Shown: in pieces, positions 1 to 64,000 of the stretch
Position numbering within the stretch: position 1 is the first letter of the stretch
Layout of the letters: the number at the start of each line of letters is the position of its first letter
Assembly: GCF_900128995.1 (NCBI RefSeq)
Contig: NZ_FQUE01000001.1
Span: 496,001 to 560,000 of the forward strand
Reading direction: 5' to 3'
Length of the DNA stretch: 64,000 nt
DNA from: Loktanella atrilutea
GTDB taxonomy: Bacteria; Pseudomonadota; Alphaproteobacteria; Rhodobacterales; Rhodobacteraceae
Notes under the pieces: model-generated
What the model was told of the DNA's origin: nothing
Database searches by the model: none
What the model saw: only the letters and a program-made list of their open reading frames with translations
Program-made: the position numbers and the translations under genes

Positions 1-1
1 G

Positions 2-1330
2 TACGGTATCGCGGGGATGGCACTCGCCGTGCTTGCGACACTCATGGGGCCGGGGTCCGGCCTGTGGCTGCTCTCGCTCATCCTGATCGCGGGCGGCGGG
101 GTCATCGGCTATCAACTGGCGACCAAGGTGCAGATGACGCAGATGCCCGAACTGGTCGCGGCGATGCACTCGCTCGTCGGCCTCGCCGCGGTCTTCGTCG
201 GCTACATCGCGCATATCGAGCTGAACCGCGTGCTGGGCATGATGCCGACGGAGCGTGCGGCGCTGGAGGGCTTCGCCGCCCTGCTGGCGCACAAGACGCC
301 GGTCGAGATCAACATCCTGCGGGTCGAGCTTTTCCTTGGCGTCTTCATCGGGGCCGTGACCTTTACCGGGTCGGTGATCGCCTACGGCAAGCTGGCGGGC
401 CGCGTCGATTCGGCGGCGAAGAAGCTGCCGGGGGGTCACATGCTGAACGCGGGCGCCGCGGCGCTGTCGCTGCTGTGCCTCATCTGGTATTTCAACAGCG
501 GCAGCTTCTTTCCGCTGTTCCTGATGACGCTGGCGGCGCTGTTCATCGGCTATCACCTGATCACCGGGATCGGAGGGGCGGACATGCCCGTCGTGGTGTC
601 GATGCTGAACAGCTACTCCGGCTGGGCCGCGGCGGCGATCGGCTTCTCGCTTGGCAACGATCTTCTGATCGTGGTGGGCGCGCTGGTGGGCTCCTCCGGT
701 GCGATCCTGAGCTACATCATGTGCAAGGCGATGAACCGCAGCTTCGTCAGCGTGATCCTCGGCGGTTTCGGTGGAACCTCCGGCCCCGCAATGGCGGTCG
801 AGGGTGAACAGATCGCCATTGATGCGGACGGTGTCGCAACCGCGCTGAACGAGGCGGATTCGGTCATCATCATCCCCGGCTACGGCATGGCGGTGGCGCA
901 GGCCCAGCAGGCGGTCAGCCAGCTGGTGACCAAGCTGCGGGCCAAGGGCAAGACCGTGCGTTTCGCGATCCACCCGGTCGCGGGGCGCCTGCCGGGCCAC
1001 ATGAACGTGCTGCTGGCCGAGGCGCGTGTGCCCTACGACATCGTGATGGAGATGGACGAGATCAACGAGGATTTCCCGGATACGGACGTCGCCATCGTGA
1101 TCGGGTCGAACGACATCGTGAACCCGGCCGCGCAGGACGATCCCAACAGCCCTATCGCCGGCATGCCGGTGCTGGAGGTCTGGAAGGCCAAGCAGGTCTT
1201 CGTCAGCAAGCGCGGGCAGGGGACCGGCTATAGCGGGATCGAGAACCCGCTGTTCTACAAGGACAATACGCGAATGTTCTACGGCGACGCCAAGAAATCG
1301 CTGGAGGAGCTTTTGCCGAAGATCGAGTGA
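2..1330 (+). CDS. pntB: NAD(P) transhydrogenase subunit beta (5' end cut by window edge)
   Basis: Membrane subunit of the proton-translocating transhydrogenase, which moves hydride from NADH to NADP+ using the proton gradient. The reading frame is open from base 2, and the first visible residues ([14 protein letters not shown]) match the inside of a PntB N-terminus, so the true start lies left of the window. Roughly 435 residues are visible: several hydrophobic helices, then the soluble NADP(H)-binding domain III from about residue 270, with [11 protein letters not shown], the [18 protein letters not shown] region and [17 protein letters not shown]. pntA should lie immediately upstream, outside the window. 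Confidence 0.97.
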
Positions 1331-1444
1331 TCTGCGGCAGGATTGCCACGCCGGATCGAAAACGCAATGTTTCGATCCGGCCCTATGCGTTTCGCGGCGG
1401 ACGGTTGGTAGAACCGGGGCACACAACTTTTAAGGAAATTTTAA

Positions 1445-2092
1445 ATGTTTCGATTCGTGCTTCCCGCCATGGGATCGCTTCTGCTTCTGAGCGCCTGCGG
1501 TGGCGGCGGCAGCGACGGTCGTCTGCCGACCGACCTGCTGAATGATCGGGTGCTGTCGGGGGCGGCGCTGGCGACCCGTGTCGACGATCTGGGCGGCACC
1601 GCCTTCAAGGAAATGCCGACGACCGGGGCCGGCAGCTTTCGCGGCGTCGCGGAACTGACGGTGGACCGCACGTCCAAGATTCATCCCAAGGGGCTGAACA
1701 TGATCGGCGACGCCACCATGACCGCCGACTTCGGCGCGGGCCGCGTGACCGGCACCGTCGACAATTTTCAGGGGGTGGAAGTCGGCGCAAACAAACCCGT
1801 GGTGGCCTATGCCGTCGACGGAAAGGTCGCCGTCGGTGGCAAGGCATCGGAAATCGGTGCCGCGGGTCCGAACCGGTTTACCACGGACTATGCCGGCACG
1901 CTGGCCATCAAGGGCACCGGCGACGTCAATGTCGCGGGCGGGCTGGATGGACAGTTCGTCGGAACGCGCGCTACCGCCGTCGGCACGCCGCGCGTCGTGA
2001 AGGGGCTGACCGCCGTTGATGGCGATCTCGTCGCAACACAAGGGGCTCGCCGGAACGGCGGCAGTCTCGCGATCTACGCCGAACAGAAGTGA
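1445..2092 (+). CDS. Predicted surface lipoprotein with TbpB-like beta-barrel C-terminus
   Basis: 215 residues. The N-terminus is a lipoprotein signal peptide ending in a LLSAC lipobox, followed by a Gly-rich linker. The rest is rich in short beta strands; the tail (GGLDGQFVGTRA...GDLVATQGARRNGGSLAIYAE) resembles the C-terminal barrel repeat of transferrin-binding-protein-like (Slam-type) lipoproteins, where small G-x-F-x-G strands dominate. The start has a good AAGGA site about eight bases upstream. It follows pntB on the same strand with a 114-base gap and ends at a double-hairpin element shared with the convergent rluE. The family assignment rests on pattern only. No transport or Slam gene is visible nearby. 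Confidence 0.8.
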   Translation: MFRFVLPAMGSLLLLSACGGGGSDGRLPTDLLNDRVLSGAALATRVDDLGGTAFKEMPTTGAGSFRGVAELTVDRTSKIHPKGLNMIGDATMTADFGAGRVTGTVDNFQGVEVGANKPVVAYAVDGKVAVGGKASEIGAAGPNRFTTDYAGTLAIKGTGDVNVAGGLDGQFVGTRATAVGTPRVVKGLTAVDGDLVATQGARRNGGSLAIYAEQK

Positions 2093-2133
2093 CGCGGGGC
2101 TGAGCCGTTTCGCGCTGTACCGCCGTTCCACCG

Positions 2134-2182
2134 CCGATTTTTCCAGAAAAATCGGAGTCTCCAAATTTTCTAGAAAATTTGG
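2134..2182. repeat. Double-palindrome intergenic element, copy 1
   Basis: Two adjacent perfect inverted repeats. The first has arms CCGATTTTT/AAAAATCGG around CCAG (2134-2155); the second is a 22-base palindrome built from CCAAATTTTC and its complement around TAGA (2161-2182); a 5-base spacer separates them. It lies between the convergent lipoprotein and rluE genes, so a bidirectional terminator is the natural reading. An almost identical copy is at 5587-5635. The A/T-rich arms stand out strongly from the GC-rich surroundings. Confidence 0.85.
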
Positions 2183-2215
2183 GGGGCGCCCGCTGCGCGC
2201 GCGGCGGCTAGCGAT

Positions 2216-2758
2216 CTAGCCGTCGCGCCATTCACCCGGCGCGAGGTCGTCCAGCGACCAGTCCCCGATCCGCCAGCGCACGAGGCGCAGGGTGGGGTGG
2301 CCGACGTGGGCGGTCATGCGGCGGACCTGACGGTTGCGGCCTTCGGTGATCGTCAGTTCCAGCCAAGTGTCGGGGACGGTCTTGCGGAACCGCACGGGGG
2401 GCACGCGGGGCCAGAGGGCGGGGGTGTCGATGCGTCGCACCTGTGCCGGGCGGGTCGGGCCGTCCTTCAGCGTGACGCCCCTGGCGAGGGCGGATAGGGC
2501 GGTGGCGTCGGGGTCGCCCTCGACCTGGACGAGATAGGTCTTGGGCGCCTTGAAGGCGGGGTTGCTGATGCGGGCCTGCAGGGCGCCGTCGTCGGTCAGC
2601 AAGAGCAGCCCCTCGCTGTCGCGGTCGAGGCGGCCCGCTGGGTAAACCCTTGGCACGTCGATAAAATCCGACAGGGTGGCGCGGGGTGTCGGGCTGCGCG
2701 CATCGGTGAATTGCGACAGCACGTCGAAGGGTTTGTTGAACAGGATCAGGCGCGGCAT
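2216..2758 (-). CDS. rluE: rRNA large-subunit pseudouridine synthase, RluE type
   Basis: 180-residue RsuA/RluE-family pseudouridine synthase, which isomerises a uridine in 23S rRNA. The catalytic motif [17 protein letters not shown] is present, with the nucleophilic aspartate at residue 45, and the family's [25 protein letters not shown] block is intact. There is no N-terminal S4 domain, which favours RluE over RsuA/RluB. It is shorter than the E. coli enzyme because it lacks the N-terminal extension. It converges with the upstream lipoprotein gene and is divergent from the decarboxylase. Confidence 0.93.
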
Positions 2759-2836
2759 GAGCGCGGTTTAGCCCGTGCCGGGGCAGGGTGCAAAATATTT
2801 GCCGCGATCCGGATTATCCTCTTGATCGGCCCCCGC

Positions 2837-2987
2837 GATTGCATCAAATGCCCCCCATAGACGCCAACGCACGCGCCTCTGGCCTGCACCTTGCATTGTT
2901 ATGCAGCGACGGTAACGTCTCCCTTGGAACTGAGCGGTCTCGAGGCGGGTTGTCCCCCTTCAATGGCCGGGTCTACTGGAGATGACC
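2837..2987 (+). promoter_or_regulatory. Structured 5' leader of the decarboxylase (speF-leader-like candidate)
   Basis: The roughly 220-base gap before the decarboxylase contains two adjacent small hairpins: TGCAT/ATGCA around TGTT (2892-2905) and GACG/CGTC closed by a GTAA GNRA-type tetraloop (2908-2919). An 11-base direct repeat, GATTGCATCAA, occurs at 2837-2847 and again over the start codon region at 2990-3000. Alphaproteobacterial ornithine decarboxylase genes are known to carry a conserved leader RNA (speF motif). I infer that this may be one but cannot run the covariance model. Confidence 0.4.
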
Positions 2988-4157
2988 ATGATTGCATCAA
3001 CTGCTGGCGCGCAAGCGCCTGTTCGTGTCGCCACCCCCAAGCTGGACGCCTACGTCGCGGGACGGGAGTTCGACAAGCCCACCCTCGTGATCGACTGCGA
3101 CCGGGTCGAGGAACAGTACACCGCGCTGAAGGCCGGACTGGGTCACGCGGACATCCACTATGCCGTGAAGGCGAACCCGGCGAAGCCGGTGCTGGAGCGT
3201 CTGGTGCAGCTCGGCTCTCACTTCGATGCCGCCAGCCGTGGCGAGATCGAGATGTGCATCGCCGCAGGCGCCCATCCGGACACGATTTCCTATGGCAACA
3301 CGATCAAGCGCGCCGCTGACGTGGCCTGGGCGCATGGGGCGGGGATCACGCTCTTTGCCGCCGACGCCGAGGAGGAGTTGGACAAGATCGCCGAACACGC
3401 GCCCGGTGCCAACGTCTACATCCGCCTGATCGTCGAAACCTCGGAGGCCGACTGGCCGCTGACGCGCAAGTTCGGCTGCGACGCGGGGCTTGCGCTGGTG
3501 CTGCTGGACTATGCCAAGGAGGTCGGGCTGGTGCCGGTCGGATTCTCGTTCCACGTCGGATCGCAGACCCGCCGGGCCGAGATGTGGGCGCCGACGCTGG
3601 ACCAGATGGCCGAGATCTGGAAAGCCGCGAAGGATGCGGGCCACGACCTGACCCTGTTGAACATCGGCGGCGGATTTCCGGCCTTCTACGGCGAGGCGAT
3701 CGACACGCCGACGGTCTATGCGTCCCGCGTGATCGCGCTGGTGGAAGAGAAGTTCGGCCACATCCCCCGCATCATGGCGGAGCCGGGCCGCGGCATGGTG
3801 GCCGAGGCGGGCGTGATCGCCTGCGAGGTCATGCTGGTCAGCCGCAAGTCGGACCGGGACGTGCACCGCTGGGTCTATCTGTCGATCGGCCGCTTTTCCG
3901 GCCTGGCCGAGACGGAGGGCGAGGCGATCCGCTATCAGTTCGAGACCGACCGCGACGGCGACGCCACCGGGCCCTGCATCATGGCCGGACCGTCCTGCGA
4001 CAGTGCGGACGTGCTTTACGAAAAGCGCCCGATGAACCTGCCGCTGACGCTGAAGGCGGGCGACCGGGTGCTGATCCGCAACACCGGGGCCTATACCTCG
4101 ACCTATTCCTCGGTCTGCTTCAACGGCTTTCCGCCGCTGGATGTGGTTGTGATCTAA
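2988..4157 (+). CDS. Type III PLP-dependent ornithine/lysine decarboxylase
   Basis: Alanine-racemase-fold decarboxylase making putrescine (or cadaverine) for polyamine synthesis. Counted from the ATG at 2982, Lys63 in HYAVKANP binds PLP; GGGFPAFYG and MAEPGRGMVAEAG contact the phosphate and partner subunit; GPSCDSAD carries the catalytic Cys339 at the dimer interface. GGAG ends directly against the ATG at 2982, whereas the in-frame ATG at 2988 sits six bases from it, so 2988 is the better start (389 residues). Known relatives include bifunctional lysine/ornithine enzymes, so the substrate is not certain. It is monocistronic behind a structured leader. Confidence 0.95.
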   Translation: MIASTAGAQAPVRVATPKLDAYVAGREFDKPTLVIDCDRVEEQYTALKAGLGHADIHYAVKANPAKPVLERLVQLGSHFDAASRGEIEMCIAAGAHPDTISYGNTIKRAADVAWAHGAGITLFAADAEEELDKIAEHAPGANVYIRLIVETSEADWPLTRKFGCDAGLALVLLDYAKEVGLVPVGFSFHVGSQTRRAEMWAPTLDQMAEIWKAAKDAGHDLTLLNIGGGFPAFYGEAIDTPTVYASRVIALVEEKFGHIPRIMAEPGRGMVAEAGVIACEVMLVSRKSDRDVHRWVYLSIGRFSGLAETEGEAIRYQFETDRDGDATGPCIMAGPSCDSADVLYEKRPMNLPLTLKAGDRVLIRNTGAYTSTYSSVCFNGFPPLDVVVI

Positions 4158-4305
4158 GGCTTTTTCATCTTTCCGGGTCACGACAGGCGGCGCACGGTAT
4201 ACAATCGTGCGCCGCTAAGTGTTTCCAGCCATTGAGTTTTCCTGTTTACCCGGTGGCAAAGCCGGCTAGGGTGACGCGCAGGCAACCCCGGAAGGCCAGC
4301 GCCCC

Positions 4306-5586
4306 ATGACCGCGATCGAAGACCACCCCCTGCGCTACGCCATGGCCAACGAGCTGCACGCGCGGCCGTTCCCTTCTGTTCTGGCACCGGCGCGGGCCGC
4401 CTATCTTGCGATCAAGCCGGTGCAGAATGCCGCCGGGCGGGACCGGGACGCGGACCGGGCGCATCTGGTGGCGCTGCTCGACCGGTTCGGGGCGCCGCAT
4501 CCGCAGCCGGGGGCCACGCATTATTCCGGCAAGATCGGCAAGCACCTGCTGAAGTGGGAGAGCCATACGGAGTTCGTGACCTTCACCGTCTTCGGGCCCG
4601 GGGTCGCCGACCGGCCGTTCGACGCGGGCACCTTCTCGGTCTTTCCGGACGACTGGCTGCGGGCGGCGCCGGGGGTGCGGATCACCAGCGCGCTGATCCG
4701 GATCGAGGCGCTGGACGGCGACGAGGGCATCGCGCGCAAGGTCGACGACTGGTTCGTGCCGGAAAGCCTGGCGATCAGCCGGGTGCTGGACGGGGAACTG
4801 GTGATCGCCTCCGACTTCCGGATCGACACCGGCGGTCACATGCGCTTTGCCGTCTTCGCGCGCGAGGCGGCGGGCGAGCGGCGCACCGGGCGCGTGGTGC
4901 AGCGCCTGTGCGAGATCGAGACCTACAAGGCGATGTCGATGCTGGGGCTGAGCCGGGCGCGGGGCCTCGGCCGCCAGATGGCGGCGATCGACGACCGGCT
5001 GACGACACTGCTGTCGACGATGTGCGGCCCGGTGGGAGAGCCTGCGGCGCTGCTGCAGGACCTGCTGACCGTGTCGTCGGAACTGGAGAACATCGTGGCG
5101 CAGTCGGCCTTTCGCTTCGGCGCGACGGGGGCCTACGAGACGATCGTGAACCAGCGCATCGCGGTGCTGCGCGAGGAGCGTTTCGCGGGGCGGCAGACCT
5201 TCGGGGAGTTCATGATGCGCCGCTTCGATCCGGCGATGCGGACGGTGAAATCGACGGAAGCCCGCCTGAAGGCGATGAGCGACCGGGCACTGCGGGCGGG
5301 CGACCTGCTGCGGACGCGGGTCGACGTGGAGCGGTCGGCCCAGAACCGCGACCTGCTGGCCAGCATGGACAAGCGGTCGGACACGCAACTGCGCCTGCAG
5401 CGCACGGTGGAGGGGCTGTCGACGGTGGCGATCAGCTATTACGCGGTGTCGCTGGCGATGTATGTCCTTGGGCCGCTGGAATACCGGTTCGACATCAGCA
5501 AGACGACACTGGCCGCGATCGTGACGCCGGTGGTGCTGCTGGGCGTCTGGGCGATGGTCCAGCGCCTGAAGCGGCATCTGGAGTAG
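4306..5586 (+). CDS. DUF3422 family membrane-anchored protein
   Basis: 426 residues. The N-terminus HPLRYAMANELHARPFP is the signature of DUF3422, a family of unknown function common in Proteobacteria. The middle is mostly soluble and charged. Two hydrophobic helices near residues 375-420 (around VAISYYAVSLAMYVLGPLEY and TLAAIVTPVVLLGVWAMV) would anchor it in the inner membrane with a short basic tail. The stop codon abuts the second double-palindrome element. Neighbours give no functional hint, and no function can be assigned. Confidence 0.9.
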   Translation: MTAIEDHPLRYAMANELHARPFPSVLAPARAAYLAIKPVQNAAGRDRDADRAHLVALLDRFGAPHPQPGATHYSGKIGKHLLKWESHTEFVTFTVFGPGVADRPFDAGTFSVFPDDWLRAAPGVRITSALIRIEALDGDEGIARKVDDWFVPESLAISRVLDGELVIASDFRIDTGGHMRFAVFAREAAGERRTGRVVQRLCEIETYKAMSMLGLSRARGLGRQMAAIDDRLTTLLSTMCGPVGEPAALLQDLLTVSSELENIVAQSAFRFGATGAYETIVNQRIAVLREERFAGRQTFGEFMMRRFDPAMRTVKSTEARLKAMSDRALRAGDLLRTRVDVERSAQNRDLLASMDKRSDTQLRLQRTVEGLSTVAISYYAVSLAMYVLGPLEYRFDISKTTLAAIVTPVVLLGVWAMVQRLKRHLE

Positions 5587-5635
5587 CCGATTTTTCCAGA
5601 AAAATCGGAGACTCCAAATTTTCTAGAAAATTTGG
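5587..5635. repeat. Double-palindrome intergenic element, copy 2
   Basis: The same two inverted repeats as at 2134-2182: CCGATTTTT/AAAAATCGG (5587-5608) and the CCAAATTTTC palindrome (5614-5635). The spacer differs at one base (AGACT versus AGTCT). It begins immediately after the stop of the DUF3422 gene and ends 16 bases before the stop of the convergent ABC permease gene. The position again fits a two-way terminator. Confidence 0.85.
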
Positions 5636-5651
5636 GTGGGACGGTCGCGTC

Positions 5652-6641
5652 CTACATGCCGCGGATGCGCGGGTCGAGGGCGTCGCGCAACCCGTCGCCG
5701 ATGTAGTTCACCGCAAGCACGGTGAGCGAGATCGCGAGGCCGGGCCAGATCACGCGCTCTGGGAAGGCGGTCATGCGCGGCACGCTGTCGGCCAGAATCT
5801 TGCCCCAGGTAGGGAAGTCTGGCGGAAACCCGAGACCCAGGAACGACAGCGCGGATTCGGTGATGATCGCGGTTGCGAGGCCGAGAGTGGCCGAGACCAT
5901 GATCGGCGAGAGCACGTTGGGCAGCAGGTGGCGCGTGATGATGCGGCGCGAGGGCGTGCCGATGGAGCGGGCGGCGAGGACGTATTCCCTTTCCTTCAGG
6001 GCCAGCACGTCGCCGCGCACGATGCGGGCGGTGTGCATCCATGACGTGATGCCGATGCCGGTCACGATCAGGATGAAGATGCCCTGTTCGGGGCCGAAGG
6101 CGCTGCGCAGCGGATCACGGAACAGCAGCATCATCACCAGCAGCAGCGGCAGCAGCGGCAGGGCGAGGAACAGGTCCGTCAGGCGCATCAGGATCCCGTC
6201 GAGGCGGTTGAAGTAGCCGGCGATCACGCCGACGAAGGTGCCGATCAGGATCGCGAGGATCATCGCGGCGGCCCCCACGGCGAGCGAGATCCGTCCACCC
6301 TGCATGATCTGGGCCATCAGGTCGCGGCCGAGGTTGTCGGTGCCCATGGGGTGGGCCCAGGACACCTTTTCTGCCCCCCAGAGGGCGTTGACGATCGGTC
6401 GCACGTCCTTGTTGCGGATGTCGAGCGCGGCGGGGTCGAGGCCCCAGAGCCAGGGGCCGATGAGCACGAAGAGCGCGATGAAGATCAGGAACAGCAGGGA
6501 GGCGACGGCGCCCTTGTGGGTCTTGAACTGGTCCCAGACGTCAAGCCACTGGTTGCGCGCCTTGACGGCCTTCACCGGGGCGGTGGGATCGCCCGCGACA
6601 AGAAGGTTGTCGGCGTCGGCGTGGATGTCACGGTCAGTCAT
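5652..6641 (-). CDS. Peptide-type ABC transporter permease, DppC/OppC family
   Basis: Inner-membrane permease, 329 residues from the ATG at 6641, which overlaps the end of the preceding permease gene by eight bases (ATGACTGA). It has an N-terminal helix (LLFLIFIALFVLIGPWLWG), the OppC-type HPMGTDNLGRD motif, and five further helices. The EAA loop is present as EREYVLAARSIGTPSRRIITRHLLPN, which couples to the ATPases. It is the last gene of a five-gene operon in the order ATPase-ATPase-binding protein-permease-permease. Confidence 0.94.
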   Translation of the reverse strand: MTDRDIHADADNLLVAGDPTAPVKAVKARNQWLDVWDQFKTHKGAVASLLFLIFIALFVLIGPWLWGLDPAALDIRNKDVRPIVNALWGAEKVSWAHPMGTDNLGRDLMAQIMQGGRISLAVGAAAMILAILIGTFVGVIAGYFNRLDGILMRLTDLFLALPLLPLLLVMMLLFRDPLRSAFGPEQGIFILIVTGIGITSWMHTARIVRGDVLALKEREYVLAARSIGTPSRRIITRHLLPNVLSPIMVSATLGLATAIITESALSFLGLGFPPDFPTWGKILADSVPRMTAFPERVIWPGLAISLTVLAVNYIGDGLRDALDPRIRGM

Positions 6642-7641
6642 AGCGGATCCTCGGGTCGAACACGCCATACAGCACGTCGGCAATCAGGTTGAACATCACG
6701 ATCAGGATCGCGAAGAGGAAGGTGAGCGTCATCACCATCGGGATGTCGGAGCCCTGCAGGGCGATGATCAGCAGCTGGCCAAGGCCGTTCACCTTGAAGA
6801 TCTGTTCCGTGATGATGGCGCCGCCGAAGATCGAGGGGATGCCCAGTGCGATCACGGTGATGACCGGGATCATGGAGTTGCGCAGCACGTGCTTCATCAC
6901 GACGGTGCTTTCGCTCATGCCCTTGGCGCGGGCGGTCCGCACGTAGTCCTGACCGAGGTTGTCGAGCATGGAGGCCCGCATGTAGCGGCTGACCTGCGCG
7001 GTGGTCTGCAGCGCGAGCACCATGACGGGCATGACCATCTGCATGATCTGCATCTTGAAGGTGGCCCAGCTGTTCACGACCAGCGTGGTGTCGTAGATCG
7101 ACGGCAGCCAGCCCAGCGTGACCGAGAAGATCACGATCAGCAGCACGCCCGAGAAGAACGGCGGCACCGAGAAGCCGATCATCGACACGAATGTGCCGGC
7201 CTGGTCGAAGACCGAATACTGGCGGTAGGCACTGATGATGCCGATGGGCAGGGCGATGATGACGCCGACGACATAGCTCATCCCCACGACCCAGAGGGTC
7301 TGCGGCAGGCGCTGCGCGATGGTGTCGAAGACCGGCGAGCGCGACTGGAAGCTGACGATGCGCTGCGCGCCGCCCGCGAGGTCGGTACCGAAGCTGTTGT
7401 CGATCCAGTAGGCCGGTTCGATGATGAAGAACTGCTTGAGCCAGAGGGGGAAGCGGATCCACCAAGGTTCGCCCAACCCCAGGGCGATGCGCATCTTCTC
7501 CTTCACCTCTGGCGGGATGGTCAGGGGCATCTGCGCCATCGGGTCGCCGGGGGCGAGTTCGAGCAGCATGAAGATCACGAAGGCGATGAACAAAAGCGTC
7601 GGAATCGAGATCAGCAGCCTGCGGAAGGTGTAGGTCAGCAT
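6634..7641 (-). CDS. Peptide-type ABC transporter permease, DppB/OppB family
   Basis: 335-residue partner permease. It begins with the typical OppB helix (RRLLISIPTLLFIAFVIFMLLELAPGDP), has a periplasmic loop between helices 1 and 2 that is longer than in DppB, and carries the EAA motif as GQDYVRTARAKGMSESTVVMKHVLRN. The C-terminus DPRIRYD is typical of the family. It starts 85 bases downstream of the binding-protein gene and overlaps the next permease gene by eight bases. Confidence 0.94.
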   Translation of the reverse strand: MLTYTFRRLLISIPTLLFIAFVIFMLLELAPGDPMAQMPLTIPPEVKEKMRIALGLGEPWWIRFPLWLKQFFIIEPAYWIDNSFGTDLAGGAQRIVSFQSRSPVFDTIAQRLPQTLWVVGMSYVVGVIIALPIGIISAYRQYSVFDQAGTFVSMIGFSVPPFFSGVLLIVIFSVTLGWLPSIYDTTLVVNSWATFKMQIMQMVMPVMVLALQTTAQVSRYMRASMLDNLGQDYVRTARAKGMSESTVVMKHVLRNSMIPVITVIALGIPSIFGGAIITEQIFKVNGLGQLLIIALQGSDIPMVMTLTFLFAILIVMFNLIADVLYGVFDPRIRYD

Positions 7642-7726
7642 GGGGGGCGCCTTGGTTCAGGACTTCGGGGAGGTGGGGAGGCCGGGATCGTCCGGGCGGC
7701 GCGGCGCGCCGCCCGGACGGGGTGTC

Positions 7727-9454
7727 TTACGACTTCATGCGATACCAGTCGGCCGCATTCCAGAGTTCGGAATCCCAGGTGTTCAGGATCACGCCGCCCA
7801 GGGTGTTCGACTTGGCCGAGACCCGGCCACGGTCGACCAGCGGCAGCAGGGACATGCTGTCCTTGGTCAGCATGTCGTTGAGCTGCTTGGCGATGGTGGC
7901 GCGCTCTTCCAGTTCCGCGGTCTGGCCCAGCTTGACGATGAGGGCGTCGTATTCCTCGGAGCAGAAGCGGTTGACGTTCTGGCCCTGCCACTGGCTGTCG
8001 GGGCCGGGTGCCTTGTCGCAGGTCCGTTCCGCCAGATAGGACGCGGGGTCGGTGCCGTCGAAGTTGTTGGCGTACATCTCGACGTCCGCATAGAACTTCT
8101 GGAAGGTGTCGGGCGAACCCGGATCGCCGCCGAAGAAGACGGAGGCATCGACGTTGCGCAGTTCGACGCCGAAGCCGATCTGTTCCCACCAGTCCTTGAT
8201 CAGGGCCTGGAAGTCCTGACGCACGGCGTTGGTGGAGGTCTGGTAGAGGATGTTCATCTCGACCCCGTCCTTGTCGCGGACGCCGTTGCCGTTGGTGTCG
8301 GTCCAGCCGGCCTCGTCCAGCAGGGCCTTGGCACCCTCGATGTCCTGTTCAAGGCAGCCGGTGTTGTCGGAGGCGAAGAGTTCCGGCGCCGGCACGATGT
8401 TGCAGGTCGCGCGGCCCGCGTCGCCGTAGCCGACCTCGACCAGCAGGTTCCGGTCGATCGCCATGGAGAGCGCGCGGCGGACCTTTTCGTCGGTCAGGAA
8501 GGGGTGCGGATGCGCCCGCGTGGACCGTTCGCCCTCTGGCAGGTTCGGAGAGGGGTCGGTGTGGTTCAGCTCGATCCGTTCGACCAGGGTGCCGAAGGCG
8601 ATGATCGGGGTGCCGACGCCGCCTTCGGCCATCGCGGCGATGACGTCGGGGGCGAGTTGCAGGTTCCAGGCGTAGTCGTATTCGCCGGTCTGCAGCACGG
8701 CACGGCCTGCGGCCTCTGCGTCGCCGCCGCCCTTGAAGGTCACGTTCTGGAACGCGGGCTTGGACGGGTCACGGTAGTTCGGGTTGGCTTCCAGCTGGAT
8801 CACGTCGTTGGTGCGGAAGTCCGTCACGACGAAGGGGCCGGTGCCGATCGGCTTGAAGTTCGCGTCGGTGCATTCGGGCGCCTTGGCGCCGGTGCAGTCG
8901 GCGAACTGGGCGGCCTGGATGATCGGCGACTGGTTGCCCATGAAGGGGCCGTAGGGGTTCGGGGTGGGTTCGGAGAAGTTGACCTTGACGGTCAGGTCGT
9001 CGATGACCTCGACGCTTTCCACGCCCTCGAACTTCGCCAGCTGCGCGCAGCCGCCTTCGGGGTTCATGCAGTAGTCGGCGGTGAACTTCACGTCGTTGGC
9101 GGTGAAGGGGGTGCCGTCGGACCACTTCAGGCCTTCGGTGATCTTCCAGGTGATCGAGGTCAGGTCCTCGGCCACGCCGCCGTTTTCGACGGTCGGGATT
9201 TCATCGACCAGCCATGGCACGGGGGCGCCGGTCTCGTCGTAGCGGCCCAGCGGCTCGATCACGAGGGAGGCGGCTTCGATGTCCTTGGTGCCACCGGAGA
9301 GGTAGCTGTTCATGATCGACGGCGCCTGCCAGTAGATGATGCCCACGGACCCGTCGCGGCCGCGTTCGCCGCCCGGGTTCGTGTCCTGGGCCTGCGCCAT
9401 CTGGCCCATGGCCAGGGTCGCGGCAGCGCCCAAAAGAATTGTCTTCATTTTCAT
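7727..9454 (-). CDS. Periplasmic peptide/opine-type solute-binding protein (SBP family 5)
   Basis: 575 residues. A Sec signal peptide (MKMKTILLGAAATLAMGQMAQAQ) is followed by a DppA/OppA-like fold with the family blocks ITWKITEGLKWSDGTPFTANDVKFTADY and EKVRRALSMAIDRNLLVEVGYG. There is no lipobox cysteine, so the protein is free in the periplasm. The start at 9454 is set by GGAGAAG six bases upstream; an earlier ATG at 9502 would bury the signal peptide. The sequence does not fix the ligand. The neighbouring deacylase and oxidase genes suggest modified amino acids or short peptides. Confidence 0.93.
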   Translation of the reverse strand: MKMKTILLGAAATLAMGQMAQAQDTNPGGERGRDGSVGIIYWQAPSIMNSYLSGGTKDIEAASLVIEPLGRYDETGAPVPWLVDEIPTVENGGVAEDLTSITWKITEGLKWSDGTPFTANDVKFTADYCMNPEGGCAQLAKFEGVESVEVIDDLTVKVNFSEPTPNPYGPFMGNQSPIIQAAQFADCTGAKAPECTDANFKPIGTGPFVVTDFRTNDVIQLEANPNYRDPSKPAFQNVTFKGGGDAEAAGRAVLQTGEYDYAWNLQLAPDVIAAMAEGGVGTPIIAFGTLVERIELNHTDPSPNLPEGERSTRAHPHPFLTDEKVRRALSMAIDRNLLVEVGYGDAGRATCNIVPAPELFASDNTGCLEQDIEGAKALLDEAGWTDTNGNGVRDKDGVEMNILYQTSTNAVRQDFQALIKDWWEQIGFGVELRNVDASVFFGGDPGSPDTFQKFYADVEMYANNFDGTDPASYLAERTCDKAPGPDSQWQGQNVNRFCSEEYDALIVKLGQTAELEERATIAKQLNDMLTKDSMSLLPLVDRGRVSAKSNTLGGVILNTWDSELWNAADWYRMKS

Positions 9455-9479
9455 CAGGTTCTTCTCCCTTGCTGATGTA

Positions 9480-10500
9480 TTACGGGTGGCCGGCGGTTGC
9501 ATCCGCCGTGCCGGTTGACTCGTAAAGGTGACAGGCGACGAAGCGGCCCGGTCGCACCTCTTGGTAGGTCGGTTCGATCTGGCGGCAGACGTCCATCACG
9601 GCCGGGCAGCGGGTGCAGAAGTTGCAACCCTTTGGCGGGTTGGCGGGGGACGGCACGTCACCCTGCAGCACCACGCGTTCGCGGGTCTGGGCGAGGGCCG
9701 GATCGGGTTCCGGCACGGCCGACAGCAGCGCCTTGGTGTAGGGGTGCAGCGGCTCTTCATACAGCGGGCCGCGCGGGGCGAGTTCGACGACCTTGCCCAG
9801 ATACATCACCGCGATGCGGGTCGCGATGTGGCGGACCATCGACAGGTCGTGGCTGATGAAGAGGTAGGTCAGGCCGAACTGTTCCTGCAGATCTTCCAGC
9901 AGGTTCACGACCTGCGCCTGAATCGACACGTCGAGGGCGGCGATGGGTTCGTCGCAGACGATGAACTTCGGATTGAGCGCCAGCGCCCGCGCGATGCCGA
10001 TGCGCTGCCGCTGCCCGCCCGAGAAGGCGTGCGGGTAACGCTTGGCGAAGCGGCGGTTGAGGCCGACGGTGTCCATCAGTTCGCCGACCTTCTTTTCCTT
10101 TTCGGCGGCGGTCAGCTTGGTGTGTTCGTCCAGCGGTTCGCGAATGATCGCCTCGACCGTCATGCGGGGGTTCAGCGACGCCTGCGGGTCCTGAAAGACC
10201 ATCTGCATGGCGGGGCGCAGGGGGCGCAGGTCGCCCTGACTCATCTTGCCGATGCGGGCGCCGTCGATGGCGACCTCGCCGCCGGTGATGTCGTAAAGGC
10301 GCAGGATCGCCCGGCCACAGGTGGACTTGCCGCAGCCGGATTCGCCGACGAGGCCCAGCGTTTCGCCTTCCATCACGTCGAAGGTGACGCCGTCGACGGC
10401 CTTGACCGCGCCGGTCTGGCGGCGGAACAGGCCGGAGTAGATCGGGAAGTGCATCTGCAGGTCGCGGACCTGCACCAGAGGCTTTGACGGCTTGGCGGCG

Positions 10501-10511
<11 letters not shown>
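9480..10511 (-). CDS. Peptide ABC transporter ATP-binding protein, DppF/OppF type
   Basis: 343 residues. Walker A GESGCGKS, signature FSGGQRQR and Walker [13 protein letters not shown] are intact. The C-terminal oligopeptide-transport extension has its cysteine cluster ([14 protein letters not shown]). The start at 10511 overlaps the end of the preceding ATPase gene by 11 bases, which argues against the upstream start at 10559. Together with the DppD-type protein it forms the heterodimeric ATPase pair. The gene ends 25 bases before the binding-protein start. Confidence 0.95.
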
Positions 10512-11517
<1,006 letters not shown>

Positions 11518-11807
11518 AAGCGAACCTCCCCGGTTCATTTTTCGGCAGGCCACCTGCAGTGACCGTCTTATTTTTAAGCGGGCGCCTGTCTTTGATGCAG
11601 GTCGGCTGAGGCCAGACGGTAACATCGTTTTCGAGGCCCGCAAGAGCAAAGGTTCGTGGGTTGCGGCAGTGCAGCGTCGCGGGACCGGATGCCGCAAAAA
11701 GAGGCAGGGCGCGCGGTCCGCATGCGCTTTCTGCCCGCCGGTCGCTTGACCTTTCCCCTTTCGCGCGCAGGGTGGGCGCACCCAGACCCCCTGACCGGAG
11801 AGAACCG

Positions 11808-12974
11808 ATGTCCGCCCCGATGACCCCCCGTGCCCTGCTGGAACGGCTCGTCGCCTTTCCCACCGTCAGCCGCGACAGCAACCACGCGCTGATCGACTTC
11901 GTGCAGGACTATCTGGAGGGGATCGGGGCCGACTGCGTGCGCGTGCCCAGCCCGGACGGGACGAAGGCGGCGCTTTACGCCCATATCGGGCCCAGGGTCG
12001 ACGGCGGCGTCGTGCTGTCGGGGCATACGGACGTGGTGCCGGTCGACGGGCAGGACTGGACGACGGACCCCTTCACCGTGGTGGAAAAGGACGGACGGCT
12101 TTACGGGCGCGGCTGCTGCGACATGAAGGGGTTCGATGCGCTGGCGCTTTGGGCGATGGCCCATGCGGCAGAGGCGGGGATCAAGCGGCCATTGCAGATC
12201 GCGCTGAGCTATGACGAGGAGGTGGGCTGCGTCGGCGCCCCGGTGATGATCGACCACATGGTCAGCCACGGGATGCCCCGCGCCGACACGGTGCTGGTGG
12301 GCGAGCCGTCGATGATGCAGGTGGTGACGGGCCACAAGGGCGGCATCGGCTTCAAGGTGCATGTGCGGGGATTCGAGGTCCATTCGTCCAAGATCACCGA
12401 GGGCGTCAGCGCCGTGATGCAGGCCGCGCGCCTGATCAACTGGGCCTACGAGGTCAACCAGGAACAGGTGGCGAGGACGCCGAGCGATCTGGCGGCGGTC
12501 TTCGATCCGCCCTTCACCTCTGTCCACACCGGCGTGATCGCGGGCGGCACGGCACACAACATCACCGCCAAGGATTGTCATTTCGACCTGTCCTTCCGCG
12601 TGGTGCCGGGCGAGGACGTGAACGACTGGGCCGACCGCTTTCTGGCGAAAGTGCGCGAGGTCGAGGCCGAGATGCAGGCCGTGCATCCCGACACCTATAT
12701 CGACGCGCAGGCCTATTTCGGCCTGCCGGGGCTGAAGCCCGAGGATCAGGGCCGCGCCGAGGAGCTGGCGCGGATGCTGACCGGCGACAACGGCAGCCAT
12801 GTCGTCAGCTACGGCACCGAGGCCGGGCAGTTTCAGGAGCGCGGCTACTCCGCCGCGGTGGTGGGCCCCGGCGACATCGCACAGGCGCACCAGCCGGACG
12901 AGTTCATCGAGATTGCGCAGTTCGAGGCCGGTCAGGACTTCATGCGCAAGCTGGTGGAGCATCTGACGCGATGA
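11808..12974 (+). CDS. argE: ArgE-like acetylornithine deacetylase (M20 peptidase family)
   Basis: 388-residue zinc hydrolase removing an N-acyl group from an amino acid, classically N-acetylornithine. It shows the M20 metal motifs SGHTDVVPVDGQ, GRGCCDMKG and YDEEVGC, with the catalytic Glu-Glu pair in the last. The start at 11808 lies just after GGAGAGA. Its stop overlaps the next gene by four bases (ATGA). Position beside a peptide-type transporter and a DAO oxidase makes a catabolic role likely, not only arginine synthesis, so the ArgE name is by similarity. Confidence 0.88.
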   Translation: MSAPMTPRALLERLVAFPTVSRDSNHALIDFVQDYLEGIGADCVRVPSPDGTKAALYAHIGPRVDGGVVLSGHTDVVPVDGQDWTTDPFTVVEKDGRLYGRGCCDMKGFDALALWAMAHAAEAGIKRPLQIALSYDEEVGCVGAPVMIDHMVSHGMPRADTVLVGEPSMMQVVTGHKGGIGFKVHVRGFEVHSSKITEGVSAVMQAARLINWAYEVNQEQVARTPSDLAAVFDPPFTSVHTGVIAGGTAHNITAKDCHFDLSFRVVPGEDVNDWADRFLAKVREVEAEMQAVHPDTYIDAQAYFGLPGLKPEDQGRAEELARMLTGDNGSHVVSYGTEAGQFQERGYSAAVVGPGDIAQAHQPDEFIEIAQFEAGQDFMRKLVEHLTR

Positions 12975-14311
12975 GCTTTCCGATCCGGGCCGATCTGGCG
13001 GCGACCTTTCGCGATCCCCTGCCTGAGCGGGCCGATGTCGTCGTGATCGGCGGCGGCGTCATCGGGGTGATGACGGCCTGGGAGCTGGCGCGGGACGGCG
13101 TGAGTGTCGTGCTGCTGGAAAAGGGCCGCGTCGCGGGCGAACAGTCCAGCCGCAACTGGGGCTGGGTCCGCGCGCAGGGCCGGGACCTTGCCGAGCTGCC
13201 GATCATGCTGGAAGCGCAGCGGATGTGGCCCAAGCTGGCGGAGGAGGCGGGCGACGTCGGGCTGCGCACGACCGGCACGCTCTATCTGGCGGAGGACGAC
13301 GCGCAGATGGCCCGCTACGCCGGCTGGCTCGCAGAGGCGGAGCGGTTTCAGGTCAGCAGCCGGATGCTGGATGCCGCACAGGTGGCGGAGGCGCTGCCGG
13401 GGGCGGCGCGGGGCTACAAGGGTGCGCTCTGGACGCCGACGGACATGAAGGCAGAGCCCTGGGTCGCGGTGCCGGCCTTCGCGCGGGCGGCGCAGGCGGC
13501 GGGGGCCGTCATCGTCGAGGACTGCGCGGTGCGGATGCTGGACCTGACGGGCGGCCGTGTGACCGGGGTGGTGACAGAACGGGGGCTGATCGGCGCGGAT
13601 GCGGTGGTGCTGGCAGGCGGGGCGTGGTCCTCGCTGCTGCTGCGCCGCCACGGGGTCGCGATCCCGCAGCTCTCGGTCCGGGCGACGGTGGCGGCGACGG
13701 CGCCCATGGGGGACGTGAACCTCGGCGGCGCGGTGGACAAGCGGCTGGCCTGGCGCAAGCGGGCGGACGGCGGCTATTCGCTGGCGCCGGCGGGGTTCCA
13801 CGAGCTTTTCGTCGGGCCGGACGCCTTTCGCGCCTTCGGCAGCTTCACCAAACTGCTGTGGGAGGATCCGCTGGGCACGCGGCTTCTGCCCATGGCGCCG
13901 CGCGGCTATCCCGACGGGTGGGGCACGCCGCGCCGCTGGGCGGGCAATCAGGTCAGCCCGTTCGAGCGCTGCCGCGTGCTGGACCCGGCCCCCAACGCCG
14001 CGCGGGTGGCGCGGCTGGCACGGGATTTCGCGGCGACCTTCCCGGGGTTGGGCGAGGTGCGAATCGCGCAAAGCTGGGCCGGGATGATCGACACGCTGCC
14101 CGACGTGGTGCCGGTCGTCGATCATGTCGCGGCGCTGCCGGGGCTGACGGTCTGCACGGGGATGTGCGGCCACGGCTTCGGCATCGGCCCCGGCATGGGG
14201 CGCGTCGCAGCGCGGCTGGCCACGGGACGCGACCCCGGCCACGACCTGACACGCTTTCGCCTGTCGCGCTTTTCCGACGGATCGCGGCTGGTCGCCGGTC
14301 CGAATCTGTAA
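12971..14311 (+). CDS. FAD-dependent oxidoreductase, DAO/glycine-oxidase family
   Basis: 446 residues. An N-terminal Rossmann motif (VVVIGGGVIGVMTAWELARDG) binds FAD, followed by QSSRNWGWVRAQGRD, typical of DAO-family amino-acid oxidases and dehydrogenases. The C-terminal CTGMCGHGFGIGPGMGRVAA closes the FAD site. It starts at the ATGA overlap with the deacetylase gene, so the two are translationally coupled, and the M20 amidohydrolase follows. Likely substrates are D-amino acids, N-methyl or opine-type amino acids released by the deacetylase. The exact reaction is not visible. Confidence 0.9.
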   Translation: MSFPIRADLAATFRDPLPERADVVVIGGGVIGVMTAWELARDGVSVVLLEKGRVAGEQSSRNWGWVRAQGRDLAELPIMLEAQRMWPKLAEEAGDVGLRTTGTLYLAEDDAQMARYAGWLAEAERFQVSSRMLDAAQVAEALPGAARGYKGALWTPTDMKAEPWVAVPAFARAAQAAGAVIVEDCAVRMLDLTGGRVTGVVTERGLIGADAVVLAGGAWSSLLLRRHGVAIPQLSVRATVAATAPMGDVNLGGAVDKRLAWRKRADGGYSLAPAGFHELFVGPDAFRAFGSFTKLLWEDPLGTRLLPMAPRGYPDGWGTPRRWAGNQVSPFERCRVLDPAPNAARVARLARDFAATFPGLGEVRIAQSWAGMIDTLPDVVPVVDHVAALPGLTVCTGMCGHGFGIGPGMGRVAARLATGRDPGHDLTRFRLSRFSDGSRLVAGPNL

Positions 14312-14375
14312 ACCCGGCGATCCCTTGCGGCCCGGACGGGCCGGTGACAGGATCGCGCCCAAAAGGAGACATACC

Positions 14376-15539
14376 ATGCCCGTCAAGAACCGCTTTGCCG
14401 AACTGCTGCCGGACATCACGGCGATCCGCCGCGATCTGCACGAGAACCCCGAGATCCTGTTCGAGACGCACCGCACGTCGAAGGTCGTGGCCGACCGGCT
14501 GACCGCGATCGGCTGCGACGAGGTCGTCACCGGCATCGGCCGCACCGGCGTGGTGGGCGTCATCAGGGGGAAAAGCGACAGCAAGGGCAAGGTGATCGGG
14601 CTGCGCGCCGACATGGATGCGCTGCCGATCACGGAACAGACCGGGCTCGACTATGCCTCCAAGACGCCGGGGGCGATGCATGCCTGCGGCCATGACGGCC
14701 ATACGGCGATGCTGCTGGGGGCGGCGCAGTATCTGGCCGAGACGCGGAACTTCGACGGCACGGTGGTGGTGATCTTCCAGCCCGCCGAGGAAGGCGGCGG
14801 CGGCGGCAAGGAAATGTGCGACGACGGCATGATGGACCGCTGGAAGATCGACGAGGTCTACGGCATGCACAACTGGCCGGGGATGCCGCTGGGCACCTTC
14901 GGCATCCGGTCCGGCGCATTCTTCGCCGCCACCGACACCTTCGAGATCACCATCGAGGGCAAGGGCGGCCATGCCGCCAAGCCGCAGGAGACGGTCGATT
15001 CGACGCTGATCGCCAGCCACGTCGTCGTGGCGCTGCAGTCGATCGCGTCCCGCAACGCCGATCCGACGGATCAGGTCGTGGTCTCGGTGACCAGCATCGA
15101 AAGCTCCTCCAAGGCCTTCAACGTGATCGCGCAGCGTGTGCACCTGAAAGGCACCGTCCGCACCATGTCGAAGGACATGCGCGCCCTGGCGGAGAGGCGG
15201 CTGAAGGCCCTGGCGGAAGGCACCGCAAGCGCCTTCGGCGCGCGGGCGGATGTCAATTACGTCAAGGGCTACCCGGTCATGGTGAACAGCGATGACCAGA
15301 CCGCCTTTGCCGCGGAGGTCGCCCGCAGCGTGTCAGGCGATTGCGCCGAGGCACCGCTGGTCATGGGCGGCGAGGATTTCGCCTACATGCTGGAGGAACG
15401 CCCCGGCGCCTACATCCTCGTGGGCAACGGCGAGGGCGCCAGCGTGCACCACCCGGAATACAACTTCAACGACGACGCGATTCCCGCCGGCTGCAGCTGG
15501 TGGGCCGAGATCGTCGAAAAGCGGATGCCCGCGGCCTGA
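14376..15539 (+). CDS. M20 amidohydrolase, hippurate-hydrolase-like
   Basis: 387-residue metal-dependent amidohydrolase of the M20D group, which hydrolyses N-acyl amino acids. The N-terminus LPDITAIRRDLHENPEILFETHRTS, the metal cluster ACGHDGHTAMLLGAA and QPAEEGGGGGKEMCDDG are diagnostic, and MGGEDFAYML is the C-terminal metal ligand block. AAAAGGAG precedes the ATG at 14376. It is third in the argE-DAO-M20 series, 64 bases after the oxidase. A hairpin element of the GAGGTATTT type follows. Confidence 0.92.
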   Translation: MPVKNRFAELLPDITAIRRDLHENPEILFETHRTSKVVADRLTAIGCDEVVTGIGRTGVVGVIRGKSDSKGKVIGLRADMDALPITEQTGLDYASKTPGAMHACGHDGHTAMLLGAAQYLAETRNFDGTVVVIFQPAEEGGGGGKEMCDDGMMDRWKIDEVYGMHNWPGMPLGTFGIRSGAFFAATDTFEITIEGKGGHAAKPQETVDSTLIASHVVVALQSIASRNADPTDQVVVSVTSIESSSKAFNVIAQRVHLKGTVRTMSKDMRALAERRLKALAEGTASAFGARADVNYVKGYPVMVNSDDQTAFAAEVARSVSGDCAEAPLVMGGEDFAYMLEERPGAYILVGNGEGASVHHPEYNFNDDAIPAGCSWWAEIVEKRMPAA

Positions 15540-15552
15540 GCAGACGTGGCGG

Positions 15553-15604
15553 ACGGCCCCATGGGGGCCGTGCCTCCGGCGGGGATATTTGAAAGACAGA
15601 GAGG
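15553..15604 (+). repeat. GC-hairpin plus GAGGTATTT-type element, copy A1
   Basis: Hairpin ACGGCCCC-ATG-GGGGCCGT (15553-15571) followed by GGCGGGGATATTTGAAAGAC at 15578-15597. It lies 13 bases after the M20 stop, in the same orientation. It faces copy A2 on the other strand, and the shared tails AAGACAGAGAG form a second, larger stem between the two. Confidence 0.75.
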
Positions 15605-15619
15605 CGCAGGCGCCGCGCC

Positions 15620-15676
15620 CCCTCTCTCTGTCTTGGAAATATCCTCGGGGGGTCCGGGGGGCAGACAGCCCCCCGG
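15620..15676 (-). repeat. GC-hairpin plus GAGGTATTT-type element, copy A2
   Basis: Read on the minus strand: hairpin CCGGGGGGC-n5-GCCCCCCGG (15676-15654), then ACCCCCCGAGGATATTTCC and the AAGACAGAGAG tail. It begins just downstream of the glycosyltransferase stop at 15686. Facing A1, it makes a long composite two-way terminator between convergent genes. Confidence 0.75.
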
Positions 15677-15685
15677 TCCGGCGAT

Positions 15686-16738
15686 TCAGCCCGCGCTGCC
15701 GTCCAGAAGGTCGCGGTAGATGGCGATCAGGGCGGCGGCCTCGTCGGCGATGCGAAAGCCGCCTGTCGCGCGGGGGCGGCAGGCGGCGGCCCAGCGGGAC
15801 AGGCGGGCCGGGTCCGACAAAGTGGCACGGATCGCCGCCTGCAGGGCGGCGGGGTCGTCCGTGGGGATCAGCAGGCCGGTCTCGTCCGGGGCCACGATCT
15901 CGGCGAAGGCGCCGGTGTCGGTCGCGATGCTGGGGACGCCGCAGGACATCGCCTCGAGCGGGGTGAGGCCGAAGCCCTCGTTGCGCTGCGGCGCGATGTA
16001 GAGGTCGATGGCCTGGAACCAGGGGGCGATGGTCCAGCCGGGATCCTCGGGCAGGATGTGGATGCGGTCGGCGACGGGGGAGGCGGCGGCTCTGGATTTC
16101 AGGTCGGCGGCATAATCCGCGAATTGATCCGTCACGCCGCCCATCATCACCGCGTGGGCCTCGGGAAAGTCCGGCAGCACGGCGATCATCGCGTCGATGA
16201 AGAGGTCGTTGCCCTTCGATGGCCTGATCCGGCCGAAGCAGCCCAGCAGCAGCTTGTCCGCGGGCAGGCCGAGGCGCGCGCGCAGGGCGGTGCGGTCCGG
16301 GGCGGGGGCGAAATGGTCGGTGTCGATGCCGTGGTGAATGACGTGCGCGGGCACACCGAGAAAGGCGGCGGAGCGGGCGGAGGTCGCGACGACCCGGTCC
16401 ATCCGGCGAATCAGCTGTTTGGTGTAGCCGGAGTGGCGCCGCTGGGCGGCGGAGGTGAACATCAGCTTCAGCGGCTGGCGCAGGAGGTGTTTCAGCGCGA
16501 GGCCGGCCAGCATCTCGTTGTTGCGCCGCGCGTGCCAGACGCGGGGGCGGCGCGGCATGGTCAGCAGGTCGCGCAGGCGGATCTGCGGGATCTCCGCCGG
16601 CAGTTTCGGACCGACCGTGGCGATCGCGATGTCGCGGGCCTGCAGCGGGACGAGGCGCAGGACGGTGGAGGTGACGCCGGAATAGCGCTTCTTCAGGTTT
16701 GGCGCGATGACGGTGACGGTGGCGGGATCGAGGGTCAT
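15686..16738 (-). CDS. Glycosyltransferase family 4, LpcC/LpsB-like LPS core mannosyltransferase
   Basis: 350 residues. The opening VTVIAPNLKKRYSGVTSTVLRLVP is characteristic of the alphaproteobacterial LpsB/LpcC group that adds a mannose to the Kdo-lipid A inner core. The GT4 nucleotide-sugar motif E-x7-E appears as EGFGLTPLE, and GRIRPSKGNDLFIDA is the nucleotide loop. The ATG overlaps the waaA stop by four bases (ATGA), so it is co-translated with the Kdo transferase, which supports an inner-core role. It acts at the cytoplasmic face of the inner membrane. Confidence 0.88.
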   Translation of the reverse strand: MTLDPATVTVIAPNLKKRYSGVTSTVLRLVPLQARDIAIATVGPKLPAEIPQIRLRDLLTMPRRPRVWHARRNNEMLAGLALKHLLRQPLKLMFTSAAQRRHSGYTKQLIRRMDRVVATSARSAAFLGVPAHVIHHGIDTDHFAPAPDRTALRARLGLPADKLLLGCFGRIRPSKGNDLFIDAMIAVLPDFPEAHAVMMGGVTDQFADYAADLKSRAAASPVADRIHILPEDPGWTIAPWFQAIDLYIAPQRNEGFGLTPLEAMSCGVPSIATDTGAFAEIVAPDETGLLIPTDDPAALQAAIRATLSDPARLSRWAAACRPRATGGFRIADEAAALIAIYRDLLDGSAG

Positions 16739-18009
16739 GGGGCGGCCTTTGCGGGCATCAGTGACGTGAGGTCCGCGACCGTGCGGGCGATGTCGTCGCC
16801 CTGACGGGCGGTGACGGCGGCGGCGCGGCGGCCCATGGCGCGGGCGGAATCGGGATCGGTCAGCATGTCCTGCAGGACGGGGCCCAGCGTATCGGCGGTC
16901 AGACCCGTGCGGGCGGCGTCGGCCTCGGCCAGGGTCTGCCAGTCCTGCGTGCAGTTGGCCAGATGTTCGCCCGTCAGCAGGGCGCAGCCGAGCGCCGCCC
17001 CTTCCCACGGGTTGTGCCCGCCGTTGGGCGTCAGCGAGCCGCCGACGAAGGCGAGGGGGGCGGTGCGGTACCACAGTCCCATCTCGCCCAGCGTATCGGC
17101 GAGGTAGACCTGTGCGGTCGGCGCCTCACCGGCGCTGCGGCGGGTCAGGGTGAGGTCCGTCGCCATGGCCGCGACGCGGTCGCCGCGTTCCGGGTGGCGG
17201 GGCGCGAGGATCAGGCAGAGGTCGGGGTGCGTCTGCAAGAGGTGCCGGTGGACGGCGAGCAGCGCTTCCTCCTCGCCCGGGTGGGTGGCGGCGGCGAGCC
17301 ACCGCGGGCGCTCGGCCAGCGCCTGCCGGATCTGCGCCACGGCTGCGGGGTCGGCGTCCGGGGGCGGGGCGGCGGCCTTGAGGTTGCCGCCCGTGCGGAT
17401 GCGGTCCGGGGCGACGCCGAGGGCGCGCAGGCCGGCGGCGGTCGCCTCTGTCTGGGTGACGATCAGGGCGAGGCGGCGCAGCAGCCAGGCGGCGGAGGGG
17501 CCGAGCCGTTGCCAGCGCGCGAGGGCCCGGGCCGAGAGGCGGGCATTCAGCAGGACCACCGGGCAGGGCGCCGTTTGGATCATCTGGGGCCAGATCTCTG
17601 ATTCCATGAGAACCAGCAGGTCCGGCCGCCAGTGGGCGTGAAAGCGGCGCAGGGCGCGCGCGCTGTCGAGGGGGGCGAACTGGTGGATCGCATCGGGCGG
17701 CAGGCGCCGTGCCAGGATGTCGGCGCTGGAGGCGGTGCCGGAGGTCACGAGGATGCAGGGCGGATCGTCCTGCGCCAGCAGGGCGGTGACGAGGGGCAGG
17801 GCGGAGAGGGTTTCTCCGACGCTGGCACCGTGGAACCAGACCAGACGGCCCGCGGGTCGCGGTCGCGTCGGATGGCCCAGACGTTCGCGGGCCCGGGCGG
17901 GGCTGGTGCCGTGGGCGACGAGCCGGTCGCGGATCCGTCGATAGAGCAGCGGCGCCGCAAGGTTCGCGAGCCGCCCGTAGGTGCGCAGCAGCAGGGGCGG
18001 GCGGGTCAC
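16735..18009 (-). CDS. waaA: 3-deoxy-D-manno-octulosonic acid (Kdo) transferase
   Basis: 424 residues. Transfers Kdo from CMP-Kdo to lipid IVA. The WFHGASVGE motif carries the catalytic base Glu66, and the C-terminal half has LAAATHPGEEE, LAPRHPER and SLTPNGGHNPWEGAALG, all family hallmarks. A short N-terminal hydrophobic stretch (LANLAAPLLY) would bind the membrane. The start is GTG at 18009, one base after the moaA stop. Likely operon moaA-waaA-lpcC on the minus strand. The moaA linkage is probably only positional. Confidence 0.95.
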   Translation of the reverse strand: MTRPPLLLRTYGRLANLAAPLLYRRIRDRLVAHGTSPARARERLGHPTRPRPAGRLVWFHGASVGETLSALPLVTALLAQDDPPCILVTSGTASSADILARRLPPDAIHQFAPLDSARALRRFHAHWRPDLLVLMESEIWPQMIQTAPCPVVLLNARLSARALARWQRLGPSAAWLLRRLALIVTQTEATAAGLRALGVAPDRIRTGGNLKAAAPPPDADPAAVAQIRQALAERPRWLAAATHPGEEEALLAVHRHLLQTHPDLCLILAPRHPERGDRVAAMATDLTLTRRSAGEAPTAQVYLADTLGEMGLWYRTAPLAFVGGSLTPNGGHNPWEGAALGCALLTGEHLANCTQDWQTLAEADAARTGLTADTLGPVLQDMLTDPDSARAMGRRAAAVTARQGDDIARTVADLTSLMPAKAAP

Positions 18010-18010
18010 C

Positions 18011-19015
18011 TCAACCGCCGGTATGGCTCATGTGGCGCGAGACCTGTCCGTCGACCGCCTGACGGGAATAGTCGAAGTCGTGGCCCTTCGGCTTCAGCGC
18101 GATGGCGGCGCGGATCGCGTCGTCGAGCACCGCGTCGGATTCCGACGACCGCAGAGGCGCGCGCAGGTCCGAGTGGCCCTCCTGCCCGAGGCAGGTGTAG
18201 ATCTCTCCGGTGCAGGTGATGCGCACGCGGTTGCAGGATTCGCAGAAGTTGTGGGACAGGGGCGTGATGAAGCCGATCTTTTGTCCCGTCTCGTTCAGGC
18301 GGACGTAGCGGGCGGGGCCGCCGGTGTCGTCGGGCAGGTCGGTCAGGGTGTAGCGGGTGGCGAGCTGTGCGCGCAGGTCCTTGAGCGACCAGTATTGCCC
18401 GATGCGGTCCTCGTTGCCGATGTCGCCCATGGGCATGACCTCGATGAAGGTCATGTCGATGTCGCGGGCGGCGGCCCATGCGGTCATGGTGAAGAGCTCG
18501 TCCTCGTTGAAGTCCTTCAGCGCCACGGCGTTGATCTTGACCCGGAGGCCGGCGCGTTGCGCCGCGTCGATGCCGCGCAGCACCTGCGGCAGGCGGCCCC
18601 AGCGGGTGACGCGGGCGAATTTCGCCTCGTCCAGCGTGTCGAGGCTGACGTTCACCCGGCGCACGCCGGCGGCAAAGAGGTCGTCCGCGAAGCGTTCGAG
18701 CTGGCTGCCGTTGGTGGTCAGCGTCAATTCCTTCAGCGCGCCGGAGTCGAGGTGCCGCGACATGCTGCGGAAGAAGGTCATGATCTCGCGCCGCACCAGC
18801 GGTTCGCCGCCGGTGATGCGCAGCTTCTGCACCCCCAGCCGCACGAAGGCGGAGCACATGCGGTCGAGCTCTTCCAGCGTCAGGAGGTCCTTCTTGGGCA
18901 GGAAGGTCATGTTTTCCGACATGCAGTAGACGCAGCGGAAATCGCAGCGGTCCGTGACGGAGACACGCAGGTAACGGATGGCGCGGGCGAAGGGGTCGAT
19001 CAGGGGTGCAGTCAT
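18011..19015 (-). CDS. moaA: GTP 3',8-cyclase (molybdenum cofactor biosynthesis)
   Basis: 334-residue radical-SAM enzyme starting molybdopterin synthesis from GTP. It has the N-terminal CDFRCVYC cluster, the [13 protein letters not shown]-binding region, the C-terminal cluster [19 protein letters not shown], and the C-terminal Gly-Gly pair (HTGG) needed for activity in the family. The start at 19015 fits the homology; the open frame continues 12 codons further without support. Its partner moaC is not in the window. It is divergent from a small lipoprotein gene. Confidence 0.96.
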
Positions 19016-19102
19016 GTCGCAGAACCTAGGGCTGCGCGGTGGGGTGCGCAAGGCGCGGGGAGGGACTTGTCAGGAATGTGCGCTGAACCTAGCGTCTGTC
19101 CC

Positions 19103-19588
19103 ATGAGAATCCTGTTGTTGATCCCCGCCTTCGCCCTGGCCGCCTGCGAAACCCTGCAGACGCCCGCAACCGCAACCGCCCCCGGCGCCGCCGTGACCCC
19201 CGCGGGGGCCGCGGCACCTGCGCCGACCCTCGATCCCACGCCGCCACCGCGACCGCCGGCGGCGGCACGCACGGTGGATCAGTTCGACACCACCTCGGCC
19301 GAGGACAAGGCCGAGGCGCTGGCGGTGAAGGCGGATGCACCGGTCAAGGACCTGGGCACCACGCTGGCGACGCTGGGCCCGCCGGCGGAGCCGGGGATCT
19401 GGCTGAAGACGCCGCTGGTCGACGCGCTGACGAAAGGCCGCGTGAGCTACAACGGCAAGGATGCCAACGTGGAGCTGCGCCCGTCCGGCGGGGCGGCGGG
19501 GTCGGGCAGCCAGATCTCTCTGGCGGCGATGCAGACGCTGGGAATTCCGCTGACCGAGATCGCCGAGGTGAGCGTCTCGATGGAATGA
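19103..19588 (+). CDS. Small predicted lipoprotein of unknown function
   Basis: 161 residues. A lipoprotein signal peptide ends in ALAAC (cysteine about residue 15). An Ala/Pro-rich linker (residues 20-55) follows, then a small mixed domain ending at IPLTEIAEVSVSME. The linker looks like a spacer between the lipid anchor and a periplasmic domain. It is divergent from moaA, with the ATG 87 bases from the moaA start. I do not recognise the C-terminal domain. Hairpins and a GAGGTATTT element follow the stop. Confidence 0.8.
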   Translation: MRILLLIPAFALAACETLQTPATATAPGAAVTPAGAAAPAPTLDPTPPPRPPAAARTVDQFDTTSAEDKAEALAVKADAPVKDLGTTLATLGPPAEPGIWLKTPLVDALTKGRVSYNGKDANVELRPSGGAAGSGSQISLAAMQTLGIPLTEIAEVSVSME

Positions 19589-19589
19589 G

Positions 19590-19664
19590 GGGGTGGCGGG
19601 CCCCGCCCGCCCACCCCTTTCGGGGCTCTGCCCCGGACCCCGAGGTATTTCGGACGAGGAGAAG
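19590..19664 (+). repeat. Terminator hairpin plus GC-hairpin/GAGGTATTT element, copy B
   Basis: An imperfect GC stem (GGGGTGGCGGG against CCCGCCCACCCC with one bulge, then TTT) at 19590-19620 is followed by hairpin CGGGGC-TCT-GCCCCG (19621-19635). The motif GACCCCGAGGTATTTCGGA and the tail ACGAGGAGAAG run to 19664. Same orientation as the lipoprotein gene that ends at 19588. Confidence 0.75.
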
Positions 19665-19712
19665 CGCAAAGGCGGTCTGATGGCCTCGATCCGGGATCCG
19701 GGCCGTGTATCG

Positions 19713-19745
19713 GCGGATCGGATCGGCGCAGCCGATCCGATCCGC
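19713..19745. terminator. Perfect 15-bp hairpin between convergent genes
   Basis: Arms GCGGATCGGATCGGC and its exact complement around a GCA loop. It lies three bases beyond the glmS stop and downstream of the convergent lipoprotein gene. There is no U-run, so it is either a stem-only transcript end or a processing/stability hairpin. Confidence 0.65.
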
Positions 19746-19747
19746 TG

Positions 19748-21571
<1,824 letters not shown>

Positions 21572-21576
21572 GGGAT

Positions 21577-22926
21577 TCAGTCTTTCTGCTTGGCGGCCTT
21601 GAGGGCCTTGAGTTTGTCCATCAGGCGGGCGGCGAGGCCCGTCTTGTTGATCTGCGGCGCGCGCCCCAATGCGAGGTCGCCCGGGGGCACGTCGCGGGTG
21701 ATGACGGAGCCGGAGCCGGTCATGGCGCCCGCGCCGACGGTCACGGGCGCGACCAGCATGGTGGAGGAACCGATGAAGGCGCCGGCGCCGATTTCCGTGT
21801 GGTGCTTGAAGTAGCCGTCGTAGTTGCAGGTGACGGTGCCCGCGCCGATGTTGGCGCCCGCACCCACGTGGGCGTCGCCGATGTAGGTCAGGTGGCTGAC
21901 CTTGGCGCCGGTGTCGATCAGCGCGCTCTTGATCTCGACGAAGTTGCCGACCTTGGCGTCCTCGGCCAGTTCGGCGCCGGGGCGCAGGCGGGCGTAGGGG
22001 CCGACGGTGGCGCCGCGGCTGACGTGGCAGCCTTCGAGGTGGGAAAAGGCGCGGATCGTGGCACCACTTTCCACCGTGACGCCGGGGGCGAAGACGACGT
22101 AGGGCTCGATCAGGGCATCGGCGCCGATGTGGGTGTCGTGGGCGAAGATCACCGTGTCGGGGGCGGGCAGGGTGACGCCGTCGGCGATGGCGGCGGCGCG
22201 GGCGCTGCGCTGGAACTGCTGTTCGGCGGCGGCGAGTTCGGCGCGGGAGTTGATGCCCAGCGTTTCCGCTTCGTCACAGGTCACGACGCCGGCGGTGAGG
22301 CCGCGGGCGCGGGCGAGGCCCACGATGTCGGTCAGGTAGTATTCGCCCGCGGCGTTGGCGTTGCCCACCGCGTCGATCAGGGCAAACAGCGTGTCCGCAT
22401 CGGCGCAGATGACGCCGGAGTTGCACAGGTCGATGGCGCGGGTGGCATCATCCGCGTCCTTGTATTCGACGATCTCGGCGAGGCTGTCGCCGTCCATCAC
22501 CAGACGCCCGTAGCGGCCCGGATCGGCGGCGTGGAAGCCCAGCACGACGACATCGTGGCTGCGGCGGGCATCCAGCATCCTCTCCAGCGTTTCCGGCGTG
22601 ATGAAGGGGGTGTCGCCGTAGAGCACCACGGCGTCGCCGGTGAAACCGGCGAGGGCCGGGCGGGCCTGGGCGACCGCATGGGCGGTGCCCAGCTGTTCGG
22701 TCTGGCGGACGCAGGCGATGCGGTCGTCGAAGGCGGTCGCGGCCTTTTCCACGAGGTCGCCGCCGTGACCGGTGACGACGACGGTGCGCGCAGGGTCGAG
22801 CGCGCCGCCTGCCTGAAGCGCATGGATCAGCAGCGGTGCGCCTGCCAGCGGGTGCAGGACCTTTGGCAGGTCCGATTGCATGCGTGTGCCCTTGCCTGCC
22901 GCGAGAACGATCAAAGCTGTTGTCAT
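21577..22926 (-). CDS. glmU: Bifunctional UDP-GlcNAc pyrophosphorylase / GlcN-1-P acetyltransferase
   Basis: 449 residues. The N-terminal uridyltransferase domain has LAAGKGTRMQSDLPKVLHPL, and the C-terminal left-handed beta-helix acetyltransferase domain has hexapeptide repeats (VGNFVEIKSALIDTGAKVSHLTYIGDAHVG). Together with GlmS and a phosphoglucosamine mutase it produces UDP-GlcNAc. The start at 22926 matches the family N-terminus (MTTALIVLAAGKG); an alternative ATG at 22944 adds only six residues. Divergent from gph. Confidence 0.97.
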   Translation of the reverse strand: MTTALIVLAAGKGTRMQSDLPKVLHPLAGAPLLIHALQAGGALDPARTVVVTGHGGDLVEKAATAFDDRIACVRQTEQLGTAHAVAQARPALAGFTGDAVVLYGDTPFITPETLERMLDARRSHDVVVLGFHAADPGRYGRLVMDGDSLAEIVEYKDADDATRAIDLCNSGVICADADTLFALIDAVGNANAAGEYYLTDIVGLARARGLTAGVVTCDEAETLGINSRAELAAAEQQFQRSARAAAIADGVTLPAPDTVIFAHDTHIGADALIEPYVVFAPGVTVESGATIRAFSHLEGCHVSRGATVGPYARLRPGAELAEDAKVGNFVEIKSALIDTGAKVSHLTYIGDAHVGAGANIGAGTVTCNYDGYFKHHTEIGAGAFIGSSTMLVAPVTVGAGAMTGSGSVITRDVPPGDLALGRAPQINKTGLAARLMDKLKALKAAKQKD

Positions 22927-23054
22927 GTGCGCTGTCTGCCCCATTTGTCGTCTGGCCGGGTTGTATCCATTCCTGTCCCGCTTACAAGGCGGAGCGGTTT
23001 CACGAAGGTTTACCATTCGTAACAGTGGACCGGACGGGACCAAGGGGGAATGAC

Positions 23055-23717
23055 ATGCGCACGGTGGTTTTCGATCTCGACGGCACGCTGGCGGACACCA
23101 GCGGCGACCTGATCGCGGCGGCGAACGCCTGTTTCCGCGATCTGGGGCTGGGCGATCAGCTGGACCCGGCGCGGGACCAGAAGACGGCGGTGCGCGGGGC
23201 GAAGGCCATGCTGCGGCTGGGGCTGGAGCGGGCGGGGCGGCTGGACGAGGATCTGGTCGATGCGCAGTATCAGCCGCTGCTGGATCATTACGGGCGGGCG
23301 ATCAGCACCCATACCTATCTTTACGACGGTGCGATGGATGCGATCGCCGCGCTGACCGCGGCAGGCTACCGCGTGGCGATCTGCACCAACAAGCCGGAGG
23401 CGCTGGCGGTGCAGCTTCTGACCGCGCTCGGCGTGGGCGAGCGGTTCCATGCGATGCTGGGGGCGGACAGTCTGGCGGTGCGCAAGCCCGACCCGGAACA
23501 TCTGCTCGAGACGGTGCGCCGGGCGGGCGGCGATCCGGGGATGTGCCTGCTGGTCGGCGACACGGACACGGACCGCAAGACCGCCCATGCGGCGGGCGTG
23601 CCATCGGTGCTGGTGACCTTCGGTCCGGCGGGCGAGGACATGGCGGCGCTGAACCCTGCCGCCTTGTTGGACCATTACAACGATCTGCCCCGGGTCGTGC
23701 GCGACCTGATCGGTTAA
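23055..23717 (+). CDS. gph: HAD-family phosphatase, phosphoglycolate phosphatase-like
   Basis: 220 residues. The HAD motif I FDLDGTLADTSGD has nucleophile Asp7 and acid Asp9; ICTNKPE is motif II and VGDTDTDRKTAHAAG motif IV. A helical cap lies between motifs I and II. AAGGGGG precedes the ATG. It removes phosphate from 2-phosphoglycolate or a related small sugar phosphate; HAD specificity is hard to fix from sequence alone. It is divergent from glmU with a 128-base gap. Confidence 0.88.
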   Translation: MRTVVFDLDGTLADTSGDLIAAANACFRDLGLGDQLDPARDQKTAVRGAKAMLRLGLERAGRLDEDLVDAQYQPLLDHYGRAISTHTYLYDGAMDAIAALTAAGYRVAICTNKPEALAVQLLTALGVGERFHAMLGADSLAVRKPDPEHLLETVRRAGGDPGMCLLVGDTDTDRKTAHAAGVPSVLVTFGPAGEDMAALNPAALLDHYNDLPRVVRDLIG

Positions 23718-23757
23718 CAGATTGACGACGCCTGCGTCTGCCGCGACAGTCCGTCCC

Positions 23758-24963
23758 ATGGGAGAGGTGTTCACAGGCAGCTTCACGCAGCAGGAACCGT
23801 TGCCGGAGGCATCCATCGCGGCGGCGGAGGCGGTGCTGCGCCACGGTCGTCTGCATCGCTACAACACCGCCGAAGGCGAGATCGCGGAAACCGCCCTGCT
23901 GGAAGAGGAATTCGCCGCCCGGACCGGGGCCGCCTTCTGCCTCGCCGTCGCCTCTGGCGGCTATGCGCTGGGTTGCGCGCTGCGCGCCTGCGGGGTGACG
24001 CCGGGCGATACCGTGCTGACCAATGCCTTTACCCTTGCCCCGGTGCCGGGGGCGATCGCGGGCGTGGGGGCGGTGCCGGTGCTGGTCGGCGTGACCGACG
24101 CGCTGGTCATCGATCTGGAGGATCTGGCGGCGAAGCTGGACCGGGCGCGGGTGCTGCTTCTGTCCCACATGCGCGGGCACATCTGCGACATGGACCGGCT
24201 GATGGACCTGTGCGACGCCGCCGGCGTCACGGTGATCGAGGATTGCGCGCACACCATGGGCGCCGCATGGAACGGCAGGCCCACGGGTCGCTGGGGGCTG
24301 ATGGGATGCTTTTCCACCCAGACCTACAAGCACGTCAATTCCGGCGAGGGGGGCTTGCTGATCTCTGACGATGCGGAGGCGATGGCGCGGGCGGTGCTAC
24401 TGTCGGGGAGCTACATGCTTTATGGCCGGCACAGGGCGGCCCCGCCGCCGGAGGCCTTTGCCGAACTGCGCTACGCGGTGCCGAACATCTCTGGCCGGAT
24501 GGACAACCTGCGCGCGGCGATCCTGCGGCCGCAGCTGCGCGCGCTGACGCGGCAGGCGGGGCGCTGGAACGACCGCTACCGCAAGGTGGCGGAGGGGCTG
24601 GCGGATGTGCCGGGGCTGGTGGTGCCCGCGCGCCCGGCAGCGGAGCAGTTCGTGGCGTCGTCCATCCAGTTCCTGCTGCCGGACCGGTCGGAGACGGAGG
24701 TCGCGGCGGTCGTCGCGGGCTGCGCCGCGCGGGGGGTGGAGCTGAAATGGTTCGGTGCGGCGGAGCCGGTGGGCTTCACCTCGGACTACGGGTCGTGGCG
24801 CTATGCGCCGCAGGACCGGCTGCCCGCGACGGACCGGGTGCTGGCGGGGCTGCTGGACATGCGCCTGCCGCTGACGTTCAGCCTGGACGACTGTGCCCTG
24901 ATCGCGCGGATCATCCGCGCGGTGGTGACAGAGGTCCTGACGCCCGCGCGGGGGGCCGCATGA
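23758..24963 (+). CDS. DegT/DnrJ/EryC1-type PLP aminotransferase
   Basis: 401 residues from the ATG at 23758; the frame opens 12 codons earlier at a TTG with no homology. Fold-type I sugar aminotransferase family: Lys191 in TYKHVNSGEGG is the PLP lysine, and VIEDCAHTMGAAWNGRPTGRWGLMGCFS is the cofactor-binding block. Members aminate nucleotide-linked or cyclitol keto groups, but no sugar-nucleotide gene is adjacent. The stop overlaps the next ORF by four bases (ATGA). The true substrate is unknown. Confidence 0.88.
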   Translation: MGEVFTGSFTQQEPLPEASIAAAEAVLRHGRLHRYNTAEGEIAETALLEEEFAARTGAAFCLAVASGGYALGCALRACGVTPGDTVLTNAFTLAPVPGAIAGVGAVPVLVGVTDALVIDLEDLAAKLDRARVLLLSHMRGHICDMDRLMDLCDAAGVTVIEDCAHTMGAAWNGRPTGRWGLMGCFSTQTYKHVNSGEGGLLISDDAEAMARAVLLSGSYMLYGRHRAAPPPEAFAELRYAVPNISGRMDNLRAAILRPQLRALTRQAGRWNDRYRKVAEGLADVPGLVVPARPAAEQFVASSIQFLLPDRSETEVAAVVAGCAARGVELKWFGAAEPVGFTSDYGSWRYAPQDRLPATDRVLAGLLDMRLPLTFSLDDCALIARIIRAVVTEVLTPARGAA

Positions 24964-25496
24964 GGCTGGCGGAGGTCGAAACCGCCATCGCCGCCGCCCT
25001 GTCGGAGATCGGCCAGAGCGCAGCGCCCTACCGGATCGACCGCCAGCCCCGCGGCGACGGCACGCCCCATGTGGAGGGCGAGGGACCGTTCTTTGAACTC
25101 GTCGTGGACGACGACGGGATGGAGCGGACCCGCGAGACGGTGGACGGTCACGAGCTGCTGTACCGGATGCTGCGGCGCGAGACACGGTTGCTGGCGATGG
25201 CCGCGGAACGGCGGACGCGGACGGTGCAGGCGCCCGGCTGGGTCATGCGGCTGCGCCGGTGGTGGCCGGGGGCGCTGGAGGGGCTGGTCGGCACCGACGA
25301 CTATTCCCGCGCCACATGGATGGAGGCGCATGCGCACCTGATGACGCGCCTGCGCAGCGACTGGGGCGCCCGGGTGAAGACCGAGAACGACGCGATGCTG
25401 CGGCGCTATCCCCTGACCACGGCGGAGCGGGAGAATTTCCGCAGGCTGGATCTGGCGGCGTTCGGGATCACGGACGGGCGGTCGGCGCCGCGGTGA
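24960..25496 (+). CDS. Imm63-like protein coupled to the aminotransferase
   Basis: 178 residues, no signal peptide or membrane segment. The pattern GDGTPHVE...ELVVDDDGMER.RET.DGHELLYRML...MEAHAHLMTRLRSDWGAR...MLRRYP resembles the Imm63 immunity-protein family, known from polymorphic-toxin loci. This is recognition by eye and needs a profile search. The ATGA overlap couples it to the DegT-type aminotransferase; no toxin is visible nearby, so an orphan or re-purposed member is likely. A GAGGTATTT-type element follows. Confidence 0.6.
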   Translation: MRLAEVETAIAAALSEIGQSAAPYRIDRQPRGDGTPHVEGEGPFFELVVDDDGMERTRETVDGHELLYRMLRRETRLLAMAAERRTRTVQAPGWVMRLRRWWPGALEGLVGTDDYSRATWMEAHAHLMTRLRSDWGARVKTENDAMLRRYPLTTAERENFRRLDLAAFGITDGRSAPR

Positions 25497-25561
25497 GGGC
25501 CCGCGCAACAGCGCAGCGCGGCTGCGCGATGGAGTCCGGTGCGACACGGCCTCGGCGGATC

Positions 25562-25613
25562 CCGGTGGCTCTGGCCGGACCCTCCGGGGGGAGTATTTGG
25601 AAAAAAGCGAGGA
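25562..25613 (+). repeat. GC-hairpin plus GAGTATTT element, copy C (degenerate)
   Basis: A weak GC stem (CCGG...CCGG around 25562-25578) is followed by ACCCTCCGGGGGGAGTATTT, then an A-rich stretch and AGCGAGGA. It has the layout and orientation of the other copies: downstream of a plus-strand gene and immediately before the convergent creA stop. Confidence 0.6.
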
Positions 25614-25620
25614 CGGGGCG

Positions 25621-26097
25621 TCAGTCTTGCGCCGCGGCCTCTGCCCCGGGGGTGTAGAGCGGGACGGTGCTGATCGACATCTTGGCGGAGCCCTGCGTCA
25701 GCTCGTTCGCGTGGGCGAGATAGATCAGGGTGTTGTTCGCCTCGTCGAAGATGCGCTTGATGCGGATCGACTTGAGGATGATGGACTGGCGTTCCTGAAA
25801 GACGTTCTCTCCGTCCTTGCTGCGGTCGATGTCGCCGATCACGATGGGGCCGGTCTGGCGGCACGCGATGGAGGAGTTCGAGGGGTCCTCGAACCAGTTG
25901 CCGTTCGACAGACGGTCGATGATCGAGCGGTCGAAATAGGCGAGATGGCAGGTGACGCCCTGCACCTTGGGGTCGTGCACCGCCTCGATCACGATGTCGT
26001 TGCCGACCCAGTCGACGCCGACCTTGCCGACGGTCTCTGCCGTCGTGACGGTGGCAAGCAGGGTGATGGCGGTCGCGATTGCGGTGATGTGTTTCAT
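25621..26097 (-). CDS. creA: CreA family periplasmic protein
   Basis: 158 residues with a Sec signal peptide (MKHITAIATAITLLATVTTAE). The body contains the CreA signatures VGVDWVGNDIVIEAVHDPKVQGVTCHLAYFDRS and RSKDGENVFQERQSIILKSIRIKRIFDEANNTLIYLAH. The family is widespread and conserved but of unknown function; in E. coli it is named for its position by creBCD, which is not present here. The two cysteines may form a disulfide. It is divergent from ivd. Confidence 0.93.
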   Translation of the reverse strand: MKHITAIATAITLLATVTTAETVGKVGVDWVGNDIVIEAVHDPKVQGVTCHLAYFDRSIIDRLSNGNWFEDPSNSSIACRQTGPIVIGDIDRSKDGENVFQERQSIILKSIRIKRIFDEANNTLIYLAHANELTQGSAKMSISTVPLYTPGAEAAAQD

Positions 26098-26166
26098 GAA
26101 AACCGATGTAAGCTGGCGGCGGGGGGATGCAAGGGACTTGACCGCCGGGGCGCCCCTGACCTAGGA

Positions 26167-26184
26167 ATTGAACAAGTGTTCAAT
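26167..26184. promoter_or_regulatory. Operator-like palindrome upstream of ivd
   Basis: Perfect inverted repeat ATTGAACA-AG-TGTTCAAT, directly followed by the AAAGGA ribosome-binding site and the ivd start 14 bases later. The form and size fit a TetR-type repressor site, and TetR-family repressors commonly control branched-chain or acyl-CoA catabolic operons. No regulator gene is in the window next to it. Confidence 0.65.
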
Positions 26185-26197
26185 AAAGGATGCCGCG

Positions 26198-27361
26198 ATG
26201 TTCCATGCCTCGATGACCTTCGACCTTGGCGAGGACGTGAACGCCCTGCGCGACATGGTGCACGGCTGGGCGCAGGATCGTCTGAAGCCGATGGCCGCGG
26301 CGATCGACCGGGACAACGCCTTTCCGCCCGCGCTGTGGCGGGAGCTGGGCGATCTGGGGCTGCTGGGCGTGACGGTGCCGGAGGACTACGGCGGAGCGGG
26401 GATGAGCTATCTGGCCCATACGGTCGCGGTTGAGGAGATCGCGCGGGCGAGTGCGAGCGTCAGCCTGTCCTATGGTGCGCATTCCAACCTTTGCGTGAAC
26501 CAGATCAAGCTGAACGGGACCGCGGCGCAGAAGGCGAAGTACCTGCCGCGGCTGGTCAGCGGCGAACACGTCGGTGCGCTGGCGATGAGCGAGGCGGGGG
26601 CGGGGTCGGACGTGGTGTCGATGTCGCTGGCGGCAGAGAAGCGCAACGACCATTACCGGCTGTCGGGAACGAAATACTGGATCACCAACGGGCCGGATGC
26701 CGACACGCTGGTGGTCTATGCCAAGACCGACAGGGACGCGGGATCGAAGGGGATTACGGCATTCCTGATCGAGCGGGAGATGACCGGATTCTCTACCAGC
26801 CCCCACTTCGACAAGCTCGGCATGCGGGGGTCGAATACGGCGGAGCTGGTGTTCGACGACGTGGAAGTGCCCTTCGAGAACGTGCTGGGCGAGGAGGGGC
26901 GCGGCGTGCGCGTGCTGATGTCCGGCCTCGACTACGAGCGGGTCGTGCTGGCGGGGATTGGCCTCGGGATCATGGCGGCCTGTCTGGACGAGGTGATGCC
27001 CTATCTGGCGGAGCGCAAGCAGTTCGGCCAGCCGATCGGGTCGTTCCAGCTGATGCAGGGCAAGATCGCGGACATGTACACGGCGATGAATTCGGCCCGG
27101 GCCTATGTCTACGAGGTCGCGCGGGCCTGCGACCGGGGGACGGTGACGCGTCAGGATGCGGCGGCCTGCTGTCTTTATGCCTCCGAGGAGGCGATGAAGC
27201 AGGCGCATCAGGCGGTGCAGGCGATGGGCGGGGCCGGCTTCATGGCCGACGCGCCGGTCGCGCGGCTGTTCCGCGATGCCAAGCTGATGGAGATCGGGGC
27301 GGGCACCAGTGAGATCCGGCGGATGCTGGTGGGGCGCGAGCTGATGGCGGCGATGGGGTGA
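26198..27361 (+). CDS. ivd: Isovaleryl-CoA dehydrogenase
   Basis: 387-residue acyl-CoA dehydrogenase. It oxidises isovaleryl-CoA to 3-methylcrotonyl-CoA, passing electrons to ETF. The catalytic Glu247 lies in [10 protein letters not shown], the position that distinguishes isovaleryl-CoA dehydrogenases from other family members, where the base sits near the C-terminus. FAD-contact blocks [10 protein letters not shown] and [19 protein letters not shown] are intact, and the C-terminus [32 protein letters not shown] is typical. AAAGGA sits seven bases before the ATG. First gene of the leucine operon; mccB and mccA supply the next step. Confidence 0.96.
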
Positions 27362-27642
27362 GGCGCTGGGCGCTCTTCGCGCCGCTGGGGGCGCTGATCG
27401 TGCTGACGGGCTACCTTGGCCTGCGCATGGGGCAGCCGCTGGGGGATACGGAGATCATAGAGCGGGCCGCGGCGCGCTATGTGGCCGAGGCGGGGGACGG
27501 CGCGGCGCGCACCGATTGCGCGGCGACGGCGCATCCGCAGGCGCGGATGATCGTGGTGTGCCATCACCCGGACGGGCGCAGCTTTTCCTACGTGATGGGC
27601 GACCGGGGCGAGGTTTTCGAGGCGGCGGGGCCGCAGGCGTGA
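27358..27642 (+). CDS. Small single-span membrane/periplasmic protein
   Basis: 94 residues starting with GTG inside the ivd stop (GTGA overlap), so translation is coupled. An N-terminal hydrophobic segment ([18 protein letters not shown]) acts as anchor or signal. The remainder holds two cysteines ([18 protein letters not shown]) and a short beta-rich tail ([15 protein letters not shown]). I do not recognise the family. Its place between ivd and mccB suggests passive co-expression or an envelope role. Confidence 0.7.
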
Positions 27643-27653
27643 GGAGGTTCGGG

Positions 27654-28160
27654 ATGAAGATCGTGGTGCAGGCAATTGTAGCGGCGGGGTTTTTCGCCGG
27701 GCCGGCAGCGGCGCAGGATCTGGTCTATGCGGACGATGCGACGCAGACCTGTCTGGCGGATGCGGCGCCGGGGGACCGTGCGGCCTGCGCCGGGGACTCG
27801 GCGGCGGCCTGCATGCGGGATACGCCGGGCGGGGATTCGACCGTCGGCATGGGGGGCTGTCTGGACCGGGAGCGGCAGTTCTGGGACGACGCGCTGAACG
27901 CCGCCTACGGCGACCTGATGGCGCTTTACAAGACGCGCGACGCGGAGGCCGCGGCGGGCGGCTGGAACGCGCCGGAGCAGGTCCCGGCGCTGAAGGCGAT
28001 GCAGCGGGCCTGGATCGCCTATCGCGATGCGCGTTGCGATTTCGAGCGGGCGAAGTGGGGCGGCGGCACCGGCGGCGGGCCAGCCACGCTGCAGTGTCTG
28101 ATGGCGGTGACGGCGGAACAGACGGTGTTGCTGCAGGACGGCATGGACGGTCTGCAATGA
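27654..28160 (+). CDS. LprI-like (DUF1311) secreted protein
   Basis: 168 residues. A signal peptide ([21 protein letters not shown]) precedes a cysteine-rich region and the helical motif [21 protein letters not shown]...[19 protein letters not shown], which is the LprI/DUF1311 signature. Family members include a mycobacterial lysozyme inhibitor. GAGGAGG precedes the ATG at 27654. It overlaps mccB by four bases. A periplasmic protein inside a leucine-catabolic operon has no obvious metabolic role. Confidence 0.88.
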
Positions 28161-29716
28161 CGCGGGACGCGCATCTGGCGGCGCTGGGGCGGGTGGCCGA
28201 TGCGGCGGCGCTGGCGATGGCCGGCGGCGGCGACAAGGCCCGCGACCGGCACGTGAGCCGCGGCAAGATGCTGCCGCGCGACCGTGTGGCGAACCTGCTG
28301 GACGCCGGATCGCCCTGGCTGGAGATCGGGGTGACGGCGGGGCACGGGATGTACGATGGCGCGGCACCGGGGGCCGGCGTGATCGCCGGGATCGGGCGGG
28401 TTTGTGGCGTTCAGGTCATGGTGGTCTGCAACGACGCCACCGTGAAGGGCGGCACCTATTACCCGGTCAGCGTCAAGAAGCACCTGCGCGCGCAGGAGAT
28501 TGCGGCGCACTGCCGGTTGCCCTGCGTCTACCTCGTGGATTCGGGCGGGGCGAACCTGCCGAACCAGGACGAGGTCTTTCCGGACCGCGATCATTTCGGA
28601 CGCATCTTCTACAATCAGGCAAACATGTCGGCGGCGGGCATCGCGCAGATCGCGGTGGTGATGGGGTCCTGCACCGCCGGCGGCGCCTACGTGCCCGCCA
28701 TGGCGGACGTCAGCATCATCGTGCGGGATCAGGGGACGATCTTCCTGGCCGGGCCGCCGCTGGTGAAGGCGGCGACGGGCGAAGTGGTGTCGGCGGAGGA
28801 TCTTGGCGGCGGCGACGTGCACACGCGGTTGTCGGGCGTGGCGGATTACCTGGCCGAGGACGATGCCCATGCGCTGGCGCTGGCGCGGCAGGCGGTGGCG
28901 AGCGTGTCGCAGCGGACTCTGTGCAATGTCAAGCGGTTGGAGAGCGAACCTCCGGCGCTGGATCCCGAGACGCTGTTCGACGTGGTGCCTGCCGATCTGC
29001 GCACGCCCTACGACATCCGCGAGGTGATCCAGCGGATCGTCGACGGCTCGCGCTTCGATGAATTCAAGGCGCGGTTCGGGGATACGCTGGTGACGGGGTT
29101 CGCCCATATCGACGGCTGGCCCTGCGGAATCGTGGCCAACAACGGGGTGCTGTTCAGTCAGGCCGCGCAGAAGGGCGCGCATTTCGTGGAGCTGTGTTCG
29201 CAGCGGCGCATCCCGCTGGTGTTCCTGCAGAACATCACCGGCTTCATGGTGGGCCGCGCGTACGAGAACGAGGGGATCGCGCGGCACGGGGCCAAGATGG
29301 TGACGGCGGTGGCGACGACCAAGGTGCCCAAGATCACAATGGTCGTGGGCGGCAGCTATGGCGCGGGAAATTACGGCATGGCGGGAAGGGCTTACAGCCC
29401 GGATTTCATGTGGACGTGGCCCACGTCGCGGACCGCCGTCATGGGCGGCGAGCAGGCGGCGGGGGTGCTGGCGACGGTGCGGCGCGAAGGACTGGAGCGG
29501 CGCGGGATCGACTGGGCGGAGGAGGAGGAGACGGCCTTCAAGCAACCGATCCTGGACCAGTTCGCGGAACAGTCGGACCCGCTTTATGCCGCGGCCCGGT
29601 TGTGGGACGACGGGGTGATCGACCCGCGGCAGAGCCGGGCGGTGCTGGCGCTGAGCCTGGCAGCGAGTTGCAATGCAGAGATCGAGGAGACACGCTTTGG
29701 CGTCTTTCGGATGTAG
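28157..29716 (+). CDS. mccB: Methylcrotonyl-CoA carboxylase, carboxyltransferase (beta) subunit
   Basis: 519 residues. It transfers CO2 from biotin to 3-methylcrotonyl-CoA. It shows the tandem crotonase-fold carboxyltransferase domains, with [45 protein letters not shown] and [24 protein letters not shown] typical of the MCC branch rather than propionyl- or acetyl-CoA carboxylases. The start at 28157 is in the ATGA overlap with the LprI-like gene. A GC-rich 16-bp inverted repeat separates it from mccA. Later pathway genes (hydratase, HMG-CoA lyase) are not in the window. Confidence 0.96.
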
Positions 29717-29719
29717 GCC

Positions 29720-29768
29720 GCTGCGGGGGTGGGCGTCCCACCCGCCCACCCCCGCCCACCCCCGCAGC
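29720..29768. repeat. 16-bp GC-rich inverted repeat between mccB and mccA
   Basis: Arms GCTGCGGGGGTGGGCG (29720-29735) and its exact complement (29753-29768), with a 17-base loop that itself contains CCCACCCGCCCACC. It starts three bases after the mccB stop and lies just before the mccA ribosome-binding site. Possible intra-operon attenuator or mRNA-stability hairpin. Confidence 0.75.
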
Positions 29769-29790
29769 GTCCGGCGAGCGGAGGGTTGCC

Positions 29791-31719
29791 ATGTTTGACC
29801 GGGTGCTGGTGGCGAACCGGGGCGAGATCGCCTGCCGGATCATGCGGACCTGCCGGGCTCTGGGGGTGGAGACGGTGGCCGTTTATTCCGATGCCGACGC
29901 AGGCGCGGTGCACGTGCGGATGGCGGACCGGGCGATGCGGCTGGGGCCGGCGGCGGTGGCGGAGAGCTATCTGCGCGGCGATCTGATCATCGCGGCGGCG
30001 CGGGAGACGGGCTGCGACGCGATCCATCCGGGCTATGGCTTTCTGTCCGAGAACCCTGATTTCGTCGATCAGGTGACGGCGGCGGGGCTGGTGTTCATCG
30101 GGCCGAGCGCCGCGGCGATCCGCGCGATGGGGCTGAAGGATGCGGCCAAGGCGCTGATGCAGAAGGCCGGCGTGCCGGTGGTGCCGGGCTATCTGGGGGC
30201 CGACCAGTCGCCCGCCGTGCTGGCCGCGGAGGCGGGACGGATCGGCTATCCGGTGCTGATCAAGGCGGTTGCGGGTGGCGGCGGCAAGGGGATGCGGCTG
30301 GTCGAGGCGGCGGAGGGTTTCGCCGAGGCGCTGGAGAGTGCGAAAGCGGAGGCGCGGACCGCCTTCGGCAACGGCGACGTGCTGATCGAGAAGTATATCC
30401 AGCGGCCACGGCATATCGAGGTGCAGGTCTTCGGCGACGGGACCGACGCGGTGCATCTGTTCGAGCGCGATTGCTCGTTGCAGCGGCGGCATCAGAAGGT
30501 GATCGAGGAGGCGCCGGCGCCGGGGATGACCGAGGCCGTGCGCGCGGCGATGGGCGATGCTGCCGTGCGGGCGGCGCGGGCGATCGGCTATGCCGGGGCG
30601 GGGACGATCGAGTTCATCGTGGACGCCAGCGACGGGCTGCGCGCCGACGGCTTCTGGTTCATGGAGATGAACACGCGGTTGCAGGTGGAGCATCCGGTGA
30701 CCGAGGCGATCACCGGCGTCGATCTGGTGGAATGGCAGCTGCGGGTCGCGAGCGGCGAGGCCCTGCCGTTGCGGCAGGATCAGCTGGCGATCAACGGGCA
30801 CGCCATCGAGGCACGGCTTTATGCAGAGGATGTGCCGGCGGGGTTCCTGCCGGCGACGGGACGGCTTGCGCATCTGGCCTTTCCGGCAGCGGCGCGGATC
30901 GACAGCGGGGTCGAGACCGGGAGCGAGATATCCCCCTGGTACGATCCGATGATCGCCAAGGTGACGGTGCATGGCGCCGACCGTGCCGCGGCGCTGGCGG
31001 CGATGGGCGCGGCGCTGGACGCGACGCAGGTGGCGGGGACGGTGACGAACCTCGGGTTCCTGCAGCGGCTGGTGGCGGAGCCCGACTTTGCCGCGGGGAC
31101 GATGGATACCGGGCTGATCGCGCGGCAGGCGGATCTGGTGGCGCCTGCGCAGGCCGACCCCGCGCGCACCGCGCTGGCGGCGCTGGTGGCGGCGGGGCTG
31201 GCGAGGGAGGCGGCGCCGTGGCAGGGCTTTGCCCTGTGGGCGCCGCTGTCGCAGCGGGTGGCGCTGATGCGCGAGGGCGCCGAGGTGGCGGCAACGCTGA
31301 CGGCGCGGCCGGAGGGCTGGGATGTGCAGGTCGGCGGGACGACGGTGGCGCTTTGCCGTGATGCGGGGGGCTGGCGGGCGGACGGGGTGCGCTTGCCGCG
31401 GGCCCTGCGCCACGGCGATGCGGTGACGGTCTTCGGGGCCGATCCGCTGACCTTTGCGATCCCCGATCCGCTGGCGCGCGGCGGGGCCGAGGCGGGCGGC
31501 GACGCGGTCCTGGCGCCGATGCCGGGGCTGGTGGCGCAGGTGACGGTCAGCGCGGGGCAGGCGGTCGCCGCGGGCGACCGGATGGTCGTGCTGGAGGCGA
31601 TGAAGATGGAACACGTGCTGCGCGCGCCCCGCGACGGCATCGTGGCCGAGGTCGCCGTGGCGCAGGGCGATCAGGTCAAGGCCGGCGTGGCGCTGGTGAC
31701 GCTGGCGGTCGCGGACTGA
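29791..31719 (+). CDS. mccA: Methylcrotonyl-CoA carboxylase, biotin-carrying (alpha) subunit
   Basis: 642 residues. An N-terminal biotin carboxylase (about 1-445; FDRVLVANRGEIACRI, ATP-grasp AVAGGGGKGMRLV, MEMNTRLQVEHPVTE) is followed by a linker domain and a C-terminal biotinyl domain with Lys605 in EAMKMEHVLRAP. With MccB it forms the biotin-dependent carboxylase of leucine degradation. Its start is at 29791 after GGAGGG. A GC-hairpin/GAGGTATTT element follows the stop, ending the operon. Confidence 0.96.
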   Translation: MFDRVLVANRGEIACRIMRTCRALGVETVAVYSDADAGAVHVRMADRAMRLGPAAVAESYLRGDLIIAAARETGCDAIHPGYGFLSENPDFVDQVTAAGLVFIGPSAAAIRAMGLKDAAKALMQKAGVPVVPGYLGADQSPAVLAAEAGRIGYPVLIKAVAGGGGKGMRLVEAAEGFAEALESAKAEARTAFGNGDVLIEKYIQRPRHIEVQVFGDGTDAVHLFERDCSLQRRHQKVIEEAPAPGMTEAVRAAMGDAAVRAARAIGYAGAGTIEFIVDASDGLRADGFWFMEMNTRLQVEHPVTEAITGVDLVEWQLRVASGEALPLRQDQLAINGHAIEARLYAEDVPAGFLPATGRLAHLAFPAAARIDSGVETGSEISPWYDPMIAKVTVHGADRAAALAAMGAALDATQVAGTVTNLGFLQRLVAEPDFAAGTMDTGLIARQADLVAPAQADPARTALAALVAAGLAREAAPWQGFALWAPLSQRVALMREGAEVAATLTARPEGWDVQVGGTTVALCRDAGGWRADGVRLPRALRHGDAVTVFGADPLTFAIPDPLARGGAEAGGDAVLAPMPGLVAQVTVSAGQAVAAGDRMVVLEAMKMEHVLRAPRDGIVAEVAVAQGDQVKAGVALVTLAVAD

Positions 31720-31747
31720 GGACGCGGCGCGCCGGGATGGGCGTGCA

Positions 31748-31804
31748 GGGGGCGCTGCCCCCGGTGCGGTGCGCCTTCCTCGAGGTATTTTCGACGCGAA
31801 GATG
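31748..31804 (+). repeat. GC-hairpin plus GAGGTATTT element, copy D
   Basis: Hairpin GGGGGC-GCT-GCCCCC (31748-31762), a short spacer, then TTCCTCGAGGTATTTTCGAC and GCGAAGATG ending at 31804. It lies 28 bases after mccA, in the same orientation, and upstream of the nuo promoter region. Confidence 0.75.
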
Positions 31805-31842
31805 CGGGCGCGACAAAGGGTGGCAGAGGGGGGCGGCGTCGG

Positions 31843-31870
31843 TTGACCCTGCCGGGAGCCGGGTTTAAGT
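31843..31870 (+). promoter_or_regulatory. Candidate sigma-70 promoter of the nuo operon
   Basis: TTGACC (31843-31848) and TTAAGT (31865-31870) with a 16-base spacer, about 60 bases before the nuoA start. The -35 is a good match and the -10 is partial. It is the only such pair in the gap between mccA and nuoA. Confidence 0.45.
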
Positions 31871-31928
31871 GTGACCGCAGCCGCACCCGCCCGCCTTGCG
31901 CGGGTGCACCGGGAAAAGGATCACCCCC

Positions 31929-32294
31929 TTGGAATCGATGCTGAACGAATACCTGCCGATCATGATCTTTCTGGGGCTGGCGATCGTGCTGGGCCTGATC
32001 CTGATTCTGGCGGCGGCGCTGGTCGCCGTGCGCAATCCCGACCCGGAAAAGGTGTCGGCCTACGAATGCGGGTTCAACGCCTTCGACGACGCCCGGATGA
32101 AGTTCGACGTGCGGTTCTACCTCGTGTCGATCCTGTTCATCATCTTCGATCTGGAGGTCGCCTTTCTGTTTCCCTGGGCCGTGGCGTTCAAGGACATCAG
32201 CATGGTCGGGTTCTGGTCGATGATGGTCTTCCTCGGGGTGCTGACCGCGGGCTTTGCCTATGAATGGAAGAAGGGAGCTCTCGAATGGGAGTGA
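31929..32294 (+). CDS. nuoA: NADH-quinone oxidoreductase subunit A
   Basis: 121 residues, three membrane helices. It has the NuoA signature [43 protein letters not shown] place the start at the TTG at 31929 because GGGAAAAGGA sits eight bases before it, while the ATG at 31938 would be 17 bases away; the start is still open. Part of complex I membrane arm, next to the quinone pocket. First gene of nuoABCD-lipoprotein-nuoE, overlapping nuoB by ten bases. Confidence 0.95.
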
Positions 32295-32815
32295 TGACCG
32301 GAACGCAAGTCGGCCCCGACCGCGAGGTCGCGACGCAGGCGCTGAACAGGGAACTGACCGACAAGGGGTTCCTCGTCACCTCGACCGCCGACATCGTGAA
32401 CTGGGCGCGGACCGGGTCGCTGCACTGGATGACCTTCGGGCTGGCCTGCTGCGCGGTCGAGATGATGCATACCTCGATGCCGCGCTATGACCTCGAACGC
32501 TTTGGCACCGCACCGCGCGCATCCCCGCGCCAGTCGGACCTGATGATCGTGGCGGGCACGCTGACCAACAAGATGGCGCCCGCGTTGCGCAAGGTCTACG
32601 ACCAGATGCCGGAGCCGCGCTACGTGATTTCGATGGGGTCCTGCGCCAACGGCGGCGGCTACTATCACTACAGCTATTCCGTGGTGCGCGGCTGCGACCG
32701 GGTCGTGCCGGTGGACGTCTACGTGCCCGGCTGCCCGCCGACCGCAGAGGCGCTGCTTTATGGTATCCTGCAGCTGCAGCGCAAGATCCGCCGCACCGGC
32801 ACCATCGTCCGCTAA
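32285..32815 (+). CDS. nuoB: NADH-quinone oxidoreductase subunit B
   Basis: 176 residues. It carries the terminal [4Fe-4S] cluster N2, whose ligands are visible in [18 protein letters not shown] (tandem Cys), [10 protein letters not shown] and [13 protein letters not shown]. It hands electrons to quinone. The start at 32285 has GGGAG seven bases upstream; a second ATG at 32294 is too close to the next GGGAG. Sits within complex I between NuoCD and the membrane arm. Confidence 0.97.
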
Positions 32816-32824
32816 GGGGGCCCC

Positions 32825-33457
32825 ATGTCCGACGCTTTGAACGAACTCGGCCAGCATCTGGAACAGAAGCGGCACGATTGCGTGCTGGGGTGGGCGGTCG
32901 CCCATGGCGAGCTGACCGTCACCGTGGCGCTGTCGCAGATCGTGGGCTTCGTCGATTTCCTGCGCGTCGATCCGGCGTGCCGGTTCTCATCAATCGTGGA
33001 TATCACCGCTGTGGACCATCCCCAGCGGCCCAAGCGGTTCGAGGTCGTCTACCACTTCCTGAGCATGTACCAGAACCAGCGCATCCGGCTGAAGGTCGAC
33101 GTGCGCGAGGAGGACATGGTGCCGTCGATCATCACCGTGCATCCCAGCGCCAACTGGTTCGAGCGCGAGATCTTCGACATGTTCGGCATCCTGTTTTCCG
33201 GCCACCCGGATCTGCGGCGCCTGCTGACCGACTACGGATTCCGCGGCCACCCGCTGCGCAAGGATTTCCCGACCACCGGCTATACCGAGGTCCGTTATGA
33301 CGAAGTGCAGAAGCGCGTCGTCTACGAGCCCGTCAGTCTGGTGCAGGAATACCGTCAGTTCGACTTCATGTCGCCGTGGGAAGGGGCCGAATACATCCTG
33401 CCCGGCGACGACAAGGCGGCACCTGACGGCCATGTCTCGAAAGGACCGGCGAAATGA
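32825..33457 (+). CDS. nuoC: NADH-quinone oxidoreductase subunit C
   Basis: 210 residues, the 30-kDa subunit. [43 protein letters not shown] is the family signature block. It is not fused to NuoD here, unlike in enterobacteria. It overlaps nuoD by four bases (ATGA), consistent with coupled translation of two subunits that bind each other. The tail after EYILPGDD is short and polar. Confidence 0.96.
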
Positions 33458-34692
33458 TGGACGGCGATATCCGCATCAACAGCTACGACGACGGGTCGGT
33501 GGACGCGCGCACGGGCGAGCAGAAGATCCGCAACTTCAACATCAACTTCGGCCCGCAACACCCTGCGGCGCATGGCGTTCTGCGTCTTGTGCTGGAGCTT
33601 GACGGCGAGATCGTCGAACGCTGCGACCCGCATATCGGGCTGCTGCACCGCGGCACCGAAAAGCTGATGGAGAGCCGCACCTACCTCCAGAACCTGCCGT
33701 ATTTCGACCGGCTGGACTACGTGGCGCCGATGAATCAGGAACATGCCTGGTGTCTGGCGATCGAACGGCTGACGAAGACGGTGGTGCCGCGCCGCGCGCA
33801 GCTGATCCGGGTGCTTTATTCCGAGATCGGGCGCATCCTGAGCCACCTGCTGAACGTCACCACGCAGGCGATGGACGTCGGTGCGCTGACCCCGCCGCTG
33901 TGGGGGTTCGAGGAGCGCGAGAAGCTGATGGTCTTCTACGAGCGGGCCTGCGGCGCGCGTCTGCATGCGGCCTATTTCCGCCCCGGCGGCGTGCATCAGG
34001 ACCTGCCGGACCAGCTGGTCGAGGATATCGACAGCTGGTGCGTCGCGTTCCCCAAGGTGCTGGACGACATTGACGGGCTGCTGACGGAAAACCGCATCTT
34101 CAAGCAGCGCAACGCCGACATCGGCATCGTGACCGAGCAGGACATTCAGGACTGGGGTTTTTCCGGCGTCATGGTGCGGGGGTCGGGCCTCGCCTGGGAT
34201 CTGCGGCGGGCGCAGCCATACGAATGCTACGACGAATTCGAGTTCCAGATTCCAGTCGGCAAGAATGGCGACTGCTATGACCGCTATCTCGTCCGCATGG
34301 AGGAGATGCGCCAGTCGATCCACATCATGCGGCAGGCCTGCGAGAAGCTGCGGCACGAGCGCGGCGACGTCATGGCGCGGGGCAAGATGACCCCGCCCAC
34401 GCGGCACGCGATGAAGACCGACATGGAAAGCCTGATCCACCACTTCAAACTTTATACCGAAGGGTTCCACGTGCCGGAGGGCGAGGTCTATGCCGCCGTC
34501 GAGGCGCCGAAGGGCGAATTCGGCGTCTATCTGGTGGCCGACGGCACGAACAAGCCTTACCGCGCCAAGCTGCGCGCGCCGGGGTATCTGCACCTGCAGG
34601 CCATGGACTATATCGCCTCTGGGCACCAACTGGCCGACGTGGCTGCCATCATCGGCACCATGGACGTCGTTTTCGGGGAAATCGACCGATGA
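33454..34692 (+). CDS. nuoD: NADH-quinone oxidoreductase subunit D
   Basis: 412 residues, the 49-kDa subunit that forms the quinone pocket with Nuo[26 protein letters not shown] contains the conserved histidine loop near the quinone; [16 protein letters not shown] and DVVFGEIDR (C-terminus) are typical. It starts in the nuoC stop and its own stop overlaps a lipoprotein gene by four bases, so the lipoprotein belongs to the same transcript. Confidence 0.97.
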
Positions 34693-35030
34693 TCGCACGT
34701 ATTCTGACCGTGACCGCGGCGTTGACGCTGGCCGCCTGTGCCCCTGCGGGCAATGGCGTCGGGATCAGCCGGCTGGGCAACAACCTGCCCGCCGATCCGA
34801 CGCCGAAGCCCACGCCGCAGCCGGTGCTGCTGACCGCGAAGGAGCGGCTGGTCGGCGCGATCGAGGCCAACGACTGCGCCCTGACGCCGGACAACGCGGG
34901 CGCGGTGCTGTCGCAGGCGACGATCAGCAAGGCCGAGATGGGGCCGCTGATTCAGGAGTTGCAGGCCGAAGGCCGGGTGGAGACCTCCTCCGCCTCCTCG
35001 ATCCGCGTGCTGAGCGACCGCTGCATCTGA
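34689..35030 (+). CDS. Small lipoprotein encoded inside the nuo operon
   Basis: 113 residues. The signal peptide ends in a LAAC lipobox (Cys about residue 17), followed by a Pro/Thr-rich linker ([12 protein letters not shown]). A small C-terminal domain has [52 protein letters not shown], which looks like a short helical, winged-helix-like fold. ATGA overlap with nuoD and 50 bases before nuoE. Not a known complex I subunit. The envelope location contrasts with the cytoplasmic NuoE it precedes. Confidence 0.85.
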
Positions 35031-35080
35031 AATCCCTGACGCGCCCCCGGGCGTACGAACAGACCGGAAGACCCAAGACC

Positions 35081-36307
35081 ATGCTGCGACGCCTTTACCA
35101 CGATCAGCCCGAAAGCTTTGAATTCACGCCGGACAATCTGGCCTGGGCCAAGGGGCAGATGACGAAGTTCCCGGAGGGGCGTCAGGCCTCTGCCGTGATC
35201 CCGCTGCTGTGGCGCGCGCAGGAACAGCATGGCTGGCTGACCCGGCCGGCGATCGAGCATGTCGCCCGGATGCTGGACATGGAATACATCCGCGTGCTGG
35301 AGGTGGCGACCTTCTACTTCATGTTCCAGCTGCAACCGGTTGGCAGCGTTGCACATATTCAGGTCTGCGGCACCCTGTCCTGCATGATCTGTGGGGCAGA
35401 GGACCTGATCGGCGTCTGCAAGGACAAGATCGCGCCGAAGGCGCATCAGCTGTCCGCCGACGGCAAGTTTTCCTGGGAGGAGGTCGAATGCCTCGGGTCA
35501 TGCGCGAACGCGCCGATGGCGCAGATCGGCAAGGATTACTACGAGGATCTGACCGCCGCGCGGCTGGGCGAGATCATCGACGAGATGGCGGCGGGGCAGG
35601 TTCCCGTGCCGGGCCCGCAGAACGGTCGCTATGCGGCAGAGCCGCTGTCCGGACTGACCAGCCTGAAGGACCACGAGAGCGGCAAGCGGCAATACAATGC
35701 CAGCGCGCAGCTTGCGGTCGATATCGGCGACACCATCAAGCGGATCGATGGGACAGAGGTCCCGTTGCTGACGCCGTGGAACGCGGCCAAGCAGGCCGAC
35801 CCCGATCCGAAGGCCGCGGCGCGCGACGATCAGATGGCGCCCGAAGGCCCGGACGGTCGGCAGGGCGGTCGCGTGGCAGGCGACGAAGCGGCCCCGCGCG
35901 ATCAGGGCGACGCCTCTGACGGGGTGGCCGAGGTCGAGGGCGAGGCCAACGGTGAAACCCGTGCCGGCCGCCCTGACGAAGGCAGCGTGGCGCCGGAGCC
36001 GGAGACCGACGTGAAGGCCGAGAGCGGCACTAGGACACCGGGTCTGCAGACGGGTGAGGCGCCCGCGACCGCGGACCATGCGCCGGAGCGGCTGGATGCG
36101 GCGCGCGACGGTCAGGCGGACAATCTGAAGCGGATCAACGGCATCGGGCCGAAGATCGAGGCCGCCCTGAACGATCTGGGCATCTATCACTTCAGCCAGA
36201 TTGCCGCGTGGTCCGACGCCGACGCCGCATGGGTCGAAGGCCAGCTGAAGTCCAGAGGCCGGGTTGCCCGCGAAGACTGGATCGGTCAGGCCAAGACGCT
36301 GGCCTGA
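35081..36307 (+). CDS. nuoE: NADH-quinone oxidoreductase subunit E with long C-terminal extension
   Basis: 408 residues, against about 165-240 for the usual 24-kDa subunit. Residues 1-165 are the thioredoxin-like [2Fe-2S] domain with ligands Cys96, Cys101, Cys137 and Cys141. Residues about 220-335 are a low-complexity acidic/Gly/Ala linker. Residues 345-408 form a helix-hairpin-helix-like domain ([29 protein letters not shown]...[16 protein letters not shown]). I recall a similar tail on some alphaproteobacterial bL21 proteins. A terminator follows; nuoF is not next. Confidence 0.93.
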
Positions 36308-36338
36308 GGCCGACAAGACCTTGCAGGCACACTGACGA

Positions 36339-36360
36339 CCCGCGACCGTGCGGTCGCGGG
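36339..36360. terminator. Bidirectional terminator hairpin after nuoE and fliG
   Basis: Stem CCCGCGACC (36339-36347) against GGTCGCGGG (36352-36360), loop GTGC. It sits 31 bases after nuoE and six before the fliG stop on the opposite strand. Marks the end of the nuo transcript in this window. Confidence 0.75.
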
Positions 36361-36365
36361 ATTGA

Positions 36366-37424
36366 TCAGGTTTCTTCCTCCTCGTCCGGGTCGATCAGGG
36401 TGATCGTGCCGTCGTCCGCCAGCGCGCGGATGGCAGAGCTGACGGCGTTCATCGCAGCCTCGCCGTCCACGGGCTTGACGGTGCCGCGGTCGGCAGCCTG
36501 TTCCTTCAACGCGGCGGCCATGCGTTGCGAAATGCAGTCCATGATGTAGGTCGCCGCCGCCTCACGCTCCCCCCCCGCGACGAGGGCGTAGCCGATCGCG
36601 GTCGCGAGGTCCGCGGGATCGATGGCGCGCAGGCAGTTCGGGATGTGAATCGGACGCACGCGGGCGGGGATGTTTTCGAAGGTGAAGATCGCCTTGCGCA
36701 CATTTTTGGCGAAGTCCGCGTCGGTTTCGTCCAGCCCGACGAGGACATCGTCGCGGGTCGGGGCCAGGCTGGAATTGAGGATCGCGCCGACACGTTCGAC
36801 CGGAGCCTTGTCGAAGGCGGTCAGACGGGTGCGGCAGTAGTCGCTGACCAGCGCCTGACCGATGCGCAGCACGGCATCCGGGCCGATGTCGGAGGTCTGG
36901 CGCACGGCAAAGGTGATGCGCCGGGCGCGGGGGCCGGGGATCTTGCCCAGCACCTCTGCCGCGCGGGTGACGGGCAGTTTCGACAGCAGCACGGCGCCGA
37001 TCTGGATGCTTTCGGTGGACAGGATGCGCACGACGTCGTCGGTGGTCAGGTTCTGCAGCCGCGGCCAGGGGTCGCGGCCGTGGCGATTGTCGAGCTGGTC
37101 GCGCAGCTTGTCCGCCAGATGCGGCGAGATCTGACCGGCCAGTGCTTCGAGCGCCGCATCGACGTTGCCGGGGGCGCAGAGGCCGACGGCATCCAGCAGG
37201 TCGGCGAATTCCGTGGCGACGGCATTCACCGTATCGCGGTCGACGAGGCGGATCGCGCCCAGTTCGCGGGCCAGATCCTCTTGCACATGGTCAGGCATGG
37301 TGGACAGGGCAAGCTTGTTCCCGTCGTTGATCAGCAGTTGCACGATCAGGGCTGCCTTGCGCTTGCGCGACAGGGGCAGGGTCGGGGGCGCCGCGTCGGG
37401 CAGGGGATCGAAAGCGTTGAACAT
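36366..37424 (-). CDS. fliG: Flagellar motor switch protein FliG
   Basis: 352 residues. Rotor/switch protein of the flagellar C-ring. Weak but continuous FliG similarity: LSRKRKAALIVQLLINDGNKLALSTMPDHVQEDLARELGAI (N-domain), VLLSKLPVTRAAEVLGKIPGPRARRITFAVRQT (middle) and the C-domain with RKAIFTFENIPARV and DPADLATAIGYALVAGG. The acidic tail DEEEET is unusual. No other flagellar gene is in the window. It lies 45 bases downstream of the truncated LuxR-like gene, on the same strand and with no terminator between, so the two are probably one transcript. Confidence 0.9.
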   Translation of the reverse strand: MFNAFDPLPDAAPPTLPLSRKRKAALIVQLLINDGNKLALSTMPDHVQEDLARELGAIRLVDRDTVNAVATEFADLLDAVGLCAPGNVDAALEALAGQISPHLADKLRDQLDNRHGRDPWPRLQNLTTDDVVRILSTESIQIGAVLLSKLPVTRAAEVLGKIPGPRARRITFAVRQTSDIGPDAVLRIGQALVSDYCRTRLTAFDKAPVERVGAILNSSLAPTRDDVLVGLDETDADFAKNVRKAIFTFENIPARVRPIHIPNCLRAIDPADLATAIGYALVAGGEREAAATYIMDCISQRMAAALKEQAADRGTVKPVDGEAAMNAVSSAIRALADDGTITLIDPDEEEET

Positions 37425-37469
37425 GCAGCCGACCCTAGCCCGCGTTGGTCAAGGAACGGTGAACGGCGG

Positions 37470-37952
37470 TCAGCCCTTGGCGTAGTTGACCGACATTTTC
37501 CGCAACTCCTCGACACTCGTCGGGGACAGGTCCGACACGTTGCGGGTCGCTTCGTGCAGATCGGTCAGGACGTCTAGGAGGGCCGCCATTTCCTCTTGGG
37601 TGAATTCGCGGTCGGCGCGCGAAAAGCTGCCGAAGCTGCGGCTGTCGTGGGATTCGACTGCGCAGACCATGCCGAAGTTCAGACCGTGTTCGGCGGCGCG
37701 GACCATCACGCGTGCCGGATCGTCCGTCAGGTCGGACCAGCGGCATGCGCCTTCGTGGGTAAAGCCCCAGGCGACGGTCGGGTCCGACATCACCAGCGCG
37801 TGCAGGGAATAATACGATGTCCACGCCTTGGGATAGGCCTGCAGCAGGAATGTCGGAGAGGCGTAACGGATGTGAAATGCCAGGGCGTATCCGGCGGGTG
37901 CCACGGCTGCTGCATCCTGCAGGCGAGTCATCGATGGCATGGAATCTGGCAT
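37470..37952 (-). CDS. LuxR-type autoinducer-binding domain protein lacking the HTH
   Basis: 160 residues from the ATG at 37952 (AAGG eight bases upstream; a TTG at 37979 is an alternative). It aligns with the LuxR ligand-binding domain: Trp44, Tyr48, Asp57-Pro58 and Trp72 keep the family spacing (W-x3-Y-x8-DP). SFGSFSRADREFT closely matches SFASFCRADREFT in the divergent full-length LuxR, so they are paralogues. It stops before any GerE-type helix-turn-helix, and the 45 bases to fliG have no room for a lost HTH, so it is not a recent frameshift. Possible ligand sponge or dimerisation inhibitor. Confidence 0.85.
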   Translation of the reverse strand: MPDSMPSMTRLQDAAAVAPAGYALAFHIRYASPTFLLQAYPKAWTSYYSLHALVMSDPTVAWGFTHEGACRWSDLTDDPARVMVRAAEHGLNFGMVCAVESHDSRSFGSFSRADREFTQEEMAALLDVLTDLHEATRNVSDLSPTSVEELRKMSVNYAKG

Positions 37953-38006
37953 TACAAGGGCCTTGTCATTAACAGTCAAACACGTCGATTATTGGATATT
38001 AATTGG

Positions 38007-38048
38007 TATTCACTGGTGAATAACCTTCTTACTGTCCTTAAGTATAAA
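38007..38048 (+). promoter_or_regulatory. luxR promoter with lux-box-like palindrome
   Basis: Palindrome TATTCACTGGTGAATA (38007-38022) and a TATAAA -10 candidate (38043-38048) that places the palindrome over the -35, about -42 from the expected transcript start, the classic lux-box position. The divergent gap is clearly A/T-richer than its surroundings. A second, odd palindrome (ACAAGG-G-CCTTGT, 37954-37966) covers the ribosome-binding site of the divergent truncated gene. Functional assignment is inferred. Confidence 0.5.
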
Positions 38049-38082
38049 CATGCAGTGGTAACGACAGGATTCAACCCCCGGT

Positions 38083-38691
38083 ATGACGCGACGAATGACA
38101 CCGCAGGACCTGGAGACGGTTTCGCCTGCGGGCCACTACATCGCCCTGCGTATCGGTTTTGCGTTTCCGATGAAGGAAATCAATGCGCTGCCGACCCCTT
38201 GGGTGGAGCACTATACCCGCAACAGCCTGATGCTGTTCGACCCCATCATGCGGTGGGCCCATACCAACACCGGCATGGCGGCGTGGTCGTCCCTGCGTGA
38301 CGATGACCGCCGCGGCGTTCTGGGGATGGCGGCGGCCTTCGGCCTGCGATTCGGGCTGGTGGCGGCGGTGTTCGACGGCAACGCCGATGGTCAGCGGTCC
38401 TTTGCCAGTTTCTGCCGGGCGGACCGGGAGTTCACGGCGCTGGAGTCGCAGCTGCTGCTGGCCTACCTGACACGCTGCCACGACGAGATGCTGCCGCCCA
38501 AGACCCTGACCGGGGCGGAGCTGGAGGCCTTGGCCATGGTCAACGACGGCAAGCGGCTGAAGCAGATCGCCTTTGATCTGGGCGTCACCGAAGGCGCGGT
38601 GAAGCAGCGGCTGAAGAACGCCAAGACCAAGCTGCGGGCCAAGACCAGCACCGAGGCCGCGGCGCTGGCACGGCAGTTTCAACTGATCTGA
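38083..38691 (+). CDS. luxR: LuxR-family quorum-sensing regulator
   Basis: 202 residues. The N-terminal autoinducer-binding domain has Trp40, Tyr44, Asp53-Pro54 and Trp68 in LuxR spacing, and the C-terminal GerE-type HTH is LTGAELEALAMVNDGKRLKQIAFDLGVTEGAVKQRLKNAKTKLRAK. It is shorter than LuxR/TraR (about 230-250) because the N-terminus is compact. No strong Shine-Dalgarno is visible. The 141-base gap to luxI and same orientation make it the cognate regulator; the divergent paralogue lacks the HTH. Confidence 0.92.
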   Translation: MTRRMTPQDLETVSPAGHYIALRIGFAFPMKEINALPTPWVEHYTRNSLMLFDPIMRWAHTNTGMAAWSSLRDDDRRGVLGMAAAFGLRFGLVAAVFDGNADGQRSFASFCRADREFTALESQLLLAYLTRCHDEMLPPKTLTGAELEALAMVNDGKRLKQIAFDLGVTEGAVKQRLKNAKTKLRAKTSTEAAALARQFQLI

Positions 38692-38760
38692 GAATCGCAA
38701 AGGACGGCAAATCTGTCCGATGTCGCGGCTTTGGCTGCGGCACAGCGACCCTGTTGCGCC

Positions 38761-38784
38761 ATTGTCAATAGGAAATGAGACAAT
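38761..38784. promoter_or_regulatory. Inverted repeat upstream of luxI
   Basis: ATTGTC (38761-38766) and GACAAT (38779-38784) separated by 12 bases, about 50 bases before the luxI start in an A/T-rich stretch. It differs from the palindrome upstream of luxR. A regulator site is possible, but no good -35/-10 pair could be fixed around it. Confidence 0.35.
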
Positions 38785-38832
38785 TTGTAGATGTTTTGAT
38801 ACATAGGGATTCTTCCAGTAGGAGAACCCAGA

Positions 38833-39483
38833 ATGGAAAACATCACGTTCAACATGCGCGATTTGCACGTCCATGGTACTGCTTTCTATGACTTTTTACG
38901 GCTCCGGAAGCGATTCTTCGTGGACACGCTGGGGTGGCATATCCCCCATGACGACGATGTCGAGATGGACCAGTACGACAACCCGAAGGCGTGGTATTCC
39001 GTCGTCCTGCGCGACGGCGAGGTCATCGGCGGGGCCCGTGCCATGGCCACGACGGCGACATGGGGCAGTCACAGCTACATGCTGCGCGACGCGGTGCAGG
39101 GCAAGCTGATCGACATTCCCGCAGAGGTGCTGGCGCAGGACATCGTCAGCCCCGACATGTGGGAATGCACCCGGCTTGTCATCTCTGACGCGGTGGACAC
39201 GCAGGCGGCCCGCAGCACCTGTCTGACCATGATCGTGCAGGGGCTGATCGACGTGGCGGCGGATCAGGGGGCGACCACCCTGATGTCCCTGTCGCCGCTG
39301 GCCCTGATGCGCGCGCTGCGTCAGCTGGGCTTCGGGGCAGAGCGAATCGGCGAACCCTATGTCAACGACAACGACGGTCGCCGCTATGCGGTCCTGTCGA
39401 TGCCCACGACCCGGATCATGCCGCCGCTGCCGCGCGCGACCCATCGCGTGCAGCCGCAGCCCGTCCACGCGCCGTCTGTCTGA
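38833..39483 (+). CDS. luxI: Acyl-homoserine-lactone synthase (LuxI family)
   Basis: 216 residues. Makes an AHL from SAM and an acyl-ACP (or acyl-CoA). All eight LuxI-invariant positions are visible: Arg25, Phe29, Trp35, Asp46, Asp49, Arg69 (GGARAM), Glu111 and Arg114 (WECTRLV). The late region TLMSLSPLALMRALRQLGFGAERIG contributes to acyl-chain choice. AGGAG lies eight bases before the ATG. The acyl chain cannot be read from sequence. A hairpin terminator follows. Confidence 0.96.
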   Translation: MENITFNMRDLHVHGTAFYDFLRLRKRFFVDTLGWHIPHDDDVEMDQYDNPKAWYSVVLRDGEVIGGARAMATTATWGSHSYMLRDAVQGKLIDIPAEVLAQDIVSPDMWECTRLVISDAVDTQAARSTCLTMIVQGLIDVAADQGATTLMSLSPLALMRALRQLGFGAERIGEPYVNDNDGRRYAVLSMPTTRIMPPLPRATHRVQPQPVHAPSV

Positions 39484-39499
39484 CTTTGCCGGGGGCAGG

Positions 39500-39522
39500 A
39501 AGGCGGGCAGACTGCCCGCCTT
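39500..39522. terminator. Terminator hairpin after luxI
   Basis: Arms AAGGCGGGCA (39500-39509) and TGCCCGCCTT (39513-39522), loop GAC, then T. It lies 16 bases after luxI and eight before the stop of the small minus-strand gene; probably serves both. Confidence 0.8.
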
Positions 39523-39529
39523 TCACCCG

Positions 39530-39688
39530 TCAGCTTGTGGTTACGGGCACGCAGGTGCCTGTTTCCGCATCGGGGATCATGCCATCGGCGCAGGACATCG
39601 CCGTCGTCTTGGCATGGTTGCATCCCTGCGCCAGCGCGAGGCCGGGCAGCAGGGCCAGTGCCAGTGCCGCAAGAGAGGTCTTCATCAT
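39530..39688 (-). CDS. 52-residue secreted cysteine-containing peptide
   Basis: Short gene on the minus strand: AGGAG six bases before tandem ATGs, a clean signal peptide (about MMKTSLAALALALLPGLALAQ), then a mature peptide of roughly 31 residues with three cysteines (GCNHAK, MSCADG, GTCVPV) and a TGA stop. Codon use is like the neighbours. I recall similar small secreted proteins beside purB in related bacteria. It lies 92 bases upstream of nothing else on its strand and 93 bases beyond the purB stop, so it may share the purB transcript. Function unknown. Confidence 0.75.
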   Translation of the reverse strand: MMKTSLAALALALLPGLALAQGCNHAKTTAMSCADGMIPDAETGTCVPVTTS

Positions 39689-39780
39689 CGCAAACTCCTG
39701 TCATCAACCAAGGTGGCGTCATCATAGCATGACGCAGGGTCAATCACCGACAGGTTTTATCTGCGACAGGGTGTCCCGCG

Positions 39781-41088
39781 TCAGCCTTGCCCGAACACCC
39801 GCGCAAAGATCGTGTCCACATGCTTGGTGTGGTAGCCGATGTCGAACTTTTCCTCGATCTGCGCGGGCGTCAGGGCGGCTGTGACCTCGGGGTCGGCCAG
39901 CAGCTCTGTCTTGAAGTCGGCGCCCTGTTCCCAGACCTTCATCGCGTTGCGCTGCACGAGGCGGTAGCTGTCCTCTCGGCTGACGCCGGCCTGCGTCAGC
40001 GCCAGCAGGACGCGCTGCGACATCACGAGGCCGCGGAACTTGTTCATGTTGGCCAGCATGTTGTCGGGATAGATCACCAGCTTTTCGACCAGACCGGCAA
40101 GGCGGTTCAGGGCGAAGTCGAGGGTGATCGTGGTGTCGGGGCCGATCGCGCGTTCGACGGAGGAATGGCTGATGTCGCGCTCGTGCCAGAGGGTCACGTT
40201 TTCCAGCGCCGGCGTCACGGACATGCGGACGAGGCGGGCGAGGCCGGTCAGGTTTTCCGACAGCACCGGGTTGCGCTTGTGCGGCATGGCGGAGGAGCCC
40301 TTCTGGCCGGGGGAGAAGAACTCCTCTGCCTCCAGCACCTCTGTGCGCTGCATGTGGCGAATCTCTGTCGCGATGTTTTCCATCGAGGAGGCGATGACGC
40401 CCAGCGTGGCGAAGAACATGGCGTGGCGGTCGCGGGGGATGACCTGCGTGCTGATCGGTTCCGGCGTCAGGCCAAGCTGCTTGCAGACGTGCTCCTCGAC
40501 CGCGGGGTCGATGTTGGCAAAGGTGCCGACGGCGCCGGAGATGGCGCCTGTGGCGATCTCTGCCCGGGCGTTGACCAGACGGGCGCGGCCGCGATCCATC
40601 TCGGCGTAGAAGCGGGCGAAGGTCAGGCCCATCGTCGTGGGTTCGGCGTGGATGCCGTGGCTGCGGCCGATGCGGACGGTGTCCTTGTGTTCCATCGCGC
40701 GGGATTTTAGCGCCGCCAGCACGCGGTCCATGTCGGCCAGCAGGATGTCGGCGGCGCGGACCAGCTGGACGTTCAGCGTGGTGTCCAGCACATCCGAGGA
40801 GGTCATGCCCTGATGGACGAAACGCGCCTGATCGGACCCGATGTGTTCGGCCAGATGGGTGAGGAAGGCGATGACGTCATGCTTGGTCACGGCCTCGATC
40901 TCGTCGATGCGTGCCACGTCGAACTGCACGTCCTTTGCCTTCCAGACCGCCTGCGCGTTTTCCTTCGGGATCACGCCGAGGTCGGCCATGGCGTCGCAGG
41001 CGTGGGCCTCGATTTCGAACCAGATGCGGTATTTCGTGGCGGGGTCCCAGACGGCGGTCATTTCGGGGCGGGCATAGCGCGGGATCAT
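39781..41088 (-). CDS. purB: Adenylosuccinate lyase
   Basis: 435 residues. Acts twice in purine synthesis (SAICAR and adenylosuccinate cleavage). The signature loop GSSAMPHKRNPVLSENLTGLAR carries the catalytic serine, with TSSDVLDTTLNVQ and GRSHGIHAEPTTMGL giving active-site residues. The start at 41088 fits the family N-terminus (MIPRYARPEMTAVW); the frame stays open far upstream without homology. It is divergent from a LuxR-type gene and followed by the 52-residue peptide gene. Confidence 0.97.
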   Translation of the reverse strand: MIPRYARPEMTAVWDPATKYRIWFEIEAHACDAMADLGVIPKENAQAVWKAKDVQFDVARIDEIEAVTKHDVIAFLTHLAEHIGSDQARFVHQGMTSSDVLDTTLNVQLVRAADILLADMDRVLAALKSRAMEHKDTVRIGRSHGIHAEPTTMGLTFARFYAEMDRGRARLVNARAEIATGAISGAVGTFANIDPAVEEHVCKQLGLTPEPISTQVIPRDRHAMFFATLGVIASSMENIATEIRHMQRTEVLEAEEFFSPGQKGSSAMPHKRNPVLSENLTGLARLVRMSVTPALENVTLWHERDISHSSVERAIGPDTTITLDFALNRLAGLVEKLVIYPDNMLANMNKFRGLVMSQRVLLALTQAGVSREDSYRLVQRNAMKVWEQGADFKTELLADPEVTAALTPAQIEEKFDIGYHTKHVDTIFARVFGQG

Positions 41089-41212
41089 GGGCGGGCCTTT
41101 CGGGTTGGCGGCGGCGTTGGCTGCGTCATACTGGCAAGGCGCGGGAATGGAAAGTTTCGATCCCCCGCAAGGTCGCTTGACTCTCGTCGGCGGAATAAGG
41201 CCAAAATGTGGC

Positions 41213-41968
41213 ATGATACCGCGTAGCTTTTCCCAGTTGGACGTTCTGAGCCGGTTTGCCGTGGGCGCCCCGCCAGAGGAGATCTGGGCGCAGGCCACCC
41301 GCACCTTTGCCGATCTGGGCAGCCCGACGATGACGCTTGGCACCGCGCCCGTCGGTCGGCCCCACGCGCCGACGATCAGAAGCACGGCGTCCGACCGGCT
41401 GCTGGACGACTATGTCGCCGCCGGGCTGCACGCGGTCGATCCCTGGATGGAGATCTGCGCCGCGACCTGCGACGTCGGCATCATGGACTTCACCCAAGGC
41501 ACGCCGGCGCGGGACGGTGACGCAGGAACCGCGCAGGTGCGCGACCTGTTCCGGGATCACGGCTATGCGCAGACCATGCTGGTGCCCTGCGCCGGATCGG
41601 TGCAGACCGCGGGCGTCGTCCTGTATGCCGAGACGCGGGATGCCGCAGCGTCTTTGCGCCGGCCCGAGACCCTGCGGCTGCTGCAATTGGCGGCGACGGC
41701 CTTTGCGCTGAGCTACCGGCCCGGGCCGGGGGCGGAGGATGACGTGGAGATGCGCGTCATCCGCCCTGCGGCACCGCTGACCGCGCGTGAGATCGAGGTG
41801 CTGCAATGGCTGGCCGCCGGGCTGAAGACCGGGCAGATCGCGCACCGGATGGCGCTGCAGGACGTGACGGTGACGAAGCATCTGGCGAACGCCAGACGCA
41901 AGCTGGGCGCCCGCACGCGGGAACAGGCGCTGGTCATGGCGGTGATGGCCGGACTGCTTTCCCTGTAA
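41213..41968 (+). CDS. LuxR-type regulator, solo (no adjacent synthase)
   Basis: 251 residues. The N-terminal domain keeps Y-x8-DP (YVAAGLHAVDPWM), but the tryptophan of the LuxR signature is replaced by leucine, so the ligand site is degenerate. The C-terminal HTH is LTAREIEVLQWLAAGLKTGQIAHRMALQDVTVTKHLANARRKLGARTREQA. The start at 41213 matches where homology begins; an in-frame ATG at 41147 has a better ribosome site (AAGG) and would add 22 residues. Divergent from purB; a terminator follows. It may sense AHLs made by the nearby LuxI or another ligand. Confidence 0.88.
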   Translation: MIPRSFSQLDVLSRFAVGAPPEEIWAQATRTFADLGSPTMTLGTAPVGRPHAPTIRSTASDRLLDDYVAAGLHAVDPWMEICAATCDVGIMDFTQGTPARDGDAGTAQVRDLFRDHGYAQTMLVPCAGSVQTAGVVLYAETRDAAASLRRPETLRLLQLAATAFALSYRPGPGAEDDVEMRVIRPAAPLTAREIEVLQWLAAGLKTGQIAHRMALQDVTVTKHLANARRKLGARTREQALVMAVMAGLLSL

Positions 41969-42090
41969 CCCGCGGGCGACAGTAGGAATCTTGATACCTT
42001 TCGCCCGCACGGGGGGATGTCCCATCATGCCGCCATTCAAAAGCGCGTTCCGCGCTTCAATTTGAAAGAAGCCATTTCGAGACGAAGGGA

Positions 42091-42113
42091 GGGGAGCCGC
42101 TTGACGGCTCCCC
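42091..42113 (+). terminator. Rho-independent-like terminator after the solo luxR
   Basis: Stem GGGGAGCCG (42091-42099) and CGGCTCCCC (42105-42113), loop CTTGA, followed by TTCT. It is 123 bases after the gene, with nothing coding in between. Confidence 0.75.
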
Positions 42114-42152
42114 TTCTGCGTTCGGCGGGGCGGGCCATGGTGCCGGGCAGCA

Positions 42153-42176
42153 AAAAGGGCACCCCGCAGGGTGCCC
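42153..42176 (-). terminator. Rho-independent terminator of the glnB-glnA operon
   Basis: Read on the minus strand: an 8-bp GC stem GGGCACCC/GGGTGCCC (42176-42157) with a 4-base loop, followed by TTTTT at 42156-42152. It lies 25 bases beyond the glnA stop. Confidence 0.9.
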
Positions 42177-42200
42177 CTTGATCGATCGCCGTGGCTGCGG

Positions 42201-43619
42201 TCAGCAGCTGTAATACATCTTGTACTCGATCGGGTGCGGCGTGTGCTCGTAGGCGTAGACCTCTTCCCACTTCAGCGCCATGTAGCCTTCGAGCTGGGAG
42301 CGGGTGAAGACGTCGCCGGCCAGCAGGAACTCGTGGTCCTTTTCCAGCTCGTCGAGGGCTTCGCGCAGGCTGCCACAGACGGTCGGGATCGCGGCCAGTT
42401 CTTCCGGCGGCAGGTCGTAGAGGTCCTTGTCCGACGCGGGGCCCGGGTCGATCTTGTTCTTGATGCCGTCAAGGCCGGCCATCAGCAGGGCCGAGAAGGC
42501 GAGGTAGGGGTTCGCCGCCGGATCGGGGAAGCGGGCCTCGACACGCTTGGCCTTGGGCGATTCGGACCACGGGATCCGGACGCAGCCCGAGCGGTTGCGG
42601 GCGGAATAGGCGCGCAGCACGGGGGCCTCGAAGCCGGGGATCAGGCGCTTGTAGCTGTTCGTGGTCGGGTTGGTGATCGCGTTCAGCGCCTTGGCGTGCT
42701 TGAGGATGCCGCCGATGAAGTAGAGCGCTTCCTGAGACAGGTCGGCATACTTGTCGCCCGCGAAGAGCGGCTTGCCGTCCTTCCAGATCGACATGTTGAC
42801 GTGCATGCCGGTGCCGTTGTCGCCGGACATCGGCTTCGGCATGAAGGTCGCCGACTTGCCGTAGGCCTGCGCCACGTTGTGGATGACGTACTTGTACTTC
42901 TGGATCTCGTCGGCCTGCTTGGTCAGCGTGCCGAAGATCAGGCCCAGTTCGTGCTGGCAGGACGCCACCTCGTGGTGGTGCTTGTCGACCTTCATGCCCA
43001 TGCGCTTCATGGTGGACAGCATCTCGCCCCGCATGTCCTGCGCGTCGTCGATCGGGTTGACCGGGAAGTAGCCGCCCTTGATGCCCGGACGGTGGCCGGT
43101 GTTGCCGACGCCGGTTTCGGACCGGTAGTCGGTGTCCGTGTTCCACGCGCCGTCGATCGCGTCGACCTGGAAGCTGACCTTGTTCATCGCGACGGAGTAG
43201 CGCACGTCGTCGAAGATGAAGAATTCGGCTTCGGGCCCACAGAAGAAGCTGTCGCCGATGCCGGAGGACTTCAGGTAGGCCTCTGCCTTTTCGGCGGTGC
43301 CGCGCGGGTCGCGGTCGTAGGGTTCCATCGTGTCGGGTTCGACCACGGTGCAGTGGATGCAGATCGTCTTTTCCGCGTAGAAGGGATCGACGTAGCCGCT
43401 GGTGGTGTCGGGCATCAGCTTCATGTCGGACTGGTCGATCGACTTCCAGCCGGCGATGGAGGAGCCGTCGAACATGAAGCCTTCCTCGAGGAAGTCCTCG
43501 TCGACGAGGTCGGCGACGATGGTGACGTGCTGCAGCTTGCCCTTGGGATCGGTGAAGCGGATGTCGACGTAGTCGGCCTCTTCATCCTTGATCATCTTCA
43601 GGAAGTCTTTGGTGCTCAT
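42201..43619 (-). CDS. glnA: Type I glutamine synthetase
   Basis: 472 residues. ATP-dependent amidation of glutamate, the central ammonia-assimilation step. It has [19 protein letters not shown], the ATP/metal block [13 protein letters not shown] and [18 protein letters not shown]. Tyr401 in [11 protein letters not shown] is the adenylylation site of GSI-beta enzymes, so covalent control by GlnE is expected. It lies 48 bases after glnB on the same strand, the standard alphaproteobacterial glnB-glnA pair, and has a strong terminator. Confidence 0.98.
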
Positions 43620-43667
43620 GTGATGCGAGTCCTTTTCGGTCTTGATCGTGTGGATGATGTGCGGGCG

Positions 43668-44039
<372 letters not shown>

Positions 44040-44123
44040 TCAGACCATCTTCGACAGACAGGAACAATTCAAGCCGTGAAAGGTGCAAGCGTGGACCGGT
44101 GGAAATTGGGCGTCGCGCCGTCT

Positions 44124-44155
44124 TATTGTGCCGGTTGCGTGAATATTGTGCGGTT
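44124..44155. promoter_or_regulatory. Direct repeats in the glnB/nnr divergent gap
   Basis: TATTGTGCCGGTT (44124-44136) and TATTGTGCGGTT (44144-44155) lie 20 bases apart, on the same face of about two helical turns. They could be paired activator half-sites for glnB or for the repair enzyme gene. No NtrC-type dyad is convincing here. Confidence 0.3.
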
Positions 44156-44178
44156 TGAGAACACGGGGTGCTGAAACG

Positions 44179-45726
44179 ATGACCGAATTGCTGACCGCTG
44201 CCCAAATGCGCGCCATCGAGGGGGCTGCCATCGAGTCCGGTGCGGTGACGGGACTGGAGTTGATGGAGCGGGCCGGGCGGGGGGTGGTGGAAGCGATCCT
44301 TGCGCAGTGGCCGGAGCTTGCGCCATCGCGGGGGCCAGCCCCCGCACCCCCGAGGTATTTGCAACGAGAAGAAGGGGACCGGTGGCGCGCCGTTGTGCTG
44401 TGCGGGCCCGGCAACAATGGCGGCGACGGTTTCGTCGTGGCACGGCTGCTGCGGCAGGCCGGGTGGGCGGTGGAGGTGTTCCTTTACGGCGATGCGGCGC
44501 GGCTGCCCCCGGACGCGGCGGAGAATCACGCGCGCTGGGTTGCGAGGGGTGAGGTGAGGACGCTGACGGCGGAGACCCTGGGGGGGATGGCGGGCGATCT
44601 GGTGGTCGACGCGCTGTTCGGCACGGGGCTGCGGCGCGCCGTCGACCTGCTGCTGGACGGGGCCGGGGCCGGGATGCGGCGGGTGGCGGTCGATCTGCCT
44701 TCGGGGCTGTGTTCCGACAGCGGGCGCGCCCTTGGCCCGGTCATGGCGGCGGACCTGACGGTGACCTTTCATGCGCGAAAGCGCGGTCACGTGCTGGCGG
44801 ACGGGCCGCGGGCCTGCGGACGGGTCGTCTGCGTCGATATCGGGCTGCCTGTGCCGGAAATGGGGCCGGACCGGGTCCGGTGCGTGGGCGCGCCGGGGGG
44901 GCTGGGCAAGGCGGGCGGCCACAAGTACGACTTTGGCCACGGGCTGGTGCTGTCGGGCGGTGTCGGGCGCGGCGGGGCCGCGCGGATGGCGGCGCGGGGG
45001 GCGCTGCGGATCGGGGCGGGGGCGGTGACGCTGGGCTGTCCGCCGGCCGCGCTGATCGAGAACGCGGCGCAGATGGATGCGGTGATGTTGCGGCGCGTCA
45101 AGGACGCGGAGGCCTTGGCCGGGGTACTGGAGGACGGGCGGATCAATGCGCTGTGCCTTGGACCCGGACTGGGGACCGATGCGCGGGAGGCGGCGCTGGT
45201 GGCGACGGCCCTGAAGGCCGGGCACAGGGTGGTTCTGGATGCGGATGCGTTGACGCTGCTGTCGCGGGATGCGGGCCTGTTCGGGCAGCTGCACCGCGAT
45301 TGCGTGCTGACGCCCCACGCGGGCGAATTCGCGCGGCTGTTTCCCGACATCGCCGCGACGCTGGACGCGCCGGCGACGGCGGGGCCCGCGTATTCCAAGG
45401 TCGATGCCACGCGGGAGGCGGCGCGGCGGGCGGGCTGCGTGGTGCTGTTCAAGGGGCCGGATACGGTGATCGCCGACCCGGACGGCTGGTGCAGCGTCAA
45501 TGCGGCGGTCGACGGCCGCAGCGCGCCGTGGCTGGCCACGGCGGGCGCCGGCGACGTGCTGGCGGGGTTCATCACCGGGCTCCTGGCGCGGGGGTCCGGT
45601 CCCCGGCAGGCGGCGGAGACGGGGGCGTGGCTGCATGTGGAATGCGCGCGCGCCTTCGGGCCGGGGCTGATCGCCGAGGATCTGCCGGAGATGCTGCCGG
45701 GTGTTTTGAGGGCGCTGGGTGCCTGA
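44179..45726 (+). CDS. nnr: Bifunctional NAD(P)HX epimerase / ADP-dependent NAD(P)HX dehydratase
   Basis: 515 residues. Repairs hydrated NAD(P)H. The N-terminal YjeF_N epimerase has CGPGNNGGDGFVVARLL and GTGLRRAVDLLLDG; the C-terminal ribokinase-like dehydratase has GGVGRGGAARMAARGALRIGAGAVTL, LGPGLGTD, LTPHAGEFARLF and ATAGAGDVLAGFITGLLARG. About residues 49-66 (SRGPAPAPPRYLQREEGD) are an extra segment encoded by a copy of the dispersed hairpin/GAGGTATTT element, placed just before the first strand. The reading frame is intact. Confidence 0.94.
   Translation: MTELLTAAQMRAIEGAAIESGAVTGLELMERAGRGVVEAILAQWPELAPSRGPAPAPPRYLQREEGDRWRAVVLCGPGNNGGDGFVVARLLRQAGWAVEVFLYGDAARLPPDAAENHARWVARGEVRTLTAETLGGMAGDLVVDALFGTGLRRAVDLLLDGAGAGMRRVAVDLPSGLCSDSGRALGPVMAADLTVTFHARKRGHVLADGPRACGRVVCVDIGLPVPEMGPDRVRCVGAPGGLGKAGGHKYDFGHGLVLSGGVGRGGAARMAARGALRIGAGAVTLGCPPAALIENAAQMDAVMLRRVKDAEALAGVLEDGRINALCLGPGLGTDAREAALVATALKAGHRVVLDADALTLLSRDAGLFGQLHRDCVLTPHAGEFARLFPDIAATLDAPATAGPAYSKVDATREAARRAGCVVLFKGPDTVIADPDGWCSVNAAVDGRSAPWLATAGAGDVLAGFITGLLARGSGPRQAAETGAWLHVECARAFGPGLIAEDLPEMLPGVLRALGA
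44328..44374 (+). repeat. GC-hairpin plus GAGGTATTT element, copy E, inside the nnr coding region
   Basis: Hairpin GCGGGGG-CCAG-CCCCCGC (44328-44345), then ACCCCCGAGGTATTTGCA and ACGAGAAGAAG to 44374. This is the best-conserved match to the intergenic copies, yet it lies within codons 50-66 of the repair enzyme, in frame and without a stop. Confidence 0.8.
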
Positions 45727-45750
45727 CGAGGGCCGGAGGGCGCGCGGGGG

Positions 45751-46209
45751 TCAGACGGCGGCGGAGGCCATCTCGATCCCGTCGGCATAGATGATGTGCT
45801 GGGCGTCGAAGGTCAGGGTGTAGACCTGCATGTCCTGCAGGGCCTGCACCGCGAGGAATTCGCCGTCGACGAGGCGCGAGGCGGCGACGGTGGCGGCGGG
45901 GGCGCCGAAGAGCGCCTGTGCCCGCCAGTCGCGGATGTGGATCTGGGCGCCGGGCGGCACGATCATGTCGCGATCCGGGCGGGTGTGGCCGAGGGAGCCC
46001 GCCTTGATCCGGATGGGCGCGGTCCGCACGGTCCGCACGCTGACGGCGCGCAGGACCGCCATGCCGGTATCGCGGGTGATGACGCGGGCGCCGGGGGCCA
46101 GACGCTCGACCGAGACCTCTCCGTTCAGGGTCATGATGGTCGTGCCGGCGCAGACGCCGGATACCGCCGCGGCCGTGATCGTGTCGCGCGTTCTTGTCCC
46201 GGTCGTCAT
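45751..46209 (-). CDS. Small Hint-domain protein
   Basis: 152 residues. Hedgehog/intein (Hint) fold: GVCAGTTIMTLNGEVSVERLAPGARVITRDTGMAVLRAV carries the N-terminal block with a cysteine at the would-be splice position, and DMIVPPGAQIHIRDWRAQALFGAPAATVAASRLVDG the middle block. It lacks the calcium-binding repeats to which roseobacter Hint domains are often attached, and ends soon after HIIYADGIEMASA. No signal peptide. Whether it self-cleaves is unknown. It converges with the repair enzyme gene. Confidence 0.82.
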   Translation of the reverse strand: MTTGTRTRDTITAAAVSGVCAGTTIMTLNGEVSVERLAPGARVITRDTGMAVLRAVSVRTVRTAPIRIKAGSLGHTRPDRDMIVPPGAQIHIRDWRAQALFGAPAATVAASRLVDGEFLAVQALQDMQVYTLTFDAQHIIYADGIEMASAAV

Positions 46210-46381
46210 GGCGTCTTCCCGCTCTTGCTGTTGTCAAGTTTCAGGTCTGGATCGGAACTAAGGCGAAAACGTGGCGGGCTGCCGCCTTTTTTGGGACTGC
46301 GATTTTCCCTCGCATCCGTCTGTGACCTTTGATAGACACCGCGCAAAGCCGGGGGTGGGTCAATCCGCCCCCGTTTCACAT

Positions 46382-46465
46382 GCGGGTGTGGCGGAATGGT
46401 AGACGCACCAGATTTAGGTTCTGGCGCCGCAAGGCGTGGGGGTTCGAGTCCCTTCACCCGCACCA
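46382..46465 (+). tRNA. tRNA-Leu (anticodon UAG)
   Basis: 84 bases with encoded CCA. Acceptor stem GCGGGTG/CACCCGC, discriminator A, anticodon stem CCAGA/TCTGG with loop TTTAGGT giving anticodon TAG at 46415-46417, a long variable arm (CGCCGCAAGGCG) and T-loop GGTTCGAGTCC. The class II shape and anticodon fix leucine. The trigger factor gene begins only 26 bases after the CCA, so the two are very likely co-transcribed and separated by tRNA processing. Confidence 0.97.
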
Positions 46466-46491
46466 AGGTTGAGTAGAAAGAAGGAAAGCCC

Positions 46492-47826
46492 ATGCAGGTC
46501 AAAGAGACCCTGAACGACGGCCTCAAGCGCGGATACACCATCACGGTGACGGCGGCGGAACTTGACGACAAGGTTGTCGGCAAGCTGAAGGAAGCGCAGC
46601 CCGACGTCGAGATGAAGGGCTTTCGCAAGGGCAAGGTCCCGATGGCCATGATGCGCAAGCAGTTCGGCCCGCGCCTGATGGGCGACGCGATGCAGGAGGC
46701 CATCGACGGCGCGATGAACGAGCATCTGACGACATCCGGCGACCGCCCGGCGGCGCAGCCCGAGATGAAGATGTCGAACCCCGACTGGAAAGAGGGCGAG
46801 GACGTCGTCGTCGACGTGACCTACGAAAAGCTGCCCGACGTGCCGGAGACCGACCTGAGCAAGGTGAAGCTGGAGCGTCTGGTCGTGAAGGCCGACGATG
46901 CGGCCGTCGAAGAAGCGCTGAAGAACCTGTCGGAAAGCCCGCAGGCCGTGTCCTACGACGCCAAGAAGGGTGCCGCAAAGGATGGCGATCAGGTGCTGAT
47001 CGACTTCGTCGGCAAGATCGACGGCGAGCCCTTCGACGGCGGTGCCGGCGAGGACTATCCGCTGGTGCTGGGGTCCAACAGCTTCATCCCCGGGTTCGAG
47101 GATCAGCTGCTGAAAGCCAAGGCCGGCGAGGAGAAGGCCGTGACGGTCAGCTTCCCCGAGGACTATCAGGCGCCGCATCTGGCCGGCAAGGAAGCCGTGT
47201 TCGACGTGACGGTGAAGGAAGTGCGTGCGTCGAAGGCGCCCGAGATCGATGACGAGCTGGCCAAGAAGTTCGGCGCCGAGGATCTGGAGGCCCTGAAGGG
47301 TCAGATCCGCGAGCGGCTGGAGGCCGAGTACAGCGGTGCGTCCCGCGCGATCGCCAAGCGCAAGCTGCTGGACGAGCTGGACACGCTGGTCGACTTCGAC
47401 CTGCCCGCGTCGCTGGTCGAGGCGGAGGCCAACCAGATCGCGCACCAGCTGTGGCACGAGGAGAACCCCGACCATCAGGGCCACGACCACCCCGAGATCA
47501 ACCCCACGGACGAGCACAAGTCGCTGGCCAAGCGCCGGGTGAAGCTGGGCCTGCTGCTGGCCGACATCGGCCAGAAGGCCGAGGTGAAGGTCACGGATCA
47601 GGAAATGACACAGGCCGTGATGAACCAGGCGCGGCAGTATCCGGGGCAGGAACGCCAGTTCTTTGAATTCGTGCAGCAGAACGCGCAGTTCCGCCAGCAG
47701 CTGCAGGCGCCGCTGTTCGAGGACAAGGTCGTCGACCACATCTTCGACAAGGCGACCGTGACCGAGAAGGAGGTCAGCAAGGAAGACTTGCAGGCCGCCG
47801 TGGAAGCGCTGGAAAACGAAGACTGA
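46492..47826 (+). CDS. tig: Trigger factor, ribosome-associated chaperone
   Basis: 444 residues. The N-terminal ribosome-binding domain has [17 protein letters not shown]. The FKBP-type prolyl isomerase domain spans about residues 155-240 ([39 protein letters not shown]), and the C-terminal helical chaperone domain runs to EALENED. A His-rich stretch ([14 protein letters not shown]) lies in the C-domain. AAGGAAAG precedes the ATG. It is directly behind tRNA-Leu and is followed by a strong terminator. Confidence 0.97.
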
Positions 47827-47855
47827 TCGTCGGTCCCGACGACGGGGCAAAGTTG

Positions 47856-47885
47856 AAACGGCACCCCGGATCGGGGTGCCGTTTT
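47856..47885 (+). terminator. Rho-independent terminator of tig
   Basis: 13-bp stem AAACGGCACCCCG / CGGGGTGCCGTTT with loop GAT, ending in TTTT. It starts 30 bases after the tig stop. Confidence 0.93.
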
Positions 47886-47975
47886 GCGTTGTGCCCTTGC
47901 GGTTCGCGGGCCGCGGCGCGATAGTCGACGCCAGCGCGGATGCGTTCTTTCGAACTTTTGAAGCGGGAAATTGCC

Positions 47976-48467
47976 ATGTCTGCGTGGTGTCGTCGGATTC
48001 TGACCCTTTGCCTTGCCGCGCTTGCCGTGGGGGCGGGTGACGCCGCACTGGCCTGTCCAAATCCGGATCTGGGCGGGGGCAGCATCCTGTCCAGCAACGG
48101 GGCGTCCCTGCGTCTGGGGCAAAGCCGCAGGGTCTTTGCCGGCGGTGCGGGATCGCTGGACGGGTGCACCTATCTGGGCCTGCCGGAGGTTCCCGTCGCG
48201 CGGTTCAACGATGCCCCGGCCCTTGTGGCGGAGCTGGGCGGCATGCTGGGACTGGGGATGGAGATCGGGGTGTTCAGCAGTTGCGCCACGGCGCTGCTGG
48301 TGCAGACCGAGGATGAAAGCTGGTATTTCAATGATGACGGGCAGGGTCCGGGGCGGCCGCGGATGCTGCTGTCGCGGCCCGGCAACGGCACATTGTCGGT
48401 CTGGATCGGGACCGAGGACGGTCAGCCGTGCCGGGCGCGCGTGACGCTGACCACGCTGATGCGATAA
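47976..48467 (+). CDS. Small secreted protein with PPC-like domain
   Basis: 163 residues from the ATG at 47976, which begins the signal peptide (MSAWCRRILTLCLAALAVGAGDAALA); an ATG at 47940 in the same frame would put 12 residues in front of it. The mature part has five cysteines and the blocks GMEIGVFSSCATALLVQTEDESWYFNDDG and PGNGTLSVWIGTEDGQPCRARVTL, like the pre-peptidase C-terminal type beta domains secreted by related bacteria. No enzymatic motif is visible. A two-way hairpin separates it from cpdB. Confidence 0.75.
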   Translation: MSAWCRRILTLCLAALAVGAGDAALACPNPDLGGGSILSSNGASLRLGQSRRVFAGGAGSLDGCTYLGLPEVPVARFNDAPALVAELGGMLGLGMEIGVFSSCATALLVQTEDESWYFNDDGQGPGRPRMLLSRPGNGTLSVWIGTEDGQPCRARVTLTTLMR

Positions 48468-48472
48468 TGGGA

Positions 48473-48492
48473 GGGCGCCCCGAAGGGCGCCC
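48473..48492. terminator. Self-complementary hairpin between convergent genes
   Basis: Two copies of GGGCGCCC around a CGAA loop (a GNRA-like tetraloop flanked by an 8-bp GC stem), six bases after the secreted-protein stop and 11 before the cpdB stop. Confidence 0.75.
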
Positions 48493-48503
48493 CGTGTGGA
48501 TGG

Positions 48504-50462
48504 CTAGAGGATCATGCGGTAGACGGCGAAGCCTTCGGGGGATTCGCCGGCGGGTTCGAGGGTGACGCTCTCGATGGTCTCGGCGTATTGCGCGGCATTC
48601 GGCCCCGTCTCGAACAGGGCGGTGGTGCCGGGCATCGGCGCGAAGGACCAGTTGGCGTCGGCGTTGGGGCTGATCGTGCCTTCCTCGACGATGTAACGCA
48701 CGAGGACGTCGCGGTTGGTGTCCGGCCCCTCGAAGACGATCGTGCTGCCGTCGGCGCCCGGGAAGGTGCCGCCGCCGCCGGCGCGGTAGTTGTTGGTGGC
48801 GACGATGAACTCTGCCGCCGGGTCAATGGGTTGCCCGTCGAACTTCAGGTCGGTGATGCGATTGGCATCCGCCGCCGCGACGTTGCCGTCTCCGTCGTAT
48901 TTCGACGGCTGCGACAGGTCGATCCGGTAGGTCACTCCGTCGATCACGTCGAAGTTGTAGCTGGGAAAGTCGGGGTTCAGCAGGGGCGCGTCCTGCGCGC
49001 CCGCCTCGATCTGGTTGAACATGCCGGCGGAGCGTTCCAGCCAGTCCTTGACCTGCGCACCGGTGATCTTCACCGCGCGGACGGTATTGGGATAGAGGTA
49101 GAGGTCGGCCACGTTCTTGATCGCCACGTCGCCCTTGGGCACATCGGTGTAGTAGTCCGGGCCGCCACGGCCGCCGGCCTTGAAGGGGGCGGCGGCGGAG
49201 AGGACGGGAAGTCCTTCGTTTTCAGTGCCCTGCATCATCTGCTTGATGTACCACGTCTGGGCGTTCGACACGATCTGGACCGAAGGATCATCGGCCACCA
49301 GCGCGAAGTAGCTGTAGAGCGGCGCATCGGTCTGGCCCACGGCGCGGCGGACGTAGTCGAGCGTGGCCTCATGCTCTTTCTGCGCGGCGTCGAGCACCTT
49401 CTGGTCGCTTTCGACCAGCGGGGTGACGCTGCGATCCTCGTTGCGCTGCGAGATCGGCCGCGCTTCTGACGTGTGGCTGATGACGCGCCAGCCGTTGCCG
49501 TCGCGTTCCAGCAGCAGGTCGATCAGGCCCATGTGGCTGCCCCAGAAGCCGCCCATGACGGCGGGCTTGCCCGAGATGGTGCCGTTGGCGACATCGACAC
49601 CCGGAAAGCCGTCGTAGTCCGGCGACGGAAAGACGAGGTGGCTGTGGCCGGTCATCACCGCGTCGATCCCCTCGACCCCGGCGAGGGGGACGGAGGCGTT
49701 TTCCATCATGTCCTCCGCCTCTGCCGCGCCGATGCCGGAGTGGCTGAGGGCGACGATGATCTGCGCGCCTTCTTCCTTCATCTGCGGAACGTAGGCCTGC
49801 GCCGTCGCCACGATGTCGCGGGTCTGCACCTTGCCTTCGAGGTGCTGGCGGTCCCAATTCATGATCTGCGGCGGCACGAAGCCGATGATGCCGATCTTGA
49901 TGGGATGCTTTTCCCCCGCACCGTCAGTGAGTTCGCGGTCGAGGATGATGTAGGGCGGGATCAGCGTCTCGTCCTCTGTCGGGGTGGCGCCCATGGTCTT
50001 GACGACGTTGGCGCTGACCACCGGGTAGTTGGCCCCGGCAAGGGATTTGGCAAGGAAGTCGAGGCCGTAGTTGAACTCGTGGTTGCCCAGCGTCGAGGCG
50101 TCGAAGCCCAGCGTGTTCATCGCGGCGATGACCGGGTGCATGTCGCCGTCCTTCATCCCCCGTTCGTAGGCGATGTAGTCGCCCATCGGGTTGCCCTGCA
50201 GGAAATCGCCGTTGTCGAGCAGCAGCGCGTTCGTCGATTCGGCGCGGGTATTCTCGATGATCGTCGCGGTGCGGGCGAGGCCGACGGTGTCGACGGGCTT
50301 GTCGGCGTAATAGTCGTAGGGAAAGACGTGGACGTGCAGGTCGGTCGTTTCCATCAGGCGCAGGTGGACCTGGTTTGCCTGGGCGCGCGCCGAGAACGGG
50401 TGCAGCGCGATGAAACCGGCGGTGGAGGCCAGGAACGAACGGCGGGACAGGGTGAAGGCCAT
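48504..50462 (-). CDS. cpdB: 2',3'-cyclic-nucleotide 2'-phosphodiesterase / 3'-nucleotidase
   Basis: 652 residues. Periplasmic enzyme releasing nucleosides and phosphate from cyclic and 3'-nucleotides. The N-terminus SRRSFLASTAGFIALHPFSARA is a Tat signal, fitting export of a metal-loaded enzyme. Calcineurin-type metal motifs are TTDLHVHV (Asp41, His43), LLLDNGDFLQG, TLGNHEFNYG and MTGHSHLVF. The C-terminal 5'-nucleotidase domain has FIVATNNYRAGGGGTFPG for base stacking and substrate binding. No Pho box was identified. Monocistronic. Confidence 0.96.
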   Translation of the reverse strand: MAFTLSRRSFLASTAGFIALHPFSARAQANQVHLRLMETTDLHVHVFPYDYYADKPVDTVGLARTATIIENTRAESTNALLLDNGDFLQGNPMGDYIAYERGMKDGDMHPVIAAMNTLGFDASTLGNHEFNYGLDFLAKSLAGANYPVVSANVVKTMGATPTEDETLIPPYIILDRELTDGAGEKHPIKIGIIGFVPPQIMNWDRQHLEGKVQTRDIVATAQAYVPQMKEEGAQIIVALSHSGIGAAEAEDMMENASVPLAGVEGIDAVMTGHSHLVFPSPDYDGFPGVDVANGTISGKPAVMGGFWGSHMGLIDLLLERDGNGWRVISHTSEARPISQRNEDRSVTPLVESDQKVLDAAQKEHEATLDYVRRAVGQTDAPLYSYFALVADDPSVQIVSNAQTWYIKQMMQGTENEGLPVLSAAAPFKAGGRGGPDYYTDVPKGDVAIKNVADLYLYPNTVRAVKITGAQVKDWLERSAGMFNQIEAGAQDAPLLNPDFPSYNFDVIDGVTYRIDLSQPSKYDGDGNVAAADANRITDLKFDGQPIDPAAEFIVATNNYRAGGGGTFPGADGSTIVFEGPDTNRDVLVRYIVEEGTISPNADANWSFAPMPGTTALFETGPNAAQYAETIESVTLEPAGESPEGFAVYRMIL

Positions 50463-50594
50463 GCGGGCATCTCTTGTTCTGGAAGTGATGCCGGCAGTCT
50501 GCGGGGGATTCGCGACGGTGTCACGACAGTCCGGCCAAATCGCGCCGGAATTGGCCGAAAAACCGAACCTGTGTCGGGAAACCGGGCGGCGGGG

Positions 50595-51104
50595 TCAGTG
50601 GCGGGTGCCGCTGTGAACCGTGTGGGTCTGGCCGGGCAGGTCGGCGCCCTGGCCCTGCGTTGCGCGGGCAAAGCGCAGCAGAAAGGGCGACAGGTCCTGT
50701 GCGAGCGCGATGGCGGGCCAGGCTGCCTGTCCGGTGATGAGGATGGCGGAGAAGAGCATCGCTTCCTCTCGGTCGCCGGTGGTGGCCGCGGCGAGCATGT
50801 TGGCGAAGGCACATTCATCGCCGCCGAAGCACTGGCAGGGGACGCCGTGGCGCATCAGGGGACGGCGGGCGCAGGACAGCGTGAGGCGCATCAGGTCGTC
50901 GAAGAGGCCGCTGGCTGTGGCCGCGTCGTCCTGTCCCAGTGCCAGCGCCAGATCGCCCGCCATGCGCTGGCGGTTGGCGCCGCCGTCGCACCACATCCGC
51001 AGGAACATGATCGCGATCGCCTCGAGCCTTGGAAGTTCGTCCATCTGGCCGACGGGGGCGGCGCCGCGGGACACGGGGACGGAAAGGTTGGGGTGTGCGG
51101 TCAT
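50595..51104 (-). CDS. Conserved hypothetical protein with Cys-rich motif
   Basis: 169 residues, no signal peptide. Mostly helical: LPRLEAIAIMFLRMWCDGG and LFDDLMRLTLSCARRPLMRHG. The distinctive motif RHGVPCQCFGGDECAFANMLAAATTGDREEAMLFSAILI has CxC and a further cysteine that might bind a metal. I recall similar proteins in Rhodobacterales only as uncharacterised. It stands alone between cpdB and the SDR, all on the minus strand. Confidence 0.8.
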   Translation of the reverse strand: MTAHPNLSVPVSRGAAPVGQMDELPRLEAIAIMFLRMWCDGGANRQRMAGDLALALGQDDAATASGLFDDLMRLTLSCARRPLMRHGVPCQCFGGDECAFANMLAAATTGDREEAMLFSAILITGQAAWPAIALAQDLSPFLLRFARATQGQGADLPGQTHTVHSGTRH

Positions 51105-51218
51105 CGGTCGATCCTTCGGCGCTGTTACCTTGGATAAACCTTACCGTTTTTGTCGGGTTCGTCAATCCGCTTCCTGCGGATGCTGCCCGGCCGTTGCGGA
51201 CGACCGGGCGGGAGGGGG

Positions 51219-52280
51219 TCACGACCCCCGGTAGTCGTCACCGCCGAAGTCGCGGGGGATGGCGGTGCGCGCGTCCCTTTGCGGCAGGCGACGGCTGCGG
51301 TTCGCACGGGCGCCGGCCAGCCCGGCGGCGACACCGGCGGCCAGCGCCAGAAGCGGCAGGCCGAAGAACACGCCCTTGCGCGCACGGTCGGCGTCCACGA
51401 TCACGCCGCTGTCGGAGGCGCGGTCGCCGTAGGACCCCGCGGGACTGGTCGGGTAGTCGACGGGCTCGTAAAGGTTGCCCTGCTGCACGCCGGGGGCGGG
51501 GCGGTCCGACTTCTGCCCGGTGATGCCATCGCGGGACATGCGGTTGTCGAGGTAGTTCGGCACGAGGAACTGGCCGAAGACCAGCTTCAGCACCGAATTG
51601 CCGACGAAGAGTTCGCGGGCGTTCGTGTCGATGGCGCGCAACACGGCGTCGGCGGCGACCCGTGCTGTATAGACCGGCGGCGCCGGTTGCGGCTGCTGGG
51701 CCAGACGGCTGCGGGCCCAGTCGAATTGCGGCGTGTTCATCGCGGGGAGCTGGACGAGGGAGAGGTGGATCGGCGAATCCTCTGCGATCAGTTCCGAGCG
51801 GACCGAGGCGGTGAAGCCGTTGATTGCATGCTTGGCGGCGCAATAGGCGGATTGCAGCGGGACCGCGCGGTAGGACAGGCCGGAGCCGATGTTGACGATG
51901 TTGCCGCGGATCATGTGGCGCAGGGCGGCGCGGGTGCCGTTGACCTGACCCATCAGGGTGGTGCGGATGACCCGCTCGAAATCCTCGGCCGGGGTGTCCT
52001 TGAAGGCGGAAAAGCTGGTGGCCATGGCGCAGTTGACCCAGACGGTCGGGGTGCCGAGGCGGCCGACGAGATGGTCGGCGGCGGCATCGAGCTGGCCCGC
52101 GTCGCCGGCATCGGCGCCGTAGGTCGCGACGCCCATCTGTTCCAGTTCATCGAGGCGCATGCGGCCGCGTGCGACGACGCCGACGGCATAGCCACGGTCC
52201 AGCAGGGCATCGACGGTGGCGCGGCCGACGCCGGCGCTGCCGCCGATGATGATGGCGACCTTGTTATCGTATGAGGGCAT
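51219..52280 (-). CDS. SDR-family oxidoreductase with C-terminal membrane anchor
   Basis: 353 residues. The classical short-chain dehydrogenase N-terminus IIIGGSAGVGRATVDALLDRG binds NAD(P), VNCAMATSFS is the Asn-Ala loop, and YCAAK holds the catalytic Tyr and Lys. After about residue 250 it leaves the SDR fold: a polar linker, then one hydrophobic helix (GVFFGLPLLALAAGVAAGLAGA) and a basic tail, so it is tail-anchored. The start at 52280 follows GGAG. The substrate is unknown. Confidence 0.88.
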   Translation of the reverse strand: MPSYDNKVAIIIGGSAGVGRATVDALLDRGYAVGVVARGRMRLDELEQMGVATYGADAGDAGQLDAAADHLVGRLGTPTVWVNCAMATSFSAFKDTPAEDFERVIRTTLMGQVNGTRAALRHMIRGNIVNIGSGLSYRAVPLQSAYCAAKHAINGFTASVRSELIAEDSPIHLSLVQLPAMNTPQFDWARSRLAQQPQPAPPVYTARVAADAVLRAIDTNARELFVGNSVLKLVFGQFLVPNYLDNRMSRDGITGQKSDRPAPGVQQGNLYEPVDYPTSPAGSYGDRASDSGVIVDADRARKGVFFGLPLLALAAGVAAGLAGARANRSRRLPQRDARTAIPRDFGGDDYRGS

Positions 52281-52348
52281 GGTGAAACTCCTTTGGCAGA
52301 CAATGCCGCAGGGGTCGGTTTGGTTCATTCGGACGGGCCGCAAACGCA

Positions 52349-52376
52349 AAAGGCCGCACCCGGAGGCGCGGCCTTT
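52349..52376 (-). terminator. Terminator of the rpsF-rpsR-rplI operon
   Basis: Minus-strand hairpin AAAGGCCGC / GCGGCCTTT with a 10-base loop, continuing into TTTTGCG, 22 bases after the rplI stop and before the SDR start. Confidence 0.85.
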
Positions 52377-52398
52377 CGTGTCGGTCGAGCGGTGAGGC

Positions 52399-52998
52399 TC
52401 AGGCTTCGTCGGCGCGACGCTGTTGCGCGTCGTCGTCGTTGCCGGCGCCGCCCAGATCGTCGAACAGTTCCTGGATCTCGAACTCTGCTGCGGCTTCTTC
52501 TTCCGCGGCCAGTTCCTGGATCGACTTGCCGGCGGCCTGAAGCTCTGCCTCTTCCTTGGAGCGGGCGACGTTCAGGGTGATCGTCGCCTCGACCTCGGGG
52601 TGGAGGTTCAGGCTGACGTCGTGCAGGCCCAGTTCCTTGATCGGACCACGCAGGACGACGTTGTTGCGGTCGATGGTGTAGCCATCGGCGGCCGCGGCCT
52701 CTGCCACGTCACGGGGCGTGACGGAGCCGTAGAGCGAGCCTGCGTCGGAGGCGGAGCGAATCACGACGAAGGTCGCGCCGTCGATCTTTTCGGCCTCGGC
52801 CTTTGCGGCGTCGCGGGTTTCCGCGTTGCGGGCTTCAAGGGCCGATTTCTCGGCTTCGAAGCGGGCGAGGTTGGCGGCATTGACGCGCAGCGCCTTGCCC
52901 TGCGGCAGCAGGAAGTTGCGCGCGTAGCCTTCCTTGACGGAGACGACTTCGCCCATCTGACCCAGCTTGGCCACACGTTCCAGAAGAATGATTTGCAT
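52399..52998 (-). CDS. rplI: 50S ribosomal protein bL9
   Basis: 199 residues, about 50 longer than E. coli bL9. The N-domain [36 protein letters not shown] binds 23S rRNA, and the C-domain has [14 protein letters not shown]. The extra C-terminal tail ([27 protein letters not shown]) is acidic, a feature I associate with related alphaproteobacteria. Last gene of rpsF-rpsR-rplI, 12 bases after rpsR. Confidence 0.97.
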
Positions 52999-53010
52999 GG
53001 TGTTTGCTCC

Positions 53011-53238
53011 TTACTTCACAGCGTAGGGCAGCAGGGCCAGGAACCGGGCGCGCTTGATCGCCTGAGCGAGCTTGCGCTGGTTCTTGGAGCCGACGGCGGT
53101 GATACGGGCGGGCACGATCTTGCCGCGCTCGGAGATGTAGCGCTGCAGGGTGCGGGTGTCCTTGTAGTCGATCGCGGGGGCATTTTCACCCTCGAACGGA
53201 TCGGACTTGCGACGGCGGAAAAACGGTTTGGTTGCCAT
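53011..53238 (-). CDS. rpsR: 30S ribosomal protein bS18
   Basis: 75 residues, basic, with the signature [48 protein letters not shown]. Pairs with bS6 on the 30S platform. It is 24 bases after rpsF and 12 before rplI, the standard order. Confidence 0.98.
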
Positions 53239-53262
53239 GATTTACGGTCCTTTCCTGATCTA

Positions 53263-53616
53263 TCAGCGGCGCTCGCGACGGGTGTCGCGTTCATCGCGTT
53301 TCTGCATCTGCACGGAGGGCAGTTCGGCGTGTTCGTCGACCTTGATGGTCAGGACGCGCATCACGTCTTCATGCAGGCGCATCAGGCGTTCCATTTCCTG
53401 CACGGCCGCCGCGGGGGCATCCGAACGCAGGAAGGCATAGTGGCCCTTGCGGTTCTTGTTGATCTTGTAGGCCATCGTCTTGACGCCCCAGTATTCACTG
53501 TCGACCAGCTTGCCGTCGTTGTCGGCCAGCACGGTGCCGAAGTGTTCGATCAGCGCTTCGGCCTGCGTGTTGGACAGGTCCTGACGCGCGATCATCACAT
53601 GCTCGTAAAGCGGCAT
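53263..53616 (-). CDS. rpsF: 30S ribosomal protein bS6
   Basis: 117 residues. MPLYEHVMIARQDLSNTQAEALIEHF, VKTMAYKINKNRKGHYAFLRSDAP and the Arg/Lys-rich C-terminus (KRDERDTRRERR) mark bS6. First gene of the three-gene operon. The start at 53616 has AAGGAA upstream. A strong promoter and a possible autoregulatory leader lie within the 270 bases before it. Confidence 0.98.
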   Translation of the reverse strand: MPLYEHVMIARQDLSNTQAEALIEHFGTVLADNDGKLVDSEYWGVKTMAYKINKNRKGHYAFLRSDAPAAAVQEMERLMRLHEDVMRVLTIKVDEHAELPSVQMQKRDERDTRRERR

Positions 53617-53667
53617 GGCATTCCTTTTCATATGTTCGACGCATTTCATAGGGAGGGGATCATCAGG

Positions 53668-53752
53668 CTTCCGCACCCCACCCACGAGAGACTGCGCAGT
53701 TAACGTCATCGCGGAAGTGGGCCGCTTATACACAGGTCCCGGTGGCGCGCAA
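53668..53752 (-). promoter_or_regulatory. rpsF promoter and stem-containing leader
   Basis: Promoter TTGCGC (53752-53747) and TATAAG (53730-53725) with a 16-base spacer, starting transcription near 53718. Downstream, CTTCCGC (53717-53711) and its complement GCGGAAG (53674-53668) would close a long leader stem around 36 bases. The bS6:bS18 complex represses its own operon through a leader RNA in several bacteria. A matching core here is inferred, not shown. Confidence 0.5.
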
Positions 53753-53886
53753 CCCACGGCGTGGCGGTGGCGGCGGGGCCGGGCAGGGCGCTGCCCGACA
53801 ATGCCATGGCGGTGCCCGGTTTTTGCCCCGATCGCGGTGTCAGCATGGCGCCATGTCGCCGATTTTGCGCAGGAAAGGCCAGCCCC

Positions 53887-54468
53887 ATGACCGAAATCCC
53901 CGACCGTCCGAAGGACAGGCACGTCAGGCCGGCCCGCGTCACGCCGGCCCCGCGCGGGCGTGCGGGATACCGGGTGGAGGAGACCTATTGGGGCTACCGG
54001 ATCGTCCCGGGGACCGGGCCGCGGCCGGGACTGGTCGTGCAGCAGGCCCTGGCGATGGTGGCGGGTGCGGCCTGTGTGGCGGCCGCGGTCACGTTGCTGA
54101 GCGCGGGGTTCGGCGCGGGTGTGATGCTGCGGCTGCCGTTGATCGCGGTCGCGCTGGCCGCGGGCGGTCTGCTGATGTGGTACGCCAGCCGCGGCAGCGT
54201 GGTGCAGATCGAGATCGATACGCTGCAGGCGGAGGTTCGCGCCGTGGTCACGAACCGGACCGGCAGGGCAACGGTCATGGGGCGCCATGGCTTCGACAGC
54301 ATCGGCAGCGTCTTCATCCTGCGGCCCGCCGCGGGCCAGCCGACGCTGACCCTGCGGTACCGCCGGACGGCACGGCAGCTGCACGTCGCGACCGGGCCGG
54401 AGGACGATCTGGTCCGGCTGCGCGACCGTCTGGGCCGCGACCTGATCCTGAACCGCAGCGACGCCTGA
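53887..54468 (+). CDS. Two-helix membrane protein of unknown function
   Basis: 193 residues. The N-terminus (about 1-50) is basic and soluble. Two hydrophobic segments (ALAMVAGAACVAAAVTLLSAGFG and LIAVALAAGGLLMWYAS) lie close together as a hairpin, and the C-terminus (about residues 100-193) is soluble with strands RGSVVQIEIDTLQAEVRAVVTN, SIGSVFILRP and LTLRYRRTARQLHVATG, PH-like in rhythm. Divergent from the ribosomal operon. I do not recognise the family. Confidence 0.8.
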   Translation: MTEIPDRPKDRHVRPARVTPAPRGRAGYRVEETYWGYRIVPGTGPRPGLVVQQALAMVAGAACVAAAVTLLSAGFGAGVMLRLPLIAVALAAGGLLMWYASRGSVVQIEIDTLQAEVRAVVTNRTGRATVMGRHGFDSIGSVFILRPAAGQPTLTLRYRRTARQLHVATGPEDDLVRLRDRLGRDLILNRSDA

Positions 54469-54567
54469 GGCGGGCGAACACAACCTGTTCAAATTTGCCG
54501 GGTTGTGACGCGGGGTTGCCGGCGTCACATCGGGGTCAGACACACCCCTGACCGGAGACCCGATACA

Positions 54568-55146
54568 ATGAAGACCCTTCTGACCACCGCCACCGTCCTT
54601 GGCCTGATGGCCGCCCCGGCCTTTGCCGCGCCAGAGGCCTATACCCTCGACCCGAGCCACAGCCAGATCGTCTTTACCTACAATCACCTTGGCTTCTCGA
54701 CGGGCACCGGCATGTTTTCCGGCTTCGACGGCGAGATCCAGTTCGATCAGGAAGACCCGGCCAATTCCAGCGTGACCGTGTCCTTCCCGGTGCGCAGCAT
54801 GCTGACCGGCTGGGAAGAGCGGTTCGAGCATTTCATGAGCCCGGATTTCTTTGACGCCAGCGACGACAGCGAGATGGTGACATTCGAGTCCACCGCAATT
54901 GAGGTGACGGGCGAGGATACCGCCAAGATCACCGGCGACCTGACGCTGAACGGCGTCACGAAGTCCGTCGTTCTGGACGCCAAGCTGAACCAGGTCGGCG
55001 ATCACCCGATGGAGGGCAAGCCCTGGGCCGGGTTCGACGCCACGACGACGCTGCTGCGGTCGGATTACGACCTTGGCATGTTCGCGCCCTACATCAGCGA
55101 CGAGGTGCAGGTGGACATCTCTGTCGAGGCGATGAAGGCGCAGTAA
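54568..55146 (+). CDS. YceI family periplasmic lipid-binding protein
   Basis: 192 residues with a Sec signal peptide (MKTLLTTATVLGLMAAPAFA). The YceI barrel is clear: YTLDPSHSQIVFTYNHLGFSTGTGMFSGFDGEIQFD, SVTVSFPVRSMLTG and ITGDLTLNGVTKSVVLDAKLN. Relatives bind isoprenoid chains in a lipocalin-like pocket. The start at 54568 is where the signal peptide begins. Two inverted repeats precede it (CACAACC-n15-GGTTGTG at 54479-54507 and TGACGC-n10-GCGTCA at 54506-54527). A second YceI domain lies in the b561 fusion nearby. Confidence 0.94.
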   Translation: MKTLLTTATVLGLMAAPAFAAPEAYTLDPSHSQIVFTYNHLGFSTGTGMFSGFDGEIQFDQEDPANSSVTVSFPVRSMLTGWEERFEHFMSPDFFDASDDSEMVTFESTAIEVTGEDTAKITGDLTLNGVTKSVVLDAKLNQVGDHPMEGKPWAGFDATTTLLRSDYDLGMFAPYISDEVQVDISVEAMKAQ

Positions 55147-55304
55147 GCGCAAAAAATTGCGACGATCGAATGGCCGCGTCGGGGTGAACCCGGCGCGGCT
55201 TTTGCCTGTCCGGCGGGCGGATCCGGCGGAGTGCTTGCGACAACAGGGGATTTTCGCGATACTGAGGGCACGCCCGGGACGGGTGTGGACGGCGAGGATC
55301 CGAC

Positions 55305-55643
55305 GTGGAACGCGACGACACCCGAGTGCTGACGGCGGAATACGCGCTTGGCCTGCTGGCCGAGGACGAGCGCCGCGCCATGGCGCGCCGTCTGGGCGAT
55401 GATCCGGCGCTGCAGGCGGAACTGGCGTTCTGGCAGGAGCGGTTCGCGGGTCTGATGCCCGGCGAAGAGGTGACACCCCCCGCGCATGTGCTGACCGGCA
55501 TCCGGGCGGAGTTGTTCGGAGAGGAGCGGCGGAGCCTGCTGCAGGACATCCTGCATCCGACCAACCGCGGCGCGGTCATCGCCATCGGTGCCGCCAAGGT
55601 CGCGCTGATCGCTGCCGTGCTTTGGCTGTTGGCCGGACGCTGA
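55305..55643 (+). CDS. Short anti-sigma-factor-like membrane protein
   Basis: 112 residues with a GTG start. The N-terminal helices (LTAEYALGLLAEDERRAMARRLGDDPALQAELAFWQERFAGL) resemble the RskA/ChrR-type anti-sigma domain. A single helix near the C-terminus (AVIAIGAAKVALIAAVLWLLAG) anchors it, and the protein ends there, so the periplasmic RskA domain is missing. No ECF sigma gene is adjacent. It could be an orphan anti-sigma factor or an unrelated membrane protein. Confidence 0.72.
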   Translation: MERDDTRVLTAEYALGLLAEDERRAMARRLGDDPALQAELAFWQERFAGLMPGEEVTPPAHVLTGIRAELFGEERRSLLQDILHPTNRGAVIAIGAAKVALIAAVLWLLAGR

Positions 55644-55656
55644 GGCGGAGGGCGGC

Positions 55657-55887
55657 CTAGTGGGCCGACGCCTCTCGACCCGGTGCCGGCTGTGCCAGCG
55701 ACAGGGCGTGGCCGAGGTAGAGGATCAGCGACAGGGCGGTGACGAGGGTGGCGGCGAAGGTCGCCGCGATGGGCGTCAGGTCACCCTGCAGGCCGTCGAC
55801 GGCCAGGACGGTGACGGTGGCGGCGAGGGGGATGTGCACCAGGGCAAAACAGATGAGCTGCACGCGGCGGACGGATGTCGAGGTCAT
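55657..55887 (-). CDS. Small two-helix membrane protein (tentative)
   Basis: 76 residues, with two hydrophobic helices (LICFALVHIPLAATVTVLAVDG and AATFAATLVTALSLILYLGHALS) and a polar tail. The ribosome-binding site is weak. It lies between the anti-sigma-like gene (convergent, 13-base gap) and the b561 fusion. Good hydrophobic pattern but no recognised family, so it could still be a chance frame. Confidence 0.5.
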   Translation of the reverse strand: MTSTSVRRVQLICFALVHIPLAATVTVLAVDGLQGDLTPIAATFAATLVTALSLILYLGHALSLAQPAPGREASAH

Positions 55888-56029
55888 GGGCGACGGTTCA
55901 CTTCCGGGTCAGGGTGGCGGCGATGGGGCGTGTCGGCCGGTTGCCGCAGCCCGACAAAACCAAAAGTTGTAGGACAACGCAACCGCCGGCCGATCACGAT
56001 TGGCTGGGTGCGGCGACGTGACGTCGCGG

Positions 56030-57226
56030 TCACTGTCCACGGGTGGCGGTCAGGTCCACGGCGACGACCACATCAAAGCCGAGATTGGCCTCGTCCCCCA
56101 TGGTCTTGCCGACGCCGTAATCCATGCGGTTCACCGTCGTCTGACCGCGCATCGTGGCGGTGTCGCCATCGAGCGTCAGGGTGAAGGGCAGGGTCAGCGG
56201 CGCCGTCTGCCCCTTCATCGTGAGGGTGCCGTCGGCGGTGTAGCCTTCGGCGGTCTTCGTGATCGGCGCGGTGAAGGTGGCGGTCGGGAACTCTGCCACG
56301 TTGAAGAAGTCGGCGCCCATCGCCTGATCGGTGACGGACCCCAGGGTGAGGGAGCCGATGTTGATCGTGACCGTGACCTCGCCCGCGTCGGTCGCGGCTT
56401 CGGGGTCGAAGGTGATCGCGGCGGTCCAGTCGGCGAAGGTGCCCTCGACCGTCTTGCCGAACTGCTTGACGGTGATGCCGAGGGTGCCGTCCTGCACGGT
56501 CCAGTCCGAGGCGACCTGATCGAGGGTGGCGGTCTCTCGCGTCTCTTCTTCGCCGCCCGACAGCGCGACGGCGACACCGGCGCCGATCGCGAGGATCAGC
56601 GCGGCAAGGAGGGGGGCCGCGGCGGGGGTGCGGTGGTGGCCGGCCTGCGGCGTTTCGGTGCGGCCGAACCACATGCGGCGCAGGGTGGCGTCGCGGTCGA
56701 CGAACTGATGCTTCAGCGCGCCCGCGATGTGCAGGATCAGCGCGCCGATCATCACTTTGCCGAAGACCCAGTGCAGGCTGCCGAACAAGTGGGCCACGCC
56801 GTCGTCCTTGGGGACGAAGGGCAGGGACTGGCCGAAGGGCCACCAGATCGGGGCAAAGCCGGTGGTGGCGGCGTGGTCGATCCAGCCGGTCAGGGGCGTG
56901 ACGACGAGGGATGCGTAGAGCAGCCAGTGGACGGTTTCGGCGGCCAGAGTCTCGACCCGGCGTTCGGGGTGCAGGGCGCCCGGCTTGGCGTGGCCGAGGG
57001 CCCAGAGGATGCGCAGCAGGGCCACGCAGAAGACGGCGACGCCAAGTGTCTTGTGCAGCGAGAAGAGCTGCGCCTTTCGGGCGAGCTGCTCGTTCGTCTC
57101 GTACGGCAGGTCGGAGGCGATCAGGCCCAGCGGAATGATCGTGAGGATCAGCAGGGCGGTCAGCCAGTGGAAGACCTTTGTGACGGTGCCGTAGGTCGTG
57201 GGGCTGTCGGGCGTGGCGTGAGTCAT
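56030..57226 (-). CDS. Cytochrome b561 - YceI fusion protein
   Basis: 398 residues. The N-terminal b561 domain (about 1-185) has four helices with likely haem histidines in KVFHWLTALLILTIIPLG, FSLHKTLGVAVF and LHWVFGKVMIGALILHIAGALKHQF. A fifth helix (PLLAALILAIGAGVAVALS) leads to a periplasmic YceI domain (about 230-398; WTVQDGTLGITVKQFGKTVEGTFADWTAAITFDPE). Such fusions suggest quinone or isoprenoid handling coupled to electron transfer. A separate YceI gene lies 0.9 kb away. Confidence 0.93.
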   Translation of the reverse strand: MTHATPDSPTTYGTVTKVFHWLTALLILTIIPLGLIASDLPYETNEQLARKAQLFSLHKTLGVAVFCVALLRILWALGHAKPGALHPERRVETLAAETVHWLLYASLVVTPLTGWIDHAATTGFAPIWWPFGQSLPFVPKDDGVAHLFGSLHWVFGKVMIGALILHIAGALKHQFVDRDATLRRMWFGRTETPQAGHHRTPAAAPLLAALILAIGAGVAVALSGGEEETRETATLDQVASDWTVQDGTLGITVKQFGKTVEGTFADWTAAITFDPEAATDAGEVTVTINIGSLTLGSVTDQAMGADFFNVAEFPTATFTAPITKTAEGYTADGTLTMKGQTAPLTLPFTLTLDGDTATMRGQTTVNRMDYGVGKTMGDEANLGFDVVVAVDLTATRGQ

Positions 57227-57365
57227 GGGGCGTCCTTCGGGCGGCTTGGGTCAGAGGTAGCGCAGGGCGGCGACGCGCACAATTCGCAACGGCGCAGGGG
57301 CATTGTGCGGCGGGGCGGGGCAGGCTAGACCCTTGCCCGACAATGCAGACAACGGGGGCAAATCC

Positions 57366-58310
57366 ATGCGGGCATTCGTATTTCCGGGACAGGGCGCGCA
57401 GGCGATCGGCATGGGCCGCGATCTGGCGGACGCCTATCCCGCCGCGCGCGCCGTGTTCGAGGAGGTCGACGAGGCGCTGGGAGAGGCGCTGTCGGCGCTG
57501 ATCTTCGAGGGCAACATCGAGACCCTGACCCTGACGCGGAACGCCCAGCCGGCGCTGATGGCGGCATCCTTGGCCGCGATGCGCGCGCTGGAGGCGGAGG
57601 GCGTCGCGGTGACGGACGCGGATTTCGTGGCCGGTCATTCGCTGGGCGAGTATTCGGCGCTGGCGGCCGCCGGTGCGTTGGGTGTCGCCGATTGCGCACG
57701 GCTGCTGCGGCTGCGCGGCGACGCGATGCAGGCGGCGGTGCCGCAGGGGGTCGGCGCGATGGCGGCGATCCTCGGGCTGGATGCGGAGACCGTGGAACGG
57801 ATCGCGGCAGAGGCGGCGCAGGGCGAGGTCTGTGCCTTGGCCAACGAAAACGATCCGGCGCAGAACGTGATTTCCGGCCATGCGGCGGCGGTGGAACGGG
57901 CAGCGGCGCTGGCCAAGGCGGCCGGGGCCAAGCGGGCGCTGATGCTGCCGGTTTCCGCCCCGTTCCATTGCGCCCTGATGGAACCCGCCGCCGTGGCGAT
58001 GCGCGACGCGCTGGAAGAGGTGGCGCTGCAGGCACCGGCGGTGCCGCTGGTGGCGAACGTGACGGCGGAACCGGTGACGGACCCGGACACGATCCGCGCG
58101 CAGCTGGTGGAGCAGGTCGCGGGGCGGGTCCGCTGGGCGTCCTCGGTCGACTGGATGGCCCGGCAGGGGGTCACGCAATTCGTCGAGGTGGGCGCCGGCA
58201 AGGCGCTGTCCGGCATGATCCGCCGGATCGCCAAGGATGCGGCGACGCTGAACGTCGGCACCGCCATGGACGCACAGGTGGCAGCCGCCGCCATCAAGGG
58301 AGAGGCATGA
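57366..58310 (+). CDS. fabD: Malonyl-CoA:ACP transacylase
   Basis: 314 residues. Loads malonate on ACP. FVFPGQGAQAIGMGRDL, the nucleophile Ser92 in GHSLGEY, QNVISGH and the catalytic histidine in PVSAPFHCALM are intact. The start at 57366 fits the family. ATGA overlap with fabG, then acpP 139 bases later: the common fabD-fabG-acpP order, with fabF following at some distance. Confidence 0.97.
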   Translation: MRAFVFPGQGAQAIGMGRDLADAYPAARAVFEEVDEALGEALSALIFEGNIETLTLTRNAQPALMAASLAAMRALEAEGVAVTDADFVAGHSLGEYSALAAAGALGVADCARLLRLRGDAMQAAVPQGVGAMAAILGLDAETVERIAAEAAQGEVCALANENDPAQNVISGHAAAVERAAALAKAAGAKRALMLPVSAPFHCALMEPAAVAMRDALEEVALQAPAVPLVANVTAEPVTDPDTIRAQLVEQVAGRVRWASSVDWMARQGVTQFVEVGAGKALSGMIRRIAKDAATLNVGTAMDAQVAAAAIKGEA

Positions 58311-59047
58311 TGTTCGATCTGACGGGAAAGACCGCGCTGGTGACAGGCGCATCGGGTGGCATCGGCGGGGCCGTGGCCTCGGCGCTGCACGCGGCAGGGG
58401 CCACTGTGGGCCTGTCCGGCACGCGGGTGGAGCCGCTGGAGGCACTGGCGAAAGAGCTGGGCGAACGCGCCCATGTGCTGCCCTGCAACCTGAGCGACGC
58501 GGAGGCCGTGACGGCCCTGCCGAAGCAGGCGGTGGAGGCGATGGGCAGCCTCGACATCCTCGTGAACAACGCGGGGATCACGCGGGACAACATCTTCATG
58601 CGGATGTCCGAGGAGGAATGGGCCAGCGTGCTGGAGGTCAACCTGACCAGCACCATGCGCCTGTGCAAGGGCGCCATTCGGGGCATGATGAAGGCCCGGT
58701 GGGGCCGGATCGTGAACATCACCAGCGTCGTGGGCGCGACCGGCAACCCGGGGCAGGCGAACTATGCCGCGTCCAAGGCCGGTGTCGTGGGCATGAGCAA
58801 GTCGATCGCCTACGAGGTCGCGAGCCGCGGGATCACGGTGAACTGCGTCGCGCCCGGCTTCATCGCCACGGCGATGACCGACAAGCTGAACGACGACCAG
58901 AAGGGGGCCATCCTGGGCCAGATCCCCGCCGGGCGCATGGGCGAGGCGGAGGAGATCGCGGCTGCGGTGCTTTATCTTTCCAGCAAGGAAGCGGCCTATG
59001 TCACCGGTGCCACCTTGCATGTGAATGGCGGAATGGCCATGCTTTGA
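58307..59047 (+). CDS. fabG: 3-oxoacyl-ACP reductase
   Basis: 246 residues if the first of two tandem ATGs is used (58307, within the fabD stop). NADPH-binding TGASGGIGGAVASALH, NNAGITRDN, the catalytic Ser, Tyr153 and Lys157 (NITSVVGATGNPGQANYAASKAG) and the C-terminal TLHVNGGMAML are typical. Reduces 3-ketoacyl-ACP in fatty acid synthesis. Confidence 0.97.
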   Translation: MMFDLTGKTALVTGASGGIGGAVASALHAAGATVGLSGTRVEPLEALAKELGERAHVLPCNLSDAEAVTALPKQAVEAMGSLDILVNNAGITRDNIFMRMSEEEWASVLEVNLTSTMRLCKGAIRGMMKARWGRIVNITSVVGATGNPGQANYAASKAGVVGMSKSIAYEVASRGITVNCVAPGFIATAMTDKLNDDQKGAILGQIPAGRMGEAEEIAAAVLYLSSKEAAYVTGATLHVNGGMAML

Positions 59048-59078
59048 GCGAGGCCTGACAGAGGTCTTGTGAAAGCGT

Positions 59079-59105
59079 TTGCGCCCACCCAAATCTCTGT
59101 TATAG
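59079..59105 (+). promoter_or_regulatory. Candidate acpP promoter
   Basis: TTGCGC (59079-59084) and TTATAG (59100-59105) separated by 15 bases (16 if TTTGCG is read). The same TTGCGC -35 is used before rpsF. It gives acpP, which is needed in large amounts, its own start in addition to read-through from fabG. Confidence 0.5.
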
Positions 59106-59185
59106 GCCACGCAGCAACGGACGGGCCCTCTTTCGGGTCGTTCAACAACTGGGTCCAGGCCCATCAGGAACGTGAGGAATTGTTC

Positions 59186-59419
59186 ATGAGCGAAGTCGAA
59201 GATCGCGTACGCAAGATCGTTGTGGAGCATCTTGGTGTGGAAGAGGACAAGGTCGTCGAAAGCGCGTCGTTCATCGACGATCTGGGCGCCGACAGCCTCG
59301 ACACCGTGGAACTGGTCATGGCCTTCGAGGAAGAGTTCGGAATCGAGATCCCCGACGACGCCGCCGAGACCATCCAGACCTTCGGCGACGCCGTGAAGTT
59401 CATCAAGGGCGCGCTGTAA
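59186..59419 (+). CDS. acpP: Acyl carrier protein
   Basis: 77 residues, acidic, four-helix. Ser37 in [13 protein letters not shown] carries phosphopantetheine. The start at 59186 ([17 protein letters not shown]) is that of the mature family; the frame is open upstream. It donates acyl chains to FabF and MltG-adjacent fatty acid genes and probably to the LuxI encoded 20 kb away. Strong terminator follows. Confidence 0.98.
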
Positions 59420-59462
59420 GCGCTGACCCGCCGGGCGACTATATCGCCACGAGATTTGAAAC

Positions 59463-59491
59463 GGCCCCCGCAGCGATGCGGGGGCCTTTTT
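59463..59491 (+). terminator. Rho-independent terminator of acpP
   Basis: Stem GGCCCCCGCA / TGCGGGGGCC (10 bp) with loop GCGA, followed by TTTTT, 43 bases after acpP. Confidence 0.95.
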
Positions 59492-59548
59492 CGTTGGGGG
59501 AGTGGGCAAGAGGTGTGGGTCCCGAATGCGGACCTTCCGGTCGTCGGT

Positions 59549-59938
59549 TCATTTGCGGCAGATTGCAGTTGCCTCTATCGAAAGGAGGAGCCCCATCGGC
59601 AACTCTACAATCGGCGTGGAACGGGCCGGAGGGTCAACCGGAAAGCAGTCCCCGAAGAGCGAATTGAGCGCGTCGCGATGCTGTGCATCCGTCAGATAAA
59701 CCACGACCCGGACGACATCGCTCATCGACGATTCAGCGCATTTCAAGCATGTTCCCAAGTTGTCGAACGCCTGTCGCGCTTGCGTTTCGAAGTCCTCTCC
59801 CGCCTTCTGGCCAGTTTCCGGCACGATACCTGCAAGTCCGGAAACGAACAGGAATCCGCCTGCCTGCACCGCCGTGGAGTAGGCACCGTACGGTTTCGGT
59901 AGGTCGGGATGACAGATGACGTGCTTTTCAACGGACAT
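59549..59938 (-). CDS. RidA/YjgF family protein
   Basis: 129 residues. The fold signature is visible as LPKPYGAYSTAVQAGGFLFVSGL, DFETQARQAFDNLGTCLKCAESSMSDVVRVVVYLTD and PARSTPIVELPMGLLLSIEATAICRK; the arginine in the PARSTP block and the glutamate in IEATA are the deaminase pair of RidA-type enzymes. Likely removes reactive enamine/imine intermediates. Base composition at its left end is less GC-rich than the neighbours. It stands alone between acpP and a GFA-family gene. Confidence 0.92.
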   Translation of the reverse strand: MSVEKHVICHPDLPKPYGAYSTAVQAGGFLFVSGLAGIVPETGQKAGEDFETQARQAFDNLGTCLKCAESSMSDVVRVVVYLTDAQHRDALNSLFGDCFPVDPPARSTPIVELPMGLLLSIEATAICRK

Positions 59939-60102
59939 GCTGATTCTGTGCCTCGCTCGTCGTTGAGGGTAGGCCCCGGCGCGCTTGTTGTCACCATCGC
60001 GCTATGGCGTCTGCAAGGGTCTATGCAGACAGTCCTGCCGTCTGGATCACAGAGCTGATGGCGCGCGGGTCGGGGTTTGCCTGTCCTCCCCCTTAATACC
60101 CA

Positions 60103-60552
60103 TCACGCCGCCGCATAGGCGGCCAGCAGCGCGGGATAGTCGTCGGGGGACGGGAAGCCGTCAAAGCGGTGGTGGGCGGGGGTGGTGGCCCAGGGGAGTT
60201 TCTCGGTGACCATCGTCTCGATGAAGGGCGAGAACCATGTGGTGTCGTCGAACATGGTCGGTCGGACGTTGACGAAATCGTCCATGCCGTTGATCCGCGT
60301 GAAGATCCACGTCAGGCACGCGGGGCAGAAGCGGTGGTCGAGCGTGTCGCCCTTGAGGCCGCCGCGCACGGTCTCTCCCGTCACTTCGAAACCGGGGGTC
60401 GGGACCATGGCGGTCAGGGCATAGGCGCTGCCGGTCATGCGCTGGCAGCCGGTGCAGTGGCAGGCGGCGGTCATGATCGGGGCCTGCGTCATGGTGATCT
60501 GCACCGCGCCGCAGCGGCAGGTGCCCGTCAGGGGGAGGGTGGGGGTCGGCAT
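60103..60552 (-). CDS. GFA family zinc-binding protein
   Basis: 149 residues from the ATG at 60552, which has AGGA eight bases upstream; the ATG at 60561 is too close to it. Cysteine pairs CRCG, CHCTGC and FCPAC are the zinc ligands of the glutathione-dependent formaldehyde-activating (GFA/Mss4-like) fold. The RFCPACLTWIF block is well conserved. Despite the family name, most members have unknown substrates. No formaldehyde dehydrogenase gene is nearby. Confidence 0.92.
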   Translation of the reverse strand: MPTPTLPLTGTCRCGAVQITMTQAPIMTAACHCTGCQRMTGSAYALTAMVPTPGFEVTGETVRGGLKGDTLDHRFCPACLTWIFTRINGMDDFVNVRPTMFDDTTWFSPFIETMVTEKLPWATTPAHHRFDGFPSPDDYPALLAAYAAA

Positions 60553-60620
60553 GGCGGTCATCCTTTCCGGGTCGGTCGTGCAGGCCGATTGTGGCCCGCT
60601 GCGGCCGGCCGCACAACCGG

Positions 60621-61370
60621 TCAGCCGGGCAGGGTGACGATCAGGGGGCCGCGGTCGGTGGCGACGACGGTGTGTTCGTACTGGACGACCGGGGCGGGCG
60701 GATCGGCGTAGAGCGTCCAGTCGTCGTCGCCGTTCTGCGCCCAGTGGCCGCCGGTGGACAGGAACGGCTCGACCGTCAGGACGAGGCCGCGGTGCATGCG
60801 GCGGGTGTCGCGGCGGTTCGGCCATGTCGCGACCTCTTCGGGGTATTCGTGCAGGGCGCGGCCGACGCCGTGGCTGGCGAGGTTGCGGATCAGGGTGTAG
60901 CCGCCCCGTTCCGCAAAGCGCCCGATGGCGCGGCCGATCCCGGCGATGGGTTTGCCCGCGCCGACCTGCGCGATGCCGACCTCCATCGCGCGCCTGCCGT
61001 CGCGGCAGAGCTTGTCCCGGGCAGCGGTCACCCGACCCATGCGGAAGGTGGCACCGGTGTCGGCGAAATAGCCGTCCTTTGACGCCGAGACGTCGATGTT
61101 GACCAGATCGCCCGTGCGCAGCATGCGGTCGCCGGGGATGCCGTGGGCGATTTCCTCGTTCACGCTGATGCAGGTGGCGCCGGGAAAGTCGTATGTCGCC
61201 TGCGGGGCGGACGTGGCGCCGGCACGGTCCAGCAGGGCGCGGCCGATGTCGTCGAGGTCCCGCGTCGTCATGCCGGGTTCCATCGCGCGGGCCATGGCGT
61301 GCATGGTGTTGGCGACGATGCGGCCGATGACCTGAAGGCCGTCGAGTTCGTCGGCTTGCGTGATGGTCAT
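60621..61370 (-). CDS. map: Methionine aminopeptidase, type I
   Basis: 249 residues. Removes N-terminal Met from new proteins. Metal ligands are visible in NIDVSASKDGYFADTGATF (two Asp), SHGVGRALHEYP (His), VLTVEPF (Glu) and VVQYEHTVV (Glu), with HGIPGD for substrate. It is divergent from fabF, 163 bases away. The second metal-site blocks are complete, so it should be active. Confidence 0.95.
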   Translation of the reverse strand: MTITQADELDGLQVIGRIVANTMHAMARAMEPGMTTRDLDDIGRALLDRAGATSAPQATYDFPGATCISVNEEIAHGIPGDRMLRTGDLVNIDVSASKDGYFADTGATFRMGRVTAARDKLCRDGRRAMEVGIAQVGAGKPIAGIGRAIGRFAERGGYTLIRNLASHGVGRALHEYPEEVATWPNRRDTRRMHRGLVLTVEPFLSTGGHWAQNGDDDWTLYADPPAPVVQYEHTVVATDRGPLIVTLPG

Positions 61371-61533
61371 GGCCCGGCCCCCTGTGATGCTGTCCTGCCA
61401 GCGATACGCCCCCTGCGGGCGCGTCGCAAGGCGGCGGGTTCCGGTCGGTGCCGGGCGGATTGTGCCACGGCTCTTGCCCCTGCGCGCAAGCCTGCGGTAT
61501 CAGGGCCGAAATGACGTGTTGAGGGGACGAAAG

Positions 61534-62796
61534 ATGCGCCGAGTTGTCGTTACGGGACTGGGACTTGTCACGCCGCTTGCCGATGGGGTCGAGGCGAGCT
61601 GGTCGCGCATCCTTGCGGGCCAGTCGGGGGCCGGGACCATCAAGGGGTTCGACACCACCGGTCTGGTGACGAACTACGCCTGCGAGGTGCCGCTGGGCGA
61701 CGGCAGCGACGGCACCTTCAACGCCGACACCTACATGGAGCCGAAGGAGCAGCGCAAGGTCGACACCTTCATCCTGTTCGGCATGGCGGCGGCGCAGCAG
61801 GCGGTCGAGGACAGCGGCTGGATGCCGACAGCGCGCGAGGATCAGGAGCGCACAGGCGTGCTGATCGGGTCGGGGATCGGGGGCCTGAACTCCATCGCCA
61901 ATACCGCCGTGATGATGGAGGAGAAGGGGCCGAAGCGTGTCTCTCCGTTCTTCGTGCCGGGGGCGCTGATCAACCTGATCTCGGGTCAGGTGTCGATCCG
62001 CTACGGGTTCCGGGGGCCGAACCATTCGGTCGTGACCGCCTGTTCGACGGGTGCCCATGCCATCGGCGACGCAAGCCGCCTGATCCAGCACGGCGATGCG
62101 GACGTGATGATCGCGGGCGGGGCCGAGGCGGCGATCTGCAAGATCGGCATTGCGGGGTTCAACGCCTGCAAGGCGCTGTCCACCAAGCACGCCGACGATC
62201 CGACCAAGGCGAGCCGGCCATGGGACACGGACCGCGACGGTTTCGTCATGGGCGAGGGCGCCGGGATCGTGGTGCTGGAGGAATACGAGCACGCCAAGGC
62301 GCGGGGTGCGAAAATCTATGCCGAGGTTCTGGGCTATGGCCTGTCCGGCGATGCGTTTCACATCACGGCCCCGCCGTCGGATCACGAGGGTGCCGAGCGC
62401 GCGATGCGCGCGGCCTGCCGCAACGCGGGGATCGAACCTAGCCAGATCGATTATGTGAACGCGCACGGCACCTCGACCATGGCGGATACCATCGAGTTGG
62501 GTGCGGTGGAGCGCATGGTCGGGCCGGAGGCTGCGGCGAAGCTGAGCATGTCGTCCACCAAGTCGATGACGGGACACCTGCTGGGGGCTGCGGGGGCGAT
62601 CGAGGCGATCTTCTCGATCCTCGCGATCCGCGATCAGGTGGCGCCGCCGACCATCAACCTTGATACCGTCGATTGCGAGACGGCGGTGGACCTCTGTGCC
62701 GGGGCCAAGCGCGAGCGGAAGATCGACATCGCGCTGTCGAATTCCTTCGGCTTTGGCGGCACGAACGCCAGTCTGGTGCTGGGGAAGCTGCGCTGA
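61534..62796 (+). CDS. fabF: 3-oxoacyl-ACP synthase II
   Basis: 420 residues. Elongates acyl-ACP with malonyl-ACP. The Cys-His-His triad is Cys170 (TACSTG), His311 (NAHGTST) and His348 (MTGHLLGAAGA). The C-terminus SNSFGFGGTNASLVL is typical. The start at 61534 follows GGGGACGAAAG. It overlaps mltG by one base (TGATG), so the two are coupled. Confidence 0.97.
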   Translation: MRRVVVTGLGLVTPLADGVEASWSRILAGQSGAGTIKGFDTTGLVTNYACEVPLGDGSDGTFNADTYMEPKEQRKVDTFILFGMAAAQQAVEDSGWMPTAREDQERTGVLIGSGIGGLNSIANTAVMMEEKGPKRVSPFFVPGALINLISGQVSIRYGFRGPNHSVVTACSTGAHAIGDASRLIQHGDADVMIAGGAEAAICKIGIAGFNACKALSTKHADDPTKASRPWDTDRDGFVMGEGAGIVVLEEYEHAKARGAKIYAEVLGYGLSGDAFHITAPPSDHEGAERAMRAACRNAGIEPSQIDYVNAHGTSTMADTIELGAVERMVGPEAAAKLSMSSTKSMTGHLLGAAGAIEAIFSILAIRDQVAPPTINLDTVDCETAVDLCAGAKRERKIDIALSNSFGFGGTNASLVLGKLR

Positions 62797-63959
62797 TGTG
62801 GCGACATATCGCGTCCAACGGGATCACCTTTCTGATCGTGACCCTGTTCCTGCTGGCCGGCGTGATCGTCTGGGGGACGCAAAGCTACAAGGCGCCCGGG
62901 CCGCTGGCCGAGGGCATCTGCCTGCAGGTCGCGCCGGGGTCGAACATGCGCCGCGTGAGCGAGCAGCTGGTGGCGCAGGACGCCGTCAGTTCCGCCGCGA
63001 TCTTTCGCATGGGGGCGGATTATTCCGAAAAGTCGGGTGATCTGAAGGCCGGCAGCTTTCTGGTGCCCGAAGGCGCGTCGATGGCGCAGATCGTCGATCT
63101 GGTGACCAGCAGCGGGCAAAGCACCTGCGGCACCGAGGTCGTCTATCGCGTGGGCGTGCGGCGCAACCTCGTGCAGGTGCGCGAGCTGGATCCGGCGACG
63201 GGCGACTATGCCGAGGTGGCCGAGTTCGATCCGGCGGTCGACGCGGCCCCGGCGGAATACGACCGGGTGAAGGCCGAGGGCGATACGCGGTTCCGCATGG
63301 CCGTGGCCGAGGGCGTGACCAGCTGGCAAGTGGCGGAGATGCTGCGCGAGGTCGATATCCTTGACGGCGCGATCGCCGAGACCCCGCCGGAGGGGACCCT
63401 GGCGCCCGACAGCTATGAATTCACGCCGGGCACCGATCGCGCCGGCATCATTGCGCGGATGACAGCGGCACAAAGCCAGATCCTGGCCGATGCCTGGGCG
63501 GCGCGGGCCGAGGGGCTGCCGCTGAAGTCGCCGGAGGAGGCGCTGGTGCTGGCGTCTTTGGTCGAGAAGGAGACCGGCGTGCCGACGGAACGGCGTCAGG
63601 TGGCGAGCGTCTTCGTCAACCGGCTGGAACGGGGGATGCGCCTGCAGACGGACCCGGCGGTGATCTATGGCGTGACCAAGGGCGAGGGCATTCTGGGCCG
63701 GGGCCTGCGGCGCAGCGAGTTGGACGCGCCGACGCCGTGGAACACCTATGTCATTCCCGGCCTGCCGCCGACGCCGATCGCCAACCCCGGGCGCGCCAGC
63801 ATCGAGGCGGCGCTGAACCCGGACAGCACGGACTACGTGTTCTTCGTCGCGGACGGCAGCGGCGGGCATGCCTTTGCCACCAACCTCGACGATCACAACC
63901 GGAACGTGGCGGCCTACCGCGCGATCGAGGCACAGCAGGCGACCGGAGGCAACAACTGA
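62796..63959 (+). CDS. mltG: Endolytic murein transglycosylase MltG
   Basis: 387 residues. Cuts nascent glycan strands at the inner membrane, setting their length. One N-terminal helix (GITFLIVTLFLLAGVIVWG) anchors a periplasmic YceG domain: LYSM-like part (VAPGSNMRRVSEQLVAQDAV) and the catalytic Glu257 in LVEKETGVPTERRQVASVFVNRL. The C-terminal TPWNTYVIPGLPPTPIANPG is typical. It follows fabF as in many Proteobacteria and ends 5 bases before a terminator-like hairpin. Confidence 0.96.
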   Translation: MWRHIASNGITFLIVTLFLLAGVIVWGTQSYKAPGPLAEGICLQVAPGSNMRRVSEQLVAQDAVSSAAIFRMGADYSEKSGDLKAGSFLVPEGASMAQIVDLVTSSGQSTCGTEVVYRVGVRRNLVQVRELDPATGDYAEVAEFDPAVDAAPAEYDRVKAEGDTRFRMAVAEGVTSWQVAEMLREVDILDGAIAETPPEGTLAPDSYEFTPGTDRAGIIARMTAAQSQILADAWAARAEGLPLKSPEEALVLASLVEKETGVPTERRQVASVFVNRLERGMRLQTDPAVIYGVTKGEGILGRGLRRSELDAPTPWNTYVIPGLPPTPIANPGRASIEAALNPDSTDYVFFVADGSGGHAFATNLDDHNRNVAAYRAIEAQQATGGNN

Positions 63960-63963
63960 CGCC

Positions 63964-63996
63964 GCGGTGCCGTTAGGAATTCCTTAACGGCACCGC
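63964..63996. terminator. Terminator-like hairpin after mltG
   Basis: 12-bp perfect arms GCGGTGCCGTTA (63964-63975) and TAACGGCACCGC (63985-63996) around GGAATTCCT. It is cut from its downstream context by the window edge, so no U-run can be judged. Confidence 0.75.
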
Positions 63997-64000
63997 GCGA

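Follow-up and report, generated by a model that had tools for sequence, protein, structure and literature searches.

Gene content and layout of the locus

The locus lies in a 64,000-nucleotide stretch of DNA from the marine bacterium Loktanella atrilutea (the window). Two of its genes are on the minus strand: fliG (36366-37424, 352 aa), which encodes a FliG-like 'orphan' outside any flagellar cluster, and abd (37470-37979, 169 aa), which encodes an HTH-less, CerN-like autoinducer-binding protein of the LuxR type with the Autoind_bind domain alone. Divergent from abd on the plus strand are luxR (38083-38691, 202 aa), encoding a full-length LuxR-type regulator with Autoind_bind and GerE domains, and luxI (38833-39483, 216 aa), encoding an AHL synthase (Autoind_synth, 6.6e-14). 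The open reading frames thus confirm the gene order given by the original prediction, along with its 45 bases between abd and fliG (37425-37469). Its figure of 130 bases for the divergent gap holds from the alternative in-frame ATG of abd, codon 10 (37952), but not from the TTG start, from which the region (37980-38082) measures 103 bases. Beyond luxI are purB (39781-41118, minus strand), an adenylosuccinate lyase gene with the Pfam domains Lyase_1 and ADSL_C, and, further to that side of the locus, another LuxR-type gene (41087-41968, plus strand). These two genes and a conserved element inside the 45-base gap had not figured in the prediction.

The locus had been put forward as an undescribed regulatory unit, but its layout has been published twice. 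Cude and Buchan (2013) named the combination of fliG, luxRI and adenylosuccinate lyase 'topology D' (PMC3824088): fliG lies opposite and upstream of luxRI and the adenylosuccinate lyase gene lies downstream. Variants of the topology occur in six subclade-4 genomes, the description of it makes no mention of an HTH-less gene, and quorum sensing was at that date unstudied in any topology-D organism. Subramoni (2015) gave the order fliG(C) - [hp(C) - abd(C)] - luxR - asl(C) for group 4 of the LuxR solos (PMC4338825), a group for which Rubellimicrobium and Loktanella are named and whose luxR is described as a separate transcriptional unit; the luxR/luxI of O. antarcticus are noted there as likewise flanked by fliG. 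The window locus fits both descriptions, with fliG opposite and upstream of luxR(I) and the adenylosuccinate lyase gene at the other end. It differs from group 4, which is listed as solos without luxI, in having a luxI.

Distribution in relatives

The original prediction had pointed to gene order in related genomes, and the order is indeed present in five of the nine genus genomes (one of the five without luxI) and in 27 of 47 loci collected more widely. L. salsilacus is among the species with the locus. fliG without the quorum module was found in four of the nine genus genomes. Among the fliG stretches of relatives, 28 of 32 lack the module, and purB is near fliG in 21 of those 28, which suggests most simply that the module was inserted between fliG and purB, genes that had long been neighbours.

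The 47 loci are divergent abd/luxR pairs, 42 of which entered by a match to abd and five by FliG (the window and four Loktanella loci). The 42 consist of three second Loktanella loci and 39 of 40 family loci, which were hand-picked from the best listed abd matches with no regard to the proximity of luxR or fliG; about 12 rows were skipped because their open frames, of roughly 200 aa upwards, resembled full LuxRs, and L160 was left out of the pairs because its genes are on one strand. A fliG was counted only if it lay on the strand of abd and within the retrieved stretch. Counted in this way, fliG accompanies 27 pairs (22 of the 42 entered by abd) and was not found on that strand in the other 20, while luxI is present in 43. 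Because luxI is found in 43 of the 47 and fliG in only 27, abd associates with luxR rather than with fliG.

The orphan fliG and its promoter

The window FliG has the FliG_N, FliG_M and FliG_C domains, all above the Pfam cut-offs, and its match to TIGR00207 is under the cut-off (83 vs 226.7 bits). The gene had been called the motor switch gene; however, the sole FlhA, FliF and FliM matches of the genome are all on a separate contig, C40, close to another FliG. Because the only FlhA/FliF set sits elsewhere with its own FliG, the window fliG is probably not the working motor gene of the strain.

A comparison of fliG upstream regions covered 28 loci without and 26 with the quorum module, five of the 28 (L060-L064) carrying a more distant FliG behind another gene. 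The upstream regions of relatives without the module yielded a CtrA-like motif, TTAA-N7-TTAAC. The position weight matrix (PWM) was trained on 22 of these loci (L037-L058) and tested on 22 quorum loci, with FliG scores above 405 bits. In the window the motif falls inside the abd-fliG gap as GTTCACCGTTCCTTGACC (37447-37464, minus strand), a probable promoter element of fliG that matches 7 of the 9 positions in the CtrA consensus from the literature. It is one of two PWM matches of at least 9.7 among 127,966 window positions; the other, at 11161 on the minus strand, is inside a long ORF (10501-11781, minus strand) and was put down to chance.

Across the 22 quorum loci, the mean best PWM score was 5.99, compared with -1.56 (sd 0.63) for 200 dinucleotide shuffles; L036 and L143 have no good copy of the element. 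For the divergent abd/luxR regions, scores on the abd strand were somewhat higher than in shuffles (0.21 vs -1.26, sd 0.61), but those on the luxR strand were not (-1.53 vs -1.04). Ahead of fliG, CTAGGGT (37432-37438, minus strand) was read by eye as a possible -10-like element, and a similar GCTAGG is seen in L045, L051 and L053; the sigma-70 scan did not call it as a promoter. That simple scan found nothing promoter-like on the minus strand, and hence no sigma-70 promoter in the abd-fliG gap, and one sigma-70-like match on the plus strand, in the abd/luxR divergent region (37963-37992). The prediction of no terminator between the genes agrees with a scan of 36200-39900, in which no terminator-like site was found, after abd or elsewhere, but since shuffles average 2.1 such sites this absence says little.

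Because a motif learned from relatives without the quorum module falls inside the gap, fliG probably has its own promoter there, and this comparison suggests that it has retained an older control site of its own. Published work on relatives may bear on such control. In Ruegeria KLH11 a ctrA mutant has reduced fliG RNA, although the authors of that study report no close matches to CtrA sites ahead of the strain's motility genes (PMC3692519). In P. inhibens, swimming is lost when insertions hit the fliG that lies outside the flagellar cluster, and CtrA-pathway mutants have three orphan flagellar genes silenced (PMC11974857/PMC12363192).

The original prediction held that fliG appears to be wired to the quorum promoter region itself, with abd and fliG likely on one transcript; on that reading AHL would directly set the level of FliG. 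The two genes are on the same strand with 45 bases between them, the scans gave neither a terminator-like site nor a sigma-70-like promoter in the gap, and in some relatives the genes are closer still: the fliG open frame, taken from stop to stop and not from the start codon, starts 3 bases past the abd frame in L126, L135, L153 and L154 and overlaps it in L136 and L149. Against these stand the conserved CtrA-like element, a spacing of 157-430 bases in 8 of the 27 fliG-linked loci, the fliG genes that occur without the module (28 of 32 stretches; four of nine genus genomes), the 20 of 47 loci with no fliG on the strand of abd, and the other FliG beside the genome's only FlhA/FliF set. As fliG probably has a promoter of its own, direct wiring finds little support, and a single operon seems unlikely, although some read-through from abd may occur.

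The HTH-less receptor and its LuxR partner

Abd matches Autoind_bind (8.5e-13) and has no GerE domain, which bears out the prediction of an HTH-less LuxR relative with a signal-binding domain beside fliG. Lack of GerE and an adjoining full-length LuxR are both features of a CerN-type protein. The AHL-pocket residues W53, Y57, D66, P67, W81 and G103, equated by eye with the W, Y, D, P, W and G named in the literature, are invariant in an alignment of 10 sequences. In a tree, a 100/100 branch separates the abd rows from the partner LuxRs, and the window LuxR lies on the side of the other partners. The abd rows of L091, L092 and L148, loci whose gene order we label cer-like, fall among the abd rows. 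A structure model of Abd was built with four sequences (mean pLDDT 61), and its top Foldseek matches are AHL receptors; with query TM-scores of about 0.35-0.57 and rmsd of 5-11, it serves as a coarse check only.

CerN of Cereibacter sphaeroides is an HTH-less protein which, in the presence of AHL, interacts with CerM and counteracts that protein's indirect repression of ctrA (PMC11655674). Judged by domains, pocket and published description, it is the nearest studied counterpart of Abd: in both cases an HTH-less receptor with the WYDPWG pocket lies beside a full LuxR near a luxI. The cer locus differs in also having cerR, 'fliG' is absent from the main text of that paper, and CerM carries W57F where the window LuxR retains W. 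TrlR of Agrobacterium is likewise an HTH-less LuxR relative, which blocks a full LuxR (PMC11655674, PMC4338825), but it is 88% identical to TraR (PMC11655674), whereas Abd and its LuxR share about 37% identity. Abd as a near-identical truncated copy of its target, of the TrlR type, was rejected on this difference.

Two candidates for a LuxR site in the divergent regions were also rejected; L091, mis-anchored and too short, was excluded from these motif searches. A GtaR-type 22-mer is unconserved (6 of 46 regions at p <= 0.05), and a palindromic motif beat shuffles, but its matches are mostly an asymmetric leader and not a lux box.

Abd might instead be a sink or buffer for AHL, which would retain signal and thereby slow the response, with no contact between Abd and LuxR. 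Subramoni (2015) raised this possibility (PMC4338825), and intact pocket residues in a protein with no HTH would suit it. We consider it improbable, as abd is steadily paired with one type of LuxR across the 47 loci and the CerN precedent is one of direct interaction (PMC11655674). That Abd is a functionless, decaying copy of luxR, as the missing HTH domain and the more diverged G007 copy (L036, a locus without luxI; dN/dS 0.32-0.46) might suggest, is scarcely credible beside a dN/dS of 0.12-0.19 among four Loktanella copies (the window, L033, L034 and L035, several dS being >1), lengths that differ little among most of the top matches, which span many genera, and a tail conserved in four of five Loktanella. 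By these sequence measures, abd is a constrained gene under purifying selection with its AHL-pocket residues kept.

FliG in relatives without FlhA

The window's FliG type is kept in 43 relatives without FlhA, a list compiled by hand from the FlhA search rows. Conservation in 20 FlhA-negative FliGs equals that in flagellated relatives; the 20 are those for which coordinates or sequence were available (L177 from G289, which has FliF, was omitted), so that better-scoring FliGs are over-represented among them. FliM (PF02154) was dropped as a marker of flagellum loss: the test is uninformative because the FlhA-positive genus members G001, G003, G005 and G007 also give no match.

The orphan FliG could have a second, non-flagellar role, which the adjoining quorum module would control in place of motility. 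This suggestion, which we regard as quite doubtful, comes from the occurrence of this FliG type in Rhodobacteraceae without FlhA and FliF, and beside an AHL module in Loktanella strains whose sole flagellar set has another FliG. The locus thus also raises the distinct question of FliG retention where FlhA or FliF is missing.

Interpretation

We favour, as somewhat probable, a CerN/CerM-like AHL module, made up of abd and the divergent luxR-luxI, lying between fliG and purB, with fliG keeping its own CtrA-type element. AHL made by LuxI would be bound by Abd. By analogy with CerN, AHL-bound Abd would pair with LuxR and alter or remove its DNA binding, so that Abd would set LuxR's answer to the signal. 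Sequence comparison supports an older CtrA-type promoter element of fliG, retained in the 45-base gap after abd, and read-through from abd would be at most an addition. An effect of AHL signals on motility, invoked in the original prediction, is reported for some roseobacters (PMC3824088, PMC3692519). Any influence of quorum sensing on fliG here would go mainly via CtrA, as has been reported in other Rhodobacterales. On this reading fliG is a neighbour of the module and not its purpose.

This reading would connect an arrangement that was in print without an explanation to the CerN/CerM mechanism demonstrated in 2024, and at this locus local action of quorum sensing on fliG can be tested directly against action via CtrA. 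It also points to HTH-less receptors as a regular component of one LuxR-LuxI type within the family.

Genes of the locus and its published layout

Re-reading of the sequence bore out the coordinates originally predicted for four genes. On the reverse strand, positions 36366-37424 encode a product with all three FliG domains and 37470-37979 (abd) a product with an autoinducer-binding domain only, while on the forward strand luxR (38083-38691) encodes both LuxR domains and luxI (38833-39483) an AHL synthase domain. Beyond them lies purB, the adenylosuccinate lyase gene (39781-41118, reverse strand); all of these assignments are from Pfam. The FliG product scored 83 bits against the NCBIfam equivalog, far under the cut-off of 226.7, but most of it can be aligned with a solved FliG. 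The start of a further full-length LuxR-type gene (Autoind_bind and GerE; 41087-41968, forward strand) overlaps the start of purB, and no convincing match to a counterpart adjoining purB was seen among the 32 relatives' stretches compared.

The original prediction also put the locus forward as a candidate undescribed unit, but the layout has already been published. Cude and Buchan (2013) describe a 'topology D' with fliG opposite and upstream of luxRI and an adenylosuccinate lyase gene downstream, report variations of it in six genomes, and point to the link as something to be studied (PMC3824088). A row in Subramoni (2015) reads fliG(C) - [hp(C) - abd(C)] - luxR - asl(C) and names Loktanella (PMC4338825). 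These two were the only papers found on the combination of fliG, adenylosuccinate lyase and luxR, and no functional study of the fliG-abd-luxR-luxI locus was seen in the literature searched.

A quorum module between fliG and purB

The module of abd with divergent luxR-luxI was compared with its neighbours in relatives. In 28 of 32 relatives' stretches, fliG stands without abd, luxR or luxI; purB occurs in 21 of these 28, in 18 of them no farther than about 1.1 kb from fliG. Among the nine Loktanella genomes (G000-G008, G000 being the window's own), five have abd and luxR sited between fliG and purB, one of which, G007, is without luxI. The 47 divergent abd/luxR pairs collected have luxI in 43 cases, purB in 30, and fliG on abd's strand in 27 (22 of the 42 pairs that were recruited by an abd match). 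Second abd/luxR pairs lie elsewhere in the genomes of G002, G005 and G008. These second loci are L090, L091 and L092, of which L091 and L092 have the cer-like order abd / luxR luxR luxI. The pair counts and the second pairs indicate that abd belongs with luxR-luxI, and that fliG is a neighbour at one common site. The module looks like an insertion between fliG and purB; the alternative is that it was lost in the other lineages.

Presence of the module does not track flagellation within the genus. The module occurs with FlhA in G005 and G007 and with another flagellar set in G000 and G002; G001 and G003 have FlhA and no module, G008 has the module and FlhA was not found, and G004 and G006 have neither.

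A CtrA-like element upstream of fliG

Motifs were sought within the 260 bases preceding fliG, using 28 loci that have no quorum genes next to it; the search returned TTAAGCnnGCgTTaACC with a score of 149.7 versus 58-62 in three shuffles. It fits the CtrA full site, quoted as TTAA-N7-TTAAC (PMC3692519). The motif was retrained on 22 non-quorum loci and tested on 22 quorum-linked loci outside the training, whose mean score was 5.99 versus -1.56 (sd 0.63) in 200 dinucleotide shuffles, and 6.16 versus -1.65 when Loktanella was removed. Scores were positive in 20 of the 22, the exceptions being L036 (the G007 copy) and L143. In 18 of the 22 the best site lies entirely between the end of abd and fliG; in three others it shares about two bases with the end of abd, and in L036 it shares more. 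Control stretches 410-560 bases farther upstream scored -1.09, and the divergent abd/luxR regions scored -1.53 versus -1.04 in shuffles on the luxR strand and 0.21 versus -1.26 (sd 0.61), a slight excess, on the abd strand.

In the window the element is at 37447-37464 on the reverse strand; of the 127,966 positions scored, only this one and one other reached 9.7. A scan for sigma-70 promoters gave none in the abd-fliG gap. From these motif scores, fliG has its own predicted CtrA-like element in that gap. In P. inhibens, insertions in fliG, a gene outside the cluster, are reported to abolish swimming, three orphan flagellar genes to be silenced in CtrA-pathway mutants, and no quorum gene to be essential for motility (PMC11974857, PMC12363192).

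FliG without a flagellum

In G000, FlhA, FliF and FliM have matches only on contig C40, where another FliG lies no more than about 12 kb away. The set there (L001, L161) comprises FliG at 25459, FliF at 29437, FliM at 30842 and FlhA at 34656, and a like set is on contig C51 of G002. FlhA and FliF occur with only the window-type FliG in G001, G003, G005 and G007. This distribution suggests that the window FliG most likely once served a flagellar set that has since been lost or replaced in the strain.

FlhA matches were found in 310 of 394 family genomes and the window-type FliG (E <= 1e-36) in 311. Hand comparison gave 41 family genomes with this FliG and no FlhA match, which with G004 and G006 makes 43; FliF is also missing in 41 of them, and 35 have completeness of at least 90% and contamination of at most 5%. 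Of 62 columns that are conserved among 39 FliGs from FlhA-positive genomes, twenty FliGs from FlhA-less genomes, biased to better-scoring ones, kept 97.4%, versus 94.4% for the 39 themselves (leave-one-out); a looser threshold gave 91.8% versus 90.3%. All 20 are intact. Between flagellated G003 and non-flagellated G004, dN/dS is 0.095 for fliG (dS 0.23) and 0.014 for purB (dS 0.21), so fliG is constrained, though less than purB. Against a new function for FliG in these genomes, the flagellar losses may be recent.

Published work infers independent losses of the flagellar cluster (PMC12363192). A flagellin match was present in 19 of the 43 FlhA-less genomes; nine of these had no more than a short match, located well within a contig. 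In all nine (L182-L190; intact comparison loci, L191-L194), about the first 45 codons of flagellin (fliC) are joined tail to tail with a flgE that is missing roughly the final dozen codons, at the same point near GTCTGG; in L186, flgE is additionally broken. In the flagellated genomes, the distance between the two points that meet at this junction is 25,389 bases in G005 and 24,853 in G003, and the flagellar cluster, with FliF and FlhA, lies between them. No report of such a junction was found in the literature searched. The shared junction may stem from site-specific excision, from microhomology or from a library artefact.

abd as a gene and its probable role

Among the window and three other Loktanella loci (L033, L034 and L035), dN/dS is 0.12-0.19 for abd, with several dS values above 1, compared to 0.06-0.15 for luxR and 0.06-0.12 for fliG; against L036, abd gives 0.32-0.46. 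The six pocket residues are retained, and the protein stops near the point at which an HTH domain would start. Judged by its sequence, abd is a functioning gene. A tree was built from 97 ligand-binding domains; many of its inner nodes are unresolved, and its bootstrap had not converged. In this tree the 47 partner LuxRs form one side of a 100/100 branch, and the abd rows with three outgroup rows form the other, which fits one old split and not repeated recent truncation. A conserved leader, [AG]GCAACC-N2-AAAGCGA(GT), lies 10-36 bases ahead of the abd gene (e.g. L130, L144, L157) in 12 of 22 fliG-linked loci outside Loktanella, allowing up to 3 mismatches, and is absent from the window.

The best-studied counterpart of abd and its LuxR is CerN/CerM of Cereibacter sphaeroides. 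CerN, also without an HTH, is reported to interact with CerM in the presence of AHL, and to counter CerM's indirect repression of ctrA (PMC11655674). CerM has W57F, a change that the window LuxR lacks. By analogy with this pair, Abd would most likely act as an AHL-dependent partner of the adjoining LuxR.
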